Source: Acinetobacter sp. C32I
GTDB taxonomy: Bacteria > Pseudomonadota > Gammaproteobacteria > Pseudomonadales > Moraxellaceae
Assembly: GCF_023702715.1 (NCBI RefSeq)
Contig: NZ_CP098480.1
Span: 1 to 64,000, forward strand
Length of the DNA: 64,000 bases
Direction: 5' to 3'
Numbering within the stretch: the first letter of the stretch is position 1; every line of letters starts with the position of its first letter. Made by a program: the position numbers and the translations under genes. The notes under the pieces are model-generated. The model was not told the DNA's origin and ran no database searches. It saw nothing but the letters and a program-made list of their open reading frames with translations. This document shows positions 1-64,000 of this stretch, piece after piece.

Positions 1-1
1 T

Positions 2-2761
2 GAAGATCAATTGGCGGCAGTGGATAGCAAGTTGGGTGGTTTGGACGATGCAGCAGTTAAATATGACAATGCAACAACCAAAGATAAGATCACACTTGCA
101 GGAGCTGGTGGAACAACCATCACTAACGTCAAAGCGGGTGCTGTAAATGCAGCATCAACAGATGCAGTAAATGGCAGTCAATTACACGGTGTAGCTGACA
201 GCGTTAAGACTGCAATTGGTGGCAACACGACCATTGATGCAACGACAGGTGCAATCACCACAAGTAACATTGGTGGTACAGGCTCGAATACGATTGATGG
301 TGCAATCAGCAGTGTTAAAGATGCAGCAACCAAAGCGAAAACTACGGTTACAGCAGGAGATAACGTTGTAGTTACTCCAACAACCAATGCAGATGGTTCA
401 AGCAACTACCAAGTATCGACAGCAAAAGATGTGAACTTCGACAAAGTGACTGTAGGTAATGTGGTTGTTGATAAAGCAAGCAATACTATTGAAGGCTTGA
501 GCAATAAAGACATTCAAGCAGGTGATTTTGCAACCAAAGGTAGAGCTGCGACCGAGGAGCAATTGAAGAGTGCGATTACGAGTAATATTACTGAAGTTGT
601 AGATGGTAATGGTAATAAGGTGAATATTGTTGATCAGATTGTGAATAAAAATCCAGACAATAAAAACCAAGACTCATTGTTCTTAACCTATGATAAGCAA
701 GGTCAAGAAACGACAGATCGCCTAACGATTGGTCAAACAGTTCAGAAGATGAACACCGATGGTATTAAATTCTTCCATACCAATGCAGATACTTCTAAAG
801 GTGACTTGGGTACGACCAATGATTCAAGCGCAGGTGGTCTAAACTCTACAGCAATTGGCGTTAATGCAATTGTTGCAAGTGGTGCAGACAGTGCAGTTGC
901 TTTAGGTCATAACAGTAAGGCTGGAGGGAAAGAGTCAATTGCAATTGGTCAGGGTGCTGAGGCGTCAGGATTGCAGTCAATCAGTATTGGTACAGGCAAC
1001 AAAGTGAAAGGTGATCACTCTGGTGCGATCGGTGATCCAACGATAGTTGATGGTGCCAACAGTTATTCTGTAGGTAACAATAACCAAGTGCTTACAGATG
1101 ATACCTTTGTACTTGGTAATAATGTGACCAAAACTGTTGCTGGTTCAGTTGTACTAGGTAATGGCTCAGCAGCGACGACAGGTGCAGGGGTTGCAGGCTA
1201 TGCTTTATCCGATGCAACAACTGCCGATAAAGCAGCAATTACCAAGACAACTTCCACCACAGGTGCCGTAGCAGTAGGTGATGCATCAAGTGGTATTTAT
1301 CGTCAAATTACGGGTGTTGCAGCTGGTAGCGCCGATGCGGATGCAGTGAACGTTGCCCAGTTAAAAGCTGTGGGTAACCAAGTTGTGGCGACTCAAACCG
1401 CACTTGTAAATAGTTTGGGTGGTGGTGCTAAAGTGAATACTGACGGCACGATTACAGGACCGACCTATAATGTTGCTCAAGGTAGTCAAAGTAATGTTGG
1501 CGATGCATTAACAGCGCTTGATAAGGCAATTGGAACTGCTGCAACAACATCAAAAACGACTGTGACCAATGGTCAGAATATTGTGGTGAATAAGAGCAAA
1601 AATGCAGATGGCTCTGATAACTACGAAGTCGCAACAGCAAAAGATTTAACAGTTGATTCTGTGAAAGCAGGTGACACAGTTCTGAATAATGCTGGAATCA
1701 CGATTGGTAATAATGCGGTTGTCTTAAGTAACACAGGATTAACGATTGCGGGTGGGCCAAGTGTAACAACTCAGGGTATCAATGCAGGCAATAAACAAGT
1801 GACCAATGTTGCAGCTGGTACGAATGCAACCGATGCTGTGAACAAAGGTCAATTGGATAATGCAATTAGCAATGTAAATAACACTGTGAATGAGCTTGCT
1901 AATAATGCTGTGAAATATGACGATGCCAATAAAGACAAGATCACGCTTGGTGGTGGGGCAAATGGCACAACAATTACCAATGTGAAAGATGGTAATGTTG
2001 CTCAGGGCTCTAAAGATGCTGTGAATGGTGGTCAAGTCGCGCAAATTAGAGATAATTTACAAGGGCAGATTACCAACAATACTAATGATATTAATAACAT
2101 TAAAAATGATATTAATAATGGTGCTGTTGGCCTGGTTAAACAGGCGAATAGTAGCGCTGAAGTTACTGTTGCCAAAGACACTGGTGGTACAAGTGTCAAT
2201 GTTGCTGGTAAAGATGGCGACCGCGTTGTAACGGGTGTTAAAGATGGTGCAATTAGTGCAACATCTAAAGATGCGATCAATGGTTCTCAACTGAATGCAA
2301 CCAACAAGAAAGTTGTTGAATTCTTGGGAGGTGGAGCAGGTTATGACAACATTACCAATAGCTTCACAAATCCAACCTACAATGTAGGAGGCAAAGATTA
2401 CAACAATGTTGGTGGTGCAGTGGATGCCTTAAACAAAGCCGATCAAGCTTTGGGTAATCGTATTGATAACCTTGATAACAAACTTGAGCAAGCGTTCTAC
2501 TCAACCAATCAACGTATTGAGGATGTAGAGAAAAAAGCCAATGCTGGTATTGCTGCTGCAATGGCATTAGAAGCAGCGCCATACATCGCAGGTAAATATA
2601 CCTATGCCGCAGGTGCTTCTTATCATGGCGGTGAAAACGCAGTCGGCGTAACCTTACGTAAGACTGCGGATAATGGGCGTTGGTCAATCACGGGCGGTGT
2701 CGCTGCTGCATCACAAGGCGATCCAAGTGTACGTATTGGTATCAGTGGTGTAATTGACTAA
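2..2761 (+). CDS. ata: Trimeric autotransporter adhesin (AtaA/YadA type), 3' part
   Basis: The reading frame is open to the left edge, so the true start lies outside the window and only the C-terminal ~919 residues are seen. The fragment has repeated stalk and neck modules (DAVNGSQL, DAVNVAQL, DAINGSQL), a YadA-head stretch around bp 840-1150 with repeated AIG-type turns, a final coiled coil near bp 2450-2560, and a C-terminal YadA membrane anchor of about 85 residues that should supply four beta strands to a 12-stranded trimeric barrel. Family knowledge: such proteins mediate adhesion to surfaces and host matrix. The next gene encodes the TpgA partner, as in Acinetobacter sp. Tol5. The family is sure; the exact orthologue cannot be named without the N-terminal head. 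Confidence 0.93.
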   Translation, partial: EDQLAAVDSKLGGLDDAAVKYDNATTKDKITLAGAGGTTITNVKAGAVNAASTDAVNGSQLHGVADSVKTAIGGNTTIDATTGAITTSNIGGTGSNTIDGAISSVKDAATKAKTTVTAGDNVVVTPTTNADGSSNYQVSTAKDVNFDKVTVGNVVVDKASNTIEGLSNKDIQAGDFATKGRAATEEQLKSAITSNITEVVDGNGNKVNIVDQIVNKNPDNKNQDSLFLTYDKQGQETTDRLTIGQTVQKMNTDGIKFFHTNADTSKGDLGTTNDSSAGGLNSTAIGVNAIVASGADSAVALGHNSKAGGKESIAIGQGAEASGLQSISIGTGNKVKGDHSGAIGDPTIVDGANSYSVGNNNQVLTDDTFVLGNNVTKTVAGSVVLGNGSAATTGAGVAGYALSDATTADKAAITKTTSTTGAVAVGDASSGIYRQITGVAAGSADADAVNVAQLKAVGNQVVATQTALVNSLGGGAKVNTDGTITGPTYNVAQGSQSNVGDALTALDKAIGTAATTSKTTVTNGQNIVVNKSKNADGSDNYEVATAKDLTVDSVKAGDTVLNNAGITIGNNAVVLSNTGLTIAGGPSVTTQGINAGNKQVTNVAAGTNATDAVNKGQLDNAISNVNNTVNELANNAVKYDDANKDKITLGGGANGTTITNVKDGNVAQGSKDAVNGGQVAQIRDNLQGQITNNTNDINNIKNDINNGAVGLVKQANSSAEVTVAKDTGGTSVNVAGKDGDRVVTGVKDGAISATSKDAINGSQLNATNKKVVEFLGGGAGYDNITNSFTNPTYNVGGKDYNNVGGAVDALNKADQALGNRIDNLDNKLEQAFYSTNQRIEDVEKKANAGIAAAMALEAAPYIAGKYTYAAGASYHGGENAVGVTLRKTADNGRWSITGGVAAASQGDPSVRIGISGVID

Positions 2762-2825
2762 GGGACTCGTTATGTAGGAGAGCCCTTAGGCTCTCCTCAT
2801 CTCCAATCGATAAAGAGAGTAAAAT

Positions 2826-3617
2826 ATGAAAAACATGATAAAAGCATTGGTTATCGGGATCGCTTCTAGTTGTGCAATGATGGCTTTGGCAGCAGATGAT
2901 GAGGTCGTGGTTCAACAAGAGGAAATCAAATTTCCAGCTATTGAAAAAAGCTATTTAAAACAAGTGCAACGTTATGAATACGACAATGTTGCTCGTCTAG
3001 GCACTGGCTTAACTAAAGACCAAATTCGACATATCTTGGGAAATCCTCAATTTAGTGAAGGTTTATTCTTTGTTAAAACCTGGAACTATGTATTAGATGT
3101 CCGTCAGCCGAATAGCCAGGATTATTTACGTTGCCAGTTACGTATAGACTTTAATAAGGATACGCTTTCTGAGCGTTTATCTTGGAAAGGTGAGGCATGT
3201 GAAGGTCTAATGGCTTGGGGTGCAAATAATCAAGTTCCAGTTGATGCCAATTTAAATAGTTCGCGATCGTCGAGTGTATTCTTTGCATTTGATCGATCGA
3301 ATGCCAATGCAATTGAGCAGGGTTCAAGTTCAGTTGCTGCAATTGCGCAACGGATTAAACAAGCACCATCGAATAGTCCAGTGATTGTTGCAGGTTTTGC
3401 AGATCCTTTAGGTAAATTTGCCTATAACCATCAATTGTCAGCGCAACGTGCGAATACGGTTGCCAAGCTATTGGTGAATGAAGGGATTGATGCAAATCGT
3501 ATTCAAATTCAGGCCAATAGCCAAACTGATTTATATCAACAATGTGCAGGGCGTAAAGCAAATAGCCAATTAGTTGGTTGTTTAGCTCCAAATAGACGTG
3601 TGAACATTAGCTGGTAA
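2826..3617 (+). CDS. tpgA: TpgA-like peptidoglycan-associated partner of the trimeric autotransporter
   Basis: A 263-residue protein with an N-terminal signal peptide (ends near ALAADDE). A SmpA/OmlA (BamE-like) domain follows, with the recognisable [15 protein letters not shown] segment at about residues 60-75. An OmpA C-terminal peptidoglycan-binding domain occupies about residues 150-263 ([18 protein letters not shown], then PNRRVNISW). In Acinetobacter sp. Tol5 the homologue TpgA binds peptidoglycan and stabilises the AtaA complex in the outer membrane. The gene starts 64 bp after the adhesin stop, same strand, with no clear terminator between, so co-transcription is likely. A strong terminator follows. 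The domain fusion and position make the call firm. Confidence 0.9.
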
Positions 3618-3626
3618 AAGCAATCT

Positions 3627-3663
3627 AAAAAAATGGCTACTTTAATGTAGCCATTTTTTTTAA
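3627..3663 (+). terminator. Intrinsic terminator after tpgA
   Basis: A stem formed by AAATGGCTAC and its complement GTAGCCATTT with a short loop, followed by a run of T. It closes the adhesin-tpgA unit. Confidence 0.88.
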
Positions 3664-4049
3664 CATTTAAAAAGTATTATTTTTCAAATAAATAGAATTT
3701 ATTTTTACAGATGGTCAATATTGATCATTTCGTATTGAAGGTATGATAAATACTCATAACATAGCTAAATATCTAATAAAACTGATTTTTGTTTCTAATT
3801 TCTGCTTTTGCAATATTTTTTACAGAAAAAACTCTTTATGTGAACTGTCTGACAAAAACGATTGGTTTGTTTAAAAAATAATCTAATATGTGTCACGTGA
3901 AATAACATATTCAAATGTCAGTTTCATGTATTTAAATAATTAAAATGAGTATTTTTTTACGTATGAATCGGGCTGTTATTCAAGATGAGATGAACTTATC
4001 GGCTTAATAAAAATACTCAATATTGCAAACCATTTAAGAGGGTAAAACG
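3664..4049. other. AT-rich intergenic region without a recognised feature
   Basis: About 390 bp, very AT-rich, with no convincing ORF or RNA on either strand. It must contain the promoter of the small gene at 4050, but I cannot single out one -35/-10 pair among many AT-rich matches. Confidence 0.5.
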
Positions 4050-4250
4050 ATGTTGGAATCAAAGAAATTGATTGTACTAGATCAGATGCTAGTCTTAACT
4101 AAAGAGGGCAAGCATGATTTGGTTTATCAAAATGACACTTTGCTTAAAGTGAAAATGATTTCGAATCAGCATATTGTGGTTGAAGATGATCATCAAACCA
4201 GTTTTCTATTAAAGCGACAAGATGAAAATGTGATTTGGTCATTTATTTAA
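4050..4250 (+). CDS. Small protein of unknown function (66 aa)
   Basis: ATG start with a ribosome-binding site (AGAGGG about 7 bp upstream). The predicted product is a small soluble protein of alternating charged and hydrophobic residues, compatible with a small beta-rich fold: two similar halves around KEGKHDLVYQND and QTSFLLKRQDEN. No signal peptide, membrane segment or cysteine. It stands alone between AT-rich spacers and is followed by a long hairpin terminator, which supports a real monocistronic gene. I do not recognise the family and infer no function. Confidence 0.6.
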   Translation: MLESKKLIVLDQMLVLTKEGKHDLVYQNDTLLKVKMISNQHIVVEDDHQTSFLLKRQDENVIWSFI

Positions 4251-4263
4251 AGTAAGAACAGCT

Positions 4264-4318
4264 AGCATCTGAATAATAAATTTATTAAAAATATTTATTA
4301 TTCAGATGCTTATTTTTA
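4264..4318 (+). terminator. Long hairpin terminator after the 66-aa gene
   Basis: A perfect 18-bp inverted repeat (4264-4281 with 4293-4310, beginning AGCATCTGAATAATAAAT) around an 11-nt loop, followed by a T-rich tail. Much longer than the other terminators here. Confidence 0.8.
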
Positions 4319-4486
4319 TTGTTTTTTTGGTTTCTTAATCTATTTGCTTTTCATAAAATGAGTATTGGTTCTAATTTTGACCAAATTGACACTATTCAAA
4401 TAAAATCAGTCAATTCTATTTTTATGTGTTGTTCTTACATTGAATAAAGACTATTGGGAAATAGCTCGCTAAGGATGGATCAAACA

Positions 4487-5725
4487 ATGCAAAATAATAA
4501 ATTCACACAGTTTTTAAAATCTGTACTTTTATCCTGTGTATTAGCATCGTCATGGGGCATGGTGAATACAAGCTATGCAGCACCTGAAGGTAAACTGGAT
4601 TTAAGTCTCTCTCCCCATTCACAAAATAAAGTTAAGCAATTATTGAATGATCCTAAAACGTGGCAGCAGATTCCCAAACAAGTGACTTTGTGCGTCTTTT
4701 CGCCTAACGGTGAACATAGTGAAGCCTTTGAGCAAGCCACCAGTTACATTACCGAAATTCCAAGCATTGTTCGTGTCGCCAAGCAGTTTGGCGTGAATAT
4801 GAATGTAACACGCCCATCACATCTACAATTCAAATTAGATTTTGATTATCCAAAATTGAAAAAGCAGGCGTCCACTTTGGTCAATCTTAAAGTGTATACC
4901 AATGAAGCTGTATTGACCGAAGATTTTCGTAGTAAACGTTGTGATGGTGCAGGGATTAGTAATCTGCGTGCGAAACAGTTTAATAAGTTCGTGGGCAGCG
5001 TCGATGCAATTGGAGCCTTGCAGACCTATAAACAACTGAGTTCTGTGATTCAGGTTTTGGCTAATCCAAAATTTGATGAAAAGATGGTGAATAAAGATTA
5101 TGAGGTGGTTGGGATTGTACCCTTAGGTGCGGCCTATATCATGGTCACCGATCGCAATATTAATACTTTGGCTAAAGCTGCAGGCAAGAAAGTTGCGGTG
5201 TTCCAATTTGATGAAACTCAAAAGAAACTGGTACAAAATGTGGGTGCACAACCTGTGTCAGTTGATTTAGTAACTGTGGGCGGAAAATTTAATAACAAAG
5301 AAGTGGATATTATGGCGGGTCCAGCCATTTTATTTGAACCGCTAGAATTACAAAAAGGCATGACCGATAAATCAGGAAAAGTCGTTGGTGGTATTATTAA
5401 ATTTCCTGTCATTCAAGTGACAGGGACACTGATTATGCACCGTAATAAATTCCCGGCAGGCATGGGCTCAATCGCACGAGAAGTCATTTCAAAACAGTTG
5501 AATCCTGCTTTTGAATTTGTTGACAAGATTGAAGCAAAAATTCCTGATAAATTTTGGTTGAAATTAAATGAAAGTGACAAGCCTGGTTATGTTCGATTAA
5601 TGCGTGAAGCGCGGATCCAAATGACCAAAGAAGGTTTTTACGACAAAGATATGATGAAGTTGTTAAAGCAGGTACGTTGCTCACAAGACCCAAGCAATTA
5701 TGAATGTGCCTTGAAAGATGAATGA
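4487..5725 (+). CDS. Periplasmic solute-binding-like protein (DUF6091 type)
   Basis: Starting at the ATG at 4487 (AAGGA 11 bp upstream) gives 412 residues; in-frame starts at 4475 (ATG) and 4454 (TTG) are possible but too close to, or upstream of, that site. A signal peptide (VLLSCVLASSWGM, ending near SYAAPEG) sends it to the periplasm. The rest resembles the two-lobed periplasmic binding proteins annotated in Acinetobacter as DUF6091 or putative solute-binding proteins. No transporter gene lies next to it, so the ligand is unknown. Cysteines near the C-terminus (RCSQDPSNYEC) could form a disulfide. It seems monocistronic. Family assignment is from memory of the sequence pattern and is moderate. 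Confidence 0.72.
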   Translation: MQNNKFTQFLKSVLLSCVLASSWGMVNTSYAAPEGKLDLSLSPHSQNKVKQLLNDPKTWQQIPKQVTLCVFSPNGEHSEAFEQATSYITEIPSIVRVAKQFGVNMNVTRPSHLQFKLDFDYPKLKKQASTLVNLKVYTNEAVLTEDFRSKRCDGAGISNLRAKQFNKFVGSVDAIGALQTYKQLSSVIQVLANPKFDEKMVNKDYEVVGIVPLGAAYIMVTDRNINTLAKAAGKKVAVFQFDETQKKLVQNVGAQPVSVDLVTVGGKFNNKEVDIMAGPAILFEPLELQKGMTDKSGKVVGGIIKFPVIQVTGTLIMHRNKFPAGMGSIAREVISKQLNPAFEFVDKIEAKIPDKFWLKLNESDKPGYVRLMREARIQMTKEGFYDKDMMKLLKQVRCSQDPSNYECALKDE

Positions 5726-5898
5726 TGTTTAAGCGCTGTTGCATCATAGCAAAAGAGAATCATGGAAATACTAGGATTAAATTATAAGCTTGGTATTTCC
5801 AACTTTAATCCATTTGATGATACACCATATGCAAAGAACTGATCATTAGATTGATAGAAATGGTTTATTTTATGGAATGAATAACTATAGGATTAATC

Positions 5899-6339
5899 AT
5901 GGATATAATTTTTAAAATTAAAAATAAGTTAATAAAACAAGATATTAAGCTAAACAAACCAGCAACATGGCAACAGATTTTAGCTTTTGAATATAAGTAT
6001 CAAGTTAAATTGTCACCAATTTTAAGAGCTTATTTTTTAGAATTTAATGGTATCGCCGACCGAGAAATGGATGAAAAATATTTCACATTTTTGTCGCTAA
6101 CGGAATTCCAATCAGTTGAAAGCATTTCAAGCTTCTATGATAAAGATAAGTATTTATATCCTAACAGTTTTGTATTTTCGGACTATTTAGTGTGGTGTTG
6201 GGGATATGCGGTACAACTCGATCAGTTTGGTTTGGATAGTGGCGTATACCAAGTGGGAGGATCCGAAAAAATAAAAATTGCAGATACATTCACAGCATTT
6301 TTAAATCAATATTTGATTGATAGTGATGAATTATTATAA
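5899..6339 (+). CDS. SMI1/KNR4 (SUKH) family protein, orphan immunity-type gene
   Basis: 146 residues, ATG start with AGGAT upstream. It shows the SUKH pattern: an N-terminal helix, PATWQQILAFEYKYQ in place of the usual self-association helix, LSPILRAYFLEFNG (the classic L-P-x-x-Y/F-x-x-x-x-N-G element), then alternating strands and a final helix. In bacteria SUKH proteins are mostly immunity proteins against polymorphic toxins, especially nucleases and deaminases. No toxin, Rhs, CdiA or type VI gene is next to it: the neighbours are the DUF6091-like gene and the 6S RNA array. Base composition is AT-rich, consistent with acquired material. The family is fairly sure; the immunity role here is inference. 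Confidence 0.78.
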   Translation: MDIIFKIKNKLIKQDIKLNKPATWQQILAFEYKYQVKLSPILRAYFLEFNGIADREMDEKYFTFLSLTEFQSVESISSFYDKDKYLYPNSFVFSDYLVWCWGYAVQLDQFGLDSGVYQVGGSEKIKIADTFTAFLNQYLIDSDELL

Positions 6340-6440
6340 AAAATATTTAATGGAGATTGTTAAAAGGTTCATTCGAGATAAATGGTTTATAAAAGGATGA
6401 GTATAAGTTAAATTATTATTTTAATTATATTTGAAAAAAG

Positions 6441-6620
6441 ATACTCCAGAGATGCCGCTGCATGGTCGTTACCCTGAACCCGATGAGTTCAAGGTGGAGG
6501 TGACGCATACTTACTGGGTTTCCTACTCGAGGTAGGCATACACTCAAAATACACAGAACACATCCATAAATTTAAGTATCGGCAGGGGAATAGACGTACT
6601 GGCGAACACCCTAGAGATGT
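6441..6620 (-). ncRNA. ssrS: 6S RNA, third copy of tandem array (distal to zapA)
   Basis: On the minus strand this stretch reads as a 6S RNA. It has a closing stem pairing CTCTAGGGTG at the 5' end with ATCTCTGGAG at the 3' end, the conserved CCCCTGCCGAT element on the 5' side of the central bubble, an apical hairpin CCTACCTCGAGTAGG, the 3'-side hairpin CCTTGAACTCATCGGGTTCA, and the signature GCAGCGGCATCTC near the 3' end, nearly as in E. coli 6S. Length is about 180 nt. 6S RNA binds the housekeeping sigma-70 holoenzyme by mimicking an open promoter and is released by making a short product RNA. A T-run follows the 3' end. The ends are estimated from the -10 position and the closing stem. Confidence 0.9.
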
Positions 6621-6625
6621 TTCCT

Positions 6626-6653
6626 ATTATAGTTAAATCAACAACGACCACAA
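6626..6653 (-). promoter_or_regulatory. Sigma-70 promoter of 6S copy at 6441-6620
   Basis: Minus strand: TTGTGG (6653-6648), 16-bp spacer, perfect TATAAT (6631-6626), then about 7 bp to the predicted RNA start. The same arrangement precedes the other two copies. Confidence 0.75.
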
Positions 6654-6758
6654 GAGGAAAGTATTGAGATTTGTATGTTTTACTAACAATTAGCAATTTA
6701 AGTTTAATAAGACTATAAAATCTAAAATGGGATCAATCGTTATTTGAAATAAAATGGG

Positions 6759-6942
6759 TCTCCAAAATGCCGCTGCATGTCTTTACCCTTGAACACTAAG
6801 GTTCAAGGTGGAGAGCGCTATATATTATCTGGGTTTCCTACTCAGGGTAGGCATACACGCTAAATATTTATAAACGCTTTCCAATTAGGAAATAATTCAC
6901 GGCTCAGGGGAGTCAGATCGGCTGGCGTACACTTCAGAGATG
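6759..6942 (-). ncRNA. ssrS: 6S RNA, middle copy of tandem array
   Basis: The most E. coli-like of the three copies. The minus strand has CATCTCTGAAGTG at the 5' end pairing with the 3' end CATTTTGGAGA, the element CTGACTCCCCTGAGCCG on the 5' side of the bubble, the apical hairpin CCTACCCTGAGTAGG, the long hairpin CCTTGAACCTTAGTGTTCAA, and the signature ATGCAGCGGCAT. The closing stem pairs over about 12 positions including G-U pairs. Length is about 184 nt. Role as for the other copies: reversible inhibitor of sigma-70 RNA polymerase, usually abundant in stationary phase. Ends are estimated. Confidence 0.92.
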
Positions 6943-6947
6943 ATTTA

Positions 6948-6975
6948 ATTATAGTAAAAAAGGAGGTCATCTCAA
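6948..6975 (-). promoter_or_regulatory. Sigma-70 promoter of middle 6S copy
   Basis: Minus strand: TTGAGA (6975-6970), 16-bp spacer, perfect TATAAT (6953-6948). Best -35 match of the three. Confidence 0.78.
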
Positions 6976-7085
6976 GGGGAGAAAATAGAGAAATTTGTAA
7001 GTTTAAGTTTACAGTTGAAATATTAAATAGAAGTCATTGAATTGAAAAATATAATAAACAAATTGGACTTTATTAAAGCAAATAA

Positions 7086-7270
7086 TCTCCAGAAGTATCG
7101 CTGTATGCCTTTACTTTTGAACACTAAGGTCCAAGATGGAAAGTGCAGATAGTGTCTGAGTTTCCTACTCTAGGTAGGCATACATGCTAAATATTCAGAA
7201 ACGCTTTTCGATTAAGAAGAATATCAAGATTCAGGGGAATCAGACTGGCTGACGAATACTCCAGAGATGG
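7086..7270 (-). ncRNA. ssrS: 6S RNA, first copy of tandem array (proximal to zapA), most diverged
   Basis: The minus strand has CATCTCTGGAGTATTCG at the 5' end, closed by CGATACTTCTGGAGA at the 3' end; the element CTGATTCCCCTGAATCTTGA; the apical hairpin CCTACCTAGAGTAGG; and a weaker 3'-side hairpin (CTTGGACCTTAGTGTTCAA). The otherwise conserved GCAGCGGCAT reads ACAGCGATAC here, but the 5' strand has changed with it (GTG to GTA), so a G-C pair becomes A-U and pairing is kept. That covariation argues for a functional RNA rather than a decayed copy. Position just after zapA matches the single ssrS gene of E. coli and Pseudomonas. Ends are estimated. Confidence 0.85.
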
Positions 7271-7275
7271 ATTGA

Positions 7276-7303
7276 ATTATAGTGAATTCAGATCATGCAG
7301 CAA
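7276..7303 (-). promoter_or_regulatory. Sigma-70 promoter of zapA-proximal 6S copy
   Basis: Minus strand: TTGCTG (7303-7298), 16-bp spacer, perfect TATAAT (7281-7276). Confidence 0.72.
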
Positions 7304-7544
7304 GTTCTGGATTAAATTTATTTATTAATAATACTTAATAATATATGGATTTATGCTTGGCCCTTTAGGCTCGACGGAAAGTAGGAATTGCTGATCTTTT
7401 GTTGAATACTAATTAAAAAATAAATAGATGAATTGACCTGGTGGGATAATTTTGACTGAGATGAAATGAGGAATGGGAGATAAACAATTACAATAAGTGT
7501 AAGAGAGAAGGCAAAAATTAATTTTGTGTAAAATTTGATTCAAT

Positions 7545-7578
7545 AAAAAAGCCTGAAATTTGTATTTCAGGCTTTTTT
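7545..7578 (-). terminator. Intrinsic terminator after zapA
   Basis: Stem GCCTGAAAT / ATTTCAGGC with a 4-nt loop, flanked by A and T runs so it can work in both directions. It lies just past the zapA stop and separates zapA from the 6S array. The 240 bp between it and the first 6S promoter (7304-7544) holds nothing I can identify. Confidence 0.88.
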
Positions 7579-7581
7579 GAT

Positions 7582-7866
7582 TCAGATGCTTTGTTCAACA
7601 TCTTCCAGTATGGCTTCTAAAAGCCGTTCGCAATGGGCGTACTGCTGTAAAGACTTATTTAGGCTAAACACTTCTTGAGCCATTTGCAGCGCCACCATAA
7701 TCACCAGTTTATTATGCTCAACCCGTGGAGCATTACGACGCATGTCATGAAACTTTTGATTTAACAACTCTGCCGCGCGTTCAAGCTCTTCACGTTTATC
7801 TTCAGTCGTATTTAAACGGAAGGTCTGTTCAATTAAGCGAAGCTCAACAACAATAGGTTCACTCAT
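7582..7866 (-). CDS. zapA: Cell division protein ZapA
   Basis: 94 residues. An N-terminal globular half (VELRLIEQTFRLNTTEDKRE, the ZapA dimer-interface region) is followed by a long C-terminal helix ending LLEAILEDVEQSI. ZapA binds FtsZ and promotes bundling of protofilaments at the Z ring. The start has AGAGGAAAC about 9 bp upstream, and the upstream coiled-coil gene stops 2 bp before it, so the two are co-transcribed. Synteny with 6S RNA downstream and ygfB/pepP upstream matches Pseudomonas. Slightly shorter than the E. coli protein (109 aa). Confidence 0.93.
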   Translation of the reverse strand: MSEPIVVELRLIEQTFRLNTTEDKREELERAAELLNQKFHDMRRNAPRVEHNKLVIMVALQMAQEVFSLNKSLQQYAHCERLLEAILEDVEQSI

Positions 7867-7868
7867 GA

Positions 7869-8423
7869 TCAGGTTTCCTCTTGAGTCTCAGCATTTGGGT
7901 GTGCCAGTTGCTGAATTTCTTGTGCATGTTGATCTTGTGCAGTGCCTAAAATTGAAAGGCGCTGGATAATCGCTTCAACTTTAGATTTTGCCAGTTCATT
8001 TTTCTGCAACAGGCGATCACGATCTTGTTGTAAATCTTGAATCTCTTGCTGACTATGACGTTGCTGTGCTTGTAGTTTTTCTTTATTCACACGTAAATCA
8101 TTACGCTCTGCCAAAATTTCTTGGAAGCGATTTTTCAAATCAGTGGTACTTTTCTCTAAACGGCTATAGCGTTCAGCTAAAGTTGTTGCATCTTGATTCA
8201 GTTGTTTAAATTGATCTTGTAACTGAGTCAGCTGTTCAGTTAAGTTATCAACTTCTTCCTGCTTTTGCGTGATGATGCTATTTTTCTGCACAACTTGTGC
8301 ATGGTGGTCAGTTTCAGCTAATTGCTTAGCTTCGGTGAGCGAAGTGTTTTCTCGCTCCAAGTGATGTAAGCGTGTTTTTAAAACACCAATATGCGCTTGT
8401 AGACGCTGTAATTGTTCTAACAT
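7869..8423 (-). CDS. ZapB-like coiled-coil protein (TIGR02449-type), extended
   Basis: Starting at the ATG at 8423 (a TTG at 8447 is also in frame) gives 184 residues, almost all predicted coiled coil with regular leucine heptads (LEQLQRLQAHIGVLKTRLHH and onward), with no membrane segment. Pseudomonas has a ~70-residue TIGR02449 protein in exactly this place, upstream of zapA, thought to be ZapB-like. This one is about 2.5 times longer. Divergent from ygfB with only about 65 bp between starts. A role in Z-ring organisation together with ZapA is inferred from the operon and the coiled coil, not from a catalytic motif. No strong Shine-Dalgarno is visible, so the start is uncertain. Confidence 0.75.
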   Translation of the reverse strand: MLEQLQRLQAHIGVLKTRLHHLERENTSLTEAKQLAETDHHAQVVQKNSIITQKQEEVDNLTEQLTQLQDQFKQLNQDATTLAERYSRLEKSTTDLKNRFQEILAERNDLRVNKEKLQAQQRHSQQEIQDLQQDRDRLLQKNELAKSKVEAIIQRLSILGTAQDQHAQEIQQLAHPNAETQEET

Positions 8424-8489
8424 AACGAAGGTCGCACAGAGTTGCAATCAAAGGTAATATATACAGCAGTATAGAGATTGGATAAACGA

Positions 8490-9122
8490 ATGCAAGACGA
8501 TATTTCAGGTTGGACGGAATGGAATGCCCATTTTGATGGGATTGAAGAAATTTCAAGTCCAAGTGAGTTACACGGTTTACTAACAGGTATAGTTTGTGTG
8601 ACACAAGCACCAACCGCAGATGAATGGTCACAAATCTTAAACACCTTGAATGTGCCTGCTCTACAGCCAGAGGCACTGGAGAGTTTAACCGATGAGGCAG
8701 AAGACGTTTCTCATGCTTTGTCAGATGATGAATTAGATTATTTACCGATGCTACCCGATGACAGTCATTTACTTGCAGACCGTGTGCAAGCTTTGGCAGA
8801 TTGGTGTGCTGGCGTCGTTCTCGGTTTTGGTTTGGCTTCTGGTCATATTCGTGGTGAGGAACAAGAGCTGATTGAGCATTTACAAGATGTTGCAGCGGTT
8901 GAGTTTGAAGACTCGGATAATGATGAAGAGGGCGAAGAAAGCTATCAAGAACTGTATGAGTTCGTACGTCTGATTCCTGTCAGCTTATCAATTGGTCGTA
9001 AGAAGATTCCAGTCGCTGAAAGTTCTTTATTACAAAACTTTCATGCGAAAAGCAGAAACTCTGATACCCCTGTTGATCCGCAAACTGTGGTAGAAATGTT
9101 TACCCCACATCGTCCGAGTTAA
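8490..9122 (+). CDS. ygfB: YgfB/YecA (UPF0149) family protein
   Basis: 210 residues from the ATG at 8490 (a TTG at 8478 is less likely because the only purine run would be too close). The acidic helical UPF0149 fold is recognisable from SPSELHGLLTGIVC near the N-terminus and ALADWCAGVVLGFGLA in the middle, followed by a very acidic loop (EDSDNDEEGEE). In Pseudomonas aeruginosa YgfB has been linked to regulation of ampDh3 and beta-lactam resistance; a direct role here is unknown. It heads the run ygfB-pepP and then ubiH, as in Pseudomonas. Confidence 0.88.
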   Translation: MQDDISGWTEWNAHFDGIEEISSPSELHGLLTGIVCVTQAPTADEWSQILNTLNVPALQPEALESLTDEAEDVSHALSDDELDYLPMLPDDSHLLADRVQALADWCAGVVLGFGLASGHIRGEEQELIEHLQDVAAVEFEDSDNDEEGEESYQELYEFVRLIPVSLSIGRKKIPVAESSLLQNFHAKSRNSDTPVDPQTVVEMFTPHRPS

Positions 9123-9190
9123 CTCGGGCGATGCCTTAAACTTTATAATTCAAGAAACTTACAATTATTCATCTTCATCAGAAGGGCAAT

Positions 9191-10510
9191 ATGAAATTAA
9201 GTCAAACCGATTTTAAACAACGCCGTGATCTTCTTGCGAACAAGATAGGCAGCAATAGCATAGCAATTATTGCCACCCGAGCAGAAATGTATCGGAATCG
9301 GGATGCGGATTATAAATATCGTGCAGACAGTAGTTTTTATTATCTGACTGGATTTACAGAACCAGAAGCCATTGCCGTGATCGAGACCTTTGACGAAGGT
9401 GAGGAATATAGCTATAGCTTGTTCTGTCGTGAACGTAATCGTGAAATGGAAATCTGGAATGGTTATCGTGCTGGAATTGACGGTGCGATTGAAATCTATG
9501 ATGCAGATGAGGCTTATGCAATTGATCTGCTCGATGAAGAAATTATCGACAAATTATTAAATAAACAACGTCTTTACTATCGTATTGGTCAAAATGCAGG
9601 GTTTGATGCACGTGTAAGCCAATGGATTCAAAAGGCAGATGCACAGCAGCGCCGTGGTGGTGCTGCACCAGCAGAAGTGGTTCAGCTTGATCGTATTGTC
9701 GATGAGATGCGCTTGAAGAAATCGGCACAAGAAATCGAGTTGATGCAGATCGCAGCTAATATCAGTGCTGAAGCGCATACCCGTGCCATGCAAACGGTTA
9801 AACCTGAGATGATGGAGTATGCGCTGGAAGCGGAACTCAATTATATCTTTGGTCAAAATGGTTGCGTACCGTCGTATAACAGTATTGTTGGTGGCGGTGA
9901 AAATGCCTGTATCCTGCACTATGTTGAAAATAACAAGCCATTGAACGATGGTGACTTGGTCCTGATTGATGCGGCGTGTGAATACGAATTCTACGCATCA
10001 GATATTACCCGCACTTTCCCTGTGAATGGCAAGTTTAGCCCTGAACAAAAGGCTTTATATAACATTGTTCTTGAGGCACAGCTTGCTGCGATTGATGCAA
10101 CCCGTATTGGCAATCACTATAAGTATCCACATGAAGTGGCTGTCAAGATTTTAACTCAAGGTCTGGTTGATCTTGGCTTGCTTAGCGGTAATGTGGATGA
10201 ATTGGTCGAAAGTGAAGCATTCCGTCAATTCTTTATGCATGGTACAGGGCATTGGCTTGGTATGGATGTACATGATGTGGGTGCGTACAAGGCCGACGAA
10301 GACTGGCGTGTTTATGAAGCAGGCATGGTGGTCACTGTTGAACCCGGTTTATATGTTGCACCTGATGATGAAACCGTCGATGCAAAATGGCGGGGTATCG
10401 GCATTCGTATCGAAGACGATATTGTCGTGACGGAAAATGGGCCATTGGTTCTAACCCAAAATGTGGTTAAAACTGTTGAAGAGATTGAATGTTTGATGGC
10501 GAACCGTTAA
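9191..10510 (+). CDS. pepP: Xaa-Pro aminopeptidase PepP
   Basis: 439 residues, the usual length for bacterial aminopeptidase P. The N-terminal creatinase-like domain (YYLTGFTEPEAIAVIE) is followed by a pita-bread metallopeptidase domain with all metal ligands visible: the two Asp in LIDAACEYEFYASDITRTF, the His in HGTGHWLGMDVHDVG, the Glu in VTVEPGLYV, and the Glu in GIRIEDDIVVT. It removes N-terminal residues before proline using two Mn ions in the cytosol. ATG start with AGAAGGGC upstream. It follows ygfB by 68 bp in the conserved order. Confidence 0.95.
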   Translation: MKLSQTDFKQRRDLLANKIGSNSIAIIATRAEMYRNRDADYKYRADSSFYYLTGFTEPEAIAVIETFDEGEEYSYSLFCRERNREMEIWNGYRAGIDGAIEIYDADEAYAIDLLDEEIIDKLLNKQRLYYRIGQNAGFDARVSQWIQKADAQQRRGGAAPAEVVQLDRIVDEMRLKKSAQEIELMQIAANISAEAHTRAMQTVKPEMMEYALEAELNYIFGQNGCVPSYNSIVGGGENACILHYVENNKPLNDGDLVLIDAACEYEFYASDITRTFPVNGKFSPEQKALYNIVLEAQLAAIDATRIGNHYKYPHEVAVKILTQGLVDLGLLSGNVDELVESEAFRQFFMHGTGHWLGMDVHDVGAYKADEDWRVYEAGMVVTVEPGLYVAPDDETVDAKWRGIGIRIEDDIVVTENGPLVLTQNVVKTVEEIECLMANR

Positions 10511-10613
10511 TCAGTCTATTGGCAGAACAGAAGCTTTATTTTTTATGAATGCCTCTTTGTATAAAGAGGCAAACAAAAAATTATAATAATATTCAGAAAA
10601 ATAAGGTGCTTGT

Positions 10614-10919
10614 ATGAAAATATCGAACTGTATTTATCGAATAGTCACTGACATTTATTTGATTTTATTGATTTATGTATATTTAAAGATTCATCTTTAT
10701 TACTTTTATTTGAATCAGTGGGAGTGGTATGAAGATCGAGATATTCTTTCCCTGCTGTTTATTTCTTTAATATTTTTTGTCAGTGTAACGGCATTATTTG
10801 TCTATACTGTTTTTTATAAAGTTGTTAAATATCGATCTGTTGAGTGGACTTTGTACTGTATTTATTTTTGCTTGATGAGTTCAGTTTTTATCGCCTACCT
10901 TCCAAGAAAATATATTTAA
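10614..10919 (+). CDS. Small membrane protein of unknown function
   Basis: 101 residues, ATG start with AAGGTG upstream. Three hydrophobic segments at about residues 8-30, 45-68 and 78-95, rich in Tyr, Phe, Ile and Leu, with a short charged loop (EWYEDRD) between the first two. It is more AT-rich than pepP and ubiH and sits between two genes that are adjacent in the Pseudomonas-type order, so it may be a lineage-specific insertion. I do not recognise the family. Confidence 0.6.
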   Translation: MKISNCIYRIVTDIYLILLIYVYLKIHLYYFYLNQWEWYEDRDILSLLFISLIFFVSVTALFVYTVFYKVVKYRSVEWTLYCIYFCLMSSVFIAYLPRKYI

Positions 10920-11138
10920 TTTGGCTATTTCTATTTTCTTGCTTGGTAAAAGGCAGACTAAGCTGAAAAGATTGATTGAGATAGATAGCCGTGTTTCTTT
11001 CTTATCGATACTCAAAACAACTTTTGAATATATTTTAAAAACATAGACCAAACAAAGTACAAATTCCCTTCCTGATTTGAGTTAGAGTAAGATAGTCCCG
11101 AAACATCAAGTCATGAAAAACTGATAAGGAATCATATT

Positions 11139-12350
11139 ATGCAGCAACAAGTCATCATTGTCGGTGGAGGTATGGTTGGACTCAGCCTTGCTTTAATGTT
11201 GGCAAAATCTAATATCGCAGTAAAGTTATTAGAAGCTGTGAAATATCCAAATTTCGATGACGAAAATGTTGCGGCTTATCATTCCAGCTTTGATGCGCGG
11301 AACACTGCATTGTCACGCCGTAGCGTACAGATTTACCAAAAGTTAGGTTTGTGGGAAGCCTTACAGCAACATGCCACCCCAATTTTGCAAGTGCATATTA
11401 CCGAACAGGGCAGTTTTGGTAAGGCGCGTTTAGTCGCAGAACAAGAAAAAGTAGAAAGCTTTGGACAAGTGATTGAGAACGCATGGTTGGGTCGTGTATT
11501 ACTGACCCAAGTACGTCAACAGCCATTAATTGAGTTGATTGATGGTGTGCAAGTGACTTCACTGACCCAAGATGCAGATCAAGTCCAGATTGAAGCGATG
11601 CGCAATGGTGAATATATCCATTCCTTAAAATCCAAGTTGGTGATTGCAGCAGATGGCCGTGATTCATTTTGCCGACAAGCCATTGGCGTCGGGGTGGATG
11701 AGCATGATTATGACCAAGTTGCAATTGTGACCACCGTACAGACTTCTAAGCCACATCAGCAGGTTGGTTTTGAACGCTTTAGTGCACTTGGGCCATTGGC
11801 ATTGTTACCATTACCGGGTGAATACCGCCGTTCAGTGGTGTGGCCTGTGAAAAAAGGTACTGAAGGCGAGTGGTTGGGTGAAGAAAATGATCAACATTTC
11901 CTTGATGCCTTACAGGAAACCTATGGTGATCGTGCTGGAAAATTTGAGAAAACAGGTAAGCGCTTTAGCTATCCATTGGCTCAGGTGTTGGCACATAAGC
12001 AAGCAGTAGGGCGTGTGGTGTTAATGGGCAATGCAGCGCATACCATTCACCCAGTGGCAGGGCAAGGTTTTAACCTGTGTTTGCGTGATGCAGATGTGTT
12101 GGTTCGTTTCTTGATGGAGCAACTGTCGAAGTCAGATGATATTGGTGCGCCTGAAAATTTACTGGCCTATGAACAATCACGTTTGAAAGACCAGCAACGG
12201 GTGATTAAGTTCTGTGATTCAGTGGTGCGTGGTTTCAGTAATCAAAATCCAATCCTCAAATTATTACGCAATACGGGTCTGATTGCTTTTGATGTGATTC
12301 CGGGGGTTAAGCCTTTGGTTGCTAACTATGCAATGGGGCTAAAAGCATGA
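11139..12350 (+). CDS. ubiH: UbiH-type FAD monooxygenase of ubiquinone synthesis
   Basis: 403 residues. The FAD-binding motif GGGMVGLSLALMLAKS is at the N-terminus, the DG motif in VIAADGRDSFCRQ is mid-protein, and the second FAD motif GNAAHTIHPVAGQGFNLCLRD is near residue 290. FERFSALGPLALLPL matches UbiH of E. coli. It hydroxylates the ring of the ubiquinone precursor (2-octaprenyl-6-methoxyphenol hydroxylase in E. coli; the ring position of the Acinetobacter enzyme is not provable from sequence). Overlaps the next hydroxylase gene by 4 bp (ATGA), so they are translated together. Confidence 0.88.
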   Translation: MQQQVIIVGGGMVGLSLALMLAKSNIAVKLLEAVKYPNFDDENVAAYHSSFDARNTALSRRSVQIYQKLGLWEALQQHATPILQVHITEQGSFGKARLVAEQEKVESFGQVIENAWLGRVLLTQVRQQPLIELIDGVQVTSLTQDADQVQIEAMRNGEYIHSLKSKLVIAADGRDSFCRQAIGVGVDEHDYDQVAIVTTVQTSKPHQQVGFERFSALGPLALLPLPGEYRRSVVWPVKKGTEGEWLGEENDQHFLDALQETYGDRAGKFEKTGKRFSYPLAQVLAHKQAVGRVVLMGNAAHTIHPVAGQGFNLCLRDADVLVRFLMEQLSKSDDIGAPENLLAYEQSRLKDQQRVIKFCDSVVRGFSNQNPILKLLRNTGLIAFDVIPGVKPLVANYAMGLKA

Positions 12351-13579
12351 GTGAAATGTTAGATGTCGTCATTGTCGGTGGTGGTTTAGTTGGTGGTCTA
12401 ACCGCCTTATTGTTGGCCCAAGGTGGGGTACAAGCTACCGTGCTGGATGCTGCGCCTGTACTTGATCAGGACAAAACTTTGGCTGTGATGAATCCGCGGG
12501 TATTGGCACTCAGTCAGGCTACCATTCACTTACTCAAAACAGTCGATGTTTGGGATGATTTAGCACGCCAAATGCCCTATTCAGGCATGCAAGTCTGGAA
12601 TAAAAATGGCTATGGTGAAATTAATTTTGGCCATGCGTCGGAACAGCAACCTCTATCAGATCAGGCTTTAGGTTCAATGGTCGAACCTAGTGTTTTGAAT
12701 GTTGCGATTCAACAAAAAATGCTGCAACAGCTCAAAGACTATCGCACCCAAGTCAAAGTCATTCGGATTGAACAAATTCCACAAGGTTGGTCCATTCAAT
12801 TGGCGGATGGCACAACACTAAAAACCAAGTTGCTCATTGGTGCAGATGGTGCGAATTCTTTTGTGCGTGAGCAGGCGTATATTGATTTAGATGTACTGGA
12901 TTATAAACAGGCCGCGATCAGCTGTGCGATTAAAACCACGCAGCCGAATCAATATGTGGCACGACAGATTTTCCTGCCGACAGGCCCCTTGGCCTATTTG
13001 CCGATGGCAAGTTTAGACACTCAAGAAAATGGTTATTGGCAGTCGATTGTCTGGACTTTACCAGATGATTATGCCGATGAATATTCGGCACTCAGCGATC
13101 AAGACTTTATGCGATTACTGACCCAAGAAAGCCTGCAAATGCTGGGAGAAGTCGTAGAGGTCCGTTCCAGAGCGCAGTTCCCACTAAAAGCACGCGCAGC
13201 ACAGCGCTATATCAAATCCGGTTTGGCATTGATCGGTGATGCTGCACATGTGATTCATCCTTTAGCGGGGCAAGGTGTAAATATTGGTTGTCTAGATGCA
13301 GCGGTACTTTGCGATGTGCTATTACACGATTTAAACCGTGGGGTATGGGCCAACGAGCAAACCTTATTACGTTATGAACACCTTCGTAAAGGCCAGAATG
13401 ATGCAATGATGCATAGTATGTCTGCAATTGGCTGGTTGGAAAGTTCGGAATTATTTCCCTTTGTTTGGGCCCGAAATTTTGGACTAAAACAGGTTGAACA
13501 ATTTGAGTGGTTTAAAGATCGCTTTATGAAGCAAGCCAATGGTTTGGGTGCTTTACAGCAGACACGCTATGTTTGCTAA
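12347..13579 (+). CDS. UbiI/UbiF/VisC-family ubiquinone hydroxylase
   Basis: 410 residues, paralogous to the gene just upstream. GGGLVGGLTALLLAQGG at the N-terminus binds the ADP part of FAD; LIGADGANSFVRE and GDAAHVIHPLAGQGVNIGCLD complete the flavin site. It belongs to the UbiH/UbiI/UbiF hydroxylase group, but choosing among UbiI, UbiF or a broader-specificity enzyme needs a phylogeny. It starts in the ATGA overlap with ubiH, a coupled pair in the conserved order seen in Pseudomonas (ubiH-visC). It probably hydroxylates another ring carbon of the same quinone intermediate. Confidence 0.86.
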   Translation: MSEMLDVVIVGGGLVGGLTALLLAQGGVQATVLDAAPVLDQDKTLAVMNPRVLALSQATIHLLKTVDVWDDLARQMPYSGMQVWNKNGYGEINFGHASEQQPLSDQALGSMVEPSVLNVAIQQKMLQQLKDYRTQVKVIRIEQIPQGWSIQLADGTTLKTKLLIGADGANSFVREQAYIDLDVLDYKQAAISCAIKTTQPNQYVARQIFLPTGPLAYLPMASLDTQENGYWQSIVWTLPDDYADEYSALSDQDFMRLLTQESLQMLGEVVEVRSRAQFPLKARAAQRYIKSGLALIGDAAHVIHPLAGQGVNIGCLDAAVLCDVLLHDLNRGVWANEQTLLRYEHLRKGQNDAMMHSMSAIGWLESSELFPFVWARNFGLKQVEQFEWFKDRFMKQANGLGALQQTRYVC

Positions 13580-13752
13580 AAAATAGTAGATATTTTTTAA
13601 ACAATCATTTATAAATCAGAGTGAATTTGGTCATAAAAAGTACGTTTTAATCAATATTGTGCTTTGCTAAATCTGAAGAGCTTGCTAAATTTCACCTAGT
13701 TCTGATGGCCAAATAGCGATGATGAGAGTTGAGTCATTGTGGGGAGATGAAG

Positions 13753-14001
13753 ATGACGGAAATGAATGATTACGACGAAAACACAGAAGATTCTGCTGTA
13801 GACGACGAAGAGGCGAAAGCGGCAGAAAGTGGTGCAGAGAGTGAAGAATCGAGCGCCAATGACGCTGATCTTGCTGAAGCGGAAACTTTAACCGTGACTG
13901 CGAAGCAGAAACAACGCCAAGCTTTAGAAGATGAAGTGGCTGCGTTTCTTGCACGTGGTGGGCGCATTACTGAAGTTCCGCCAGGTGAGCATCAAGATTA
14001 A
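13753..14001 (+). CDS. SutA-like RNA polymerase-binding protein
   Basis: 82 residues from the ATG at 13753, chosen because GGGGAG lies 6 bp upstream; ATG 13747 and TTG 13729 are in frame but badly spaced. The first ~45 residues are a disordered, very acidic stretch rich in Glu, Asp, Ala and Ser. The C-terminal segment AKQKQRQALEDEVAAFLARG followed by GRITEVPP matches the conserved part of Pseudomonas SutA (AKQKERDALARAMEEFLSRG in that protein, from memory). SutA binds the beta subunit of RNA polymerase and raises transcription of housekeeping genes in slow growth. Orthology is inferred from this segment and architecture. Confidence 0.72.
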   Translation: MTEMNDYDENTEDSAVDDEEAKAAESGAESEESSANDADLAEAETLTVTAKQKQRQALEDEVAAFLARGGRITEVPPGEHQD

Positions 14002-14014
14002 GTCTGAATTGACA

Positions 14015-14047
14015 TAAAAAAGCATCACGGTTGTGGTGCTTTTTTAT
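14015..14047. terminator. Bidirectional terminator between the SutA-like gene and cadR
   Basis: AAAAAAGCATCAC / GTGGTGCTTTTTT hairpin with a 4-nt loop. It serves two convergent genes, and the cadR stop codon lies inside the stem. Confidence 0.85.
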
Positions 14048-14474
14048 GTTGGTGTGATTCATGCTCACACTCAAGTGGTTGGTGTAACTCTTTTAAAATG
14101 CCACACTGTTCAATAGTACGATGTTGTGAACATTGTTGTTTTAAATGGCTGAGATCTTGTTTGAGATGTTCCAGATTTTTAATTTTCTGTGAAACCTCGG
14201 CAAGATATTGATCAATCAGATGATCGACCTCCATGCAGGTTTGATTCGGATCTTCGGCTAGACCCTTAAGCTTTTGAATATCTTGTATGGTGATGCCCAG
14301 TTCTCTGCAGTGCTTTAAAAATAATAGTTCTGAAAGCATTTGTTCCGAATAAAGACGGTAATTTCCCGCCGTTCGTTGAGCTTTGTCCAGCAACCCAATT
14401 TTTTCGTAATAGCGAATCGTATCTACAGATACACCTGACTTTTTTGCCAATTGCCCAATGCTAAAACTGATCAT
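14025..14474 (-). CDS. cadR: MerR-family heavy-metal regulator (CadR/PbrR type)
   Basis: 149 residues. Winged-helix MerR domain at residues 4-70 (IGQLAKKSGVSVDTIRYYEK), then a dimerisation helix. Cys80 (NQTC), Cys115 and Cys124 have the same spacing as the Cys triad of the CadR/PbrR group that binds Cd(II) or Pb(II). A short His-rich tail (HESHQHKK) may add metal ligands. It is divergent from a cation transporter gene across a typical MerR operator, which lies directly before its start, so it should repress and activate the transporter promoter and may regulate itself. Cd versus Pb versus Zn is not decidable from sequence. Confidence 0.85.
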   Translation of the reverse strand: MISFSIGQLAKKSGVSVDTIRYYEKIGLLDKAQRTAGNYRLYSEQMLSELLFLKHCRELGITIQDIQKLKGLAEDPNQTCMEVDHLIDQYLAEVSQKIKNLEHLKQDLSHLKQQCSQHRTIEQCGILKELHQPLECEHESHQHKKAPQP

Positions 14475-14476
14475 GC

Positions 14477-14507
14477 TTGACTCTGGAGTTACTCTAGGGT
14501 TTTAAAT
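14477..14507 (+). promoter_or_regulatory. MerR-type promoter/operator of the cation transporter
   Basis: -35 TTGACT (14477-14482) and -10 TTAAAT (14502-14507) are separated by 19 bp, longer than normal as in MerR-controlled promoters. A nearly perfect 21-bp dyad at 14480-14500 (ACTCTGGAGTTACTCTAGGGT) fills the spacer, where a MerR protein binds and untwists the DNA. Confidence 0.85.
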
Positions 14508-14535
14508 CACTATAAAAGATTCAGTGAGAAAAGTC

Positions 14536-15177
14536 ATGGCAGGATGTGGATGTAACACAACGTGTTCGCCAACACAAAAAATTAGTCCAAAGTTTAGAAA
14601 GGCTTTGTGGATTGCTTTGATCCTCAATGCATTGATGTTCTTTGTCGAAATTATCGGAGGATCACATGCACGTTCTGTGTCGCTCTGGGCGGATGCCTTG
14701 GACTTTGCGGGGGATGCTGCAAACTATGCCATCTCTTTGGCTGTATTGTCCATGACCCTGTATTGGCGAGCGACCGCAGCCTTAGTCAAAGGAATCACCA
14801 TGGCGGCATTTGGTGTTTTTGTGATTGTTAAAGTATTTTGGTCATGGTGGCTAGGTGTAACACCTGAACCAATGCTTATGGGGGCGATTGGTGTACTGGC
14901 ATTGGCTGTCAATGTTATCTCAGCGTTGATGCTCTATGCATTCCGGGATGGTGATGCCAATATGCGTTCGGTCTGGTTATGCAGCCGGAATGATGCAATT
15001 GCTAATATCGCCATTATCATCGCAGCGATCGGTGTATTTGGAACAGGAACTATGTTCCCCGATCTATTCGTTGCTTTTGTTATTGCGTATTTAGGTGTTT
15101 CTTCTGGTTTGGCTGTGATTAAGCAGGCGAGAGCAGAAAGAAAAATTGATCAAGCAAATCTCATGACCAAGGCTTAA
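14536..15177 (+). CDS. Small cation-diffusion-facilitator-like transporter
   Basis: 213 residues from ATG 14536 (GTG 14524 is also in frame). Cys-rich N-terminus (MAGCGCNTTC), then six predicted membrane helices resembling the CDF/CzcD fold; no cytoplasmic C-terminal domain, so shorter than usual (~300). In helix 2 the usual H-x3-D metal site reads DALDFAGD, so Asp replaces His, and helix 5 has SRNDAIANI, so the site differs from Zn-type CDFs. It is driven by a CadR-type promoter and likely exports a divalent metal (Cd, Zn or Pb) from the cytoplasm in exchange for protons. Substrate is inference. Confidence 0.8.
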   Translation: MAGCGCNTTCSPTQKISPKFRKALWIALILNALMFFVEIIGGSHARSVSLWADALDFAGDAANYAISLAVLSMTLYWRATAALVKGITMAAFGVFVIVKVFWSWWLGVTPEPMLMGAIGVLALAVNVISALMLYAFRDGDANMRSVWLCSRNDAIANIAIIIAAIGVFGTGTMFPDLFVAFVIAYLGVSSGLAVIKQARAERKIDQANLMTKA

Positions 15178-15206
15178 AGCAGCGTATGGTTATTTCATAT
15201 TAAATG

Positions 15207-15246
15207 ATAAGGGGGCGATTTTTGTAATCTCCCCCTTATGTTTTAT
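15207..15246. terminator. Bidirectional terminator between transporter and rsmI
   Basis: ATAAGGGGG ... CCCCCTTAT stem (15207-15239) extended by GATT/AATC with one mismatch, followed by T-rich tails. It lies between two convergent genes. Confidence 0.8.
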
Positions 15247-16085
15247 TGATCTTGTTGGGTGAGTTCTAAAGCCCGCTGATAAGCGATTTTCTTTTTAATT
15301 CCGGTCAAATCAGCAGCCAATTGTGATGCTGCTTTTACCGATAAATCCTGTAATAGGCGTTTTAACAACGCATCCAGTTTATCTTGTTCCATGTCTTTTT
15401 CGGTAGAAGCACCACCAACCACCACCACGATCTCACCTTTTTCTTGGTTGTGATCATTTTCAATCAATGTGACCAATTCTTTTAAGGTCATTTTCTTGAT
15501 GGTCTCAAAGGTCTTGGTAATTTCACGGGCAAAACCGACAGGGCGGTCTTCACCAAAAACCTGCACCATATCTTGAATACAGGCCAAAATACGATGCGGT
15601 GCTTCATAGAAAATCAGGGTTTGAGTTTCATCTTTCAGTTTTTCAAGCTGGCTGATACGTTGCGATGCTTTAGAGGGTAAAAAGCCTTCAAAACTAAAAC
15701 GGTCACTCGGTAAACCCACTGCACTTAAGGCTGCAATTGCTGCACAAGCACCCGGTACTGGAATCACACGAATACCACGTTCCTGTGCTGCACGAACCAA
15801 TTTAAAACCCGGGTCACTAATCAGAGGCGTACCGGCATCACTAATGAGGGCAACACTCTCACCATTTAGCATTTTTTGGAGAAGTTGATCAATTTTGTTA
15901 CTTTCGTTGTGATCATGACACGCTGTGAGTGGAGTTGAGATATTATAGTGCTTGAATAATTGAGCAGATTGACGAGTGTCTTCTGCGGCAACCACTGATA
16001 CGGATTTTAAAATATCAATTGCACGAAAGGTCATGTCATCTAAGTGCCCAATCGGGGTTGCTACAACAAATAATTGAGCACTCAT
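15243..16085 (-). CDS. rsmI: 16S rRNA cytidine-1402 2'-O-methyltransferase RsmI
   Basis: 280 residues, normal length. The SAM-binding tetrapyrrole-methylase fold starts with FVVATPIGHLDDMTFRA; AAEDTR and LISDAGTPLISDPG are family signatures. RsmI methylates the 2'-OH of C1402 in the decoding centre of 16S rRNA, together with RsmH on the base. It is divergent from lpoA with only 16 bp between the start codons, the same head-to-head pair as in E. coli (yraL/yraM). Its AGGGAG ribosome-binding site overlaps that of lpoA on the other strand. Confidence 0.94.
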   Translation of the reverse strand: MSAQLFVVATPIGHLDDMTFRAIDILKSVSVVAAEDTRQSAQLFKHYNISTPLTACHDHNESNKIDQLLQKMLNGESVALISDAGTPLISDPGFKLVRAAQERGIRVIPVPGACAAIAALSAVGLPSDRFSFEGFLPSKASQRISQLEKLKDETQTLIFYEAPHRILACIQDMVQVFGEDRPVGFAREITKTFETIKKMTLKELVTLIENDHNQEKGEIVVVVGGASTEKDMEQDKLDALLKRLLQDLSVKAASQLAADLTGIKKKIAYQRALELTQQDQ

Positions 16086-16101
16086 AAAAGGTAACTCCCT
16101 A

Positions 16102-17034
16102 ATGTATTACAAAAAATATTGGCTGCTATTATGTTTGGCAGCATGTATGAGCCCAGTTTATGCGGACGTACTGGTGATTCTACCCGAATCAGGTACGATG
16201 GCGCGAGCGGGTCAAAGCATCAAACGTGGTTTCTTGAGTGCTTATACAGCATCTGGCAGTAAAGAAAAAATCATTTTTGTAGATTCTGCCAAAAACAACA
16301 TCGATACGATTTTTAAGAAAAGGGTCAATAACAAGACTCGACTGATTGTTGGGCCATTGGCACGACCTGAAATTGAAACCGTGATGCAACTGAACCCAGC
16401 AATCCCTGTACTTGCATTGAACGATGTAAATAGCCAGACCACCAACGTCTGGCAATTCAGTTTGGCCAAGCAGCATGATGCGGTTGCACTGAATCAACTA
16501 CTCAAGAAAGATAAAATTAAAAGCTTATTGGTGTTGCGCCAAGCTGGAACTGAATCGGCGACGGAATTGTTTATGATGGCGCTGATGTCTGAATTTGGCT
16601 CAGATATTCATGTGGTCAATGAACGTCCTAAAAAACTTGCGCGTAGGGAAGGTTTATTACTCTTGGGCGATCAAACATGGTTAGAACAGTTAGGCCCATT
16701 ACCTGAAAAAAATATTTATGCTACTGCGTTGAGTATTGAGCAAGACAAAAGTATTCCGATAGGACTCAGTTTTTGTGATACGCCTGCCTTATATAATGGG
16801 CAATGGGCAGACCTAGTCGCTGCATATAAAGAACAACCTGAAAACATGGCGTTCCAACGTTTACTAGCCTTTGGTGGTGATGCATGGAGTATTAGTCAGC
16901 AGTTTTTGAATAGCCCAGATCGTCATTTTTCCTTTGAAGGTCGAACTGGGGCAATTGATGTGAAAGACGGAAAAGTCTACCGCCAACCTTATTGCTATCA
17001 ACAGCAGAAAAAAGGCATTCAACTGTTAAAATAA
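16102..17034 (+). CDS. lpoA: LpoA-like (LppC) penicillin-binding protein activator, short form
   Basis: 310 residues. The signal peptide has a likely lipobox LAAC (Cys15), so probably an outer-membrane lipoprotein. The rest is the LppC domain with a periplasmic-binding-protein fold (VLVILPESGTMARAGQSIKR, LIVGPLARPEIE). In E. coli LpoA (~678 aa) activates PBP1a; this protein lacks the N-terminal TPR half, so its mode of action may differ. Position between rsmI and yraN confirms the assignment. ATG with AAGG 10 bp upstream. Confidence 0.82.
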   Translation: MYYKKYWLLLCLAACMSPVYADVLVILPESGTMARAGQSIKRGFLSAYTASGSKEKIIFVDSAKNNIDTIFKKRVNNKTRLIVGPLARPEIETVMQLNPAIPVLALNDVNSQTTNVWQFSLAKQHDAVALNQLLKKDKIKSLLVLRQAGTESATELFMMALMSEFGSDIHVVNERPKKLARREGLLLLGDQTWLEQLGPLPEKNIYATALSIEQDKSIPIGLSFCDTPALYNGQWADLVAAYKEQPENMAFQRLLAFGGDAWSISQQFLNSPDRHFSFEGRTGAIDVKDGKVYRQPYCYQQQKKGIQLLK

Positions 17035-17046
17035 GATTGGGCAGGT

Positions 17047-17451
17047 ATGTCACAACATCGGCAAGATTTAGGGCAATGGGCTGAGCAGGCAGCACTTACG
17101 CTTTTGCAATCACAGCAATATGAATGCATAGAACGGAATTATCATTCACGCTATGGTGAAATCGATTTAATCGTAAAGCGGGATAAGCAGTTGGTTTTTG
17201 TCGAAGTTAAAGCCCGATCACGGGGGAGTTATGCAGAAGCCTGTGAAGTCATCTCGCTTGCCCAGCAACGTAAAATTATTAAGACTGCACAATGCTTTTT
17301 ACAGAAATCTCCACATTATGAGGAGTTTGATTGTCGTTTTGATGTGATTTGTTTTGATTTTCCACAGAAAATTGCAAAAACAGTACAACCAGATTTTTCA
17401 AAATTGCAGTATGATCAGCAATGGATTGAACATGCATTTACTTTAGATTGA
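17047..17451 (+). CDS. yraN: YraN family endonuclease-like protein (UPF0102)
   Basis: 134 residues. The restriction-endonuclease-like fold is recognisable from [12 protein letters not shown], then [13 protein letters not shown] and VFVEVKARS, which supply the D and E-x-K residues of a PD-(D/E)XK site. Function in cells is not settled for the family. It starts 12 bp after lpoA in the conserved rsmI/lpoA/yraN/dolP group; the diaA gene that E. coli has between yraN and dolP is missing. Confidence 0.9.
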
Positions 17452-17522
17452 TTGATCGGTTTAATGTAAAGCTAAATATTGAAAATTGAACAAATTTGTT
17501 TGTAGATAGGGAGTCTTGCCAA

Positions 17523-18233
17523 GTGTTAAAACGTTTATCGATTACGTTGCTTTGCGCTGCAAGTTTATCGGGATGTGCAAGTTTTATTTCTGGTGGTACA
17601 GGCACGTCACCCGTTGGAACGAATAGTGGTGAACGTAGTTTAGGGCAGATTTTTATTGATTCTTCAATCAAACGCACTGCAAATATCAATTTATATAAAT
17701 TAGATCATCGTTTCAAACAGTCACGTATCAACATTGAAAGTTTTCACAGCAATGTTTTATTGACAGGACAAGTTCCTGATCCATATTTAAAACAACTGGC
17801 AGAAGACAATTTACGTTCAATGTCGGATGTGAAGGCCGTACATAACTATATTACGGTAGGTGACAAGGTTGGTTATAACACCATCATGCAAGATGCTACA
17901 GTCACAGCAAATACCCGTGGTCTGTTAATGAAAGCACCTGTGGTGTCTGATAGTAAAGTGCTTGTGCATACGGAAAATGGCGTACTTTATGTAATGGGGC
18001 GTTTAAATACTGCTGAATCAAGAGATTTAGATGATGTCTTACAAAAAGTTGGAAATGTGACTAAAATTGTGACGCTCATTGACAATGTGGATCAACCTTC
18101 AGGTACTGTAGCAAGTTCAACCGCGGCAGCGCCGATGGTCGGAACGGCAACGACACAGCCTTTAGTTGAGACACCTGTTGCAATTGATCCAGATCAGGCG
18201 GACCCTGCGACCATTACTCCAACTAATCCTTAA
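17523..18233 (+). CDS. dolP: BON-domain outer-membrane lipoprotein (DolP/YraP)
   Basis: 236 residues from a GTG at 17523, chosen because AGGGAG is 10 bp upstream and the product then starts with a clean lipoprotein signal, lipobox LSGC. A TTG at 17496 would add nine residues and spoil it. Two BON domains follow at about residues 60-130 and 140-205, then a Pro/Thr/Ala-rich tail. DolP helps keep the outer membrane intact and works near the BAM complex and division site in E. coli. Encoded after yraN as in E. coli; the hydrolase gene follows 3 bp after its stop. Confidence 0.88.
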   Translation: MLKRLSITLLCAASLSGCASFISGGTGTSPVGTNSGERSLGQIFIDSSIKRTANINLYKLDHRFKQSRINIESFHSNVLLTGQVPDPYLKQLAEDNLRSMSDVKAVHNYITVGDKVGYNTIMQDATVTANTRGLLMKAPVVSDSKVLVHTENGVLYVMGRLNTAESRDLDDVLQKVGNVTKIVTLIDNVDQPSGTVASSTAAAPMVGTATTQPLVETPVAIDPDQADPATITPTNP

Positions 18234-18236
18234 TTT

Positions 18237-19109
18237 ATGAAGCAACTTATCCAACAAGTACAAGAAAATGTAATTAAGGCGAAAACTCTTTATCAGGAGT
18301 TTCGCCTTTATGATTTTGCCAGTTACTCGATTAATTACCTGACTCCCAAAGATACTTTTGACAAGGAAGAGCATCTTGCTTATGGACTGAAAGCAAGACA
18401 GCGTCTGGATCTGTATCGAACCCAAAGCCCGAAGAAGCAACGACCGTTAATCGTGTTTGTGCATGGCGGCTCTTGGCAGCATGGTAATAAAAGAGATTAT
18501 CTATTTGTTGGAGAAAGTTTTGCACGTGAAGGCTATGATGTTGCAGTGATTAACTATCACCTCGCACCTGAGCATATTTTTCCGACCTTTATTGATGATA
18601 TCGCTCAAGCGATTCACTACCTCAGCCAGAATCAAGGCAAGTTGAATATCTCTACGGACAATATCATTTTGATGGGGCATTCTGCGGGTGCTTTTAATGT
18701 GATGTCAGTGGTGTATTCAGCCTATTCACAAAATTTTAAATACAAAGATAAAATTCGTGCGATTGTTGGGATGGCCGGTCCTTATCATTTTGACTATAAA
18801 GGCGATCCATTGGCAGAGCATGCCTTTGATCAGAAGGTGTCATATCAGCAAGTGATGCCTTATTACTTCATCGAACCGAATCAGATTAAGCATTATTTAT
18901 TGATGGCCGAACAAGATCAGTTGGTGGGTAAGGAAAATAGTTTTGATCTGGATAAGGCGTTAAGAGAAAAGGGCAACCATAGTCATATCGCCGTGATTCC
19001 AAAGACTGGGCATATTACCATTGTTGCGACACTGGCTAGTTTAATGAGCCATTATTTTAAAACCAAACGGACGATCCTGCACTTTTTGGATGAAGCCTTA
19101 GACTCCTAA
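18237..19109 (+). CDS. Alpha/beta hydrolase (esterase, HSL/BD-FAE type)
   Basis: 290 residues. Oxyanion motif HGGSWQHG, nucleophile elbow GHSAGAF, and a likely catalytic His in PKTGHITIV, with the acid in LLMAEQDQLVG. No signal peptide, so cytosolic. The arrangement resembles the hormone-sensitive-lipase/esterase and kynurenine-formamidase-like group; the substrate is unknown. It starts 3 bp after the dolP stop with no Shine-Dalgarno of its own, so translation is probably coupled. A bidirectional terminator follows. Confidence 0.85.
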   Translation: MKQLIQQVQENVIKAKTLYQEFRLYDFASYSINYLTPKDTFDKEEHLAYGLKARQRLDLYRTQSPKKQRPLIVFVHGGSWQHGNKRDYLFVGESFAREGYDVAVINYHLAPEHIFPTFIDDIAQAIHYLSQNQGKLNISTDNIILMGHSAGAFNVMSVVYSAYSQNFKYKDKIRAIVGMAGPYHFDYKGDPLAEHAFDQKVSYQQVMPYYFIEPNQIKHYLLMAEQDQLVGKENSFDLDKALREKGNHSHIAVIPKTGHITIVATLASLMSHYFKTKRTILHFLDEALDS

Positions 19110-19113
19110 TCAA

Positions 19114-19143
19114 TAAAAAAGCATCGTTTAAGATGCTTTTTTA
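19114..19143. terminator. Bidirectional terminator between hydrolase and nudC
   Basis: AAAAAAGCATC / GATGCTTTTTT hairpin between convergent genes; the nudC stop codon lies inside it. Confidence 0.87.
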
Positions 19144-19880
19144 TTGTCGATCATTTGCATGATCATGTTATGGGCAATACTGCCTTTAAATGGAATTTCT
19201 GGGAGTTGATCAAATTTAAAAAACGCCGCTTCGCTGATTTCTTCAAGTTGTAGCTGAATATCACCTGAATCATATTCAGCATGAAAGGCAATCATTAAAT
19301 TACTTGGAAATGGCCAAGGTTGGCTCGACATATAGCGAATATTTTTGAGTTTCAGTCCAACTTCTTCAAAAGCTTCACGTTGTACCGCTTCTTCTAAAGT
19401 TTCACCGACTTCAACAAAACCAGCAATTAACCCATACATATTACTTTTATTATGTGCAGATCTTGCCAATAGAACTTCATCCTGACCTTTGGTAATAATG
19501 GTAATGATACATGGCTGTACGCGAGGATACTGATGATAAGCACAGGCAGGACAGACCATGGCATATTCTTTAGGATGGATCTCAGTGGCATGGCCGCAAT
19601 GGCTGCAAAACTTGTGGTTACGACGCCACTCCAGTAATTGAACAGCACGACTGGCTTGTAGGAAGTCACTGCTAGACCATGACTGAATCAGTTCCCGAAT
19701 AGGAACCAATTGATAGCCTTCGGGAATGGATTCATTTTCCAGCAGATCACGTGCAATGACATGATCATTGTGATGAATGGGGAGGTCACTTGCTAATTTT
19801 TCAACTTGAGGAAGCTGAAGGTTTTGGTCGACTAACAGTTTTTGGTGTTGAAAAATATAAGCAAGTGATAGTTGAGTCAT
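19128..19880 (-). CDS. nudC: NAD(H) pyrophosphatase NudC
   Basis: 250 residues. Zinc ribbon with CSHC and CPAC pairs at about residues 95-115, the Nudix box GFVEVGETLEEAVQREAFEE plus VGL, and the NudC signature SQPWPFPSNLM. It hydrolyses NADH to NMNH and AMP and, in E. coli, removes NAD caps from RNA. The start codon overlaps the fimL stop by one base (TAATG), so translation is coupled to fimL. The pair also occurs in Pseudomonas (PA1822-PA1823). Confidence 0.94.
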   Translation of the reverse strand: MTQLSLAYIFQHQKLLVDQNLQLPQVEKLASDLPIHHNDHVIARDLLENESIPEGYQLVPIRELIQSWSSSDFLQASRAVQLLEWRRNHKFCSHCGHATEIHPKEYAMVCPACAYHQYPRVQPCIITIITKGQDEVLLARSAHNKSNMYGLIAGFVEVGETLEEAVQREAFEEVGLKLKNIRYMSSQPWPFPSNLMIAFHAEYDSGDIQLQLEEISEAAFFKFDQLPEIPFKGSIAHNMIMQMIDNKKAS

Positions 19881-21526
19881 TATGCGGCTATAGTTTGTAA
19901 TTGTTGACTGTTTGATAATGCCACATCAAACATAGATTGCAATACAGGTTGCTTGTTCTTTAAGTTCTCAACCAGTAAATCTAAACCAGCCACAACATTC
20001 AAGATGCAATTAATCTGTTCAGCATCGAAGCTTTGATTTTGAGCCAAACGGTACTGTGCAAAATGAGCTGCACCCAATAATGCAGTTTGTTGTGCAGAAC
20101 TACCTAAGAATAGGGCTGCACCAGAAAGCTCTTTTAGATACTCAGGCAGGGCTTCCAAACTATGCGCAGCAGGGTCTTGAATATATAGGCTCAGGGTCTG
20201 AGTTAAGGTATCAATCAGGGTTTTGGTTTCGGTCAGTAATGCTTTATGTGCTTCATCTAAGCGATCAAGCGAAATCTGCATATTATTGACACGTAACTGT
20301 AAGCGGCTTGAGGTGTAATTACGTTCTAGAATGCCGATTGAATTCATTGAAGCCAGAATGCTGTTCATCAGCTGTTGCACCGAAGTCGCATCGGTTAAGG
20401 TATTCGGCTGACTTAGTTTTTCCGCTTGCTGAGTTAACTCTCTTGCAGCTTCATTTAAATTCAACACTTTAAACACATTCGAGAGCTGGTGTAGCTTCTG
20501 TTGCAACTCTTGAGTTTTTTCAGCCGACATATTTTGATGGTTGTACTCAATCTCATTACGAATTTGAGCCATTTCATCAGTCATCAATTGACTGATGGTG
20601 TGTACCGTTTCATAGTCAGGGCCGTATAAATGACGGCTTAACACCTGTAGCTGTGTATCGCTGAGTAATTCATCGCCAATATTGAGTTGTTCACGAATAT
20701 GGTGTGATACATCATCTTCTTGGCTAATACAGATGCATAGAATGTCTGCAAGATCAGCAATACTATTTTTAAAGCTTGCGGGTTGCAGCAAGAATTTACC
20801 AATATTGGTTTCAATTTGAATCAGGGTGCGCAGGCGCGCTTCGGTAATGGAGAGCTCATTGATATGGCTTAGCCCAACATTCACCAGTTGCCAGTATTGC
20901 TGACTTGGTTGGCCAGTTGCTAAACCTGCCAGATAAACACCGACCAATTTGATCCCTTGTAGATCAAGCGCTGTCTCTGATTGCTGAATCAGTTTGTTTA
21001 AACATAGCTTATACAGCTGATGAATATATTGTGACTGCTCCAAACTCGGTGCTTGTGGCAAATTAAAACTTGGCGTAATGAATTCAAGTAGTGGCTGTAC
21101 GGTTTGACCTTCTTTGGTAAGTGGTTTACCCAATGCTTTCTCTAAACGATTGAGGGTATCGAGTAAGAATTGCGGAACTTTGACTTCACGTAAGCAAATG
21201 AATTCAATATAACGCTTCAGCATGGTGGTACCTTCACTGAGAGCAATCACATCACTGGTTTGAATCTGTTGGGGTTGTGCCATAATTTTACGCATCAACT
21301 CAGCAGAGTATTGGGTAATTTGCGATAAATGTGGCATATCAATTAATGCGAGCACTTGTGTACATTGTTCAAATTGGTTCAGCGCATCATCAATCCCGAA
21401 TGGTAATGCTTGTTCTTCGGCAAGGGTATTGACCGCTGTTTCTACCAATTTAATCGAATTGTCGATTTCATTTTTTATTATTAATAATGCCGTTGGGTCG
21501 AAATGAATCGAGGTTTGGTAAGACAT
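19880..21526 (-). CDS. fimL: FimL-like twitching-motility regulator
   Basis: 548 residues, all alpha-helical with many glutamines, no signal peptide and no active-site histidine of a phosphotransfer domain. It resembles the N-terminal part of ChpA, as Pseudomonas FimL does, and its length and position next to nudC and near rnhA/dnaQ and mltD match PA1822. In Pseudomonas FimL links the Chp chemosensory system and FimV to adenylate cyclase CyaB and type IV pilus function. The role here is inferred from synteny and composition. One-base stop/start overlap with nudC. Confidence 0.78.
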   Translation of the reverse strand: MSYQTSIHFDPTALLIIKNEIDNSIKLVETAVNTLAEEQALPFGIDDALNQFEQCTQVLALIDMPHLSQITQYSAELMRKIMAQPQQIQTSDVIALSEGTTMLKRYIEFICLREVKVPQFLLDTLNRLEKALGKPLTKEGQTVQPLLEFITPSFNLPQAPSLEQSQYIHQLYKLCLNKLIQQSETALDLQGIKLVGVYLAGLATGQPSQQYWQLVNVGLSHINELSITEARLRTLIQIETNIGKFLLQPASFKNSIADLADILCICISQEDDVSHHIREQLNIGDELLSDTQLQVLSRHLYGPDYETVHTISQLMTDEMAQIRNEIEYNHQNMSAEKTQELQQKLHQLSNVFKVLNLNEAARELTQQAEKLSQPNTLTDATSVQQLMNSILASMNSIGILERNYTSSRLQLRVNNMQISLDRLDEAHKALLTETKTLIDTLTQTLSLYIQDPAAHSLEALPEYLKELSGAALFLGSSAQQTALLGAAHFAQYRLAQNQSFDAEQINCILNVVAGLDLLVENLKNKQPVLQSMFDVALSNSQQLQTIAA

Positions 21527-21653
21527 ATGACCTACACCTTTCCTAAGTTGTTATATCCATGGACCTCCTTTTTTAGGAGGTCTAAATCTTTAAGGCTTAA
21601 TATAACTTAACTTTAGAGCCTTGAAATACAAAAAATTACAGTGAGCTGAAAAT

Positions 21654-23012
21654 TTATTTTGCGAAAAGGCAAGGCTCTCCATGTTTTTGTTCGAATTGTT
21701 TGACCCAGGTCTCATGTTCATTTAATTCATGTTCTGATGGCTCGATCACAGGGAGGTCGATTTGTACTCGCTGACGAGTCGTTTTACCTTGGTTTTGTTC
21801 TGTTTGTGAAAGGGCATCCATATCAAATGAAACTTGCCCACCGGTCATGGCAAGGTAAACGTCGGCCAAGATTTCGGCATCGAGTAAAGCACCATGGAAA
21901 GTACGGTCTCGCGCTGGAATTTCGTAACGACGGACTAAGGCATCCAAAGAGTTTTTTTGTCCAGGGTGCTTATTTTTGGCCATTGCCAAGGTATCGGTAA
22001 CTTCGCAGACCTCTGAAAGCGGAGGCAATCCAGTGCGTTTGAACTCCATATCCAAGAAGTTCATATCGAAGGTCGCATTATGCGCGATAATTTCAGCGCC
22101 TTTTAAATAGTCAAAAAGAACATCAGAAATTTCCGCGTATTTAGGCTTGTCTTTTAAAAAGTCATCGCTGATACCATGCACATTTTCTGAGTCGCCGACC
22201 GCTTTTTCAGGATTGATATAGATATGAATCGAGCTGCCTGTAAGCTTACGATTAATCATTTCAATCGCACCTACTTCGATAATACGATCACCATCCTGAT
22301 AGTAAAAACCGGTGGTCTCAGTATCGAGAATCAGTTGGCGCGGACCCTGTAAATCTAATTTTGCTTTGGTGATCACAATGTGGGGATGCTGATTTTCTGT
22401 CGTTGTTACCGTTTGATTCTTTGTTTCACGGTCAATGACGTCTTCACTGTCTACTTCTATTTCAAGATCTGTGTCTTCAATCATCTCATCTGCCTCAGCA
22501 TCTAAATCTAAACCAAAGGGGTCATTTAAAAGCCAGTCAGCTTCAGGCTTTTTTGTATCAGCGTTAGCCTGTGTTACAGATTTCAGTTGTTGGGCGGTTT
22601 GTTCAGCACCTAGGTTGGCCAATTGGTCTGCCATTTCATTGCCTGCATGTCCTGCATGACCTTTGATCCAGTTCCATTCAATATTACGGTTGGCACAGAC
22701 GGCATCGAGTTTTTGCCATAAATCTGGGTTTTTTACATCTTTCCAGTTTTTCTTTTTCCAGCCATGAATCCATTCGGTGATGCCTTGTTTTACATAATTG
22801 GAATCCGTCCAGATAATTAAATGTGCATCAACAGGGCAGAATGAAACGCCTTCGATTGCGGCTTGAAGCTCCATGCGATTGTTGGTTGTCTCAGGTTCAC
22901 CACCAAACAGTTTATGCTCACCTTGTTCGGTAATGACATATGCCCCCCAGCCACCAAGACCAGGGTTACCTTTGCATGCGCCGTCAACGTAAAGTGTGAT
23001 TGTTTGTGACAT
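21654..23012 (-). CDS. rnhA-dnaQ: Fused ribonuclease HI / DNA polymerase III epsilon subunit
   Basis: 452 residues from ATG 23012 (the frame extends to 23075 with a non-ATG codon). N-terminal RNase HI, residues ~1-150, has its carboxylates in YVDGACKGNPG, NNRMELQAAIE, IWTDSNYV and GNEMADQLA. An acidic, probably flexible linker (~170-220) follows, then the DEDDh exonuclease: DTETTG, HNATFDMNF, and HGALLDAEI with the catalytic His and last Asp. QVSFDM further on looks like the beta-clamp-binding motif, and a C-terminal tail may bind the alpha subunit. RNase HI removes RNA from RNA-DNA hybrids; epsilon proofreads. The genes are separate neighbours in E. coli and Pseudomonas. Confidence 0.95.
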   Translation of the reverse strand: MSQTITLYVDGACKGNPGLGGWGAYVITEQGEHKLFGGEPETTNNRMELQAAIEGVSFCPVDAHLIIWTDSNYVKQGITEWIHGWKKKNWKDVKNPDLWQKLDAVCANRNIEWNWIKGHAGHAGNEMADQLANLGAEQTAQQLKSVTQANADTKKPEADWLLNDPFGLDLDAEADEMIEDTDLEIEVDSEDVIDRETKNQTVTTTENQHPHIVITKAKLDLQGPRQLILDTETTGFYYQDGDRIIEVGAIEMINRKLTGSSIHIYINPEKAVGDSENVHGISDDFLKDKPKYAEISDVLFDYLKGAEIIAHNATFDMNFLDMEFKRTGLPPLSEVCEVTDTLAMAKNKHPGQKNSLDALVRRYEIPARDRTFHGALLDAEILADVYLAMTGGQVSFDMDALSQTEQNQGKTTRQRVQIDLPVIEPSEHELNEHETWVKQFEQKHGEPCLFAK

Positions 23013-23310
23013 ATCTGAACCTGAACAATAAGCGGAATAAAAATTTGAGTATGTGCAATCCAACAAGAAATACACAATATTTAAGTCAATCTAGATTGAG
23101 CTGTAATGAATCGAGAATTTTAGCATTTTCGAGCGATGTCTTGTATTGTAAAGCTAAATTCCGATTCTGAACGTTACAAAACTCATCTTTTTTAATTTCT
23201 TGTAACATTTCCATGCAAATCACGTTAAATTATTGCCTTGTCTAAGTGCCATGCTTTACTACAATGGCAAATCGAAGAAATAAACTAGCGTGAGTTGACT
23301 GGAAGTTTTT

Positions 23311-26300
23311 ATGTATAAATCGAGCACATTGGTGTCGCAAACATCTGCAACATCATTATTCAAAATTACTGTACTCACTTCTGCTCTCGTTGCGTTGGGA
23401 ATCACCACTGGTTGTTCTTCAACACCTCAATCAAGTAAAACTTCGTCTTCAAAGCAAGTCGGTTCAGGTTATTTGGATGCCAGCAGTTTAGACTCACTTG
23501 AAGACTTATTGTCTGCGACGGACATGCGTGCTGTGGAAGGCGATCGTTTATTGGTTCTGAAACACGGTGATGTGTGGAAGCGAATGACAGTTGGATTCAA
23601 GATGGACTTGAACCATTGGGATTCACGAATTGAAGCACAACGTAGCTGGTTTATTTCTCGTCAACCGTATTTAGATCGTTTAAGTGCGCGTGCCAGCCGC
23701 TATTTATATCACACAGTAAAAGAAGCTGAACGTCGTGGTATGCCAACAGAACTGGCATTACTGCCAATTATTGAAAGTTCCTATGATCCTGCTGCGACCA
23801 GTAGTGCAGCAGCGGCGGGTTTATGGCAGTTTATTCCAAGTACGGGCCGAATTTATGGCTTACAACAAACCAGCCTCTATGATGGCCGTCGTGACGTTGT
23901 TGAATCGACACGTGCAGCATATGAATTCTTTGGTAGCTTATATAATCAGTTTGGTTCTTGGGAGCTTGCATTGGCCGCTTATAATGCGGGTCCAGGGCGT
24001 ATCCAACAAGCAATTAACCGTAACCGTGCCGCGGGTTTACCAACCGATTATTGGTCATTGAAATTGCCACAAGAAACCATGAACTATGTTCCGCGTTTCT
24101 TGGCTGTGGCACAAATTATTAAGAATCCAAATGCTTATGGGGTGAGTTTGCCACCCATCGCCAACCGTCCTCACTTTCGTGAAGTCAGTTTGGCTGCACC
24201 TCTAGAATTGAATCAAATTGCTTCAATCACAGGTTTAAGTCGTGCGGAGCTTTATGCATTGAACCCGGGTTATCGAGGCGAAATGGTTGATCCAATGAGC
24301 CCGATGCGTATCTTAATTCCAGCCGATCTCAGCCCTTCGATTGATGCAAAATTACGTTCAGGTAAAACCAGCTCTGGTGGTTTCTGGGCAAGTAATAAAA
24401 CGCCACCGCCGATGAATACCAATCCGTTGAGTACTTCAACCACGGTTCGTACCACGACCAGTACTGGATCTAGCACCAGTACATCGACAGTAACACCGCC
24501 GAATTTAACGGCGAGTAATACTTCTCGTCCAACGACGTCAATTTCGAATACCAGCAAAGTCAACACACCTAGAGGCTCGAATGCTCTAGCTTCATTTGCC
24601 GCAGCTGCGGATGTGCCGAGCGCACCGCGTATTCCTGTTGCGATTACACCTGCAACCAATGTGAAACCTGTGGTGACCGAACCGCCAATTTCTTTGAAAG
24701 AGCGTGAGCAAATTAGCGCTGCAATTAAAGAAGAAGGCAAGAAAGAAACCGTGGCTCAAGTGTTAGAGCCACAAGCAACACAAGCTGAACGAGATCAGGT
24801 TGTGGCTGAAATCAAAGCGATTGCACCGAAGGGTACAGAAATTGTCGATCCATTTGACGGCAAGATCAAATTAACGGCGATTCAGACCAGCCAGTCGGTT
24901 GCAGATGAGAAAGGTCAAGAAGTCAGTAAGGGCTTTGCTTATCCAAAGAACTTGGTTGAAGACAGTGCGACGGCCAATAGTGAAGATGCCAAACGTAACC
25001 AAGGTAAGCCATATATCAAAACCGATACCGATGTGGTCGTGGTTGCACCGAAAGGCAAGCGCAGCACTTATGTGGTACAGCCTGGTGATACTTTAGCGAT
25101 TATTGCGCAAAAAAATGGTGTGAACTGGCGTGATATCGCACAGTGGAACCAGATTGATCCAAACGGCACCTTATTTGTTGGCGCAAGCTTATATTTATAT
25201 GATGCCAAACCTGAAGCGCCTAAAGCTGCTGAAAAACCAGAGAGTTATGTGGTGCAGTCAGGGGATAGTTTAACGAACCTGGCTTCACGCTTTGATTTAA
25301 GTCTGAAACAGTTGGCGGATTATAATAATCTGTCTGTGACAGATGGTTTGTTTGTTGGGCAAAAATTAACCTTGATTGAGCCGAAGAATAATAGCCGCAC
25401 AACACAACAGGCTGCTCGTGCAACTGAAGCTAAGGCCGCAGCGGCTCAAAAAGTTGCGACTAAAGCCTATACAGTGAAGCGCGGTGAATATTTGAAACTG
25501 ATTGCGGATCGTTATGCGTTGTCGAATCAGGAACTGGCTGATTTAACTTCTGGTTTAACTGCGAGCAGCAGCTTATTCGTTGGACAAAAAATCAATGTGC
25601 CATTACACGAAGTGTCTTCAACTCAGGACACCGTTGAGCCAACGAAGAGCAATGTAAAATACGACAATGTCAGTGCATCGACTAGTTATAAAACTGAAAA
25701 CTATACCGTGCAACGCGGCGATACTTTATCGAGTATTGCAACCAAGTCGAAAATTAGTTTGAGCGAGTTGGCTGAGCTAAATAATTTAAAGTCAAATAGC
25801 GGCGTGCGTTTGGGTCAAAGCTTAAAGATTCCAGCAGGTTCAACTGTCCCTGATCAGTATGTGGTGCAGTCGGGTGATAGCTTGAATGCGATTGCAGCCA
25901 AGTACAATTTGCAACTGAGCTATGTTGCCGATCTAAATGGCTTGGAAAGAACCTCAGGTGTACGTGTTGGTCAGCGTTTAAAACTAACTGGTGATGTACC
26001 TGCAAAAAATACAACAAGCAATACGACCAAATCGAGAGAAGAAACGACACCTGATGTTTATACGGTTAAATCTGGCGATACCTTAGGTAATATTGCGAGT
26101 CGTCATAATTTACAGCTCGATTATGTTGCCGGTTTAAATGGTTTAACGCGCGGCAGTAATGTTCGTATTGGTCAAAAGCTCAAATTGACTGGCGACCTAC
26201 CGAAGACTGAAACAGCAAAAGTAGATGACAGCAAAACAACGACCAAGACTTCAGCATCAAGTCGTAATACTGAAAGATATGCCGTAAAAGCGGGAGAGTC

Positions 26301-26565
26301 TTTAAACAGTATTGCCAATCGTTTTGGGATGTCTGGACGTGAATTGGCGGAGTTAAATAATCTGAAAGCCAATGCAAGCCTGCAACGTGGTCAAAGTATT
26401 TCAGTTCCTAAAACAGTGAGTGAATACAAAGTAAAACGTGGTGATACGCTGATTGGTTTGGCAAGCCGTTATGGTTTGGAAACAAGTGCGTTGGCAGAAA
26501 TGAATGATTTAACGCCAAGTACTCAGTTACGTATTGGTGACGTGATTAAAGTGCCTAACCTGTAA
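23311..26565 (+). CDS. mltD: Membrane-bound lytic transglycosylase MltD with eight LysM domains
   Basis: 1084 residues, more than twice E. coli MltD (452). Signal peptide with a lipobox-like GITTGC. The family 23 transglycosylase domain at about residues 100-300 has catalytic Glu in LPIIESSYDPAATS and the motif GLWQFIPSTGRIYGL. A Thr/Ser-rich linker follows, then eight LysM repeats starting near bp 25066, 25246, 25465, 25700, 25855, 26056, 26275 and 26422 (each begins like YVVQSGDSL). It cleaves the glycan strand with formation of 1,6-anhydro-MurNAc at the outer membrane; the LysMs bind peptidoglycan. The transporter gene begins 6 bp later. Confidence 0.94.
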   Translation: MYKSSTLVSQTSATSLFKITVLTSALVALGITTGCSSTPQSSKTSSSKQVGSGYLDASSLDSLEDLLSATDMRAVEGDRLLVLKHGDVWKRMTVGFKMDLNHWDSRIEAQRSWFISRQPYLDRLSARASRYLYHTVKEAERRGMPTELALLPIIESSYDPAATSSAAAAGLWQFIPSTGRIYGLQQTSLYDGRRDVVESTRAAYEFFGSLYNQFGSWELALAAYNAGPGRIQQAINRNRAAGLPTDYWSLKLPQETMNYVPRFLAVAQIIKNPNAYGVSLPPIANRPHFREVSLAAPLELNQIASITGLSRAELYALNPGYRGEMVDPMSPMRILIPADLSPSIDAKLRSGKTSSGGFWASNKTPPPMNTNPLSTSTTVRTTTSTGSSTSTSTVTPPNLTASNTSRPTTSISNTSKVNTPRGSNALASFAAAADVPSAPRIPVAITPATNVKPVVTEPPISLKEREQISAAIKEEGKKETVAQVLEPQATQAERDQVVAEIKAIAPKGTEIVDPFDGKIKLTAIQTSQSVADEKGQEVSKGFAYPKNLVEDSATANSEDAKRNQGKPYIKTDTDVVVVAPKGKRSTYVVQPGDTLAIIAQKNGVNWRDIAQWNQIDPNGTLFVGASLYLYDAKPEAPKAAEKPESYVVQSGDSLTNLASRFDLSLKQLADYNNLSVTDGLFVGQKLTLIEPKNNSRTTQQAARATEAKAAAAQKVATKAYTVKRGEYLKLIADRYALSNQELADLTSGLTASSSLFVGQKINVPLHEVSSTQDTVEPTKSNVKYDNVSASTSYKTENYTVQRGDTLSSIATKSKISLSELAELNNLKSNSGVRLGQSLKIPAGSTVPDQYVVQSGDSLNAIAAKYNLQLSYVADLNGLERTSGVRVGQRLKLTGDVPAKNTTSNTTKSREETTPDVYTVKSGDTLGNIASRHNLQLDYVAGLNGLTRGSNVRIGQKLKLTGDLPKTETAKVDDSKTTTKTSASSRNTERYAVKAGESLNSIANRFGMSGRELAELNNLKANASLQRGQSISVPKTVSEYKVKRGDTLIGLASRYGLETSALAEMNDLTPSTQLRIGDVIKVPNL

Positions 26566-26571
26566 TTGTAA

Positions 26572-28413
26572 ATGATTCAGTTAGGCTTAATCAAAAGGCT
26601 TAGTCTATATGCTGGACTAAGCCTTTTTGCTCAGTCTTCATTTGCGGCAATGCAAACCACGCCGTATTTGGCGATGCATGTTCAGCCCAAATATACACAG
26701 TTGAAGGTGATGCCTTATGCCAATGCGAATGCACCGAAGGGGGGGACGCTGAGCCAATCGAGTTTGGGGACATTTGATAATTTAAACAGCATGAATGGTA
26801 AGGGCAGTTCAACTGAGGGCGTTAATTATTTATTTGATAGTTTGATGGATCGTTCGCTGGATGAGCCGCGTGTCATGTATCCACTACTCGCAGAACAGGT
26901 CAGTTACGATCCTGATCAACTGCAATCGGTCACCTTCCACTTGAATCCACAAGCACGATTTAATAATGGTCAGCCTGTAACTGCTGAAGATGTGAAATTT
27001 ACCTTCGATACCTATCAGACCAAAGCCAATTTAGGCTTTCAAATGTATTTGTCAGATTTGGCTAAAACTGAAGTGTTAGCTAAACATCAAATCAAATTTA
27101 TTTTTAAGTCTAAGAACAATGTGGAAATGCCACTGATTGTGGCAAGCCTACCGATTTACTCAAAATTGGATTGGAAGAATAAGGACTTTGGTCGCGTCAC
27201 CCTTCAACCGATTGTGGGGTCGGGGCCTTATGTCGTAGATCGTATAGATGCAGGACGGAGTATTAGTTATAAGCGCAGTCCAAACTATTGGGGCAAGGAT
27301 TTGCCAGTAAACAAAGGCCGTTATAACTTCGATCAACTCAAATATGTGTATTATCGAAATTTAGATGTTAGTTTTGAGGGGTTTAAATCTCGACAATTCA
27401 ATTTATACGAAGAAAAAAATATCCGTAATTGGGTTACAGCCTATCACTTTCCAGCAGCGAAATCAGGTTTAGTCAAAAAGTATAAAGCGCAGTTAGGTAC
27501 TCCTCTAGATATTCAAAGCTTGGTGTTTAATATCCGCCGAGCGCCACTCAATGATATTTATCTGCGTCAGGCATTAACCTACGCTTATGATTTTGAGTGG
27601 CAAAATAAGGCACTGTTCTTTAATCAAAATCGGCGCTTGCAAAGTTACTTTGATAATACTGATTTAGCAGCAACTGGCCGTCCGACTGCTGCTGAATTAA
27701 AGCTATTAAAACCATATTTGGCCCAGTTCAATCCAGTGATGCGACAAGGCATCTTGGCTGATTGGCGCTATCCTGTTTCTGATGGCAGTGGTTTCAATCG
27801 GCAGAATTTATTGACCGCACAACAGATCTTAAAAGATGCAGGTTATCTGATTCGCAATGGTCAGTTATATGATCGAACTGGCAAAGCCATTCGAATTGAA
27901 TTATTGATGCAACAGGAAAACCCACAACGTGAATTAATGCCGTTTGTGCGCAATTTGAAGCGTTTAGGCATTCAGGTTCAGTTACGGCAAGTGGATGTAC
28001 CGCAATATATGGAGCGGATTCGTCATCAAGATTTTGATATGATGATGTTGAAACTGCCACAGACTTTAACGCCTGGAAAAGAACAAGCTCAATTCTGGGG
28101 AAGTGCAGCAGCAGATGAGGCGGGTAATTATAATTATTCAGGGATCAAGAATCCTGCGATTGATCAGATGATCGCGAAAATTGTGGCGGCAAAAACACGC
28201 GATGAGGTGGTGTTGTATACGCGTGTGCTTGATCGTTTATTACGTGCAGGATATTACCAGATCCTGACTTATGGAAAACCTGAGCGTTGGTTTGCCTACT
28301 GGGATATCTATCAGCAGCCTTCGGTTAAACCAAAACTTTCTGTAGGGTGGGAGTATTGGTGGGTCGATGCCAATAAGGCTAAGAAACAGGAACAGTCTAT
28401 ACAAAAGCATTAA
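26572..28413 (+). CDS. Periplasmic oligopeptide-binding protein (YejA type)
   Basis: 613 residues, class C (peptide/nickel) binding protein. The signal peptide ends near SSFAAMQ. The family signature region (SYDPDQLQSVTFHLNPQARF, then ITAEDVKFTFDTY-like VTAEDVKF) is clear. It resembles YejA of the YejABEF system, which imports oligopeptides and the antibiotic microcin C in E. coli. The first gene of an ABC transporter unit; two permeases and a double ATPase follow after a 296-bp gap holding a repeat element. Confidence 0.88.
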   Translation: MIQLGLIKRLSLYAGLSLFAQSSFAAMQTTPYLAMHVQPKYTQLKVMPYANANAPKGGTLSQSSLGTFDNLNSMNGKGSSTEGVNYLFDSLMDRSLDEPRVMYPLLAEQVSYDPDQLQSVTFHLNPQARFNNGQPVTAEDVKFTFDTYQTKANLGFQMYLSDLAKTEVLAKHQIKFIFKSKNNVEMPLIVASLPIYSKLDWKNKDFGRVTLQPIVGSGPYVVDRIDAGRSISYKRSPNYWGKDLPVNKGRYNFDQLKYVYYRNLDVSFEGFKSRQFNLYEEKNIRNWVTAYHFPAAKSGLVKKYKAQLGTPLDIQSLVFNIRRAPLNDIYLRQALTYAYDFEWQNKALFFNQNRRLQSYFDNTDLAATGRPTAAELKLLKPYLAQFNPVMRQGILADWRYPVSDGSGFNRQNLLTAQQILKDAGYLIRNGQLYDRTGKAIRIELLMQQENPQRELMPFVRNLKRLGIQVQLRQVDVPQYMERIRHQDFDMMMLKLPQTLTPGKEQAQFWGSAAADEAGNYNYSGIKNPAIDQMIAKIVAAKTRDEVVLYTRVLDRLLRAGYYQILTYGKPERWFAYWDIYQQPSVKPKLSVGWEYWWVDANKAKKQEQSIQKH

Positions 28414-28510
28414 TTAGAATGGTTTGGACTAGCGTTTGATGAAGTCGTTAGATTAATATAACGGAGTCTTACCGAGTTCTCATCTTAATTTCAAGATAAG
28501 CTTTCAGCTG

Positions 28511-28634
28511 GAGTTACTTTGGTTTCGCCCAAAGTAACCAAAGGCATTGTCATCCACAAAACCTGTTTAGTTATTGGACCTCTTTTATTATTTCGCAAAA
28601 ACATGATCTTGTTTAAAACACGCAGGTTGTGGAT
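28511..28634. repeat. REP/MITE-like palindromic repeat element
   Basis: Two nested dyads. One is the hairpin TTACTTTGG-TTTCGC-CCAAAGTAA near 28513-28536. The other is CATCCACAA(A)ACCTG (28551-28565) repeated inverted as CAGGTTGTGGATG (28623-28635). Looks like a short non-coding mobile or REP-type repeat placed between the binding-protein gene and its permeases. The rest of the 28414-28709 gap has no gene; the ORF crossing it is an artefact. Confidence 0.6.
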
Positions 28635-28709
28635 GACGTTTCCGCGTATTTTATCTCATGTTAGATTTCATAAAAACTTAGTAAATAAATTAATAAGGGT
28701 TCGACTTCA

Positions 28710-29780
28710 ATGGTTCACTATATTCTAAAAAGAATGTTATTGATGATCCCGACATTATTTTTCATTTTATTGATTAATTTTTGTATTGTGCAAATTGCCC
28801 CAGGCGGACCTGTCGAACAAGCAATTCAGCAAATTCAAAATGCGCAAGGCTTAGGGGGAGGCAACAGTGCACCCTCAGGTTTGACCACCTTGGCACAATA
28901 TGAGGGTGCGCGTGGTTTAAGCCCAGAAATGATTGAAACAATCAAAGCCCAGTATGGTTTTGATCGGCCTGCCGCAGAACGCTTTTGGTTGATGTTGAAA
29001 GGCTATTTAAGCCTAGATTTTGGTAGCAGCTTTTTTAAAGATAAACCCGTAACTCAGCTGTTATACGAAAAGCTGCCTGTCACGCTGTCTTTGGGCTTGT
29101 GGAGCATCTTCCTGATCTATCTGATCGCAATCCCGCTGGGTATCAAAAAGGCCAAACATAATGGCTTGCTATTTGATCAATCCACTTCCTTATTATTAGC
29201 CGTGAGTTATGCCATTCCATCCTTTGTATTTGCTATTGTGTTGATTGTTTTCTTTGCTGGTGGCAGTTATTTACAATGGTTTCCATTACAAGGTCTGGTT
29301 TCGGAGAACTTTGCCCAATTGAGCCTCTGGGCCAAAGTACAAGATTATTTATGGCATATGAGTTTGCCCATCTTGAGTATGGTATTGGGTAGTTTTGCCG
29401 CACTGACGTATTTAACGAAGTATTCATTTGTTGAAGAGTTGCAAAAACCTTATGTACTGACTGCAAGATCAAAAGGACTGAATGACAATCAGATTCTTTA
29501 TGGGCAGGTCTTTCGCAATGCAATTTTAGTGGTTGTGGCCGCTTTACCAGAAGCTTTGGTCGGTATTTTCTTTGTCGGTAATTTATTTATCGAAATCATT
29601 TTTAATTTAGATGGGATTGGTCTATTAGGTTTTGAAGCGATTACTCAGCGTGATTATCCTGTCATTTTTGGGACTTTATTTTTATTTACCTTATTCGGGA
29701 TGATCTTGCGTTTAATCGGTGATGTACTGTATCAGGTGATTGACCCGCGCATTGATTTTGAATCAAGAGGTGGTAAATAA
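28710..29780 (+). CDS. Oligopeptide ABC transporter permease (YejB type)
   Basis: 356 residues. Six predicted membrane helices, the first at the N-terminus (MLLMIPTLFFILLINFCIV). A large periplasmic segment carries the binding-protein-dependent permease loop EALVGIFFVGNLFIEIIFN and the EAA-type coupling motif ARSKGLNDNQILYGQVFRNA. YejB-like architecture: the long segment after helix 1 (ARGLSPEMIETIKAQYGFD) is typical. The next permease overlaps its stop by 1 bp (TAATG). Confidence 0.9.
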   Translation: MVHYILKRMLLMIPTLFFILLINFCIVQIAPGGPVEQAIQQIQNAQGLGGGNSAPSGLTTLAQYEGARGLSPEMIETIKAQYGFDRPAAERFWLMLKGYLSLDFGSSFFKDKPVTQLLYEKLPVTLSLGLWSIFLIYLIAIPLGIKKAKHNGLLFDQSTSLLLAVSYAIPSFVFAIVLIVFFAGGSYLQWFPLQGLVSENFAQLSLWAKVQDYLWHMSLPILSMVLGSFAALTYLTKYSFVEELQKPYVLTARSKGLNDNQILYGQVFRNAILVVVAALPEALVGIFFVGNLFIEIIFNLDGIGLLGFEAITQRDYPVIFGTLFLFTLFGMILRLIGDVLYQVIDPRIDFESRGGK

Positions 29781-30790
29781 TGTCCCCTTTGATGCGTGCG
29801 CGTTTTGATCGATTTAGGCAAAATAAATTGGGCTTTCGCTGTCTGATTTTATTTTTAACGATCTTTGTATTGTCCTTATTTGCTGAATTGATTGCCAATG
29901 ACAAACCATTGGTGGTTCGCTACCAGCAGTCTTTTTATTTCCCGATTTGGAAAGATTATCCAGAAACGATCTTTGGCGGCACCTTTGAAACTGCCACCGA
30001 TTATCAAGACCCAGCTGTAAAACAATTGATTCAAAAACAGGGCTGGATGATTTCTCCACCGGTGACTTTTGCTTATCAAACACCAAATTTATCATTGGCA
30101 GTACCCGTGCCTTCAGCGCCGAGTTCACAAAATTGGCTTGGAACAGATGATCAAGGCCGTGATGTGTTTGCCCGAATTTTGTATGGCCTGCGTGTTTCTC
30201 TTTTATTTGGATTTGCTTTAACGCTGTGTTCTGCGGTGATTGGCATCATGGTTGGCGCAATACAGGGCTACTATGGGGGCTGGATTGATTTAATTGGGCA
30301 GCGGATTTTGGAGGTCTGGGGCGGCTTGCCGATGTTGTTCATTGTCATGATCTTGGTCAGTATGTTTAGCCCTAGCATTTATTGGCTATTTTTGATCATG
30401 TTGTTATTTGGTTGGACTCAGTTGGTTGGGCTGGTGCGTGCCGAGTTCTTGCGGGCGCGCAATTTTGATTATGTCCGTGCAGCGCAAGCGCTGGGCGTAA
30501 CGGATCATAAAATTATCTTTAAGCACATTTTACCGAATGCAATGAGTTCAAGTTTGTCACAGATTCCGTTTATGTTGACCACCAATATTATTGCCTTAAC
30601 TGCATTGGATTTCTTAGGTTATGGTCTACCGCCTGATGCTGCATCATTGGGTGAATTATTATTACAAGGCAAAAATAACTTAGATGCGCCGTGGTTGGTG
30701 CTGTCTGGCTTTTTTACATTGGCGATTGTACTGTCTTTATTGATTTTTATCGGGGAGGCTGCACGTGATGCATTTGACCCAAGACGATAA
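29780..30790 (+). CDS. Oligopeptide ABC transporter permease (YejE type)
   Basis: 336 residues. One N-terminal helix followed by a ~100-residue periplasmic loop (NWLGTDDQGRDVFARILYGL), then the permease core with helices and the EAA motif AAQALGVTDHKIIFKHILPN. GTDDQGRDVFAR is the class signature of OppC/YejE permeases. Its 3' end overlaps the ATPase start by 23 bp, and its own start overlaps the yejB-like stop by 1 bp, so the three genes are translationally linked. Confidence 0.9.
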   Translation: MSPLMRARFDRFRQNKLGFRCLILFLTIFVLSLFAELIANDKPLVVRYQQSFYFPIWKDYPETIFGGTFETATDYQDPAVKQLIQKQGWMISPPVTFAYQTPNLSLAVPVPSAPSSQNWLGTDDQGRDVFARILYGLRVSLLFGFALTLCSAVIGIMVGAIQGYYGGWIDLIGQRILEVWGGLPMLFIVMILVSMFSPSIYWLFLIMLLFGWTQLVGLVRAEFLRARNFDYVRAAQALGVTDHKIIFKHILPNAMSSSLSQIPFMLTTNIIALTALDFLGYGLPPDAASLGELLLQGKNNLDAPWLVLSGFFTLAIVLSLLIFIGEAARDAFDPRR

Positions 30791-32363
30791 CCCGCTTGAT
30801 CAATCACCGTTATTCAGGATTCAGCAACTTCGTATTAGCACTCAGATAGGTCAGTGCTTACTTGAAAATTTGAGTTTTGATTTATATCCAGAGCAGACGA
30901 TTGCACTGGTTGGTGAAAGTGGTTCAGGTAAAACCATCAGTGCGTTGGCTCTGTTGGGATTATTGCCTGAACATTTTATAGTACAAGGTAAAGTGGAACT
31001 CGATGGAAAGAACTTGCTGGTTTTGAGCCAGAGTCAGTTACAGCAGATACGGGGTAAACGTATTGGCATGATTTTCCAAGAGCCGATGACGGCTTTAAAT
31101 CCTTTGCATAAAGTAGAACGGATGTTGGGTGAGAGTTTATTGCGACTTGGTATTGCAAAGACTGAAATTCGACAGCGTTGCATGGCGTTGTTGCAGGATG
31201 TCGAAATTCACGATGCAGCACATATACTGAAGTGCTATCCCCATGAACTGTCTGGCGGGCAGAGGCAACGGGTTATGTTGGCAATGGCTTTGGCTTTAGA
31301 GCCAGAGATTTTAATTGCTGATGAACCAACCACGGCTTTAGATGTGGTGTTACAAGCGCAAATTTTAACGTTGTTAAAAGGCTTGCAGCGGCAGCGAAAG
31401 ATGGCAATCATTTTGATTAGCCATGACCTGAATTTAGTCAAGCATTATGCAGATCAGGTTGTGGTACTGAATCAAGGACAAGTTGAAGAGCAGGGTGCAG
31501 TTCAGAAGATATTTACCTATCCTGAAACGAACTATACACAGCATTTGCTCAATCATAATTTTGGAAAAGCTTTGGCGATACAGCCGACGCAAACCTTGCT
31601 TGAATTAAATAACGTCACAGTAAAATATCCGATTCATCATGGTTTATTCAATCAAGTTAAAACCTATAAGATTGCAGCAGAATCCATCCAGTTGAGTCTG
31701 TTTCAGGGAGAGGCTTTAGGCATCGTTGGAGAGAGTGGTTCAGGTAAATCATCTTTGGCTTTTGCAATTGCAAGGCTGATCAGCAGCGAAGGTTCTATTC
31801 ATTTTCAGACACAAGATTTAAACCTGTTGACTCAAAAACAGCTTCGGCCACTTCGACGTGATTTTCAGATTGTGTTTCAGGATCCATTTAGTAGCCTGAA
31901 TCCTCGTATGTCAGTTGAACAGATCATTGCCGAAGGGCTTTGTCTTCAGCCCATTTCAAAGCAACAGTGCCAAGTTGAAGTTGACGCTGTTTTGGCAAAA
32001 GTCGAATTATCTTTAACAGATAAAGACAAGTATCCGCATCAACTCTCTGGTGGGCAACGGCAACGTGTGGCACTTGCAAGAGCATTGGTACTCAAACCTA
32101 AGCTACTAATTTTAGATGAACCGACCTCCGCCTTGGATCGGACTACGCAATTGGCCATCATTCAATTGTTACGTCGTTTGCAGCAGCAAGAACACATCAG
32201 CTATATCTTTATCAGTCATGACTTACAAGTCATTAAAGCACTGTGCCAAAAAGTTCTGGTGATGCATCAGGGCAAAGCCTTGGAATATCAAGCCACAACA
32301 CTTTTATTTAGCCAGCCTCAGACTGAATATACCCGTCAGCTTATTTCTGCTAGCGAATATTAG
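30768..32363 (+). CDS. Oligopeptide ABC transporter ATPase with two nucleotide-binding domains (YejF type)
   Basis: 531 residues from ATG 30768 (GGGGAGG 9 bp upstream; a GTG at 30765 is in frame). Two complete ABC domains: the first with GESGSGKT, LSGGQRQRV and ILIADEPTTALD; the second with GESGSGKSS, LSGGQRQRV and LLILDEPTSALD. Both halves keep the catalytic Glu after the Walker B Asp and the switch His (SHDL). Single-chain double ATPases are typical of the YejF/GsiA group. It powers import of peptides through the two permeases. Confidence 0.94.
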   Translation: MHLTQDDNPLDQSPLFRIQQLRISTQIGQCLLENLSFDLYPEQTIALVGESGSGKTISALALLGLLPEHFIVQGKVELDGKNLLVLSQSQLQQIRGKRIGMIFQEPMTALNPLHKVERMLGESLLRLGIAKTEIRQRCMALLQDVEIHDAAHILKCYPHELSGGQRQRVMLAMALALEPEILIADEPTTALDVVLQAQILTLLKGLQRQRKMAIILISHDLNLVKHYADQVVVLNQGQVEEQGAVQKIFTYPETNYTQHLLNHNFGKALAIQPTQTLLELNNVTVKYPIHHGLFNQVKTYKIAAESIQLSLFQGEALGIVGESGSGKSSLAFAIARLISSEGSIHFQTQDLNLLTQKQLRPLRRDFQIVFQDPFSSLNPRMSVEQIIAEGLCLQPISKQQCQVEVDAVLAKVELSLTDKDKYPHQLSGGQRQRVALARALVLKPKLLILDEPTSALDRTTQLAIIQLLRRLQQQEHISYIFISHDLQVIKALCQKVLVMHQGKALEYQATTLLFSQPQTEYTRQLISASEY

Positions 32364-32412
32364 CATTGTAATTAAATTGACATATGCTATTGTCAGTTCA
32401 TCGGAAGAATGC

Positions 32413-32458
32413 TTGACAGTAACAATAATCAGATTAAATTAGAGTAAATACTCTAATT
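32413..32458 (+). promoter_or_regulatory. Promoter with perfect 22-bp operator dyad before the flavin reductase
   Basis: -35 TTGACA at 32413-32418, and a TAAATT-type -10 near 32435-32440. A perfect dyad AATTAGAGT-AAAT-ACTCTAATT at 32437-32458 overlaps the -10 and the start region, as expected for a TetR- or MarR-type repressor site. The regulator gene is not in the neighbourhood. Identity of the binding protein is unknown. Confidence 0.65.
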
Positions 32459-32474
32459 GTAGCAGAGGATGACC

Positions 32475-33719
32475 ATGAGTCAGATTGCAGACAGTATCCA
32501 GATTCGCAATACGACATTTAAAAATCGTATTATCAAAGGGGCAATGAGCGAAGCGCTCGCGAATGATGCAGGACAACCCAATGATCTCTTGATCGGTTTA
32601 TACGAAGCGTGGTCAAAAGGCGGTTTGGGTTGTGCCATTACAGGAAACGTGATGGTGAATGTAGGTGCTAAAAATGAACCAGGTGTGGTTGCAATTGAAA
32701 CCGAGCGTGATCTGGAAAAATTAAAGCAATGGGCTGCTGTGGGCAAGAAACATGGCATGGTGCAATTGATTCAGTTGTCACATCCTGGTCGCCAATGTCC
32801 AAAAGGTCTAAATAAGGAAACCGTTGCACCCTCAGCTGTACCATTTAGTCCAATGCTTGCAGCTATGTTTGGTACGCCGCGTGAACTTAAACATGACGAA
32901 ATTTTAGATATTATCCAGCGTTTTGCGACAGCAGCAGCAGTATGTGAAAAGGCAGGTTTTGAAGGTGTACAGCTGCATGGCGCACACGGTTATCTGATTA
33001 GCCAGTTTCTATCACCTTTGACCAATAAGCGTACGGATCAATGGGGTGGTTCGATTGAGAATCGTATGCGTTTCTTGATCGATGCTTATCAGGCAGTACG
33101 TGATGCAACTTCTGAAAACTTCATCATTTCGGTGAAACTGAACTCGGCAGATTTTCAGCGTGGCGGGATCACAGAAGAAGATGTCATTACCGTGTTCAAA
33201 GCGATTGATGCTGCGGGAATCGATATTATTGAAATTTCTGGGGGAACCTATGAAGCCCCTGCAATGGCGGGTGCAAAAGCAGAGTCACGTAAAGCCAGTA
33301 CCATTGCACGTGAAGCTTATTTCTTAGAATTTGCAGAAAAAATTCGCCAACATGTCGCCTGTAAATTGATGGTAACAGGTGGTTTCCGTACTGTAGAGGG
33401 AATGAATGCTGCACTGGAAAGTGGTGCATGTGATTTTATTGGTATTGCACGTCCATTGGCGGTTGAAGTTGATTTAACAGATCGTTTAATTGCAGGGCAT
33501 GATGTCCGTTATGCAGTGAATCAAATTAAAACAGGAATTCCATTTGTCGATAAAATGGCAATTATGGAAATCATTTGGTATGCAGCCCAGTTTAAAGCGA
33601 TTGGACAAGGTAAAAAGCCGAATCCAAAATTATCACCACTGTTGGTCTTCTTAAATTATGCGAAGGGGAATATCAAAGCAGTTGTGAAAGGTCGAGTCAA
33701 TTCACGGAAGTCTGCATAA
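32475..33719 (+). CDS. Old Yellow Enzyme family NADH:flavin oxidoreductase
   Basis: 414 residues from ATG 32475 (AGAGG 6 bp upstream; ATG 32469 is too close). TIM barrel with the OYE signatures LSHPGRQCPK, LHGAHGYLISQFLSPLTNKR and DQWGGSIENRMRFL; the GVQLHGAHGY motif holds the His-Ala-His-type substrate site, and VTGGFRT and IARPLAVE bind the FMN phosphate. Reduces activated C=C bonds of enones or nitro compounds with NAD(P)H; the physiological substrate is unknown. The repressor-type dyad upstream suggests induction by the substrate. Confidence 0.87.
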   Translation: MSQIADSIQIRNTTFKNRIIKGAMSEALANDAGQPNDLLIGLYEAWSKGGLGCAITGNVMVNVGAKNEPGVVAIETERDLEKLKQWAAVGKKHGMVQLIQLSHPGRQCPKGLNKETVAPSAVPFSPMLAAMFGTPRELKHDEILDIIQRFATAAAVCEKAGFEGVQLHGAHGYLISQFLSPLTNKRTDQWGGSIENRMRFLIDAYQAVRDATSENFIISVKLNSADFQRGGITEEDVITVFKAIDAAGIDIIEISGGTYEAPAMAGAKAESRKASTIAREAYFLEFAEKIRQHVACKLMVTGGFRTVEGMNAALESGACDFIGIARPLAVEVDLTDRLIAGHDVRYAVNQIKTGIPFVDKMAIMEIIWYAAQFKAIGQGKKPNPKLSPLLVFLNYAKGNIKAVVKGRVNSRKSA

Positions 33720-33727
33720 TATATTTT

Positions 33728-33749
33728 AGGGCTCTTCGGAGTCCTTTTT
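33728..33749 (+). terminator. Terminator after the flavin reductase
   Basis: AGGGCTC-TTCG-GAGTCCT stem with one G-U pair and a stable TTCG loop, then TTTTT. Confidence 0.82.
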
Positions 33750-33765
33750 ATTATTCAAAGCAAAT

Positions 33766-33800
33766 AAAAAAGCCACTGTCTTAAAATGCAGTGGCTTTTT
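33766..33800 (-). terminator. Terminator after tRNA-Glu
   Basis: AGCCACTG / CAGTGGCT hairpin flanked by A and T runs, just 3' of the tRNA on the minus strand. Confidence 0.85.
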
Positions 33801-33806
33801 CAAATT

Positions 33807-33882
33807 TGGCGTCCCTACGGGGATTCGAACCCCGGTTACCGCCGTGAAAGGGCGATGTCCTAGGCCTCTAGACGATAGGGAC
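33807..33882 (-). tRNA. tRNA-Glu (TTC)
   Basis: 76 nt on the minus strand. It begins GTCCCTATCGTCTAGAGGCC, has the anticodon loop CTTTCAC with anticodon TTC, the T arm GGTTCGAATCC, and ends GGGACGCCA with CCA encoded. The cloverleaf closes fully and is close to E. coli tRNA-Glu. A terminator follows. Confidence 0.98.
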
Positions 33883-33901
33883 TTCTTGAGGTGGGTGTAT
33901 A

Positions 33902-34567
33902 TTAGGGTTCTGTCACCAAACTGTCAAGAAGGTGAGGAGACAGTTTGTTCAAAATATAGCAAAACAGTTCAGCAGTCTTCTGCGTATCGTACAACGCAGA
34001 GTGGGCTTCTTTGCCATCAAACTCGATTCCAGCCTGAATACAGGCACGTGCCAATACCGTTTGCCCAAACATCACCGCACTTAAAGTCACGGTATCAAAG
34101 ACAGAGAAACTGTGAAACGGGTTTTGATTTTTAGTTCCCGAGCGTGCAATCGCTGCCTGCAGGAAACCTAAGTCAAAATGGGCATTATGACCCACCAGTA
34201 CCGCATGGGTACAGTGCTGGGCTTTACGCACTTCATTCAATGATTTGAAAATACGACGCAAAGCGCTACGCTCATCTTCAGCCATTGCAACACGCATTGG
34301 ATTGAACGGATCAATACCAATGAAGTCTAATGAGCGGCGGTCTAGATTTGCACCCTCAAAAGGATTGATGTGTGCTTGGAAAGATGGGCCTGGGACAAAT
34401 TGCCCATTTTCATCATAGACAATTGGTATGCATGCAATTTCGAGTAGCGCATCGGTTTGAGAATTAAAGCCTGCTGTTTCCACATCGACAACAACAGGTA
34501 AAAATCCACGAAAACGCTGACCAATGACAGGCGCTTTGTTTTCTTCTTGGGTCACACTTTTCTCCAT
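33902..34567 (-). CDS. rnt: Ribonuclease T
   Basis: 221 residues. DEDDh exonuclease motifs: VDVETAGF (Asp, Glu), [10 protein letters not shown] (Asp) and [14 protein letters not shown] (His, Asp). RNase T trims the 3' ends of tRNA, 5S and 23S rRNA in the cytosol. Its start lies 16 bp inside the end of pyrC, so the two are translated as a pair, the same order as in Pseudomonas (pyrC-rnt). Confidence 0.94.
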
Positions 34568-35586
34568 TGCAGAGTTTTACCTGCATGAAGTGGAATAATT
34601 TTCTGATCTTCAAGATAATCAAAAGAATCAGCTACGGTAATATCTTCTTTCACTAAGGTAATGGTTGAGGTATTGCGTGGTAGGCCATAGAAATCAGCAC
34701 CAAACATACTGGCAAAGCCTTCTAGACGCTCTAACTTACCAACCTGATCAAAGGCTTGTGCATACAGCTCAATGGCATTTGGTGCACTATAGCAACCCGC
34801 ACAACCACAGGCATTCTCTTTGGCATGTTGTGCATGTGGTGCACTGTCAGTACCTAAGAAAAATTTTGGATTACCACTGGTCGCAACTTCCAGCAATGTT
34901 GTTTGATGCGTTTGACGCTTTAAAATCGGTAAGCAATAGAAGTGTGGTTTGACACCACCTACTAACATATCATTTCGGTTGAATAATAAATGTTGTGGGG
35001 TAATGGTTGCTGCCACATTACGATCTTGTTCCAGTACAAAATTCGCCGCATCACTTGTTGTAATGTGTTCTAACACGACTTTTAGTTTTGGGAACTGTTT
35101 CAATAAAGGTGACAGGACTTCATCTAAGAATTTTTTTTCACGATCAAAAATATCAACGTGATTATGCGTCACTTCCCCATGTAGTAAAAGTGGTACTTGG
35201 TGTTCTTCAAGTTGCTCGATAACGGCGTATACCTTACGAATATCGCTCACACCATTATCTGAGTTAGTGGTCGCACCCGCTGGATAAAGCTTGATGGCAT
35301 TGACGAATTCAGACTCTTTAATTTTACGAACTTCATCTGGAGAAGTATGATCGGTAAAATAAAGCACCATGCGTGGGTCAAAATTCAAGCCTTCAGGGAC
35401 ATGAGCAAGGATACGCTGGCGATAGGCTAAAGCTTCTTCTACCGTTTTAACAGGTGGAACAAGATTGGGCATACAAATTGCGCGTGCAAATTGCTTGGCT
35501 AAATCAGGGACAGTACGTTTTAAAGCTAAACCATCACGCAGGTGTGCGTGCCAATCATCGGGTTGCAAAAGAGTAAGCGTATTCAA
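34552..35586 (-). CDS. pyrC: Dihydroorotase PyrC
   Basis: 344 residues, class II dihydroorotase of normal length. The zinc ligands sit in [27 protein letters not shown] carries the carboxylated Lys; LHGEVTH and HITTSDA bring the remaining His ligands. It catalyses ring closure of carbamoyl aspartate to dihydroorotate in pyrimidine synthesis. The gene overlaps rnt by 16 bp and is likely its co-transcribed leader gene. The ~160 bp before its start should hold the promoter, also facing the diguanylate cyclase gene. Confidence 0.96.
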
Positions 35587-35749
35587 GGTCTACTTCAAAC
35601 TTAAAAATAATACAAATAATAATGCATAAAGTGTGAAAATGGTAACTACAATTACGGATAAGTGGTTAAGCAAAGCACATGACAAAATGAGAAATTATGT
35701 TATTTTTTATGCGGCACAATAATAGTGCAGTATAAAAAGAGTAGATGGG

Positions 35750-37021
35750 ATGGACAACAGCTATGATCTTGATCAATTGCGGAGGTCAAAAGAAGACCTA
35801 GAGCAGCTTGTTGCCCAACATTCTAAATCCAAAAATACCCATCAGACTTTACCGCAAAAATTAGAAAATGAATTCTGGAAGTTTAATGTTGATCGAACGC
35901 GTCTCAATGCGATTCAGTTCTTCGGTCAGGGTGTCATTACCTATACCATATTTGTACTGTTGATCTTGCCATCTAATTTTCTCGTGATTCGTGGCAGTGC
36001 ATATTTTGTCCTCGATTTTATCTACAGTATTCTCAGTCTGATCGTTGTTGGTATTGCGCTGTTTTTATTCTGGGCTTTTTCTCGTTTTAAAAAAATCAAT
36101 ACTTTGTTTTATCCTGCTGCCTGTTTGATTGTGTTCCTGACCATTGTGCTGACCTCAGTTTTGATGATGAGTGTTGCAAATCTGGTGCTGCAAAACCAGG
36201 CCATGGTGCTCATTGCATTCCTGTATATGTTGGGATTTATTCTCAGTGGTATTCGTCCTCTGCATATGTTGTGGATTGGTTCATTTGCTGCAATCACAAT
36301 CTTGTTTGTTTCGTATTGGTTGGATCACTCAAGTGACTTCCTCATGGTTGGGCGCACACTAATTGGAAGCTTGCTGCTGGGTTTTTCGATTAGTGTGATG
36401 TTGACGTCAAAAGAAAGAAAAATATTTATAAAGTCCAAAATTTCAGAAATTGATGAGCAAATTTTACGAATACAAGCCTCTGAGTTATTACATTTGAGTC
36501 AGCATGACGAACTGACAGATGTCTCGAATCGACGTACCTTTGAAGAGATGTGTACTTATTATTATGAATTAGCCTGTAAAGAGCGCAAATCACTGTCGGT
36601 GCTGTTTATCGATATTGATTATTTTAAAAACTACAATGATTTTTATGGACACCAAATGGGGGATCAAGTGATCTCAGCCATTGCAAAAACCATTAAAAGT
36701 TCGATTCGACATATGGATTTTATTGCACGCTATGGTGGAGAAGAGTTTGTGGTGTTGTTACCGGAAACCTCTGCACAAGGGGCTTATGCGGTCGCAACCA
36801 ATATTTATCGTGCCATTGACCGCTTAATGATTCCGCATGATAAATCTTTGGTGTCTAACCATGTGACCATTAGTTTGGGGATCACGGTTTTTAATGGTAA
36901 TCCTAAAATTAGCCAAGAGATGTTGATACATACAGCAGATAAGGCGCTATATCGGGCCAAGCAACTCGGACGAAATCAAATTTATTATCAGCCTTTGCCA
37001 AATATAGAAGAAAATATTTAA
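35750..37021 (+). CDS. Membrane-bound diguanylate cyclase (GGDEF)
   Basis: 423 residues. A cytosolic N-terminal segment (~60), then about six membrane helices (residues ~60-220) acting as a sensor of unknown ligand, then a GGDEF domain (~255-415). The active-site loop reads RYGGEEF, a functional variant, and the RxxD inhibitory site (RHMD) sits five residues before it. LFIDIDYFKNYNDFYGHQMG carries the metal-binding Asp. It should make cyclic di-GMP from two GTP and be feedback-inhibited. A terminator follows. Confidence 0.93.
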   Translation: MDNSYDLDQLRRSKEDLEQLVAQHSKSKNTHQTLPQKLENEFWKFNVDRTRLNAIQFFGQGVITYTIFVLLILPSNFLVIRGSAYFVLDFIYSILSLIVVGIALFLFWAFSRFKKINTLFYPAACLIVFLTIVLTSVLMMSVANLVLQNQAMVLIAFLYMLGFILSGIRPLHMLWIGSFAAITILFVSYWLDHSSDFLMVGRTLIGSLLLGFSISVMLTSKERKIFIKSKISEIDEQILRIQASELLHLSQHDELTDVSNRRTFEEMCTYYYELACKERKSLSVLFIDIDYFKNYNDFYGHQMGDQVISAIAKTIKSSIRHMDFIARYGGEEFVVLLPETSAQGAYAVATNIYRAIDRLMIPHDKSLVSNHVTISLGITVFNGNPKISQEMLIHTADKALYRAKQLGRNQIYYQPLPNIEENI

Positions 37022-37023
37022 AA

Positions 37024-37064
37024 TTAAAAAAACCGAATATCATGACTGATATTCGGTTTTTTTA
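37024..37064. terminator. Bidirectional terminator between GGDEF gene and L,D-transpeptidase
   Basis: ACCGAATATCA-TGAC-TGATATTCGGT hairpin flanked by A and T runs, between convergent genes. Confidence 0.9.
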
Positions 37065-37079
37065 TCGAAAATACTCAGA

Positions 37080-38282
37080 TTATTCCAAGAATTTTACCGT
37101 TACACCTGAACGTACTTTGGCGCCTAAGTCATTGGCATCCCAGTTGGTTAAACGAATACAACCATGTGATGCTGTCTTAGAAATTAAAGATGGGTTTGGC
37201 GTACCATGAATACCAAATGATTTTTTGCTCAAACCAATCCAAATATTACCGACTGGTGCATTTGGACCTGGTGGTAAAGAAAGCGGTTTAAGGTTTTTAC
37301 CTTGCACAAAGTTAGATGGTGAATAGCTATACCAAGGATTTTTTGCCACACCAACTACTTTATAAGTACCTGTTGGAGATGGCGTGTCAGTACTGCCAAT
37401 TGTTGCAGGAAATGACGCAATCATTTGATTGCGGCTGTTGAATAAATACAGCTGTCTTGCGCCTTTATGTGCAACAATTAAATGAATATCTTCTGGTAAG
37501 TCATTGCGGACATTGGCCACAATAATCTTTTCACCTGCTTTTTTGAACGTCGCTGTTGGATTTAATTTCTTTAAGAAATTTTCATCCATATGGAATTTTT
37601 CACCCAACATTTCAGTAACACGGGTGTAATACAAGCCTTTCATTTTTGCTTGTAAAGCATAGTCAGAAGGGATTGAATCCGCGTATGGGCCTTTTAAGTC
37701 GGCATCAGTGATGGTGTACTCGACATAAGCTGGTTTGGTTTGTTTCGCAACCAAGGCATCCCATGTTTCTTTGGTTAACTGACCTGTTGGTGTTAAACCA
37801 TTCATTTGCTGAAATGATGCAATCGCTTTTAAAGTATTTTTACCATTTGAGCCATCAATCGCCCCTGGGGATGCATGGGCATTATTCAGCATCACATGCG
37901 CACGTGCATAGGCTGGAAGTTGTCCTTTGGGTAAAGCTTCAGGGTACTCAGCATTATTCATGCTATCGAGTGTCCATGAAATTTTAGCCGCTGGAGTTGC
38001 TGTTGTTGTCGTGGTATCAGGTGTGCTTTCTAATTTTTGCGATACCGCTGATGCTGCGCCTGTATTGATTTGCGGTTCAGATACTGCTGGTGCGGCAACA
38101 CTTGAAGCTGGATCAGCAACAACACTGGAAGCTGTGCGTTCAATCGCTAATGGATCAATAGGATCTTGTACTGAACCCGAAATTTGTTTTGGATTTAATG
38201 GTTGCTCAGTTGTTGGAGCAGCAAAAGCAACATTAGCAAGAATACAACTTAAACTCATAGCGAGTAATGAGCGAACAAACAT
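37080..38282 (-). CDS. L,D-transpeptidase (YkuD) with peptidoglycan-binding domain
   Basis: 400 residues from ATG 38282 (AAGG about 10 bp upstream; a TTG at 38291 is in frame). Signal peptide (LLAMSLSCILANVAFA), a low-complexity Ala/Pro/Thr/Ser region (~25-105), a peptidoglycan-binding domain type 1 at ~130-185 (SPGAIDGSNGKNTLKAIASF), a LysM-like segment, and the catalytic YkuD domain with FGIHGTPNP and the SHGCIRL Cys motif at the C-terminus. It makes 3-3 crosslinks in peptidoglycan or attaches proteins to it, in the periplasm. ErfK/YcfS-type length. Monocistronic. Confidence 0.93.
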   Translation of the reverse strand: MFVRSLLAMSLSCILANVAFAAPTTEQPLNPKQISGSVQDPIDPLAIERTASSVVADPASSVAAPAVSEPQINTGAASAVSQKLESTPDTTTTTATPAAKISWTLDSMNNAEYPEALPKGQLPAYARAHVMLNNAHASPGAIDGSNGKNTLKAIASFQQMNGLTPTGQLTKETWDALVAKQTKPAYVEYTITDADLKGPYADSIPSDYALQAKMKGLYYTRVTEMLGEKFHMDENFLKKLNPTATFKKAGEKIIVANVRNDLPEDIHLIVAHKGARQLYLFNSRNQMIASFPATIGSTDTPSPTGTYKVVGVAKNPWYSYSPSNFVQGKNLKPLSLPPGPNAPVGNIWIGLSKKSFGIHGTPNPSLISKTASHGCIRLTNWDANDLGAKVRSGVTVKFLE

Positions 38283-38479
38283 GTAATTCAACCTTAAGAA
38301 TTATTCATATTGGGATATAAGATGTTGCAAGTATTACAGAAAATAATGTCACTTGCAGTAGCAGTTTTGTGTAAAAGCGAAATTTATTTGAGCGCATAAA
38401 TTTGAATACGATTGAAGTTATAAATTCCAAGCTAACTTTGTTATGATGCGCCCTACATGAAAGAATTTAGAGATGGGTA

Positions 38480-39553
38480 ATGACAACGTTGAAAAATGAT
38501 CGTTTTTTACGAGCTTTATTACGTGAACCTGTAGACACCACACCTGTATGGATGATGCGTCAAGCAGGACGTTATTTACCAGAATATCGTGAAACTCGTG
38601 CACAAGCAGGGGATTTCTTGTCTTTATGTAAAAATACCGAATTTGCTTGTGAAGTGACTTTGCAGCCTCTACGCCGTTATGAGCTTGATGCTGCAATTTT
38701 ATTTTCAGATATTTTAACGGTTCCTGATGCTTTAGGTTTAGGTTTGTATTTTGAAACAGGCGAAGGGCCAAAGTTTCATAAAACAGTACGTACTGAACAA
38801 GATGTGGCAAATTTACCTAAACTCAATGCCAAGTCTGATCTGGCCTATGTCATGAATGCCGTTTCGACCATTCGTTCTGCTTTAAATGGCCAAGTTCCTT
38901 TGATTGGTTTCTCTGGAAGTCCGTGGACTTTAGCAACTTATATGGTTGAAGGTGGATCAAGTAAAGATTTTCGATTCATTAAAAATATGATGTACGCGCA
39001 GCCAGAAGTGTTACATGCTTTGCTAGATCATTTAGCTGATTCAGTGATTGATTATTTGAATGCGCAAATTGATGCAGGTGCACAAGCGATTCAGATTTTT
39101 GATAGCTGGGGTGGTACGCTTGCGCATAGAGAATATGTTGAATTTTCATTGAATTATATGACCAAGATTATTGCAGGGCTTCAACGTGAAAAAGATGGTC
39201 AACGTATTCCGATCATTGTGTTCACTAAAGGTGGTGGTCAGTGGTTAGAAACCATGCTCACGACAGGTGCCGATGCATTTGGTCTAGACTGGACCACGCC
39301 GCTTTATACAGCGCGTGATGTGGTTACAGGACGAGCTGCATTACAAGGCAATTTAGATCCTGCTGTGCTTTATGGTTCAGCCGCTTCAATTGAAAAATCA
39401 GTGAAAGCCATGTTGGATGATGCTTATGCCAATGGTGAAAAAACAGGTTATGTTGCGAATTTAGGTCACGGTATTACCCAATGGGTCGACCCAGCACAAC
39501 CGAAGATTTTTGTAGATACTGTTCATGAATACAGTGCTAAATATTTAGGTTGA
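38480..39553 (+). CDS. hemE: Uroporphyrinogen decarboxylase HemE
   Basis: 357 residues, normal length. The signature [17 protein letters not shown] near residue 22 and [17 protein letters not shown] near 140 are diagnostic; [16 protein letters not shown] carries the catalytic Asp. It removes four carboxyl groups from uroporphyrinogen III to give coproporphyrinogen III in heme synthesis. ATG start at 38480; the DUF817 gene follows after 42 bp without a terminator. Confidence 0.97.
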
Positions 39554-39595
39554 TATTTTTAAGCATTTCAAGATAAACACGCTAGGATTTGTTTT

Positions 39596-40390
39596 GTGCA
39601 GTTGATTGTATTACCGCTCAACTTTATCTTTAAGGCAGCTTCGGCTGCCTTATTTGGATTGTTGCTTTTGATTGCATTTGCAGTCACCGCACCGATGGGG
39701 AGTCATGAGTATTATGGTTTTTTCCGTTATGACTACTTGTTGTTTTATGCACTGATTATTCAAATTTGCCTGATCTATTTAAAGCTCGAGTCATGGGCAG
39801 AAGCAAAAGTCATTGCTTTATTCCATATCATGGCGATGGGAATGGAAATATTTTTGACCCATCCAGCGATTGCCTCATGGCAGTATCCGCAACCAGCGGT
39901 ATTGAAATTATTTACTGTGCCATTGTTTGCGGGGTTTATGTATTCAGCAGTGGGGAGTTTTTTTGCTCGGTCTTTACGACTTTATAACGTCTCATTTGAG
40001 AGTTTGCCGAATTTTGGCAATATGTTGTGTTTGGCAGTGTTGTCTTATCTCAACTTTATGACTAAGTTTTTTATTCCTGATATTCGTATTGCATTATTTA
40101 TTTGGAGCATTGTGATTTTCTGGAAAACAAAACTTTATTTTCAATTGCAACAGCATCGTTTTAGGGTGCCAATGTTGCCCATTTTATTGTTACTTGCGTT
40201 TTTGATTTGGATTGCAGAAAACATCAGTACCTTTTATAAAATCTGGCTTTATCCAAGCCAAGTCGATGCTTGGCATATGGTGGGTTGGGGTAAGCTCGGG
40301 TCATGGTATCTTTTATTATTACTGAGTTTGGTTTTGGTATTAAAAATCTTGGGGACACGAGATAAAAATGGGGCTTGGCAGTTAAATTAG
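39596..40390 (+). CDS. DUF817 family membrane protein
   Basis: 264 residues from a GTG with AGGA 8 bp upstream. About eight predicted membrane helices, rich in aromatic residues. The conserved C-terminal segment KIWLYPSQVDAWHMVGWGKL marks the DUF817 family, whose function is unknown. It sits 42 bp after hemE on the same strand with no terminator between, so it may be co-transcribed with heme synthesis, but that does not establish a role. Confidence 0.83.
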   Translation: MQLIVLPLNFIFKAASAALFGLLLLIAFAVTAPMGSHEYYGFFRYDYLLFYALIIQICLIYLKLESWAEAKVIALFHIMAMGMEIFLTHPAIASWQYPQPAVLKLFTVPLFAGFMYSAVGSFFARSLRLYNVSFESLPNFGNMLCLAVLSYLNFMTKFFIPDIRIALFIWSIVIFWKTKLYFQLQQHRFRVPMLPILLLLAFLIWIAENISTFYKIWLYPSQVDAWHMVGWGKLGSWYLLLLLSLVLVLKILGTRDKNGAWQLN

Positions 40391-40573
40391 GCCATTCGAA
40401 GATCGTTTAAAACGGACATCTGATTTTCTTTTGTTATGAATATTTCAGATATATTTCAAAATTTATTTGCTAAAGCGCGCTAAGCTCGCTATTTTAACTT
40501 TTGTGTAAGAACAATTACACACACAATAGTGATAACAAATATTGAAGAATAATTGATACTGGAGATCGTTCCT

Positions 40574-41044
40574 ATGTTAAAAAAAATTGCTTTAGCCGTT
40601 CTATTAGCCGCTGGCTCAACTGTTGCAATGGCTGACAATGATGTTGGTTGTGGTGTTGGTACGCAAGTATGGGCAGGTAAAAAAGGTGTTGCACCTAAAA
40701 TCCTTGCTGCGACAACCAATGGTATTTTTACGAACCAATTATTAGGTATTACTTTTGGTACTTTAGGATGCCGTCAAGGTGGTACTGTTACAGCTCAAGT
40801 GGTGACTTTCACCAATGAAAATGCTGAGTCTTTAGCGCGTGATATGGCTGTTGGTCAAGGCGAAAGCTTAAATGTACTTGCTGAATTAATGCAAATTAAA
40901 GCCAATGACAAAGCACGTTTCTTTGCTGTGTCTAAAGCAAACTTTGCTGAAATTTATTCAAGCAAAAATACCAACTCACTGCAAGTTCTTGATGCATTAC
41001 AAGGCGTGATGGCAAAAGACGCTGTGCTTAAAGCATACGTTTAA
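40574..41044 (+). CDS. DUF3015 family exported protein
   Basis: 156 residues from ATG 40574 (GGAG 9 bp upstream; the frame extends to 40553). A signal peptide of about 20 residues (MLKKIALAVLLAAGSTVAMA) leads to a periplasmic or outer-membrane protein. DUF3015 pattern: DNDVGCGVGTQVWAGKKG and GCRQGG, two cysteines in the mature part, then helices. Function unknown for the family. It has its own terminator. Confidence 0.86.
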   Translation: MLKKIALAVLLAAGSTVAMADNDVGCGVGTQVWAGKKGVAPKILAATTNGIFTNQLLGITFGTLGCRQGGTVTAQVVTFTNENAESLARDMAVGQGESLNVLAELMQIKANDKARFFAVSKANFAEIYSSKNTNSLQVLDALQGVMAKDAVLKAYV

Positions 41045-41056
41045 TTGCTTCATGCT

Positions 41057-41086
41057 AAAACCCTGTCTTAATGGCAGGGTTTTCTT
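41057..41086 (+). terminator. Terminator after DUF3015 gene
   Basis: AAAACCCTG / CAGGGTTTT hairpin with a T-rich tail. Confidence 0.85.
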
Positions 41087-41122
41087 ATACCGATTTCCTA
41101 TTATTTTAAAAATTACGATTGA

Positions 41123-43003
41123 ATGAAATTAGCTACTTTTGCGCTTGCGTTTTTGATGTGCCACTTTGCACATGCTGCGGTTGATTCAGATATTCAGACT
41201 TATTTGGACATTGCCAAACAAAAACAACTAGATCAACACATCACATGGCAACGCTTGATGTATGCCGACCAAAAACAAAATAGCGAAGTCACTTATGCGG
41301 GTTATTTTTACGCGAAAGATGGTCAAACCAATTTAAATAATGAACTACAGGCGGATATTAAAGCCTTATTTGTTGAAGCTCCAGATAACCAATCTTTCCG
41401 TTGTAAATTTCCTGCACGTAGCCGTTGGTTGATGCAACAGCTCAATATCAATGATCAACAGCTTCCGAGAGTAAGTTGTGATGAGTTTGAGGACTGGATT
41501 AATCAAATCAAGCCGTATAAGGCCACCTTGATTTATGCAACCGATTTTATGGGTAATCCAAGTTCAATGTTTGGACATACCTTGCTACGTCTAGACCCTA
41601 AAGATCAGAAGCAACTCAATTTAGTGTCCTATGCCGTGAACTATGCTGCCACAGTGAAAGGTGATGATAACTGGTCCTATGCATGGAAGGGCTTAACTGG
41701 ACAGTATCCCGGTGAGTATTCTCTAATGCCGTATTATCGTAAGGTCAAAGAATATGGTGACTTTGAAAGCCGTGATCTATGGGAGTATGAGCTGAATTTA
41801 ACCCCAGAGGAAACTCGGTTTCTGGTTGAACATATTTGGGAAATGCAGCATGTGAGTTTCCCTTATTATTTTGTCAGTGATAATTGTGCTTATCGTTTAT
41901 TGGGGTTAATTGATTTGGTACGTCCCAATTTAAACTTAAAACAGCAGTTTAATTATGCTGCCATTCCAATTGAAACCTTGAAGGCAGTCGATCAGCAAGA
42001 TCTGGTCAAAGAGGTGATTTATCGTCCTGCATTAGAAACGCAGTTACTTGCACAGGCCAAACAACATGGCACCGCTTTAGCCAAAGTTGCCCATCAAGTT
42101 GCTTTTACCGCAATAGATAAAGCTCAACCCATTTTAAACATATATCAGCAGCAGGATCAGGCCAAAATTTTAGAAATGGCCTATGACGATTTATATCTAC
42201 AATATATTAGCCATAAGGTAGATGCAGATTTTGCTCAACCTCAATTACGTCAGTTACTTGCGCAGCGTAGTCAAATCGAGATTGATAAACAGCGTCAAGA
42301 ACCGATACGCCCAAAAAAGCAGCCTGTAGAAGGGCATCATGCGCGTAATCTTTCTGTGAATATGGGTGAAGCACAAGGGCAGAGCTTTATTGAACTTGGG
42401 CATCGTCAGGCCTATCATGATTTGATTGATCCACAAGGTGGCTATCGGACAGGCACACAACTTTTGTTTTTAGACGGCAGTCTGCAATACCGTGACGACA
42501 AGCTTAAGTTAGAACATTTAGACCTACTGTCGGTAAACTCCTATAACCCGATTCAGCCCTTTAAATCACCACTCACTTGGGGTTTTAACTTAGGTTGGAA
42601 ACAGGAGTCAGTTGAGAAAGGGCAGTTTAGTGAAGATCAGCAACATGGTGTGATGAATCTAAATATGCAAGTTGGCTATAGCGTGGCAGATTATGATCGT
42701 CGAAATTTGTGTTATGCCCAGTTGCAAAGTCATATTCAAGGCGGCAAAAATTTAGATAAAGGCTGGCGTGTTGGAGTAGGGCCAACGGTAGGATGTATGA
42801 ATCTGTGGACAGACAATATTAACAGCGTGATACAGATTGAGTTACCGTATTGGCAAGATCTAAGTCAATGGAACTTAAGAGTCGGTACACAGCTTCAATA
42901 TAGTTTGAATACAAATAATGCTCTACGTTTAAATTGGGATTATGAGCAACAGAATCATAAAGACTGGAATAAAGTGGGTATGGGTTATGTACGGTTTTTT
43001 TAA
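41123..43003 (+). CDS. DUF4105 (Lnb-N-like periplasmic) outer-envelope protein
   Basis: 626 residues with a signal peptide ending near CHFAHAAVD. The core DUF4105 domain at ~140-300 carries YATDFMGNPSSMFGHTLLRL and YYFVSDNCAYRLLGLID, where a conserved His and Cys could form a papain-like (NlpC-type) site. The C-terminal ~200 residues look like alternating amphipathic strands ending in YVRFF, suggesting an outer-membrane beta-barrel. DUF4105 is related to the N-terminal periplasmic domain of Lnb-type proteins; enzymatic role is unproved. The next gene begins 2 bp after its stop. Confidence 0.83.
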   Translation: MKLATFALAFLMCHFAHAAVDSDIQTYLDIAKQKQLDQHITWQRLMYADQKQNSEVTYAGYFYAKDGQTNLNNELQADIKALFVEAPDNQSFRCKFPARSRWLMQQLNINDQQLPRVSCDEFEDWINQIKPYKATLIYATDFMGNPSSMFGHTLLRLDPKDQKQLNLVSYAVNYAATVKGDDNWSYAWKGLTGQYPGEYSLMPYYRKVKEYGDFESRDLWEYELNLTPEETRFLVEHIWEMQHVSFPYYFVSDNCAYRLLGLIDLVRPNLNLKQQFNYAAIPIETLKAVDQQDLVKEVIYRPALETQLLAQAKQHGTALAKVAHQVAFTAIDKAQPILNIYQQQDQAKILEMAYDDLYLQYISHKVDADFAQPQLRQLLAQRSQIEIDKQRQEPIRPKKQPVEGHHARNLSVNMGEAQGQSFIELGHRQAYHDLIDPQGGYRTGTQLLFLDGSLQYRDDKLKLEHLDLLSVNSYNPIQPFKSPLTWGFNLGWKQESVEKGQFSEDQQHGVMNLNMQVGYSVADYDRRNLCYAQLQSHIQGGKNLDKGWRVGVGPTVGCMNLWTDNINSVIQIELPYWQDLSQWNLRVGTQLQYSLNTNNALRLNWDYEQQNHKDWNKVGMGYVRFF

Positions 43004-43005
43004 TA

Positions 43006-43839
43006 ATGAATAATATTGATCAAGCACAAGAATTTGAAAAACTACAACAACGATTGGATGAGGTCCAAGCAAGTATCTCTGACCGAACAAAATGGAGAAT
43101 TTCTCAATCAGGATCTTTAGATCATTGGAATGATATTAAAGCGCAAGTTTCAGAGTATAAAGAAAATGAAAGCTTATACTTTGATCCCTATGTGCTTGAT
43201 GATCTGGATGTCTATCAGTTATTAGAACAGGAAATATATTTTAAAAACTTTTGTTTGGAGCTGACCTATCTGATTCGTCTTGCTTATGACTTGGGTTTGG
43301 CTGCAACACAAATCCGAGAAATTTATCTGTCTGTTTATCAGTTCTGGTTGGCCTATGCTGACTTACTGTCTCTCATTCAGTCGCATGGACAACAGCTTGG
43401 AGTTGCTGCAATAGAACTCACGACGGATTATAGCCATGCATTGTTATTGCTTTGTTGCGCAATGTGTTATGGAGATGAGACCGATATTATAAAAATAATC
43501 GATGGATTGTTAGCTTATCCTTCAGATCGGCTCATTGATTTGATTAGCTATTCCTATCTTGAAGTTGAAACGATTAGTGAAAATTACGCAGTTGATTATC
43601 CGTTTAAACAGTTAGATAGCCTATTGAATACGACAGTCGATGTTTCTACGATGAATTTATATCTGCAACAGATTGAACATGATCAGCAGCAAGGTAAATA
43701 TGAGGCTAAGAAACTTTTTCACAAAATTGCATTGTTGGGAAAATGGCGCTTTGAAGCGTTGATGATCTGTAAATTATATGCAATTGAACTGGATGAAATG
43801 AAAAAATTTGCAAGTTTTCCAGATGAGTTTGAGATTTAA
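43006..43839 (+). CDS. PoNi-like (DUF1910/DUF1911) immunity-type protein
   Basis: 277 residues, alpha-helical, no signal peptide. The C-terminal segment GKWRFEALMICKLYAIELDE then FASFPDEF resembles the end of DUF1911, the C-terminal domain of PoNi immunity proteins (consensus like YxGYWSFEAAAxAxIxGIDD then YYPxDL), while the N-terminal half fits DUF1910. PoNi proteins neutralise PoNe DNase effectors of type VI and other systems. No toxin gene is nearby; the neighbours are DUF4105 (2 bp upstream) and a cupin gene on the other strand. Family assignment is by pattern memory, so moderate. Confidence 0.6.
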   Translation: MNNIDQAQEFEKLQQRLDEVQASISDRTKWRISQSGSLDHWNDIKAQVSEYKENESLYFDPYVLDDLDVYQLLEQEIYFKNFCLELTYLIRLAYDLGLAATQIREIYLSVYQFWLAYADLLSLIQSHGQQLGVAAIELTTDYSHALLLLCCAMCYGDETDIIKIIDGLLAYPSDRLIDLISYSYLEVETISENYAVDYPFKQLDSLLNTTVDVSTMNLYLQQIEHDQQQGKYEAKKLFHKIALLGKWRFEALMICKLYAIELDEMKKFASFPDEFEI

Positions 43840-43849
43840 AGCGGATGGT

Positions 43850-44212
43850 TCAAACTTCAACAATCACATAGTATTTTTTTACCGCTTCGATCACTTCAAA
43901 AGTACCAACAAATGCAGGGGGGATAATCCCTGCATTTCCTGCAGTCACTTCAATAAACGTGTTGCTTCTGGCATCGTGGATACGTACAGCACCTTCAATG
44001 ACTTGAAAGAACTCTTGTTTGTTGGCAGCAAACTGAATATTCCAAGCACCAATTTCACATTGCCAAATGCCACAGTCCATATGTGGATGTTCATATAAAC
44101 TATAGGTTAAACGTTCAGGATTACCTCGAACCAAACGATCGGGACGAGGATAATCAATAGTTGCGTCATTTGCGATTAAATCGCCGAAACCTGCTAACTG
44201 AACTGATGACAT
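43850..44212 (-). CDS. Cupin domain protein
   Basis: 120 residues, a single small beta-barrel of the cupin (DUF861-like) type: the EFFQVIEGAVRIHD strand pair and IIPPAFVGTFEV are the two cupin boxes, with metal ligands reduced (the usual His are mostly absent), so a catalytic role is doubtful. It begins 15 bp after folE on the same strand, so co-transcription is likely. Confidence 0.8.
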   Translation of the reverse strand: MSSVQLAGFGDLIANDATIDYPRPDRLVRGNPERLTYSLYEHPHMDCGIWQCEIGAWNIQFAANKQEFFQVIEGAVRIHDARSNTFIEVTAGNAGIIPPAFVGTFEVIEAVKKYYVIVEV

Positions 44213-44227
44213 TCTAGGTTGCTCAGC

Positions 44228-44782
44228 TTAATAGTTTTCAGGAACAGCACTTAAGAATTCACGACGTACATCTTTGTCGGTTTTAAAATCACCAACAAAA
44301 GAAACCGTTCGTGTGGTTGATTCTTGTTTACCTACACCGCGCATCATCATACACATATGCGCAGAGTCAATCACAACTGCAACACCACGTGCTTGAGTCA
44401 CCTCAGCAACTGCTTCGGCAATTTGCTGTGTCAAGTTCTCTTGAACTTGTAGACGACGTGCAAACATTTCTGTAATACGCGCAAACTTAGATAAACCCAA
44501 AACTTGACCTTCAGGTAAATACGCAATGTGTACACGACCATAGAATGGTAGTAGGTGATGTTCACAAAGTGAATAAAATTCAATATTTTTGACCAATACC
44601 ATTTCATGGTTATCGGAAGGGAAGAGCGCGCTATTTGTAACTTCTTCAAGCGTTTTGCTATAGCCAGAAGTTAAAAAAGAAAAAGCTTTAGCCGCACGCA
44701 TTGGCGTATCTTTCAAGCCTGGGCGATTTAGATCTTCACCAACGGCAGTTAAGATATTTGCGTACGATTGCTGCATAGACAT
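44228..44782 (-). CDS. folE: GTP cyclohydrolase I
   Basis: 184 residues from ATG 44782 (a GTG at 44794 adds four residues). Zinc and substrate residues are in [12 protein letters not shown] (Cys, His) and [11 protein letters not shown] (second Cys). It converts GTP to 7,8-dihydroneopterin triphosphate, the first step of folate and queuosine-related pathways. Normal length for the short bacterial form. The cupin gene follows 15 bp downstream. Confidence 0.94.
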
Positions 44783-44867
44783 AACAATGTTCACTTAGGT
44801 GGGTTGAACAAAAACGGCAATTGTATCAGAAAACGATTAAAAATCTTAATTTTGATAAAAATGCCGA

Positions 44868-45557
44868 TTATTGCTTGTATTTAGGGTTCTTTTCGGCGCG
44901 TTTGAGCAGGACCAAAACCGCTCCTGTACCGCCTTGATTTTCTGGCGCACTGACGAAAGCAAGCACATCTCGATGCTGTCTGAGCCAACCATTGACATAG
45001 GTTTTTAAAATGGCTTCAGGGCCTTTACCGTGAACAATTTTAACGACATTTTGATTTTCATCTTTTGCCATTTGAATCACTTGTAAAACAGCCGCACGGG
45101 CTTGTTCAACGGTACAACCATGCAAATCGACTGCTTCAAACCAGCGGATTTTGCCTGCTTTTAAGTCTTCAAATACTTTGTGCTGCAAAGTTGCAATGCG
45201 ATAGCTTAAAGCAGCTTGGCTAGCAACAGGGTTTAAGATCGCTTGGGTATCCGAAATCTCTGTAAGCTCTTGTTCTGCATCACCTTCTGCCGCAGCACGT
45301 TTTGCCAAGGTTTGGGCATCGACTTTTTTACTGCGTGCAACGCGAGTATCGGCAATATTTTGATTGTCGATTGGTTTTACCCCAAGCAGGGCTTTTTTAA
45401 AAAGCTCAGTATCTTCCAACTCTTCAGCAACGGCTGGAGTCTTTTGTGACTCAGCTTGTTTGGCAATAGCATTCGCTTGCGGATTGGAAATTTGCTTTTT
45501 AAAGGCTTTCAGTAAGTTAAACTGATCTTTAGAAAGCGATGAATCGTGTTTACTCAT
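44868..45557 (-). CDS. Smr-domain endonuclease-type protein
   Basis: 229 residues from ATG 45557 (the frame extends to 45638). A charged, helical N-terminal ~140 residues, then an Smr domain: AVDLHGCTVEQARAAV (DLHG motif), KIVHGKG (HGxG motif) and FVSAPENQGGTGAVLVLLK. In E. coli the related SmrB cleaves mRNA at collided ribosomes. Same domain order as SmrA/SmrB (N-terminal extension plus C-terminal Smr). The exact paralogue cannot be decided from sequence. Confidence 0.87.
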   Translation of the reverse strand: MSKHDSSLSKDQFNLLKAFKKQISNPQANAIAKQAESQKTPAVAEELEDTELFKKALLGVKPIDNQNIADTRVARSKKVDAQTLAKRAAAEGDAEQELTEISDTQAILNPVASQAALSYRIATLQHKVFEDLKAGKIRWFEAVDLHGCTVEQARAAVLQVIQMAKDENQNVVKIVHGKGPEAILKTYVNGWLRQHRDVLAFVSAPENQGGTGAVLVLLKRAEKNPKYKQ

Positions 45558-45746
45558 AAGTTTAGAAAAATAGGCAAGATACCAGAGATGTAAAATTATA
45601 GTCCGAAACTGTGATGATTTGAACTGAATTGCATTCATGCAATGTGTAGATAATCTAAAGTGGTGAGTGGCTGTTCAAAAATGGTCAATTAGTTGTAATT
45701 ATAAGATTATTCAAAATTAGATTGTTAAGAAAAAAGTTTTATAAAA

Positions 45747-46100
45747 CTAAATGTCAAGTAATGACTCATCAAACCAAACGTCTTCATAATTATTAGCTAT
45801 TAAGAACCTCCAACCAGGCGGTAATGCTAGAAACTTTTGTATTTGTGGGCACCATTCAGTGATGTGTTCTATATGTATAGATTTAAAAAAATTAGGATCA
45901 TCAGAAAAATCTTCACCGCCCCAGATATACCATCCATTCGTCTTGTCTTCAGGAGGATGTCTTAAGCCATTAATAGGAGTTATATTTTCTTTGATATTCA
46001 GTGTTATTCCTAACTTCGTTCCCTCTAAAGTTGGGCAATAATGAGTATCATATTTTCTACATAAGCTTCTTTGTAATGATTCAATTTCTTTATTCGACAT
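45747..46100 (-). CDS. Imm33-like (DUF2185) immunity-type protein
   Basis: 117 residues. The C-terminal pattern (GWYIWGGEDFSDDPNF, then LALPPGWRFLIANNYEDVWF) is characteristic of DUF2185/Imm33 immunity proteins. No signal peptide. It is AT-rich, stands alone between an Smr gene and trpC, with no toxin or secretion gene nearby. Imm33 proteins are predicted to counter toxins of polymorphic systems; the partner is unknown. Confidence 0.7.
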   Translation of the reverse strand: MSNKEIESLQRSLCRKYDTHYCPTLEGTKLGITLNIKENITPINGLRHPPEDKTNGWYIWGGEDFSDDPNFFKSIHIEHITEWCPQIQKFLALPPGWRFLIANNYEDVWFDESLLDI

Positions 46101-46167
46101 AAATTCAAGCTCTTTATTTTATTGTCAATTCAAATCCATATTTTGGCATGGTATTTTTTTAAATAAT

Positions 46168-46204
46168 TATCAAAGCCCAATGATAAAGAATTGGGCTTTT
46201 TATT
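46168..46204 (-). terminator. Terminator after trpC
   Basis: AAAGCCCAAT / ATTGGGCTTT hairpin just past the trpC stop on the minus strand, with a moderate T-rich tail. Confidence 0.72.
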
Positions 46205-46215
46205 TGGGTTTGTTT

Positions 46216-47022
46216 TTAAACTAGATTAGGTTGCCCAAACAATGCATGAAATGCTTGATCAGGGTGAGGCTGTTTCATAAAGCTTTCACCCACAAGGAAA
46301 GTATGAATATCATTGGCTTGCATCATGTCTACATCAGCAGGTGTGGCGATACCACTTTCAGTGACTAAAACACGAGAAGCAGGCAATAATTTCTTTAAAC
46401 GCAATGAGGTATTTAGATCCACATCAAAGGTTTTAAGGTTGCGATTGTTCACACCCAAAATACATTGCTCAGAAAGTTTTAGCGCACGTTCCAATTCATA
46501 TTCATCATGTACTTCAACCAAAACATCCAACTGTTGTTCAAATGCCGTTTTTGACATTTCTTCCAGCTGTTGATCGGATAAACATGCCACGATCAATAAA
46601 ATACAATCGGCATGCAGCGCACGTGCTTCCACCACATTATAAGGATCAATCAAGAAATCCTTACGCAAAGCAGGTAGGGTGCAGTGGTTACGCGCAATCG
46701 CAATATTTTCGTCTGTACCTTGGAAGAAATCCACATCCGTTAATACCGATAAGCAAGCAGCGCCCGCCTGTTCATATTGTTGTGCAATTTCCGCAGGATT
46801 AAAATCTGCACGGATCACACCTTTAGAAGGTGATGCTTTTTTAATTTCAGCAATCACAGCAGGACGCTTGTGCTGTAAAGCATTGGCAAAACCTCGCACA
46901 GGTGTTGCTGCATTTGCCCACTGCTCAACATCATGCAAGCTACGTTGTTTTAAACGTACTGCAAGCTCCTCATGTTTGCGGTCAACAATTTTACCTAAAA
47001 TGGTATTTTGAATATCGATCAT
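46216..47022 (-). CDS. trpC: Indole-3-glycerol phosphate synthase
   Basis: 268 residues, monofunctional TrpC of normal length (not fused to TrpF). Signature VIAEIKKASPSKGVI holds the catalytic Lys; ALRKDFLIDPYNV and LVTESGIA complete the barrel's phosphate and catalytic sites. It converts CdRP to indole-3-glycerol phosphate in tryptophan synthesis. AAGGAC 7 bp before the ATG; the trpD stop is only 9 bp upstream. Confidence 0.96.
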   Translation of the reverse strand: MIDIQNTILGKIVDRKHEELAVRLKQRSLHDVEQWANAATPVRGFANALQHKRPAVIAEIKKASPSKGVIRADFNPAEIAQQYEQAGAACLSVLTDVDFFQGTDENIAIARNHCTLPALRKDFLIDPYNVVEARALHADCILLIVACLSDQQLEEMSKTAFEQQLDVLVEVHDEYELERALKLSEQCILGVNNRNLKTFDVDLNTSLRLKKLLPASRVLVTESGIATPADVDMMQANDIHTFLVGESFMKQPHPDQAFHALFGQPNLV

Positions 47023-47031
47023 GAGAAGTCC

Positions 47032-48087
47032 TTAGTCTGCCTGATATTGTTTCAATGTCTTGGTAAATTCAGCCAAGATACTCATTTTTTCTAAGGCTTG
47101 TCCGCCATAAAGAATATCTTGAGCTAGCTCAACGGCTTGTTTATAGGTTTTGGTAATACCTGCGACGTAAATGCCTGCACCTGCATTCAGTGCAATCATA
47201 TTTGCTGCTTTTTCGCCTACGTCTGATTTATCACGACTCAAAGCATCTTTGATTAGCTTTAAGCTCTCTTCAGAACTATTGACGACTAAACCGGTGAGAG
47301 TTTGAGAGGCGATACCAACGTCTTCAGGGTTCAGGGTCCATTCAGTAACTTCGCCATCTTTAAGCTCAGCAACTGCAGTTGGTGCAGCCAGACTGATTTC
47401 GTCCAGACCATCTTTAGAATGCACCACCAGTACATGCTCGGCACCAAGCTGTTTTAATACTTCAGCAATGGGACGGCACAATTCATCTGAGAATACGCCA
47501 ATTACAAAACGATTTACGCCAGCAGGGTTGGTGAGTGGACCAAGTAAGTTGAAAATGCTGCGAATACCTAATTCACGCCGTGGCGCTACCGCATATTTCA
47601 TTGCTTTATGATGATTTGGAGCAAACAAGAAACCAACGCCCATTTCACGGATACAACGTTCCGTTTGCTGCATGTCTAAATCAAGTTGAATGCCAATCTG
47701 TTCCAGCACATCCGAAGAACCCGATTTGCTTGATACACCACGGTTACCATGTTTCGCAATGGTTGCTCCAGCAGCAGCGATCACAAAACTTGAAGCCGTT
47801 GAAACATTAAATAAGTTTTGACCATCACCACCTGTACCCACGATATCTACCAGATGAGGAATATCACTGACATCAATTTTAATCGCGAATTCACGCATGA
47901 TACGTGCAGCAGCTGTAATTTCATCAATACTTTCACCCTTCATGCGCAAGCCCATCATTAGCGCACCGATTTGAGCATCAGTGGCTTCACCTTGCATGAT
48001 ACTGCGCATGACATCTTCCATTTGTGGCTGGGTCAGATGGATGTTTTTGGTAATGTTATTGAGTGCCTGTTGGATATTCATAGTCAT
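47032..48087 (-). CDS. trpD: Anthranilate phosphoribosyltransferase
   Basis: 351 residues. The glycine-rich PRPP loop [15 protein letters not shown] and [18 protein letters not shown] are diagnostic; the metal-binding acidic pair lies in [11 protein letters not shown]. It transfers phosphoribose to anthranilate. ATG 48087 is used; ATG 48081 is also in frame and neither has a strong Shine-Dalgarno. trpC follows after 9 bp. The glutaminase subunit gene trpG lies about 7.7 kb upstream in the same direction rather than adjacent. Confidence 0.96.
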
Positions 48088-48450
48088 GAGTTACAGCATT
48101 TAATGATTAAAAAATTTGGATGAAAGTGGTTAGTGGTGAAGGATGGCTCGGCTTTTTGTGGTGTGTGTCCCACTCGCTAAGGGCTTATGTTAGCAGAAAA
48201 TAACTCAAGATTTAGGTTGTGGCTAGAGAGTTTTTAAAATTTAACCCGTTTAAGCAGGTTGGTAAATTTGTGACGGAGCGTGATTGGGTGAAAAAGGTTT
48301 TATTTTGCGAGAGAGTTATTTGAATTTTTATGATAAATAATCAACCATTTGGTATATCTTATTCACGCATACCCCTATAAAAAATGTGTATAAATCAACT
48401 AAATAAAAGTAGATATATTAGGGCGGTCTTCATTTTACCCATTCATAAAT
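48088..48450. other. Divergent intergenic region before trpD and the TonB receptor gene
   Basis: About 360 bp. It must hold a minus-strand promoter for trpDC and a plus-strand promoter for the receptor. A weak, AT-rich Fur-like match near 48325-48343 is too poor to call. No RNA or small gene was recognised. Confidence 0.5.
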
Positions 48451-51183
48451 ATGTATCTAAATTACTTGAAATATCTTGGGGCTGTTAAAAACAAAGGCTG
48501 TTTTGTTTTTGTCTTTATTGCATGTCTTCATCCATTAGAAACCTATGCTGAGACAAATGTAGAACAGCCACAAACAAAGCCAGCATCAGATAAAGTGGTG
48601 CATGTTGCGGTGACAGGTTCACGTATCTCCAAAGCCCAGAAAGATGGACCAACCAGTGTAACGGTTATTACCGCAGCCGATATAGAGAAACACGGTTTTA
48701 GTAATGCCTTTGATGCCTTGAATAATCTGACCCAAAACACAGGTTTTGTACAAGGAGCGGATTATGGCAATACCTTTACGCCTGCAGCCAATGCCATCAG
48801 TTTGCGTGGTTTAGGGCCGAACCATACTCTAACCTTAATTAATGGACATCGTGTAGCCGACTATCCCGTACCTTATGATGGCGCCGTCAATTTTGTCAAT
48901 TTAGCCAATATTCCGACTGCGATTATTGACCGCATTGAAATCTTGAACGGTGGCGCTTCCGCGATCTATGGTTCAGATGCGATTGCAGGTGTGGTGAATA
49001 TCATATTGAGAAAGAAAACCGATGGAACACAATTCAATGTTAAGGCAGGTGGTACCAAAGAAGGTGGTGAAAATTTACGTCTACAATTGAGTGGCAGTAA
49101 AACACTGGACAAGCTTAATCTGGTTTATGGGGTTGAACTGAGTGGGCGCGAACCGATTTGGGCGGCTGACCGAGATTTTATGTCGAGCCGAACGCTTCGA
49201 GGGGAAAAGCCAGACACGATCATTGGACGTAAAAATGCCAAGACAGGCCAGTATCTTTCAATTAATGGCTGTGATGCATTTGATGATCTATTTAAAGGCT
49301 CAGTAACAAATATTGGCAAAGCAGGGGCAGATAATTGTGCCAGTGGTCTGGCCCGACCGACCTATTGGACGGTTCAAACCAAGAATCGCAGCCAAAATGG
49401 TTATCTCGGTTTAGATTATGAGCTGAATGAGAAAACCCAATTATTCGCAGATGTTTTGATTGGTGCCAATCAAATTGAAAACAATACTCGTGGCCCGACA
49501 TGGACTTCTTTAGGCGCAAGTAGTGGCTATTTCCTCAATCAAGACACAGGAAATTATGAAATCTGGACACGACGTTTTGCGCCAGAAGAACTCGGTGGTG
49601 TCGAGCAAGCCAATAAAAAATGGAAAGAACTGTCCTCCAATTTGAACTTTGGTATCCGTGGCGATATTGGGGACAGTAGCTGGCGTTATGAAGCAGCCTA
49701 TAATGGCTCGATTTATACCAGTCAATTGCGTAAACAAGGGCTGGTACGTTCGAATGTTGATGAATATTTCTTAGGTCGGCAATTGGGGACAGATCAAGAT
49801 GGTATTCCAATTTATTCCCCGCATTTAGATCGTATCAGTCGGCCACTGACTGCGAGTGAGTTTAGAAGTATTTCAGGCACAACTGAGGAAAACGATAAGT
49901 CCTGGGCACAGAGCTTAACCCTGAGTGCAAATGGTGATGTATTTGAGTTGCCTGCAGGAACGGCCAAGCTTGCTGCTGTGGCAGAAATTGGACGCCAAGG
50001 TTTTAAAATCAAACCCGATAAGGCAGTGGAAAATGGTGATTTCTATAATGCCACTTCCAGTGGTGAATATGGTGGGGCACGTACCCGTCAGGCATTGGGT
50101 ACGGAATTATTCTTACCTTTAGCCAAGCCACTCAATCTCACCTTATCTGGACGCTATGACCGTTATGCCTTATCCGATAGCAGTATTGATAAATTTACCT
50201 TTGGTTCAGGTTTAGAATTTAGACCACATCCAACCTTATTGGTGCGAGGCAACTACGCCACCAGTTTCCGTGCACCAGATATGAACTATCTGTTTTTGAA
50301 TAAACAAAGAGGGTATTTCCCAAGTACCACCGATTATTTACGTTGTAGCCAAACGGGACAAGCATTAGATAAATGTAGCTTTAAAGATTATTCGCCTGGC
50401 GCGAACTACACCTTAACGGGCAACAAAGATTTAAAACCAGAAGAGGGCAAATCTTATGGCGCAGGGTTTGTTTGGTCACCTAGTAATAAGTTTGATATCT
50501 CAGTCGATTACTGGGATATCAAAATTGATAATCTGGTAACTAATTTAAGTGAAGATAAAATTCTACGCTTAGAGGCAGATTGCCGTTTGGGTGCACAAGA
50601 TATCAATTCGGCACAATGTGTTGATGCGTTGGCGCGTGTAGAACGTAACCCTACAAATGCAGTGGTCGATCCAAATGTGATCAACAATATCAATATTGTG
50701 CCGATCAATGCAGCTTCAGACCATACTCGCGGGGTTGATTTCACCAGCAAATGGCGCTGGAAAACAGAAAATTTAGGTAACTTTCTGTGGACGGTGAATT
50801 ATAGCCGTGTGCTGGAACGTGAATATCAACAATCAAAAGATGGTGAGAAAGATAACTATTTAAAAGACTTAACTATTCCAGATTGGCGAGACCGCTTTAA
50901 TACCAGTCTCAGTTGGAGTCTCGGTGATTGGGCATCAACCGTATTAGTCAATCGCTATGGCAAGATTCCAAACGGTAATCAAACAGCTTACTTAAGCCCG
51001 ACTTATTTGGTCAATTGGAGTGGAACTTATCAAATTTCACCTAAGGCTTCTGCATCAATTATTGTGAATAACCTATTTGACAAAGTAAAACACGATGACA
51101 CAGGCGGATGGCCATATTATCCAATAGGATCATATTCACCAATCGGCCGTCAGGGTTGGTTGGAGTTTAATTATAAATTCTAA
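48451..51183 (+). CDS. TonB-dependent outer-membrane receptor
   Basis: 910 residues. Signal peptide (GCFVFVFIACLHPLETYA), plug domain (~45-200) with ISLRGLGPNHTLTLINGHR and RIEILNGGASAIYGSDAIAG, then a 22-strand-type barrel ending in an aromatic residue (LEFNYKF). The plug signatures resemble receptors common in Caulobacter/Xanthomonas-type bacteria for peptides or complex nutrients, not classic siderophore receptors; the ligand is unknown. A terminator and an M1 aminopeptidase gene follow, suggesting peptide uptake. Confidence 0.91.
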   Translation: MYLNYLKYLGAVKNKGCFVFVFIACLHPLETYAETNVEQPQTKPASDKVVHVAVTGSRISKAQKDGPTSVTVITAADIEKHGFSNAFDALNNLTQNTGFVQGADYGNTFTPAANAISLRGLGPNHTLTLINGHRVADYPVPYDGAVNFVNLANIPTAIIDRIEILNGGASAIYGSDAIAGVVNIILRKKTDGTQFNVKAGGTKEGGENLRLQLSGSKTLDKLNLVYGVELSGREPIWAADRDFMSSRTLRGEKPDTIIGRKNAKTGQYLSINGCDAFDDLFKGSVTNIGKAGADNCASGLARPTYWTVQTKNRSQNGYLGLDYELNEKTQLFADVLIGANQIENNTRGPTWTSLGASSGYFLNQDTGNYEIWTRRFAPEELGGVEQANKKWKELSSNLNFGIRGDIGDSSWRYEAAYNGSIYTSQLRKQGLVRSNVDEYFLGRQLGTDQDGIPIYSPHLDRISRPLTASEFRSISGTTEENDKSWAQSLTLSANGDVFELPAGTAKLAAVAEIGRQGFKIKPDKAVENGDFYNATSSGEYGGARTRQALGTELFLPLAKPLNLTLSGRYDRYALSDSSIDKFTFGSGLEFRPHPTLLVRGNYATSFRAPDMNYLFLNKQRGYFPSTTDYLRCSQTGQALDKCSFKDYSPGANYTLTGNKDLKPEEGKSYGAGFVWSPSNKFDISVDYWDIKIDNLVTNLSEDKILRLEADCRLGAQDINSAQCVDALARVERNPTNAVVDPNVINNINIVPINAASDHTRGVDFTSKWRWKTENLGNFLWTVNYSRVLEREYQQSKDGEKDNYLKDLTIPDWRDRFNTSLSWSLGDWASTVLVNRYGKIPNGNQTAYLSPTYLVNWSGTYQISPKASASIIVNNLFDKVKHDDTGGWPYYPIGSYSPIGRQGWLEFNYKF

Positions 51184-51195
51184 CAATGATGTGTG

Positions 51196-51238
51196 GATGC
51201 AGCGAAGTGGTACACCATTTGCTGCGTCTTTTTATTTT
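51196..51238 (+). terminator. Terminator between TonB receptor and aminopeptidase genes
   Basis: GATGCAGCGAAGTGGT pairs with ACCATTTGCTGCGTC (one bulged base), followed by CTTTTTATTTT. Lies 12 bp after the receptor stop. It may reduce read-through into the aminopeptidase gene rather than block it. Confidence 0.82.
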
Positions 51239-51263
51239 AAAAACTACAGAGGACAGATCTCCT

Positions 51264-53963
51264 ATGTTGGTCAAACCTTCATTTAAAAAACAATTGCTAC
51301 TGACAACATTACTTTCATTATCTGCAACACAGATTTTTGCATCAAATAGCAATGAACAAATTCCAATCGGCAAATTACCAGAATGGGCCATACCTGAATC
51401 TTATGATTTAGACTTTAAAATTGATCCTGCACAAAAAAGTTATACCGGTAAAACCACTATTCATTTAAAACTGACCCAAGCAACCGATCATGTTTGGATT
51501 CATGGTAAATCTTTATCGGTAAAAGACGCCAACATCCTCTCCGCAAATGGGCAGAAAACCACGGCCAAATATGAGCAAGCTTCGGAAGTCGATGGTGTTA
51601 GTCTGATTAAATTTGCCCAGACATTACCAGCAGGTCAGTACAGCTTAGTATTGGATTTTAATGCAGATTATGATCAGCAACTGGATGGTATTTATAAAAT
51701 TGAGTTTGAAGGTAAGCCTTATGTTATGACTCAAATGGAGGCGATCAGTGCACGTCAATCCTTTCCATCATTTGATGAGCCGCGCTTTAAAACGCCCTTT
51801 AATATTCGCTTAACCATACCAAGCAAATATTCAGGTTTTGCCAATACCAATCAAGTCTCTGAGCAGGCCGAAAAATCGGGGTGGAAAACTTTAAGCTTTG
51901 CACCGACCAAACCGCTACCAACCTATCTATTGGCACTGGCAGTTGGTCCTTGGCAAGTACAACAAGGTCCTGATATTGGTGCGACTGAGTGGCGTAAACA
52001 GGCGATCAAATTACGAGGTCTGGCACCCGATGCTAAGGCTGAAAAAATGCAGCATGCCTTGTCTGAAACCCCAGCGATTTTAAAAACATTAGAAGATTAT
52101 TTTGCCTTTGGTTATCCATTCGACAAACTGGATTTACTTGCTGCTCCTGACTTTGCGGCGGGTGCGATGGAGAATCCTGGACTGATCACATTCAGAGATT
52201 ATTTGATGCTGCTAGATAAAGACTCTCCCGTGTCTTTCGTACAGAGTTCATTTAATGTTAATGCACATGAACTGGCTCATCAATGGTTTGGGGATGTGGT
52301 AACGATGCCGTGGTGGGATGACCTGTGGTTGAATGAATCTTTTGCCACGTGGATGCAAAGTAAAATTACCCAACAATTACATCCTGAATTTAATGCTGAT
52401 CTTGAACGTGCCGTTGATACCGCAGGCGCGATGAAAAGCGATAGTTTGGTCAGTGTACGCCGTATCCGTCAGCCAATTTTAAGTAATGCAGATATTCAAA
52501 CGGCTTTTGATGGCATTACTTATCAAAAAGGTGCAGCCGTTTTAAATATGTTTGAGAGCTATTTAGGCGAAGAAAAATTCAAACAAGGCGTGCGTAATTA
52601 CATTCACAAGCATCAATATGGCAGTGCTACCGCTAATGATTTAATTAGCTCCCTCGCAGAACAGTCTGGTCAAGCTGAGCGTTTTAGCAAAGCGGCGAAA
52701 AGTTTTATTGATCAACCTGGTGTACCGTTGCTGAATACCTCATTACAGCAACAAGGCAATAAAGTCTTTTTAAATGTAAAACAAACGCGTTATTTACCTG
52801 TTGGTTCTAAAGGCAATGCCAATAGCCTTTGGGGGGTACCATTATGTGTACGCTATGAAGTTCCAAATGCAGCGAGTAAAGTCCAATGTGAACTGGTTGA
52901 CCAAGCTGAAGCCAAAATTGAACTCAAAGGTGCAAGTATTAACAGTTGGTATATTCCAAATGCTGATGCGGCAGGCTATTACCAATTTAGTTTGCCTGAA
53001 CCAGAACTTGCTCGTCTGACTGCCGCTACGGAGAAACTCTCCAATACTGAACAATTGGCCTATGCCTATGCTGTTTCAGCGGCATTTAACCATGGTGATA
53101 TCAACCTGTTGGCGGTAGTGGATGTGGCGAAAAAATTTGCGAACTCAAATAGCCGACAGATTAGTACAGCATTGTTTCAGCAGCTCAGTACAATCCAGCG
53201 TCATGTGTTGAAGACAGAGCCAGAACGTGAACATTTTAGAAAAGTACTCGCCAATTTGTATCTACCTAAATTGAATCAATTGGGTTATGTGAGCAAAGCA
53301 GGTGAGTCTGCTGAGGATAGCTTGTGGCGTAGTGAGTTAGCCCAATTTCTTGCATTGGAAATTCAGGTACCTGAAGTGCGTGAGCAATTGTTAAAACAAT
53401 CCGATGCTCTATTCGCTCAAAAGCAATTGAATTTTGCAACATTAACCCCCGAGCTTTTACCAACGATTTTAGCTGTACGAGTGCAAGAAAAAGGGCGGCC
53501 TACATTTGATCGTTTAGTGGGGGAGTTACAACACATCACGCAACCGACCCAACGTTTGGCGATTCTCACAGCCTTAGGCTCTGCCAATCAGGTGGAAACA
53601 CGTCAGCAGGCACGTCAGTTAGTTTTAGATCCACGTGTGAAAGTCGGTGAAGTACGTACCGTGATTAACTCAATCAATAGCTATAGTGGTGAACAAGGTG
53701 GACTCTGGTCATGGTTTAAGACCAATCACGATGCTGTATTTGATCGCCTAGGTAAGTCTTCTGCAGGACGCTTCCCCGCATTGTTTAGTGGAGCAGCCTG
53801 TTCACAACAGGAAGCGACACAGTTGAATGCCTTCTTTGCACCGAGAACCAAAGAGTTGGTTGGAGTCGAGCGTGGTTTAAATCAGACTAAGGAGCGAATC
53901 CAACTGTGTGAGTCTTTAGTGGCTAAGCAAGATGGTTCGCTTGTGCAACAGTTGAAGTTGTAA
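51264..53963 (+). CDS. M1 family aminopeptidase, exported
   Basis: 899 residues from ATG 51264, which has AGAGGA 10 bp upstream; the frame extends to 51186 but that part overlaps the terminator. A signal peptide (LLLTTLLSLSATQIFA) predicts a periplasmic location. Motifs: GAMENPGLITF (substrate-binding GAMEN), HELAHQWFGD (zinc HExxH) and the Glu of LWLNESFATW. An ERAP1-like C-terminal helical domain follows. It trims N-terminal residues from peptides. Export, and its place next to the TonB receptor, suggest it processes imported peptides. Confidence 0.93.
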   Translation: MLVKPSFKKQLLLTTLLSLSATQIFASNSNEQIPIGKLPEWAIPESYDLDFKIDPAQKSYTGKTTIHLKLTQATDHVWIHGKSLSVKDANILSANGQKTTAKYEQASEVDGVSLIKFAQTLPAGQYSLVLDFNADYDQQLDGIYKIEFEGKPYVMTQMEAISARQSFPSFDEPRFKTPFNIRLTIPSKYSGFANTNQVSEQAEKSGWKTLSFAPTKPLPTYLLALAVGPWQVQQGPDIGATEWRKQAIKLRGLAPDAKAEKMQHALSETPAILKTLEDYFAFGYPFDKLDLLAAPDFAAGAMENPGLITFRDYLMLLDKDSPVSFVQSSFNVNAHELAHQWFGDVVTMPWWDDLWLNESFATWMQSKITQQLHPEFNADLERAVDTAGAMKSDSLVSVRRIRQPILSNADIQTAFDGITYQKGAAVLNMFESYLGEEKFKQGVRNYIHKHQYGSATANDLISSLAEQSGQAERFSKAAKSFIDQPGVPLLNTSLQQQGNKVFLNVKQTRYLPVGSKGNANSLWGVPLCVRYEVPNAASKVQCELVDQAEAKIELKGASINSWYIPNADAAGYYQFSLPEPELARLTAATEKLSNTEQLAYAYAVSAAFNHGDINLLAVVDVAKKFANSNSRQISTALFQQLSTIQRHVLKTEPEREHFRKVLANLYLPKLNQLGYVSKAGESAEDSLWRSELAQFLALEIQVPEVREQLLKQSDALFAQKQLNFATLTPELLPTILAVRVQEKGRPTFDRLVGELQHITQPTQRLAILTALGSANQVETRQQARQLVLDPRVKVGEVRTVINSINSYSGEQGGLWSWFKTNHDAVFDRLGKSSAGRFPALFSGAACSQQEATQLNAFFAPRTKELVGVERGLNQTKERIQLCESLVAKQDGSLVQQLKL

Positions 53964-53975
53964 TTTATTCAGTTA

Positions 53976-54009
53976 TAAAAAAGCCAACGATCATGCGTTG
54001 GCTTTTTTA
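53976..54009. terminator. Bidirectional terminator between aminopeptidase and tcyP
   Basis: AAGCCAACG / CGTTGGCTT hairpin flanked by A and T runs between convergent genes. Confidence 0.9.
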
Positions 54010-54022
54010 TTTTCAGTGTGTT

Positions 54023-55387
54023 TTAAGCATCATTATCGGGTTGTGGATTTCTAACACCGAGTAATTGACTGGTCGCTGTGCCTGCAGTCATCGAACCGTT
54101 GACGTTTAAAGCAGTACGACCCATATCAATCAATGGCTCAATCGAAATCAGTAACGCGACTAAAGTAATCGGTAAGCCCATGGCCGGGAGGACGATTAAA
54201 GCAGCAAAAGTTGCACCGCCACCAACGCCAGCAACACCAATCGAACTGAGAGTCACCACCACCACCAACTGAGCAATCCATAATGGATCAAGTGGGTTGA
54301 TCCCCACTGTTGGCGCAACCATCACCGCCAGCATCGCAGGGTATAAGCCTGCACAACCATTTTGACCAATGGTTGCACCAAAGGAAGCAGAGAAGCTGGC
54401 GATACCTTCAGGCACACCCAATTGTTTGGTTTGTGCTTCGATATTGAGTGGAATACTGGCTGCACTTGAACGACTGGTAAAAGCAAAAGTTAAAACAGGA
54501 AAAACTTTCTTGAAAAAGTCGATTGGATTGACGCGTACAAACAGCAAAATCAGTGCATGCACGAGGAACATGATTGCAAGGCCAAGATAAGATGCAACGA
54601 GGAACTCACCTAATTTAACGATGTCAGCAACATTTGCTGTTGCCACCATTTTGGTCATGAGTGCCAATACACCATAAGGTGTAAATTGCATTACCAAACG
54701 GACAAGGCTAATCACTAAAGCTTGCAGTGCTTCAATCCCATGTCTGATTCTTTCGCCATTGACGGTATCTTTATCCATCAGTTTCAGTGCTGCTACACCT
54801 AAAAATGCGGAGAAAATCACCACACTGATGATCGCTGTTGGACGAACACCGGTTAAATCAGCAAATGGGTTTTGAGGGAATAACGAAAGTAAGAGTTTTG
54901 GAACATCTAAATCGGTTACTTGCCCAATGTATTGACTTTGGATGGTTGCTAGACGTGCTGCTTCTTTGGTGCCTTGGACCAGTCCTTCAGCCGTTAAGCC
55001 AAATAAATTGGTGATACCTGCCCCCACCAGTGCAGCAATTGCTGTGGTCGCTAACAAGATACCAATCACCAATACACTGATTTTTCCAAGAGAGGTGGTT
55101 TGGTGTAGTTTCACCACCGCACTTAGAATCGAGATGAAAATCAGTGGCATGATCACCATTTGTAATAGTTGTACATAACCATTACCTACAAGGTTGAACC
55201 ATGCAACCGAGTGTTCAAGCACAGGGTTATCGCCGTAGATCGCTTTAAGGGCTAAACCGAAGAAGATACCAACCACCATACCGATCAGAACTTTTTTGGA
55301 GAGACTCCAGTCTTTTCGATAAGTAAAAAACAATCCTGCCATGAGCAGGACAAAAACAATAATATTCAATAAAACCAAGGTATTCAC
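54023..55387 (-). CDS. tcyP: L-cystine:cation symporter TcyP
   Basis: 454 residues, DAACS-family fold with about 8 helices plus two re-entrant loops. Signature stretches [39 protein letters not shown] and [18 protein letters not shown] match E. coli TcyP (YdjN) almost residue for residue, better than GltP or SstT. It imports cystine with cations at the inner membrane. It lies between the two halves of the trp cluster with its own upstream region, so it is probably independently controlled. Confidence 0.9.
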
Positions 55388-55742
55388 AATAGGTTATCCT
55401 GATAGATCATTCAGGGGGAATGCTAAGAACAATGACTTAGATTCTATCATCCAGCCGCCCTGAAACTTAATCATTCCTATGACTATAGTTAATCTAAAAA
55501 AGTAAAATGCAATCAGGCAAAACAGAAATTAAGGATTGAACTTACTTTTTATAACGTGTGAAAAGTGGATTAATTATTGAAAAAGAATGACTTGTTTTTA
55601 AGTGTAAGTTTTCAGATTAATTTTAATGCTGAAAATTTATACCGTATGTATGAGTTGTATATTGTTTTTATATGTTCAAAATAAAAACAGCCTACTTATA
55701 AAAATAGGCTGTTTAGATGCTTAGTATTGTTAAATCTTGAGA
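55388..55742. other. Intergenic region between tcyP and trpG
   Basis: About 355 bp holding the trpG terminator (separate entry) and, near 55390-55500, the promoter region of tcyP. No ORF or RNA that I can support. Confidence 0.5.
55681..55714 (-). terminator. Terminator after trpG
   Basis: AAACAGCCTA / TAGGCTGTTT hairpin, followed on the minus strand by TTTTTATTTT. Shows that trpG transcription ends before tcyP. Confidence 0.85.
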
Positions 55743-56327
55743 TTAAGCATAAATATCCAAGAAGTTTTTGAAAATTTGATGACCATGTTCGCTCAAAATA
55801 GACTCAGGGTGAAATTGCACACCTTCCACAGGCAGTGTTTTATGTTTGACACCCATGATTTCTTCAATCGTGCCATCTGCTTGATTGGTCCAGCACGTCA
55901 CTTCTAAGCACTCTGGCAAAGTTTCTTGCTCAATCACCAATGAATGATAACGTGTTGCAGCAAAAGGCGATGGCAAGTTGCTAAAAATCCCTTTGTCACT
56001 ATGGTGCATATCGGATAAGCGACCATGCATCACTGTTTTGGCACGGATAATATTGCCACCAAAGGCTTGTCCAATGGCTTGATGACCTAAGCAAACGCCA
56101 AGCAAAGGAATTTTGCCTGCAAAGTGATTGATGGCTGGAATTGAAATGCCTGCTTCACTTGGAGAGCATGGACCAGGGCCAATCACCAGATATTTTGGCT
56201 GCCATCGCTCAATATCCTCTAATGTCACTTGATCATTACGAACAACTTTTACTTCTTGATTCAACTCGCCAAAGTATTGAACGATGTTGTAAGTAAATGA
56301 GTCATAGTTATCGACTATTAGAAGCAT
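55743..56327 (-). CDS. trpG: Anthranilate synthase glutaminase subunit
   Basis: 194 residues, class I glutamine amidotransferase. Nucleophile Cys in [16 protein letters not shown], His-Glu pair in VQFHPESI, and [17 protein letters not shown] at the N-terminus. It hands ammonia from glutamine to TrpE. In Acinetobacter and Pseudomonas the same subunit may also serve p-aminobenzoate synthesis. It is cut off from trpD and trpC by TonB, aminopeptidase and tcyP genes plus its own terminator. Confidence 0.95.
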
Positions 56328-56676
56328 TTTATATTCAACCTATTGATTATATTTAAGGTTTTAACAAATGAGTGCTGATATTGCTCACATTGTTACTCAC
56401 TTTAAGAAAAATGGAGAATGATGGACCACAATTCTTAGACGAATAATCATAGCAAAAACAAATAGCCAATGTTGAATATTTCGGAAATCTCAGCACTTAA
56501 ATAAAGGGGCAATTTTGTTTGTTGAAATGAGCCAGTAATTGATCATAAATTTTTGTAATTGAAACACTTGAGGAAAAAAGCTGAAAGTGAATCGAAAGTC
56601 TAAATGAATTGATTGGAATGATGTTGAAAAGAATGATATAAAAAGCCAATTTACGCGAATAATAAAAGCGTAATTG

Positions 56677-56691
56677 GCACTACATTGGTTC
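56677..56691 (+). promoter_or_regulatory. Predicted NtrC-binding site (upstream)
   Basis: GCACTACATTGGTTC fits the GCACY-N5-RGTGC consensus with one mismatch. Its centre is 30 bp from the next site, three helical turns, as in the paired enhancer of E. coli glnA. Confidence 0.6.
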
Positions 56692-56705
56692 TTTGTTATA
56701 TGCAT

Positions 56706-56722
56706 TGCACCATTTTGGTTCA
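56706..56722 (+). promoter_or_regulatory. Predicted NtrC-binding site (downstream)
   Basis: TGCACCATTTTGGTTCA is a near-perfect dyad matching the NtrC consensus TGCACCA-N3-TGGTGCA with one mismatch. Confidence 0.7.
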
Positions 56723-56868
56723 TTATGTCTTTTTTAGGGACGAACTGAAATAGGAATGTTTAAATATGGTGCATTTTAAAATGCAGACATTAAAGTAAGC
56801 ATAGGACAGGGAGCCTAAAGCATTTTTTCTGCAAAGAATTTCAATGTTTTAGGTATGCTTTGAAATTG

Positions 56869-56885
56869 TTGGTATGATAATTGCT
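56869..56885 (+). promoter_or_regulatory. Predicted sigma-54 promoter of glnA
   Basis: TTGGTATGATAATTGCT has the invariant GG-N10-GC spacing (GG at 56871, GC at 56883) and TTGC at -12. Transcription would start near 56896, about 55 bp before the ATG. The NtrC sites lie about 180-210 bp upstream. A perfect 16-bp palindrome, TGCATTTTAAAATGCA, at 56770-56785 lies between and could be a further site. Confidence 0.65.
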
Positions 56886-56950
56886 AATTATACATCAACA
56901 ACTAACACGCACTTAACAAGTGCATAAAAACTTCATTGGAGCAAATGAGC

Positions 56951-58360
56951 ATGGCGAACAAGGTCCTTCAACTCATCAAAGAAAGTGGCGCAAAATGGGT
57001 CGATTTTCGCTTTACTGATACTAAGGGTAAAGAGCAGCACGTAACTTACCCAGCTGATACCATTGATGAAGATACATTTGAAGACGGTAAAATGTTTGAT
57101 GGTTCTTCAATTGCTGGTTGGAAAGGCATTGAAGCTTCTGACATGATCTTACGTCCAGATGCTGAAACAGGTTTTCTTGACCCGTTCTTTGCTGAGCCTA
57201 CAGTTGTTGTGACTTGTGACGTAATCGAGCCTTCAACTGGTCAAGGTTACGAGCGTGACCCACGTTCGATTGCTCGTCGTGCTGAAGAATATTTAAAATC
57301 TACAGGTATTGGTGATACAGCATTCTTCGGTCCAGAACCAGAATTCTTCGTTTTTGACGAAGTAAAATGGGACATCGACATGTCTGGCGCGCGCCACACG
57401 TTGATCGCTGAAGAAGCTGCTTGGTCTACAGGTAAAGATTACGAAGCAGGTAACTCAGGTCACCGTCCACGTGTTAAAGGCGGTTACTTCCCAGTTCCTC
57501 CAGTTGACTCTCATCAAGACATGCGTGCTGAAATGTGTGCACGTATCGAAGACATCATGGGTCCTGGTCGTGTAGAAGTACATCACCACGAAGTTGCATC
57601 TTGCCAATTAGAAATTGGTGTGAGCTTCAATACCTTAGTTCGTAAAGCGGACGAAGTTCAACAGTTCAAATATGCAGTTTGGAACGTTGCGCATCAATAT
57701 GGCAAAACAGCGACATTTATGCCTAAGCCAATGGTTGGTGATAATGGTTCTGGTATGCACGTTCATATGTCAATCTCTAAAGATGGCAAGAACTTGTTTG
57801 CTGGTGACGAATATGCTGGTTTATCAGAAATGGCATTGTTCTTCATCGGTGGTGTAATCAAACACGCGCGTGCGTTAAATGCGATTACTAACCCAGGTAC
57901 AAACTCTTATAAGCGTTTGGTTCCACACTACGAAGCGCCAATTATGCTTGCTTACTCAGCACGTAACCGTTCTGCTTCTATCCGTATTCCTTACGTTTCT
58001 AGCCCTAAAGGCAAGCGTATCGAAGCACGTTTCCCTGATCCATTAATGAACCCATACTTAGGTTTTGCTGCATTGTTAATGGCTGGTCTTGACGGTATCC
58101 AAAACAAGATCCACCCAGGTGAAGCTGCTGACAAGAACTTGTATGATCTTCCTCCTGAAGAAGAAGCAAAAATCCCAACAGTTGCGCACAACTTAGAAAT
58201 GGCGATTGCTGCACTTGAAGCGGATCATGAGTTCCTGTTGAAAGGTGGTGTATTCACTAAAGAAATGCTTGATGCATATATCGAACTTAAAACTGAAGAT
58301 GTACGCCGTCTTAACACGACGACTCACCCAGTTGAATTTGATATGTACTACAGCCTGTAA
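56951..58360 (+). CDS. glnA: Glutamine synthetase, type I
   Basis: 469 residues from ATG 56951, the E. coli length (GGAG 9 bp upstream; in-frame ATG 56945 and TTG 56936 are less well spaced). Motifs: [37 protein letters not shown] (active site) and NLYDLPPEE, with the adenylylation Tyr that GlnE modifies. A cytosolic dodecamer that makes glutamine from glutamate, ammonia and ATP. Upstream NtrC and sigma-54 sites indicate nitrogen-controlled expression. Confidence 0.97.
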
Positions 58361-58372
58361 TACATATAGATT

Positions 58373-58402
58373 GAAAAAGCTCGCTTCGGCGAGCTTTTTT
58401 TA
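58373..58402 (+). terminator. Terminator after glnA
   Basis: AAAGCTCGC-TTCG-GCGAGCTTT hairpin with a stable tetraloop and a run of T. Confidence 0.93.
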
Positions 58403-58484
58403 TGTTTTTGATTCAATTGAAAGTCATGCGCTTTTTCCAAAGAAATTCATGTAAACTAATCGCGATGTTTTTAGTGAGCCAAGC

Positions 58485-58976
58485 ATGCGAAATTTACGAC
58501 CAAACAGAATTAAGGGACGAGAGATCCCAACTGAAATGAAAAAATGGTTGTATGCATCTGGTTCTCTTACTCAGCAATTGACTGATCTGGGTGAGGGGGA
58601 ATTTCATGTCGAACGTCTTACAGAACATTTTCAGCGGCTTACTTTCAATGATAGTCGGTGGATGCAGATGCCAGCACATCATATTGCATGGGTGCGTGAA
58701 ACTAATCTATATGGCAGTGAAACTGAAGCTTGGGTGAAGGCGAAAAGTATTTTTCCAATTTTAAGCTTACACAAGAAAGCGCGTTTATTTCGGCATATTC
58801 GTAATAAGCCAATTGGCTGGTTTTTATTTCAACGAACCAACCCTGTCTGTGAAAGACGAGTGATTTATCTTGAAGAAGGGTGGACCAGACAAAGTTGTTA
58901 TACTTGGCATGGTTGCAAATTTATCGTGCAAGAGACTTTTCTCCCTGCATTTGAACAGTTTATTCGACAGCATTGA
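58485..58976 (+). CDS. ubiC: Chorismate lyase UbiC
   Basis: 163 residues. The UbiC fold shows WLYASGSLTQQLTDLGEGEF near the N-terminus and WVKAKSIFPI and ERRVIYLE further on; Arg and Glu of the active site lie in these. It splits chorismate into 4-hydroxybenzoate and pyruvate, the first step of ubiquinone synthesis. ubiA follows 15 bp later, so a ubiCA operon. No strong ribosome-binding site is seen before the ATG. Confidence 0.92.
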   Translation: MRNLRPNRIKGREIPTEMKKWLYASGSLTQQLTDLGEGEFHVERLTEHFQRLTFNDSRWMQMPAHHIAWVRETNLYGSETEAWVKAKSIFPILSLHKKARLFRHIRNKPIGWFLFQRTNPVCERRVIYLEEGWTRQSCYTWHGCKFIVQETFLPAFEQFIRQH

Positions 58977-58991
58977 CTCTAAGGATTCATC

Positions 58992-59873
58992 ATGGAAACA
59001 GTGCAACATACAACATGGCGGCAACGTTTAGAAGCCTATTATTATTTATGCCGTTTTGATAAGCCTGTAGGGACAGAACTCGTCTTTTGGCCAACCATGT
59101 GGGCACTATGGATTGCTGCTGGTGGTTTACCGCCCTTGCAGATTCTCATTGCGATGGTTTTGGGTACGATTTTTATGCGTGCAGCGGGTTGTGCGATCAA
59201 TGACTTTGCTGATCGTAAAGTCGATGCCCATGTAGAGCGTACCAAGACACGTCCATTGGCGACAGGTGTCATACGCCCACGCGAAGCGGTTTATGTTTTT
59301 TTGGGATTAGTTGCAGCAAGTGCATGTACTTTATTTTTCCTCCCGATTGCAACGTTTTATTGCGCCTTAGCAGGTTTGGTGTTGGCATTCATTTATCCTT
59401 TTATGAAGCGCTATACACATTTGCCACAAGTGGTTTTAGGGATGGCATTTTCATGGGGAATTCCCATGTCTTTTACCGCGATGGGGAAGCCCTTAGATTT
59501 AACCTGCTGGCTTTTATATTTTGGTAATTTGGCATGGACGGTGGCTTATGACACTCAGTATGCAATTACCGATCGAGAATATGATTTAAAAATTGGGGTG
59601 AAATCGACAGCGATTTTATTTGGTCGTTACGATATACAGATTATTGGCTTACTTCAAATTTTAAGCTTGCTCCTTATTGGTGGAGCTTTATATTTGGAAA
59701 ATCTGTTATTGCCATTTGGGTTGGCCGCATTATTGATCGTCGCTGCTGATTTTGCTTATCAAGCACTCAAAACTAAAGATCGTGATCCACAAATCTGTTT
59801 TTGGGCATTCCGTCACAATCGTTGGGTAGGACTGATTATTTTCATTGGAATTTTTTTAGAATTCATCTTTTAA
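58992..59873 (+). CDS. ubiA: 4-hydroxybenzoate octaprenyltransferase UbiA
   Basis: 293 residues, about eight membrane helices. The first Asp-rich motif is in NDFADRKVDAHVERTKTRPL; the second, YDTQYAITDREYDLKIGVKS, binds the prenyl diphosphate with Mg. Attaches the polyprenyl tail to 4-hydroxybenzoate in the inner membrane. ATG with AAGGA 6 bp upstream, 15 bp after ubiC. Confidence 0.96.
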   Translation: METVQHTTWRQRLEAYYYLCRFDKPVGTELVFWPTMWALWIAAGGLPPLQILIAMVLGTIFMRAAGCAINDFADRKVDAHVERTKTRPLATGVIRPREAVYVFLGLVAASACTLFFLPIATFYCALAGLVLAFIYPFMKRYTHLPQVVLGMAFSWGIPMSFTAMGKPLDLTCWLLYFGNLAWTVAYDTQYAITDREYDLKIGVKSTAILFGRYDIQIIGLLQILSLLLIGGALYLENLLLPFGLAALLIVAADFAYQALKTKDRDPQICFWAFRHNRWVGLIIFIGIFLEFIF

Positions 59874-59887
59874 ATTGACTGAATAGT

Positions 59888-59918
59888 TGAAAAGTGTCCT
59901 ATGCAGGGCACTTTTTTT
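59888..59918 (+). terminator. Terminator after ubiCA
   Basis: AAAGTGTCCT / AGGGCACTTT hairpin with one T-G pair and a run of T. Confidence 0.87.
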
Positions 59919-59983
59919 ATGCCTTAATAAGCTGGCATGTAGATTCATGCACAAAAATAAAACAAGGACTAAAAGGACATTTT

Positions 59984-61324
59984 ATGAAACGGTCTAAAAT
60001 TGCATTGGCAATGACATTCTCTATTTCGGCATTATTTTTAACCGCATGTAATGATAATGATGATGATTACACTGGGGTCGATTCGGATAAAACCTATCTG
60101 TCTGAAACAACTTATTCCAAGGATAAGGTAGACAACGCCTCATCGGTAAAAGTCATGACTTATAATATGGTCAATGTCCAAGGGCGTACGACAAAAGCGA
60201 CAGCATTAGTGATGTTTCCAAAAGCTGCTCAACCTACCGATGGTTACCGAGTTGTAGTTTGGGAACATGGAACGGTTGGTGTTGCAGATAGTTGTGCACC
60301 AAGTAATAACGCAATCGGTGCTCGCTTTAGAATTTTAGCTGAAAGTTTATTAGCAGCAGGCTATGTTGTTGTTGCACCAGATTATGAGGGTTTGGGTACA
60401 CCTGGGATTCATCCTTACCTGAACTTGGGGAGTGAGGCGAAATCTGCGATTGCAGCTGTAAAAGCAGCTAAAGATCATTATGGCGCTAAGCTAAATGGGG
60501 AGTGGATGTCTGCTGGTCAATCTCAAGGTGGTCAGGCATCTTTAGGGACTGCGGAGTATGCAAATGCAGATGCAAGCTATAAGGGAGCAGTGGCTGGAGC
60601 TCCTGCATCGAGTTTAGGAAAGATTATCTTAGAGGTTGCACCTGCTGCTTTGACAGGTATTGAATTAAAAGAAATAGCAGCAGGAGTACCGTTAGCAAAT
60701 CGAGTATCTGTTGATTCCTATGCGACTTTGCTTGCTTATGCTGCTTTGACAGGTGTTGGGATTAAAGCATATGAGCCAAGATTCAATTATCGAGACATTT
60801 TCCAAGAACGTGCAAAACCTCTTGCAGAATTCGCTGAAGGTACTACAGGTGAAAATGGTCTTTGTTTAGATAATGACGCTGATCCAAGCTTAAGTCTTAT
60901 TGAAAAGTTTAAAGCTGATATCATTAAGTTTATGACGGATAATCCTGATAAAAAAGTAATGGACTATCCAGGATTGGATACAAATAACTTTAAAAACAAT
61001 GAAACAGTACAGAAGTTTTTAGTTGCAAACCAACCAGGAACGAAACGTATTGATAAACCAGTTTATATTGTTCAGGGAACTGCAGATACAAATGTTCCAT
61101 TCCCAGTTACACAAGCATTGGTTGCTAATTTGCAAGCATTGGGTTCACCAAATGTGAAGCTTGATCCTGTTGTAAATGCAACACATACCCAAGCAATTGT
61201 GTGTAGAAATCTTGATGTATATAACTTTATTCAAGCTAAAATGCCTGCTAAGACAAATATAGTAGTTGACCCAGCTAAGATAGATGCAAGTAAAAATGAG
61301 CAATGCACGGGTGTGAAGCCATAA
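59984..61324 (+). CDS. Lipase-like alpha/beta hydrolase lipoprotein
   Basis: 446 residues from ATG 59984 (AAGGA 6 bp upstream; the frame reaches back to 59894 but crosses the terminator). Lipoprotein signal with lipobox LTAC, then a very acidic linker (NDNDDDYTGVD), so a surface or periplasmic lipoprotein. The alpha/beta hydrolase core has VVWEHGTVG, nucleophile elbow SAGQSQGG, and VQGTADTNVPF and THTQAIV as candidate acid and His. It resembles the secretory-lipase (LIP) family. Substrate unknown. Confidence 0.84.
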   Translation: MKRSKIALAMTFSISALFLTACNDNDDDYTGVDSDKTYLSETTYSKDKVDNASSVKVMTYNMVNVQGRTTKATALVMFPKAAQPTDGYRVVVWEHGTVGVADSCAPSNNAIGARFRILAESLLAAGYVVVAPDYEGLGTPGIHPYLNLGSEAKSAIAAVKAAKDHYGAKLNGEWMSAGQSQGGQASLGTAEYANADASYKGAVAGAPASSLGKIILEVAPAALTGIELKEIAAGVPLANRVSVDSYATLLAYAALTGVGIKAYEPRFNYRDIFQERAKPLAEFAEGTTGENGLCLDNDADPSLSLIEKFKADIIKFMTDNPDKKVMDYPGLDTNNFKNNETVQKFLVANQPGTKRIDKPVYIVQGTADTNVPFPVTQALVANLQALGSPNVKLDPVVNATHTQAIVCRNLDVYNFIQAKMPAKTNIVVDPAKIDASKNEQCTGVKP

Positions 61325-61345
61325 TTTTTGTGGTTGTAAGCTAAT

Positions 61346-61378
61346 AAAAAAGAGTCTCTTTATAGAGGCTCTTTTTTG
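61346..61378 (+). terminator. Terminator after the lipase-like gene
   Basis: AAAAAGAGTCTC / GAGGCTCTTTTTT hairpin with one G-U pair. Confidence 0.87.
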
Positions 61379-61427
61379 TTATATTGTTGCACTGTTTAAA
61401 GCCATGCAATTTGAGTTTAAATCACTT

Positions 61428-61634
61428 ATGAGCCAGCCACCTGTTGAGAAAAAATCAATCCCTTGGTTATTAATGAGTTTGGGATTGTTGATTCCAATTT
61501 TTATTGTAGGTATGGCCTTTGTTGCTGCCAAAAGTGACGCACAAACCAAGAAAAAATATGACCAGCAACGCGCTGAAATGGCAAAGAAATTTGAACAGCA
61601 GAAAAATGCTGAACAAGCGACAAAGGCTGAATAA
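61428..61634 (+). CDS. Small single-span membrane protein
   Basis: 68 residues from ATG 61428 (ATG 61404 is in frame; no strong ribosome-binding site for either). A short N-terminus, one hydrophobic helix (PWLLMSLGLLIPIFIVGMAF), then a charged helix with Lys/Gln/Glu repeats (QQRAEMAKKFEQQKN) that could form a coiled coil. Topology probably N-in. Function unknown. Confidence 0.62.
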   Translation: MSQPPVEKKSIPWLLMSLGLLIPIFIVGMAFVAAKSDAQTKKKYDQQRAEMAKKFEQQKNAEQATKAE

Positions 61635-61653
61635 CCTTTCTTAAATTAGCTTA

Positions 61654-62094
61654 TTATCGAATATCCATCTGTAACTGTTTTACAGATGGAATTTGTGTAT
61701 AGCGTTGTACGACATAACCTGCTTCTTGCAACATCTGATCTCGTTTTTTATCTTCTAATTCTTTTCCAATATGGCTAGGGTCATCTAACTCAATAATCGC
61801 CAGCACATTCATCTCTTGATCTAAAACCACAAAGTCGGTCACTTTACGGTTGAATTTACTGCGGATCTTATAGTGATCACTGGTAATCAATGCACTAAAG
61901 GCAACTTGTGCAAGTACATGATGCTGCGGAAAGGCTTGTTGTAATCGTGCAAACATTCTTGATTCAAAGGATGTGATGACAGGTCGAGCAAAGAACTTTT
62001 GTTTGGGAAAAAAAGGGCGTATACAGCTAAACAGCAATATCGCTGTACTAATAAAACCAATCGTTAGAAATAAGAAGTGATTCGATTCAAACAT
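61654..62094 (-). CDS. DUF2726 domain membrane-anchored protein
   Basis: 146 residues from ATG 62094 (a TTG at 62112 is in frame). One N-terminal membrane helix (FLFLTIGFISTAILLFSCI), then a DUF2726 domain with a PD-(D/E)XK-like core: RKVTDFVVLDQEMNVLAIIE followed by LDDPSH, where the Asp and Glu could be metal ligands. Family members are nuclease-like with no proven role. Downstream of tRNA-Asn, same strand, separated by a terminator. Confidence 0.75.
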   Translation of the reverse strand: MFESNHFLFLTIGFISTAILLFSCIRPFFPKQKFFARPVITSFESRMFARLQQAFPQHHVLAQVAFSALITSDHYKIRSKFNRKVTDFVVLDQEMNVLAIIELDDPSHIGKELEDKKRDQMLQEAGYVVQRYTQIPSVKQLQMDIR

Positions 62095-62112
62095 GTATTT
62101 ATCAAAGAGCAA

Positions 62113-62145
62113 ATAAAAAACCCACTCAATGAAGAGTGGGTTTTT
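62113..62145 (-). terminator. Terminator after the first tRNA-Asn
   Basis: CCCACTC-TTCAT-GAGTGGG hairpin with TTTTTT, directly 3' of the tRNA on the minus strand. Confidence 0.9.
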
Positions 62146-62152
62146 AGAATCT

Positions 62153-62228
62153 TGGCTCTCCCACCTGGGCTCGAACCAGGGACCTGCGGATTAACAGTCC
62201 GTCGCTCTACCGACTGAGCTATGGGAGA
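62153..62228 (-). tRNA. tRNA-Asn (GTT)
   Basis: 76 nt, acceptor stem TCTCCCA / TGGGAGA, anticodon loop CTGTTAA with anticodon GTT, T arm GGTTCGAGCC, encoded CCA. Identical in sequence to the copy at 62801. Confidence 0.98.
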
Positions 62229-62313
62229 ATCTGGAGCGAATTTTAGGGCTTAAATGCTAGTCCGTCAAGTAAAATCAGTATGAATAATAATCGCTTAAGC
62301 AAAATATTGCATA

Positions 62314-62622
62314 TTAACGTGCAACTTGATTACATTGTGCTAATTCAGTAGATCCAGCATTCCAGATTGCACCCGCTGAGTTCTTATAAAAACTAATCTT
62401 ACCGATACGTAACACTAGACTTTGGCAAGAATCTAAAGAGAGTGCATTACCCCAAGGGCCAGACATGCTACAGACACGACCATTACATTTCCAGACCACA
62501 TTGGGACCATTTTCGATGGGTACCGTCACACTACCTTTATAAGAAGAACCTGCATACCAAGTGGTTTGGGCAGCCATGACAGGACTGCTAAGGAATATTA
62601 AACACAACAGAAGTTTTTTCAT
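62314..62622 (-). CDS. Small secreted protein with four cysteines, function unknown
   Basis: 102 residues, signal peptide MKKLLLCLIFLSSPVMA, AGGGAAAAG about 9 bp before the ATG. The mature ~84 residues are predicted mostly beta, with four Cys (KCNGRVCSMSG, DSCQSL, AQCNQ) that could form two disulfides. Not recognised. It lies between two identical tRNA-Asn genes on the same strand. Confidence 0.72.
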   Translation of the reverse strand: MKKLLLCLIFLSSPVMAAQTTWYAGSSYKGSVTVPIENGPNVVWKCNGRVCSMSGPWGNALSLDSCQSLVLRIGKISFYKNSAGAIWNAGSTELAQCNQVAR

Positions 62623-62760
62623 TATATCTTTTCCCTAATATAATAATTAAATTTTATTTTATATTGAAAATAGGGAGGTGGTTTAAATTTATACGATACT
62701 CAACATGAAATGAACAAAATAATCGTATTGATCGTTTTAAGGATATTTTATGCATTCAAA

Positions 62761-62794
62761 ATAAAAAGCCCAGATCAATGATCTGGGCTTTTTA
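62761..62794 (-). terminator. Terminator after the second tRNA-Asn
   Basis: A 15-bp near-perfect palindrome, AAAAAGCCCAGATCA / TGATCTGGGCTTTTT, directly 3' of the tRNA on the minus strand. Confidence 0.9.
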
Positions 62795-62800
62795 GAATCT

Positions 62801-62876
62801 TGGCTCTCCCACCTGGGCTCGAACCAGGGACCTGCGGATTAACAGTCCGTCGCTCTACCGACTGAGCTATGGGAGA
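62801..62876 (-). tRNA. tRNA-Asn (GTT), second copy
   Basis: 76 nt, identical to the copy at 62153-62228, anticodon GTT, encoded CCA. Flanked by a few identical bases on each side, typical of recent duplication or gene conversion. Confidence 0.98.
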
Positions 62877-63112
62877 ATCTGAGTGCCATTATAGGCAGCT
62901 TTTAAAATTGGTCAAGATAAAAGTGTCATGTTTTCTTCATTTTTGTGTCGTATGCTTTTTATTTGCACAATTGCGAGAAAGTCGCAAAAATTACTTGAAC
63001 TTTAAGCAGGCTATTGCTAGATTCAAATGAGAAAGAGCGTTTAGATATTAATCTAAACAGTGTGGATTTAACCCTACTTGCCAGCACTAAAATGGCTAAA
63101 CCGGAGGTCGAA

Positions 63113-63544
63113 ATGACTATTCTAAATATTCAATCTATTTTTTCAAATTTTTCTTTTTATCAAGAGCATTATCTCGAAATTATTCAAGACCCTGCGCAGT
63201 ATTACACGCCGGTTGAACATGCTTTTCTCAATACTTTTCCATTTAAGCAACAAGCCTTGTATCTGGGTGATTTATTGCAATTATGGTTTGGTAATAAGTG
63301 GAAAATTCAAACCGCTAAAGACCTACTCACACAAAAAAATACCTCGACTGTTGATGAGCATGTACCGTTATATTTATTTCAACTTGGTGGTGAATTATTT
63401 TTAGGTGCAAACACGGCTTTGGCTTGGTCTGTGGCAGAGCAAAAGGTTGTTTCAGTACAAGTGAAAAGCATTTGGCAATACGCAGTATTCAGTCATTTAT
63501 GTATTCGACCAAAAAATTTTCAAGCGAATAAAGCCATTGCATAG
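63113..63544 (+). CDS. Hypothetical protein, 143 aa
   Basis: ATG 63113 is used because GGAGG lies 5 bp upstream; ATG 63092 and TTG 63014 are in frame but have no site. No signal peptide or clear membrane segment; the protein is rich in aromatic residues (FLNTFPFKQQALYLGDLLQL, LYLFQLGGELFLGANTALA) and ends in a short basic tail. I do not recognise the family. The gene stands alone between tRNA-Asn and a thioesterase on the other strand. Confidence 0.65.
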   Translation: MTILNIQSIFSNFSFYQEHYLEIIQDPAQYYTPVEHAFLNTFPFKQQALYLGDLLQLWFGNKWKIQTAKDLLTQKNTSTVDEHVPLYLFQLGGELFLGANTALAWSVAEQKVVSVQVKSIWQYAVFSHLCIRPKNFQANKAIA

Positions 63545-63581
63545 GGCTATGATGAAATAGCCCATTTGCTTCTGTTTAGAC

Positions 63582-64000
63582 TTATGGGCGAATGATCATA
63601 CAGGTTGCGGTTGCATGGGCATAAAGTTTGCCTTCAGCATCGACAATTTTACCTTCAGAAATTCCCAAATTTTTACTGATATTGATGATGTTACCTGTCG
63701 CTATGAGCTTTTGATTTTTTGGAATAGGGCGGCACATTTTAATATTCAGATCAATAGTGCCATAGCCTACGCCTGCTTCTAGAAGTGTATGAACAGCACA
63801 GCCTGTCACTGAATCGAGTACCGTTGCAGCAAAACCACCATGAACGCCTCCTAGCGGGTTAAGGTGGCGTTGATCTGCTTGTACTTCAAATTTGATAAAG
63901 CCTGCTGCAACTTCAACGGGTTGCATTGGAATGGTTTCACTAATGCTGGCTGGTGGAATGTGTCCTTCACACATCGCGGTTAAAAACTCAAGTCCATTCA
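63582..64000 (-). CDS. PaaI-family acyl-CoA thioesterase (hotdog), 5' end cut by window
   Basis: The minus-strand frame stays open to the window edge: before the internal Met at 63974 the codons read NGLEFLTA, the typical N-terminal start of this family (often GLEFLRA), so the true start is outside. The hotdog domain has the motif LGGVHGGFAATVLDSVTG, with the Asp of the PaaI active site. It hydrolyses acyl-CoA thioesters in the cytosol; substrate unknown. Confidence 0.85.
   Translation of the reverse strand, partial: NGLEFLTAMCEGHIPPASISETIPMQPVEVAAGFIKFEVQADQRHLNPLGGVHGGFAATVLDSVTGCAVHTLLEAGVGYGTIDLNIKMCRPIPKNQKLIATGNIINISKNLGISEGKIVDAEGKLYAHATATCMIIRP

Follow-up and report, generated by a model that had tools for sequence, protein, structure and literature searches.

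The 6S RNA restrains RNA polymerase, an enzyme that few RNAs act on directly as regulators; 6S RNAs are characterised by abundance in stationary phase, binding to sigma-70 RNA polymerase and templating of pRNA. Open-promoter mimicry and release through pRNA synthesis are known for the 6S RNAs of Escherichia coli and Bacillus subtilis, and 6S function depends largely on shape. To our knowledge, the reason why some bacteria retain more than one 6S RNA is unsettled. The figures of Wehner 2014, as quoted in PMC7726162, give 1,750 6S genes in 1,611 genomes, with four in Magnetococcus sp. MC-1, which resembles the locus reported here in having more than two 6S genes. B. subtilis and Legionella pneumophila likewise possess two diverged 6S RNAs per cell, but their genes are listed as distal loci in PMC4211561 and do not form an array. 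In the B. cereus group, ssrSA and ssrSB stand head to tail at one locus and represent two kinds of 6S RNA, as in the present case; there, however, two genes are co-transcribed from one promoter as one precursor (PMC7726162, for ssrSA/ssrSB of B. thuringiensis), whereas here three genes are each preceded by a promoter-like sequence. For Acinetobacter, PMC5320573 describes one annotated ssrS in A. baumannii AB5075; in rRNA-depleted samples it was one of the top five genes by transcript level. A literature search of limited depth gave no description of tandem 6S genes in Acinetobacter, and Wehner 2014 may list them. Multi-copy and tandem 6S genes are already known in Bacillus, and the Acinetobacter array of three genes in two classes would be a further variant of these.

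The window analysed here is the whole 64,000-nucleotide stretch of Acinetobacter sp. C32I, which was searched against 4227 Rfam families. Three matches to the 6S family RF00013 were found head to tail on the minus strand at one locus, downstream of zapA (7582..7866, minus strand; Pfam ZapA, PF05164). Copy A, nearest to zapA, occupies 7082..7270 (56.9 bits, E-value 1.2e-8), copy B 6755..6943 (110 bits, 2.7e-21) and copy C 6439..6620 (101.4 bits, 2.9e-19). All three matches run over model positions 1-187 of 187 and exceed the cut-off of 46.4 bits. Hence the covariance model recognised all three copies and not one alone, and the three tandem 6S genes downstream of zapA that the initial annotation had proposed are real by this measure. 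The 5' ends of neighbouring copies lie 327 and 323 nt apart, with gaps of 138 and 134 nt between copies of 182-189 nt, so the proposed head-to-tail arrangement holds as well; the copies are not equivalent, though, their pairwise identities being 76.8% (A/B), 67.7% (A/C) and 70.3% (B/C). When all 45 candidates in the whole genome (4.19 Mb, two contigs) were scored, exactly three 6S matches were obtained, those of the window. Since the array recurs in eight genomes, the window's and seven others, an assembly artefact is argued against.

The neighbourhood is that of the E. coli gene, to which the copies are also alike in length, in the full-length model match, in the CCCCUG central strand and in the closing stem. 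E. coli has one gene where three stand here, and the E. coli ssrS used for comparison was obtained by position, as blastn with copy C of the window gave no match to it. The genes also differ in what follows: the E. coli order is zapA-ssrS-fau, whereas the first ORF past copy C (5899-6339) lies on the opposite, plus strand and encodes a SUKH-1 (SMI1/KNR4) protein (Pfam, 35.7 bits), a family with a frequent role in toxin immunity. Elsewhere in the window, two tRNA matches of identical sequence are located about 650 nt apart on the minus strand (62156-62228 and 62804-62876).

Copy number was then scanned in the genus, the family and the class, using stricter filters and a ceiling of 13, 7 and 9 scored candidates for each genome respectively, so that weak extra copies could escape. 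Among 175 Acinetobacter genomes, three matches were found in seven, two in one, one in 165 and none in two. Thus an expansion shared by the genus as a whole is not borne out, more than one copy being present in 8 of the 175 genomes. The family scan (322 genomes) gave more than one match only in the same eight genomes, one match in 312 and none in two. Array carriers include A. proteolyticus NIPH 809, A. colistiniresistens NIPH 2036, A. higginsii CIP 70.18, genomosp. 15BJ CIP 110321 and Acinetobacter sp. Ac_5812, together with A. gyllenbergii CIP 110306 as the two-copy carrier. The window genome is closest to A. proteolyticus among the 26 genomes compared, and with 97.0% identity in rpoB and 94.0% in gyrB it probably represents a separate species. 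In an evenly drawn sample of 276 genomes of the class, 14 besides the window's had at least two matches, three of them with two above the cut-off. Other tandem arrays were sought in this sample and rejected: the multiple matches all lay on separate contigs or at least 147 kb apart, with the proviso that several of the 14 genomes are drafts in which nearness across contig ends is possible. In three genomes of one family, dispersed 6S-like matches number five (G360), three (G487) and two (G578); most are below the cut-off, and they may possibly reflect another 6S expansion in the Gammaproteobacteria; two of the five G360 matches were among the class-scan rows compared and were also on other contigs.

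The local analysis covered the window and 98 further loci with a zapA match, that is, 99 of the 175 genus genomes (91 single-copy and 8 array loci). Two loci were left out: L049, a 10-base dummy, and L050 (G112:C1:408600-417800), whose 6S match scores 108.7 bits. The 9.2-kb surroundings of the latter gave no match to five neighbouring proteins of the window, including those of zapA and pepP, and contain two CRISPR repeat matches about 0.8 kb from the 6S match. A relocation of ssrS or of its neighbours may be recorded there.

All 17 single-copy sister genomes examined have one 6S gene beginning 88-120 nt after zapA, and A and B are positioned between zapA and C. By blastn, copy C is 97-99% identical to the single gene in 13 of the 17 sisters and 86-96% identical in the remaining four. 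This near-identity indicates that copy C is the orthologue of the sisters' gene, ssrS proper, and that A and B are the extra copies. In the phylogenetic tree, the A copies form one clade across species (support 97/88), the B copies do likewise (94/91), and the two clades are sisters. Their common branch has a length of 0.26 (0.41 in a genus-only quick tree) and arises inside the Acinetobacter 6S RNAs, 20 rows of other genera falling outside. Such nesting on a long branch indicates that A and B originated within Acinetobacter, from one of its own 6S genes, and then evolved rapidly. A source in another genus was considered and found no support in the tree with the 20 other-genus rows, where long branches were flagged.

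Conservation of the array was assessed between A. colistiniresistens and A. higginsii, where the 6S bodies are 96.8% (A), 97.9% (B) and 96.7% (C) identical while the spacers reach 74.9, 84.0 and 84.6%. A consensus fold (RNAalifold, 22 rows) comprises 38 pairs, six of which changed on both sides, the structure being derived from the same rows. The closing stem and the apical helix are maintained by pairing across species, for instance by a compensatory change from G-C to A-U in five A rows (columns 14/178) and by a pair that is C-G in 11 of 22 rows and A-U in the other 11 (columns 85/127). Body conservation and compensatory stem changes together point to selection on all three genes in A. colistiniresistens and A. 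higginsii. It should be pointed out that well-conserved A copies come from five carriers, and that A. higginsii, 15BJ and Ac_5812, whose A and B bodies are 99.5-100% identical, amount to little more than one observation.

Copy A of the window is in a different state. It scores far below its orthologues in five other carriers (101.6, 101.2, 101.2, 98.9 and 92.7 bits), by 36-45 bits; A. proteolyticus gives 67.6 bits, and in A. gyllenbergii no copy A match was obtained, the flanks that do match by blastn enclosing a non-matching stretch of about 130 nt. Between the window and A. proteolyticus the A body is 84.2% identical against 88.5, 91.7 and 96.2% in its flanks, although the spacer between B and C, at 85.3%, is nearly as diverged, which counts against relaxation. 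Copy B remains intact, with 95.2-96.8% identity among the window, A. proteolyticus and A. gyllenbergii and 37-38 of 38 consensus pairs kept. The window copies retain 34 (A), 37 (B) and 37 (C) of the 38 pairs; in copy A four pairs are broken, whereas the closing stem has all 12 of its outer pairs intact. Judged from these comparisons, copy A looks relaxed in the window genome and A. proteolyticus and lost in A. gyllenbergii, so that B and C are likely the working pair of the window genome and copy A is probably being lost from it; with 34 of 38 pairs and the outer stem intact, it may nevertheless not be dead. The earlier suggestion of three doses of 6S RNA therefore keeps its three RF00013 genes and is weakened for the window genome, where copy A evolves at about or above the spacer rate and scores 36-45 bits less than five orthologues. 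Single-sequence folds gave z-scores of -1.52 (A), -3.05 (B) and -1.68 (C) for the window and -2.60 for copy A of A. higginsii, and the minimum folds of the window's A and C are not clean rods, which we count against the interpretation favoured below.

Promoter-like sequences were found upstream of each copy on the minus strand. The putative promoter of A (7276..7303) combines TTGCTG (7303-7298), a 16-nt spacer and TATAAT (7281-7276); that of B (6948..6975) consists of TTGAGA, 16 nt and TATAAT, and that of C (6626..6653) of TTGTGG, 16 nt and TATAAT. The last occupies the place of a different, TATACT-type upstream sequence in the sister species. With a search that selects the best match to the consensus at each locus, TATAAT was present in 7/7 A, 8/8 B and 8/8 C copies. 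It ends 4-5 nt short of the copy start, and a -35 box containing TTG precedes it at a distance of 16-17 nt, whereas the 91 single-copy loci have TATACT in 78 cases and TATAAT in 13. A generic promoter scan of the window gave no excess over shuffled sequences (4 vs 6.1) and, of the array promoters, listed only that of B (11/12 consensus matches). The case for promoters thus rests on cross-species conservation. The promoter 60-mers as a whole are often no better kept than the spacers, the window and A. colistiniresistens sharing 70.0% identity in the promoter region of A and 78.7% in that of B, compared with 68.9-84.0% in spacers. The best reading of these sequences is that each copy would be separately promoted from a sigma-70-type promoter. 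A terminator-like inverted repeat of 15/15 nt with A/T runs follows zapA (7545..7578), and a matching motif occurs in 8/8 array loci and in 0/91 of the single-copy loci examined. The terminator scan listed nothing at 7545..7578, where the T run sits inside the stem, and found no terminator-like site between the 6S copies.

The copies fall into two classes at the presumed start of pRNA synthesis. E. coli 6S RNA has CCGAU here, the last base being U44 (A43-U44), and U44 is the pRNA start, a U44A mutation causing a release defect (PMC8876501). The presumed template strand of copy C (6567..6606, minus strand) reads CCGAUA, as in E. coli, and that of copy B (6889..6928, minus) CCGUGA; in copy A (7216..7255, minus) the position aligned with U44 is G. 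Motif scoring gave a GUGA start region in 6 of 7 A and all 8 B copies, the window's A having U-G there by alignment, and GAUA in all 8 C copies and 84 of the 91 single genes (one AAUA, six not parsed). A and B thus carry CCGUG in place of the CCGAU of E. coli and most Acinetobacter, with G at the U44-equivalent position and U one before it, while C keeps the U44 equivalent. A different pRNA is predicted from each of the three copies. We infer that A and B may start or release pRNA differently from C. The three variants suggested earlier do differ from one another, yet they are better described as two classes, A/B and C.

Array species fall into two groups on linked proteins as well as on rpoB and gyrB, and a single clade of array species was rejected on the latter (AU p 0.0002), these being two recombining genes and not a firm species tree. 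The A and B copies, in contrast, are orthologous between the two array groups. At the end of zapA, over its final 51 alignment columns, similarity is 84.8% between the array groups and 69.4% between the second group and four single-copy sisters, whereas over alignment columns 601-675 the order is reversed, with 84.8% between the array groups against 89.3% between the second group and the sisters. By eye, single-type sequence resumes at copy C. Because the similarity reverses along the alignment, the array behaves as a recombination block that extends from the 3' end of zapA, part of the array haplotype, to copy C. These patterns fit one origin followed by exchange or repeated replacement, and the divergence of the spacers implies that the spread is not recent. 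Taken together, the comparisons make it probable that the tandem 6S genes belong to two classes, have a promoter each and go back to one origin, with recombination having spread or sorted them among some species of a single Acinetobacter clade.

Mobile elements also meet this locus, and they offer another possible source of the extra copies. ssrS is an attachment site. It is reported as a prophage hotspot of A. baumannii (PMC11998280), and integrase-like genes follow directly past the ssrS 3' end in L034, L038, L048 and L118, which include array and single-copy genomes (Pfam integrase confirmed in L048 and L118; L034 and L038 judged by similar N-termini). The same observation takes in L135:4001-4062 and L136:5332-6705, and phage Ab1656-2 has a matching site, in which 62 bp beside a recombinase correspond to the 3' end of 6S. 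A phage or integrative element that used ssrS in this way could have brought A and B, but the elements are found past the 3' end of C, while A and B are on the 5' side, complete in length and with promoter-like sequences of their own; integration at an attachment site usually duplicates no more than the 3' end of the target. An exact search of viral contigs with one 6S pattern gave no matches. Three records of the phage collection matched, two contigs of the same name (H8 and H9) and one 62-bp match (H10), and the contig H8 carries ubiH, pepP and lon and hence is bacterial chromosome, mislabelled as phage. Seven records of the plasmid collection matched, four over a longer stretch (0.66-4.1 Mb records) and three over 62-66 bp (including H7); H1 shows a chromosomal neighbourhood around its 6S match. 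A phage or plasmid source of A and B was rejected on these searches, and delivery by an element appears very improbable. The mislabelled bacterial contig (L134, CAKLQF020000025.1) bears the name Acinetobacter phage MD-2021a and, besides ubiH, pepP and lon, holds a gene for a Z-ring protein and a 6S match. The plasmid records H2-H4 (3.66-4.09 Mb) are chromosome-sized but listed as A. baumannii plasmids.

Decay deserves consideration for copy A, given its low scores in the window and A. proteolyticus, its absence from A. gyllenbergii, a body less alike than its flanks and four broken pairs. That the duplicated copies as such are decaying and no longer useful in the window's lineage is nonetheless quite unlikely, as this description applies to A alone: B is 95.2-96.8% identical among three species, and A itself scores 92.7-101.6 bits in five other genomes. 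A precursor transcribed from one upstream promoter and processed to the 6S RNAs, as in the B. cereus group, would suit the tandem, same-strand copies 134-138 nt apart with no terminator-like site found between them, and it has its precedent in the B. thuringiensis pair (PMC7726162). We regard it as unlikely, though, in view of the TATAAT and TTG-type -35 box before 23/23 copies, which are kept while the spacers are 75-85% alike. Another alternative is one of pure dosage, in which extra copies merely raise the amount of 6S RNA and the sequence of A/B departs from that of C without consequence. The consensus -10 box of each copy, the conservation of all three bodies between A. colistiniresistens and A. 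higginsii and the dependence of 6S function largely on shape all agree with it, and the divergence of A/B from C may indeed be neutral drift after duplication and not new function. However, amplification for dosage only would be expected to keep copies alike, while A and B differ from C at about 30% of positions, acquired on one long branch and conserved again afterwards, and the class-specific change at the pRNA start is common to 14 of 15 A/B copies by motif scoring. Dosage as the whole explanation is accordingly possible but doubtful.

Under the favoured reading of a two-class, separately promoted array, copy C would be the ancestral ssrS, and A and B would descend from a single duplication of an Acinetobacter 6S gene that diverged quickly to a second class and was then conserved. 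Each RNA, once transcribed, is predicted to adopt a rod shape whose central bubble imitates an open promoter and to bind sigma-70 RNA polymerase; synthesis of a short pRNA on the bubble by the polymerase would then release it. As A and B differ from C at the pRNA start nucleotide, release of the two classes may differ, in rate or in starting nucleotide, and three genes with consensus -10 boxes would give a higher total of 6S RNA.

A related pattern was seen among the single genes. The single-copy 6S bodies (91 loci within L041-L133), compared together with the window copies, show two linked structural types, CCCCTGAGCC with GTTCAAGGG and CCCCTGCC with CATCGGGTTCAGGG, in 48 and 37 of the 91, six being unassigned. 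The 5' and 3' strands of the central bubble are linked without exception among the 85 assigned loci (48 type 2, 37 type 1, none mixed), and parsimony on a quick linked-protein tree places about nine type switches. For example, G158 (L080) and A. haemolyticus (L120, L127) differ in type and share almost the same promoter. We tentatively suggest, as a conjecture that may well fail, that two Acinetobacter 6S types replace one another and that the array fixes both, C being of type 1 and A/B derived from type 2 with a shifted pRNA start. If true, two 6S systems that differ in the chemistry of release would operate side by side in array species, with copy number and promoters setting their balance, and the array would be a natural permanent heterozygote for a global regulator of RNA polymerase.

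As a caution, a single ssrS annotation or probe could overlook two of the three genes in such species. Related Acinetobacter species differ naturally in 6S copy number, with one, two or three genes and a third copy that appears intact, decaying or lost. The array species thus offer a ready comparative system for dosage versus division of labour of extra 6S RNAs. The array represents a lineage-restricted expansion of a global regulator into two 6S classes.
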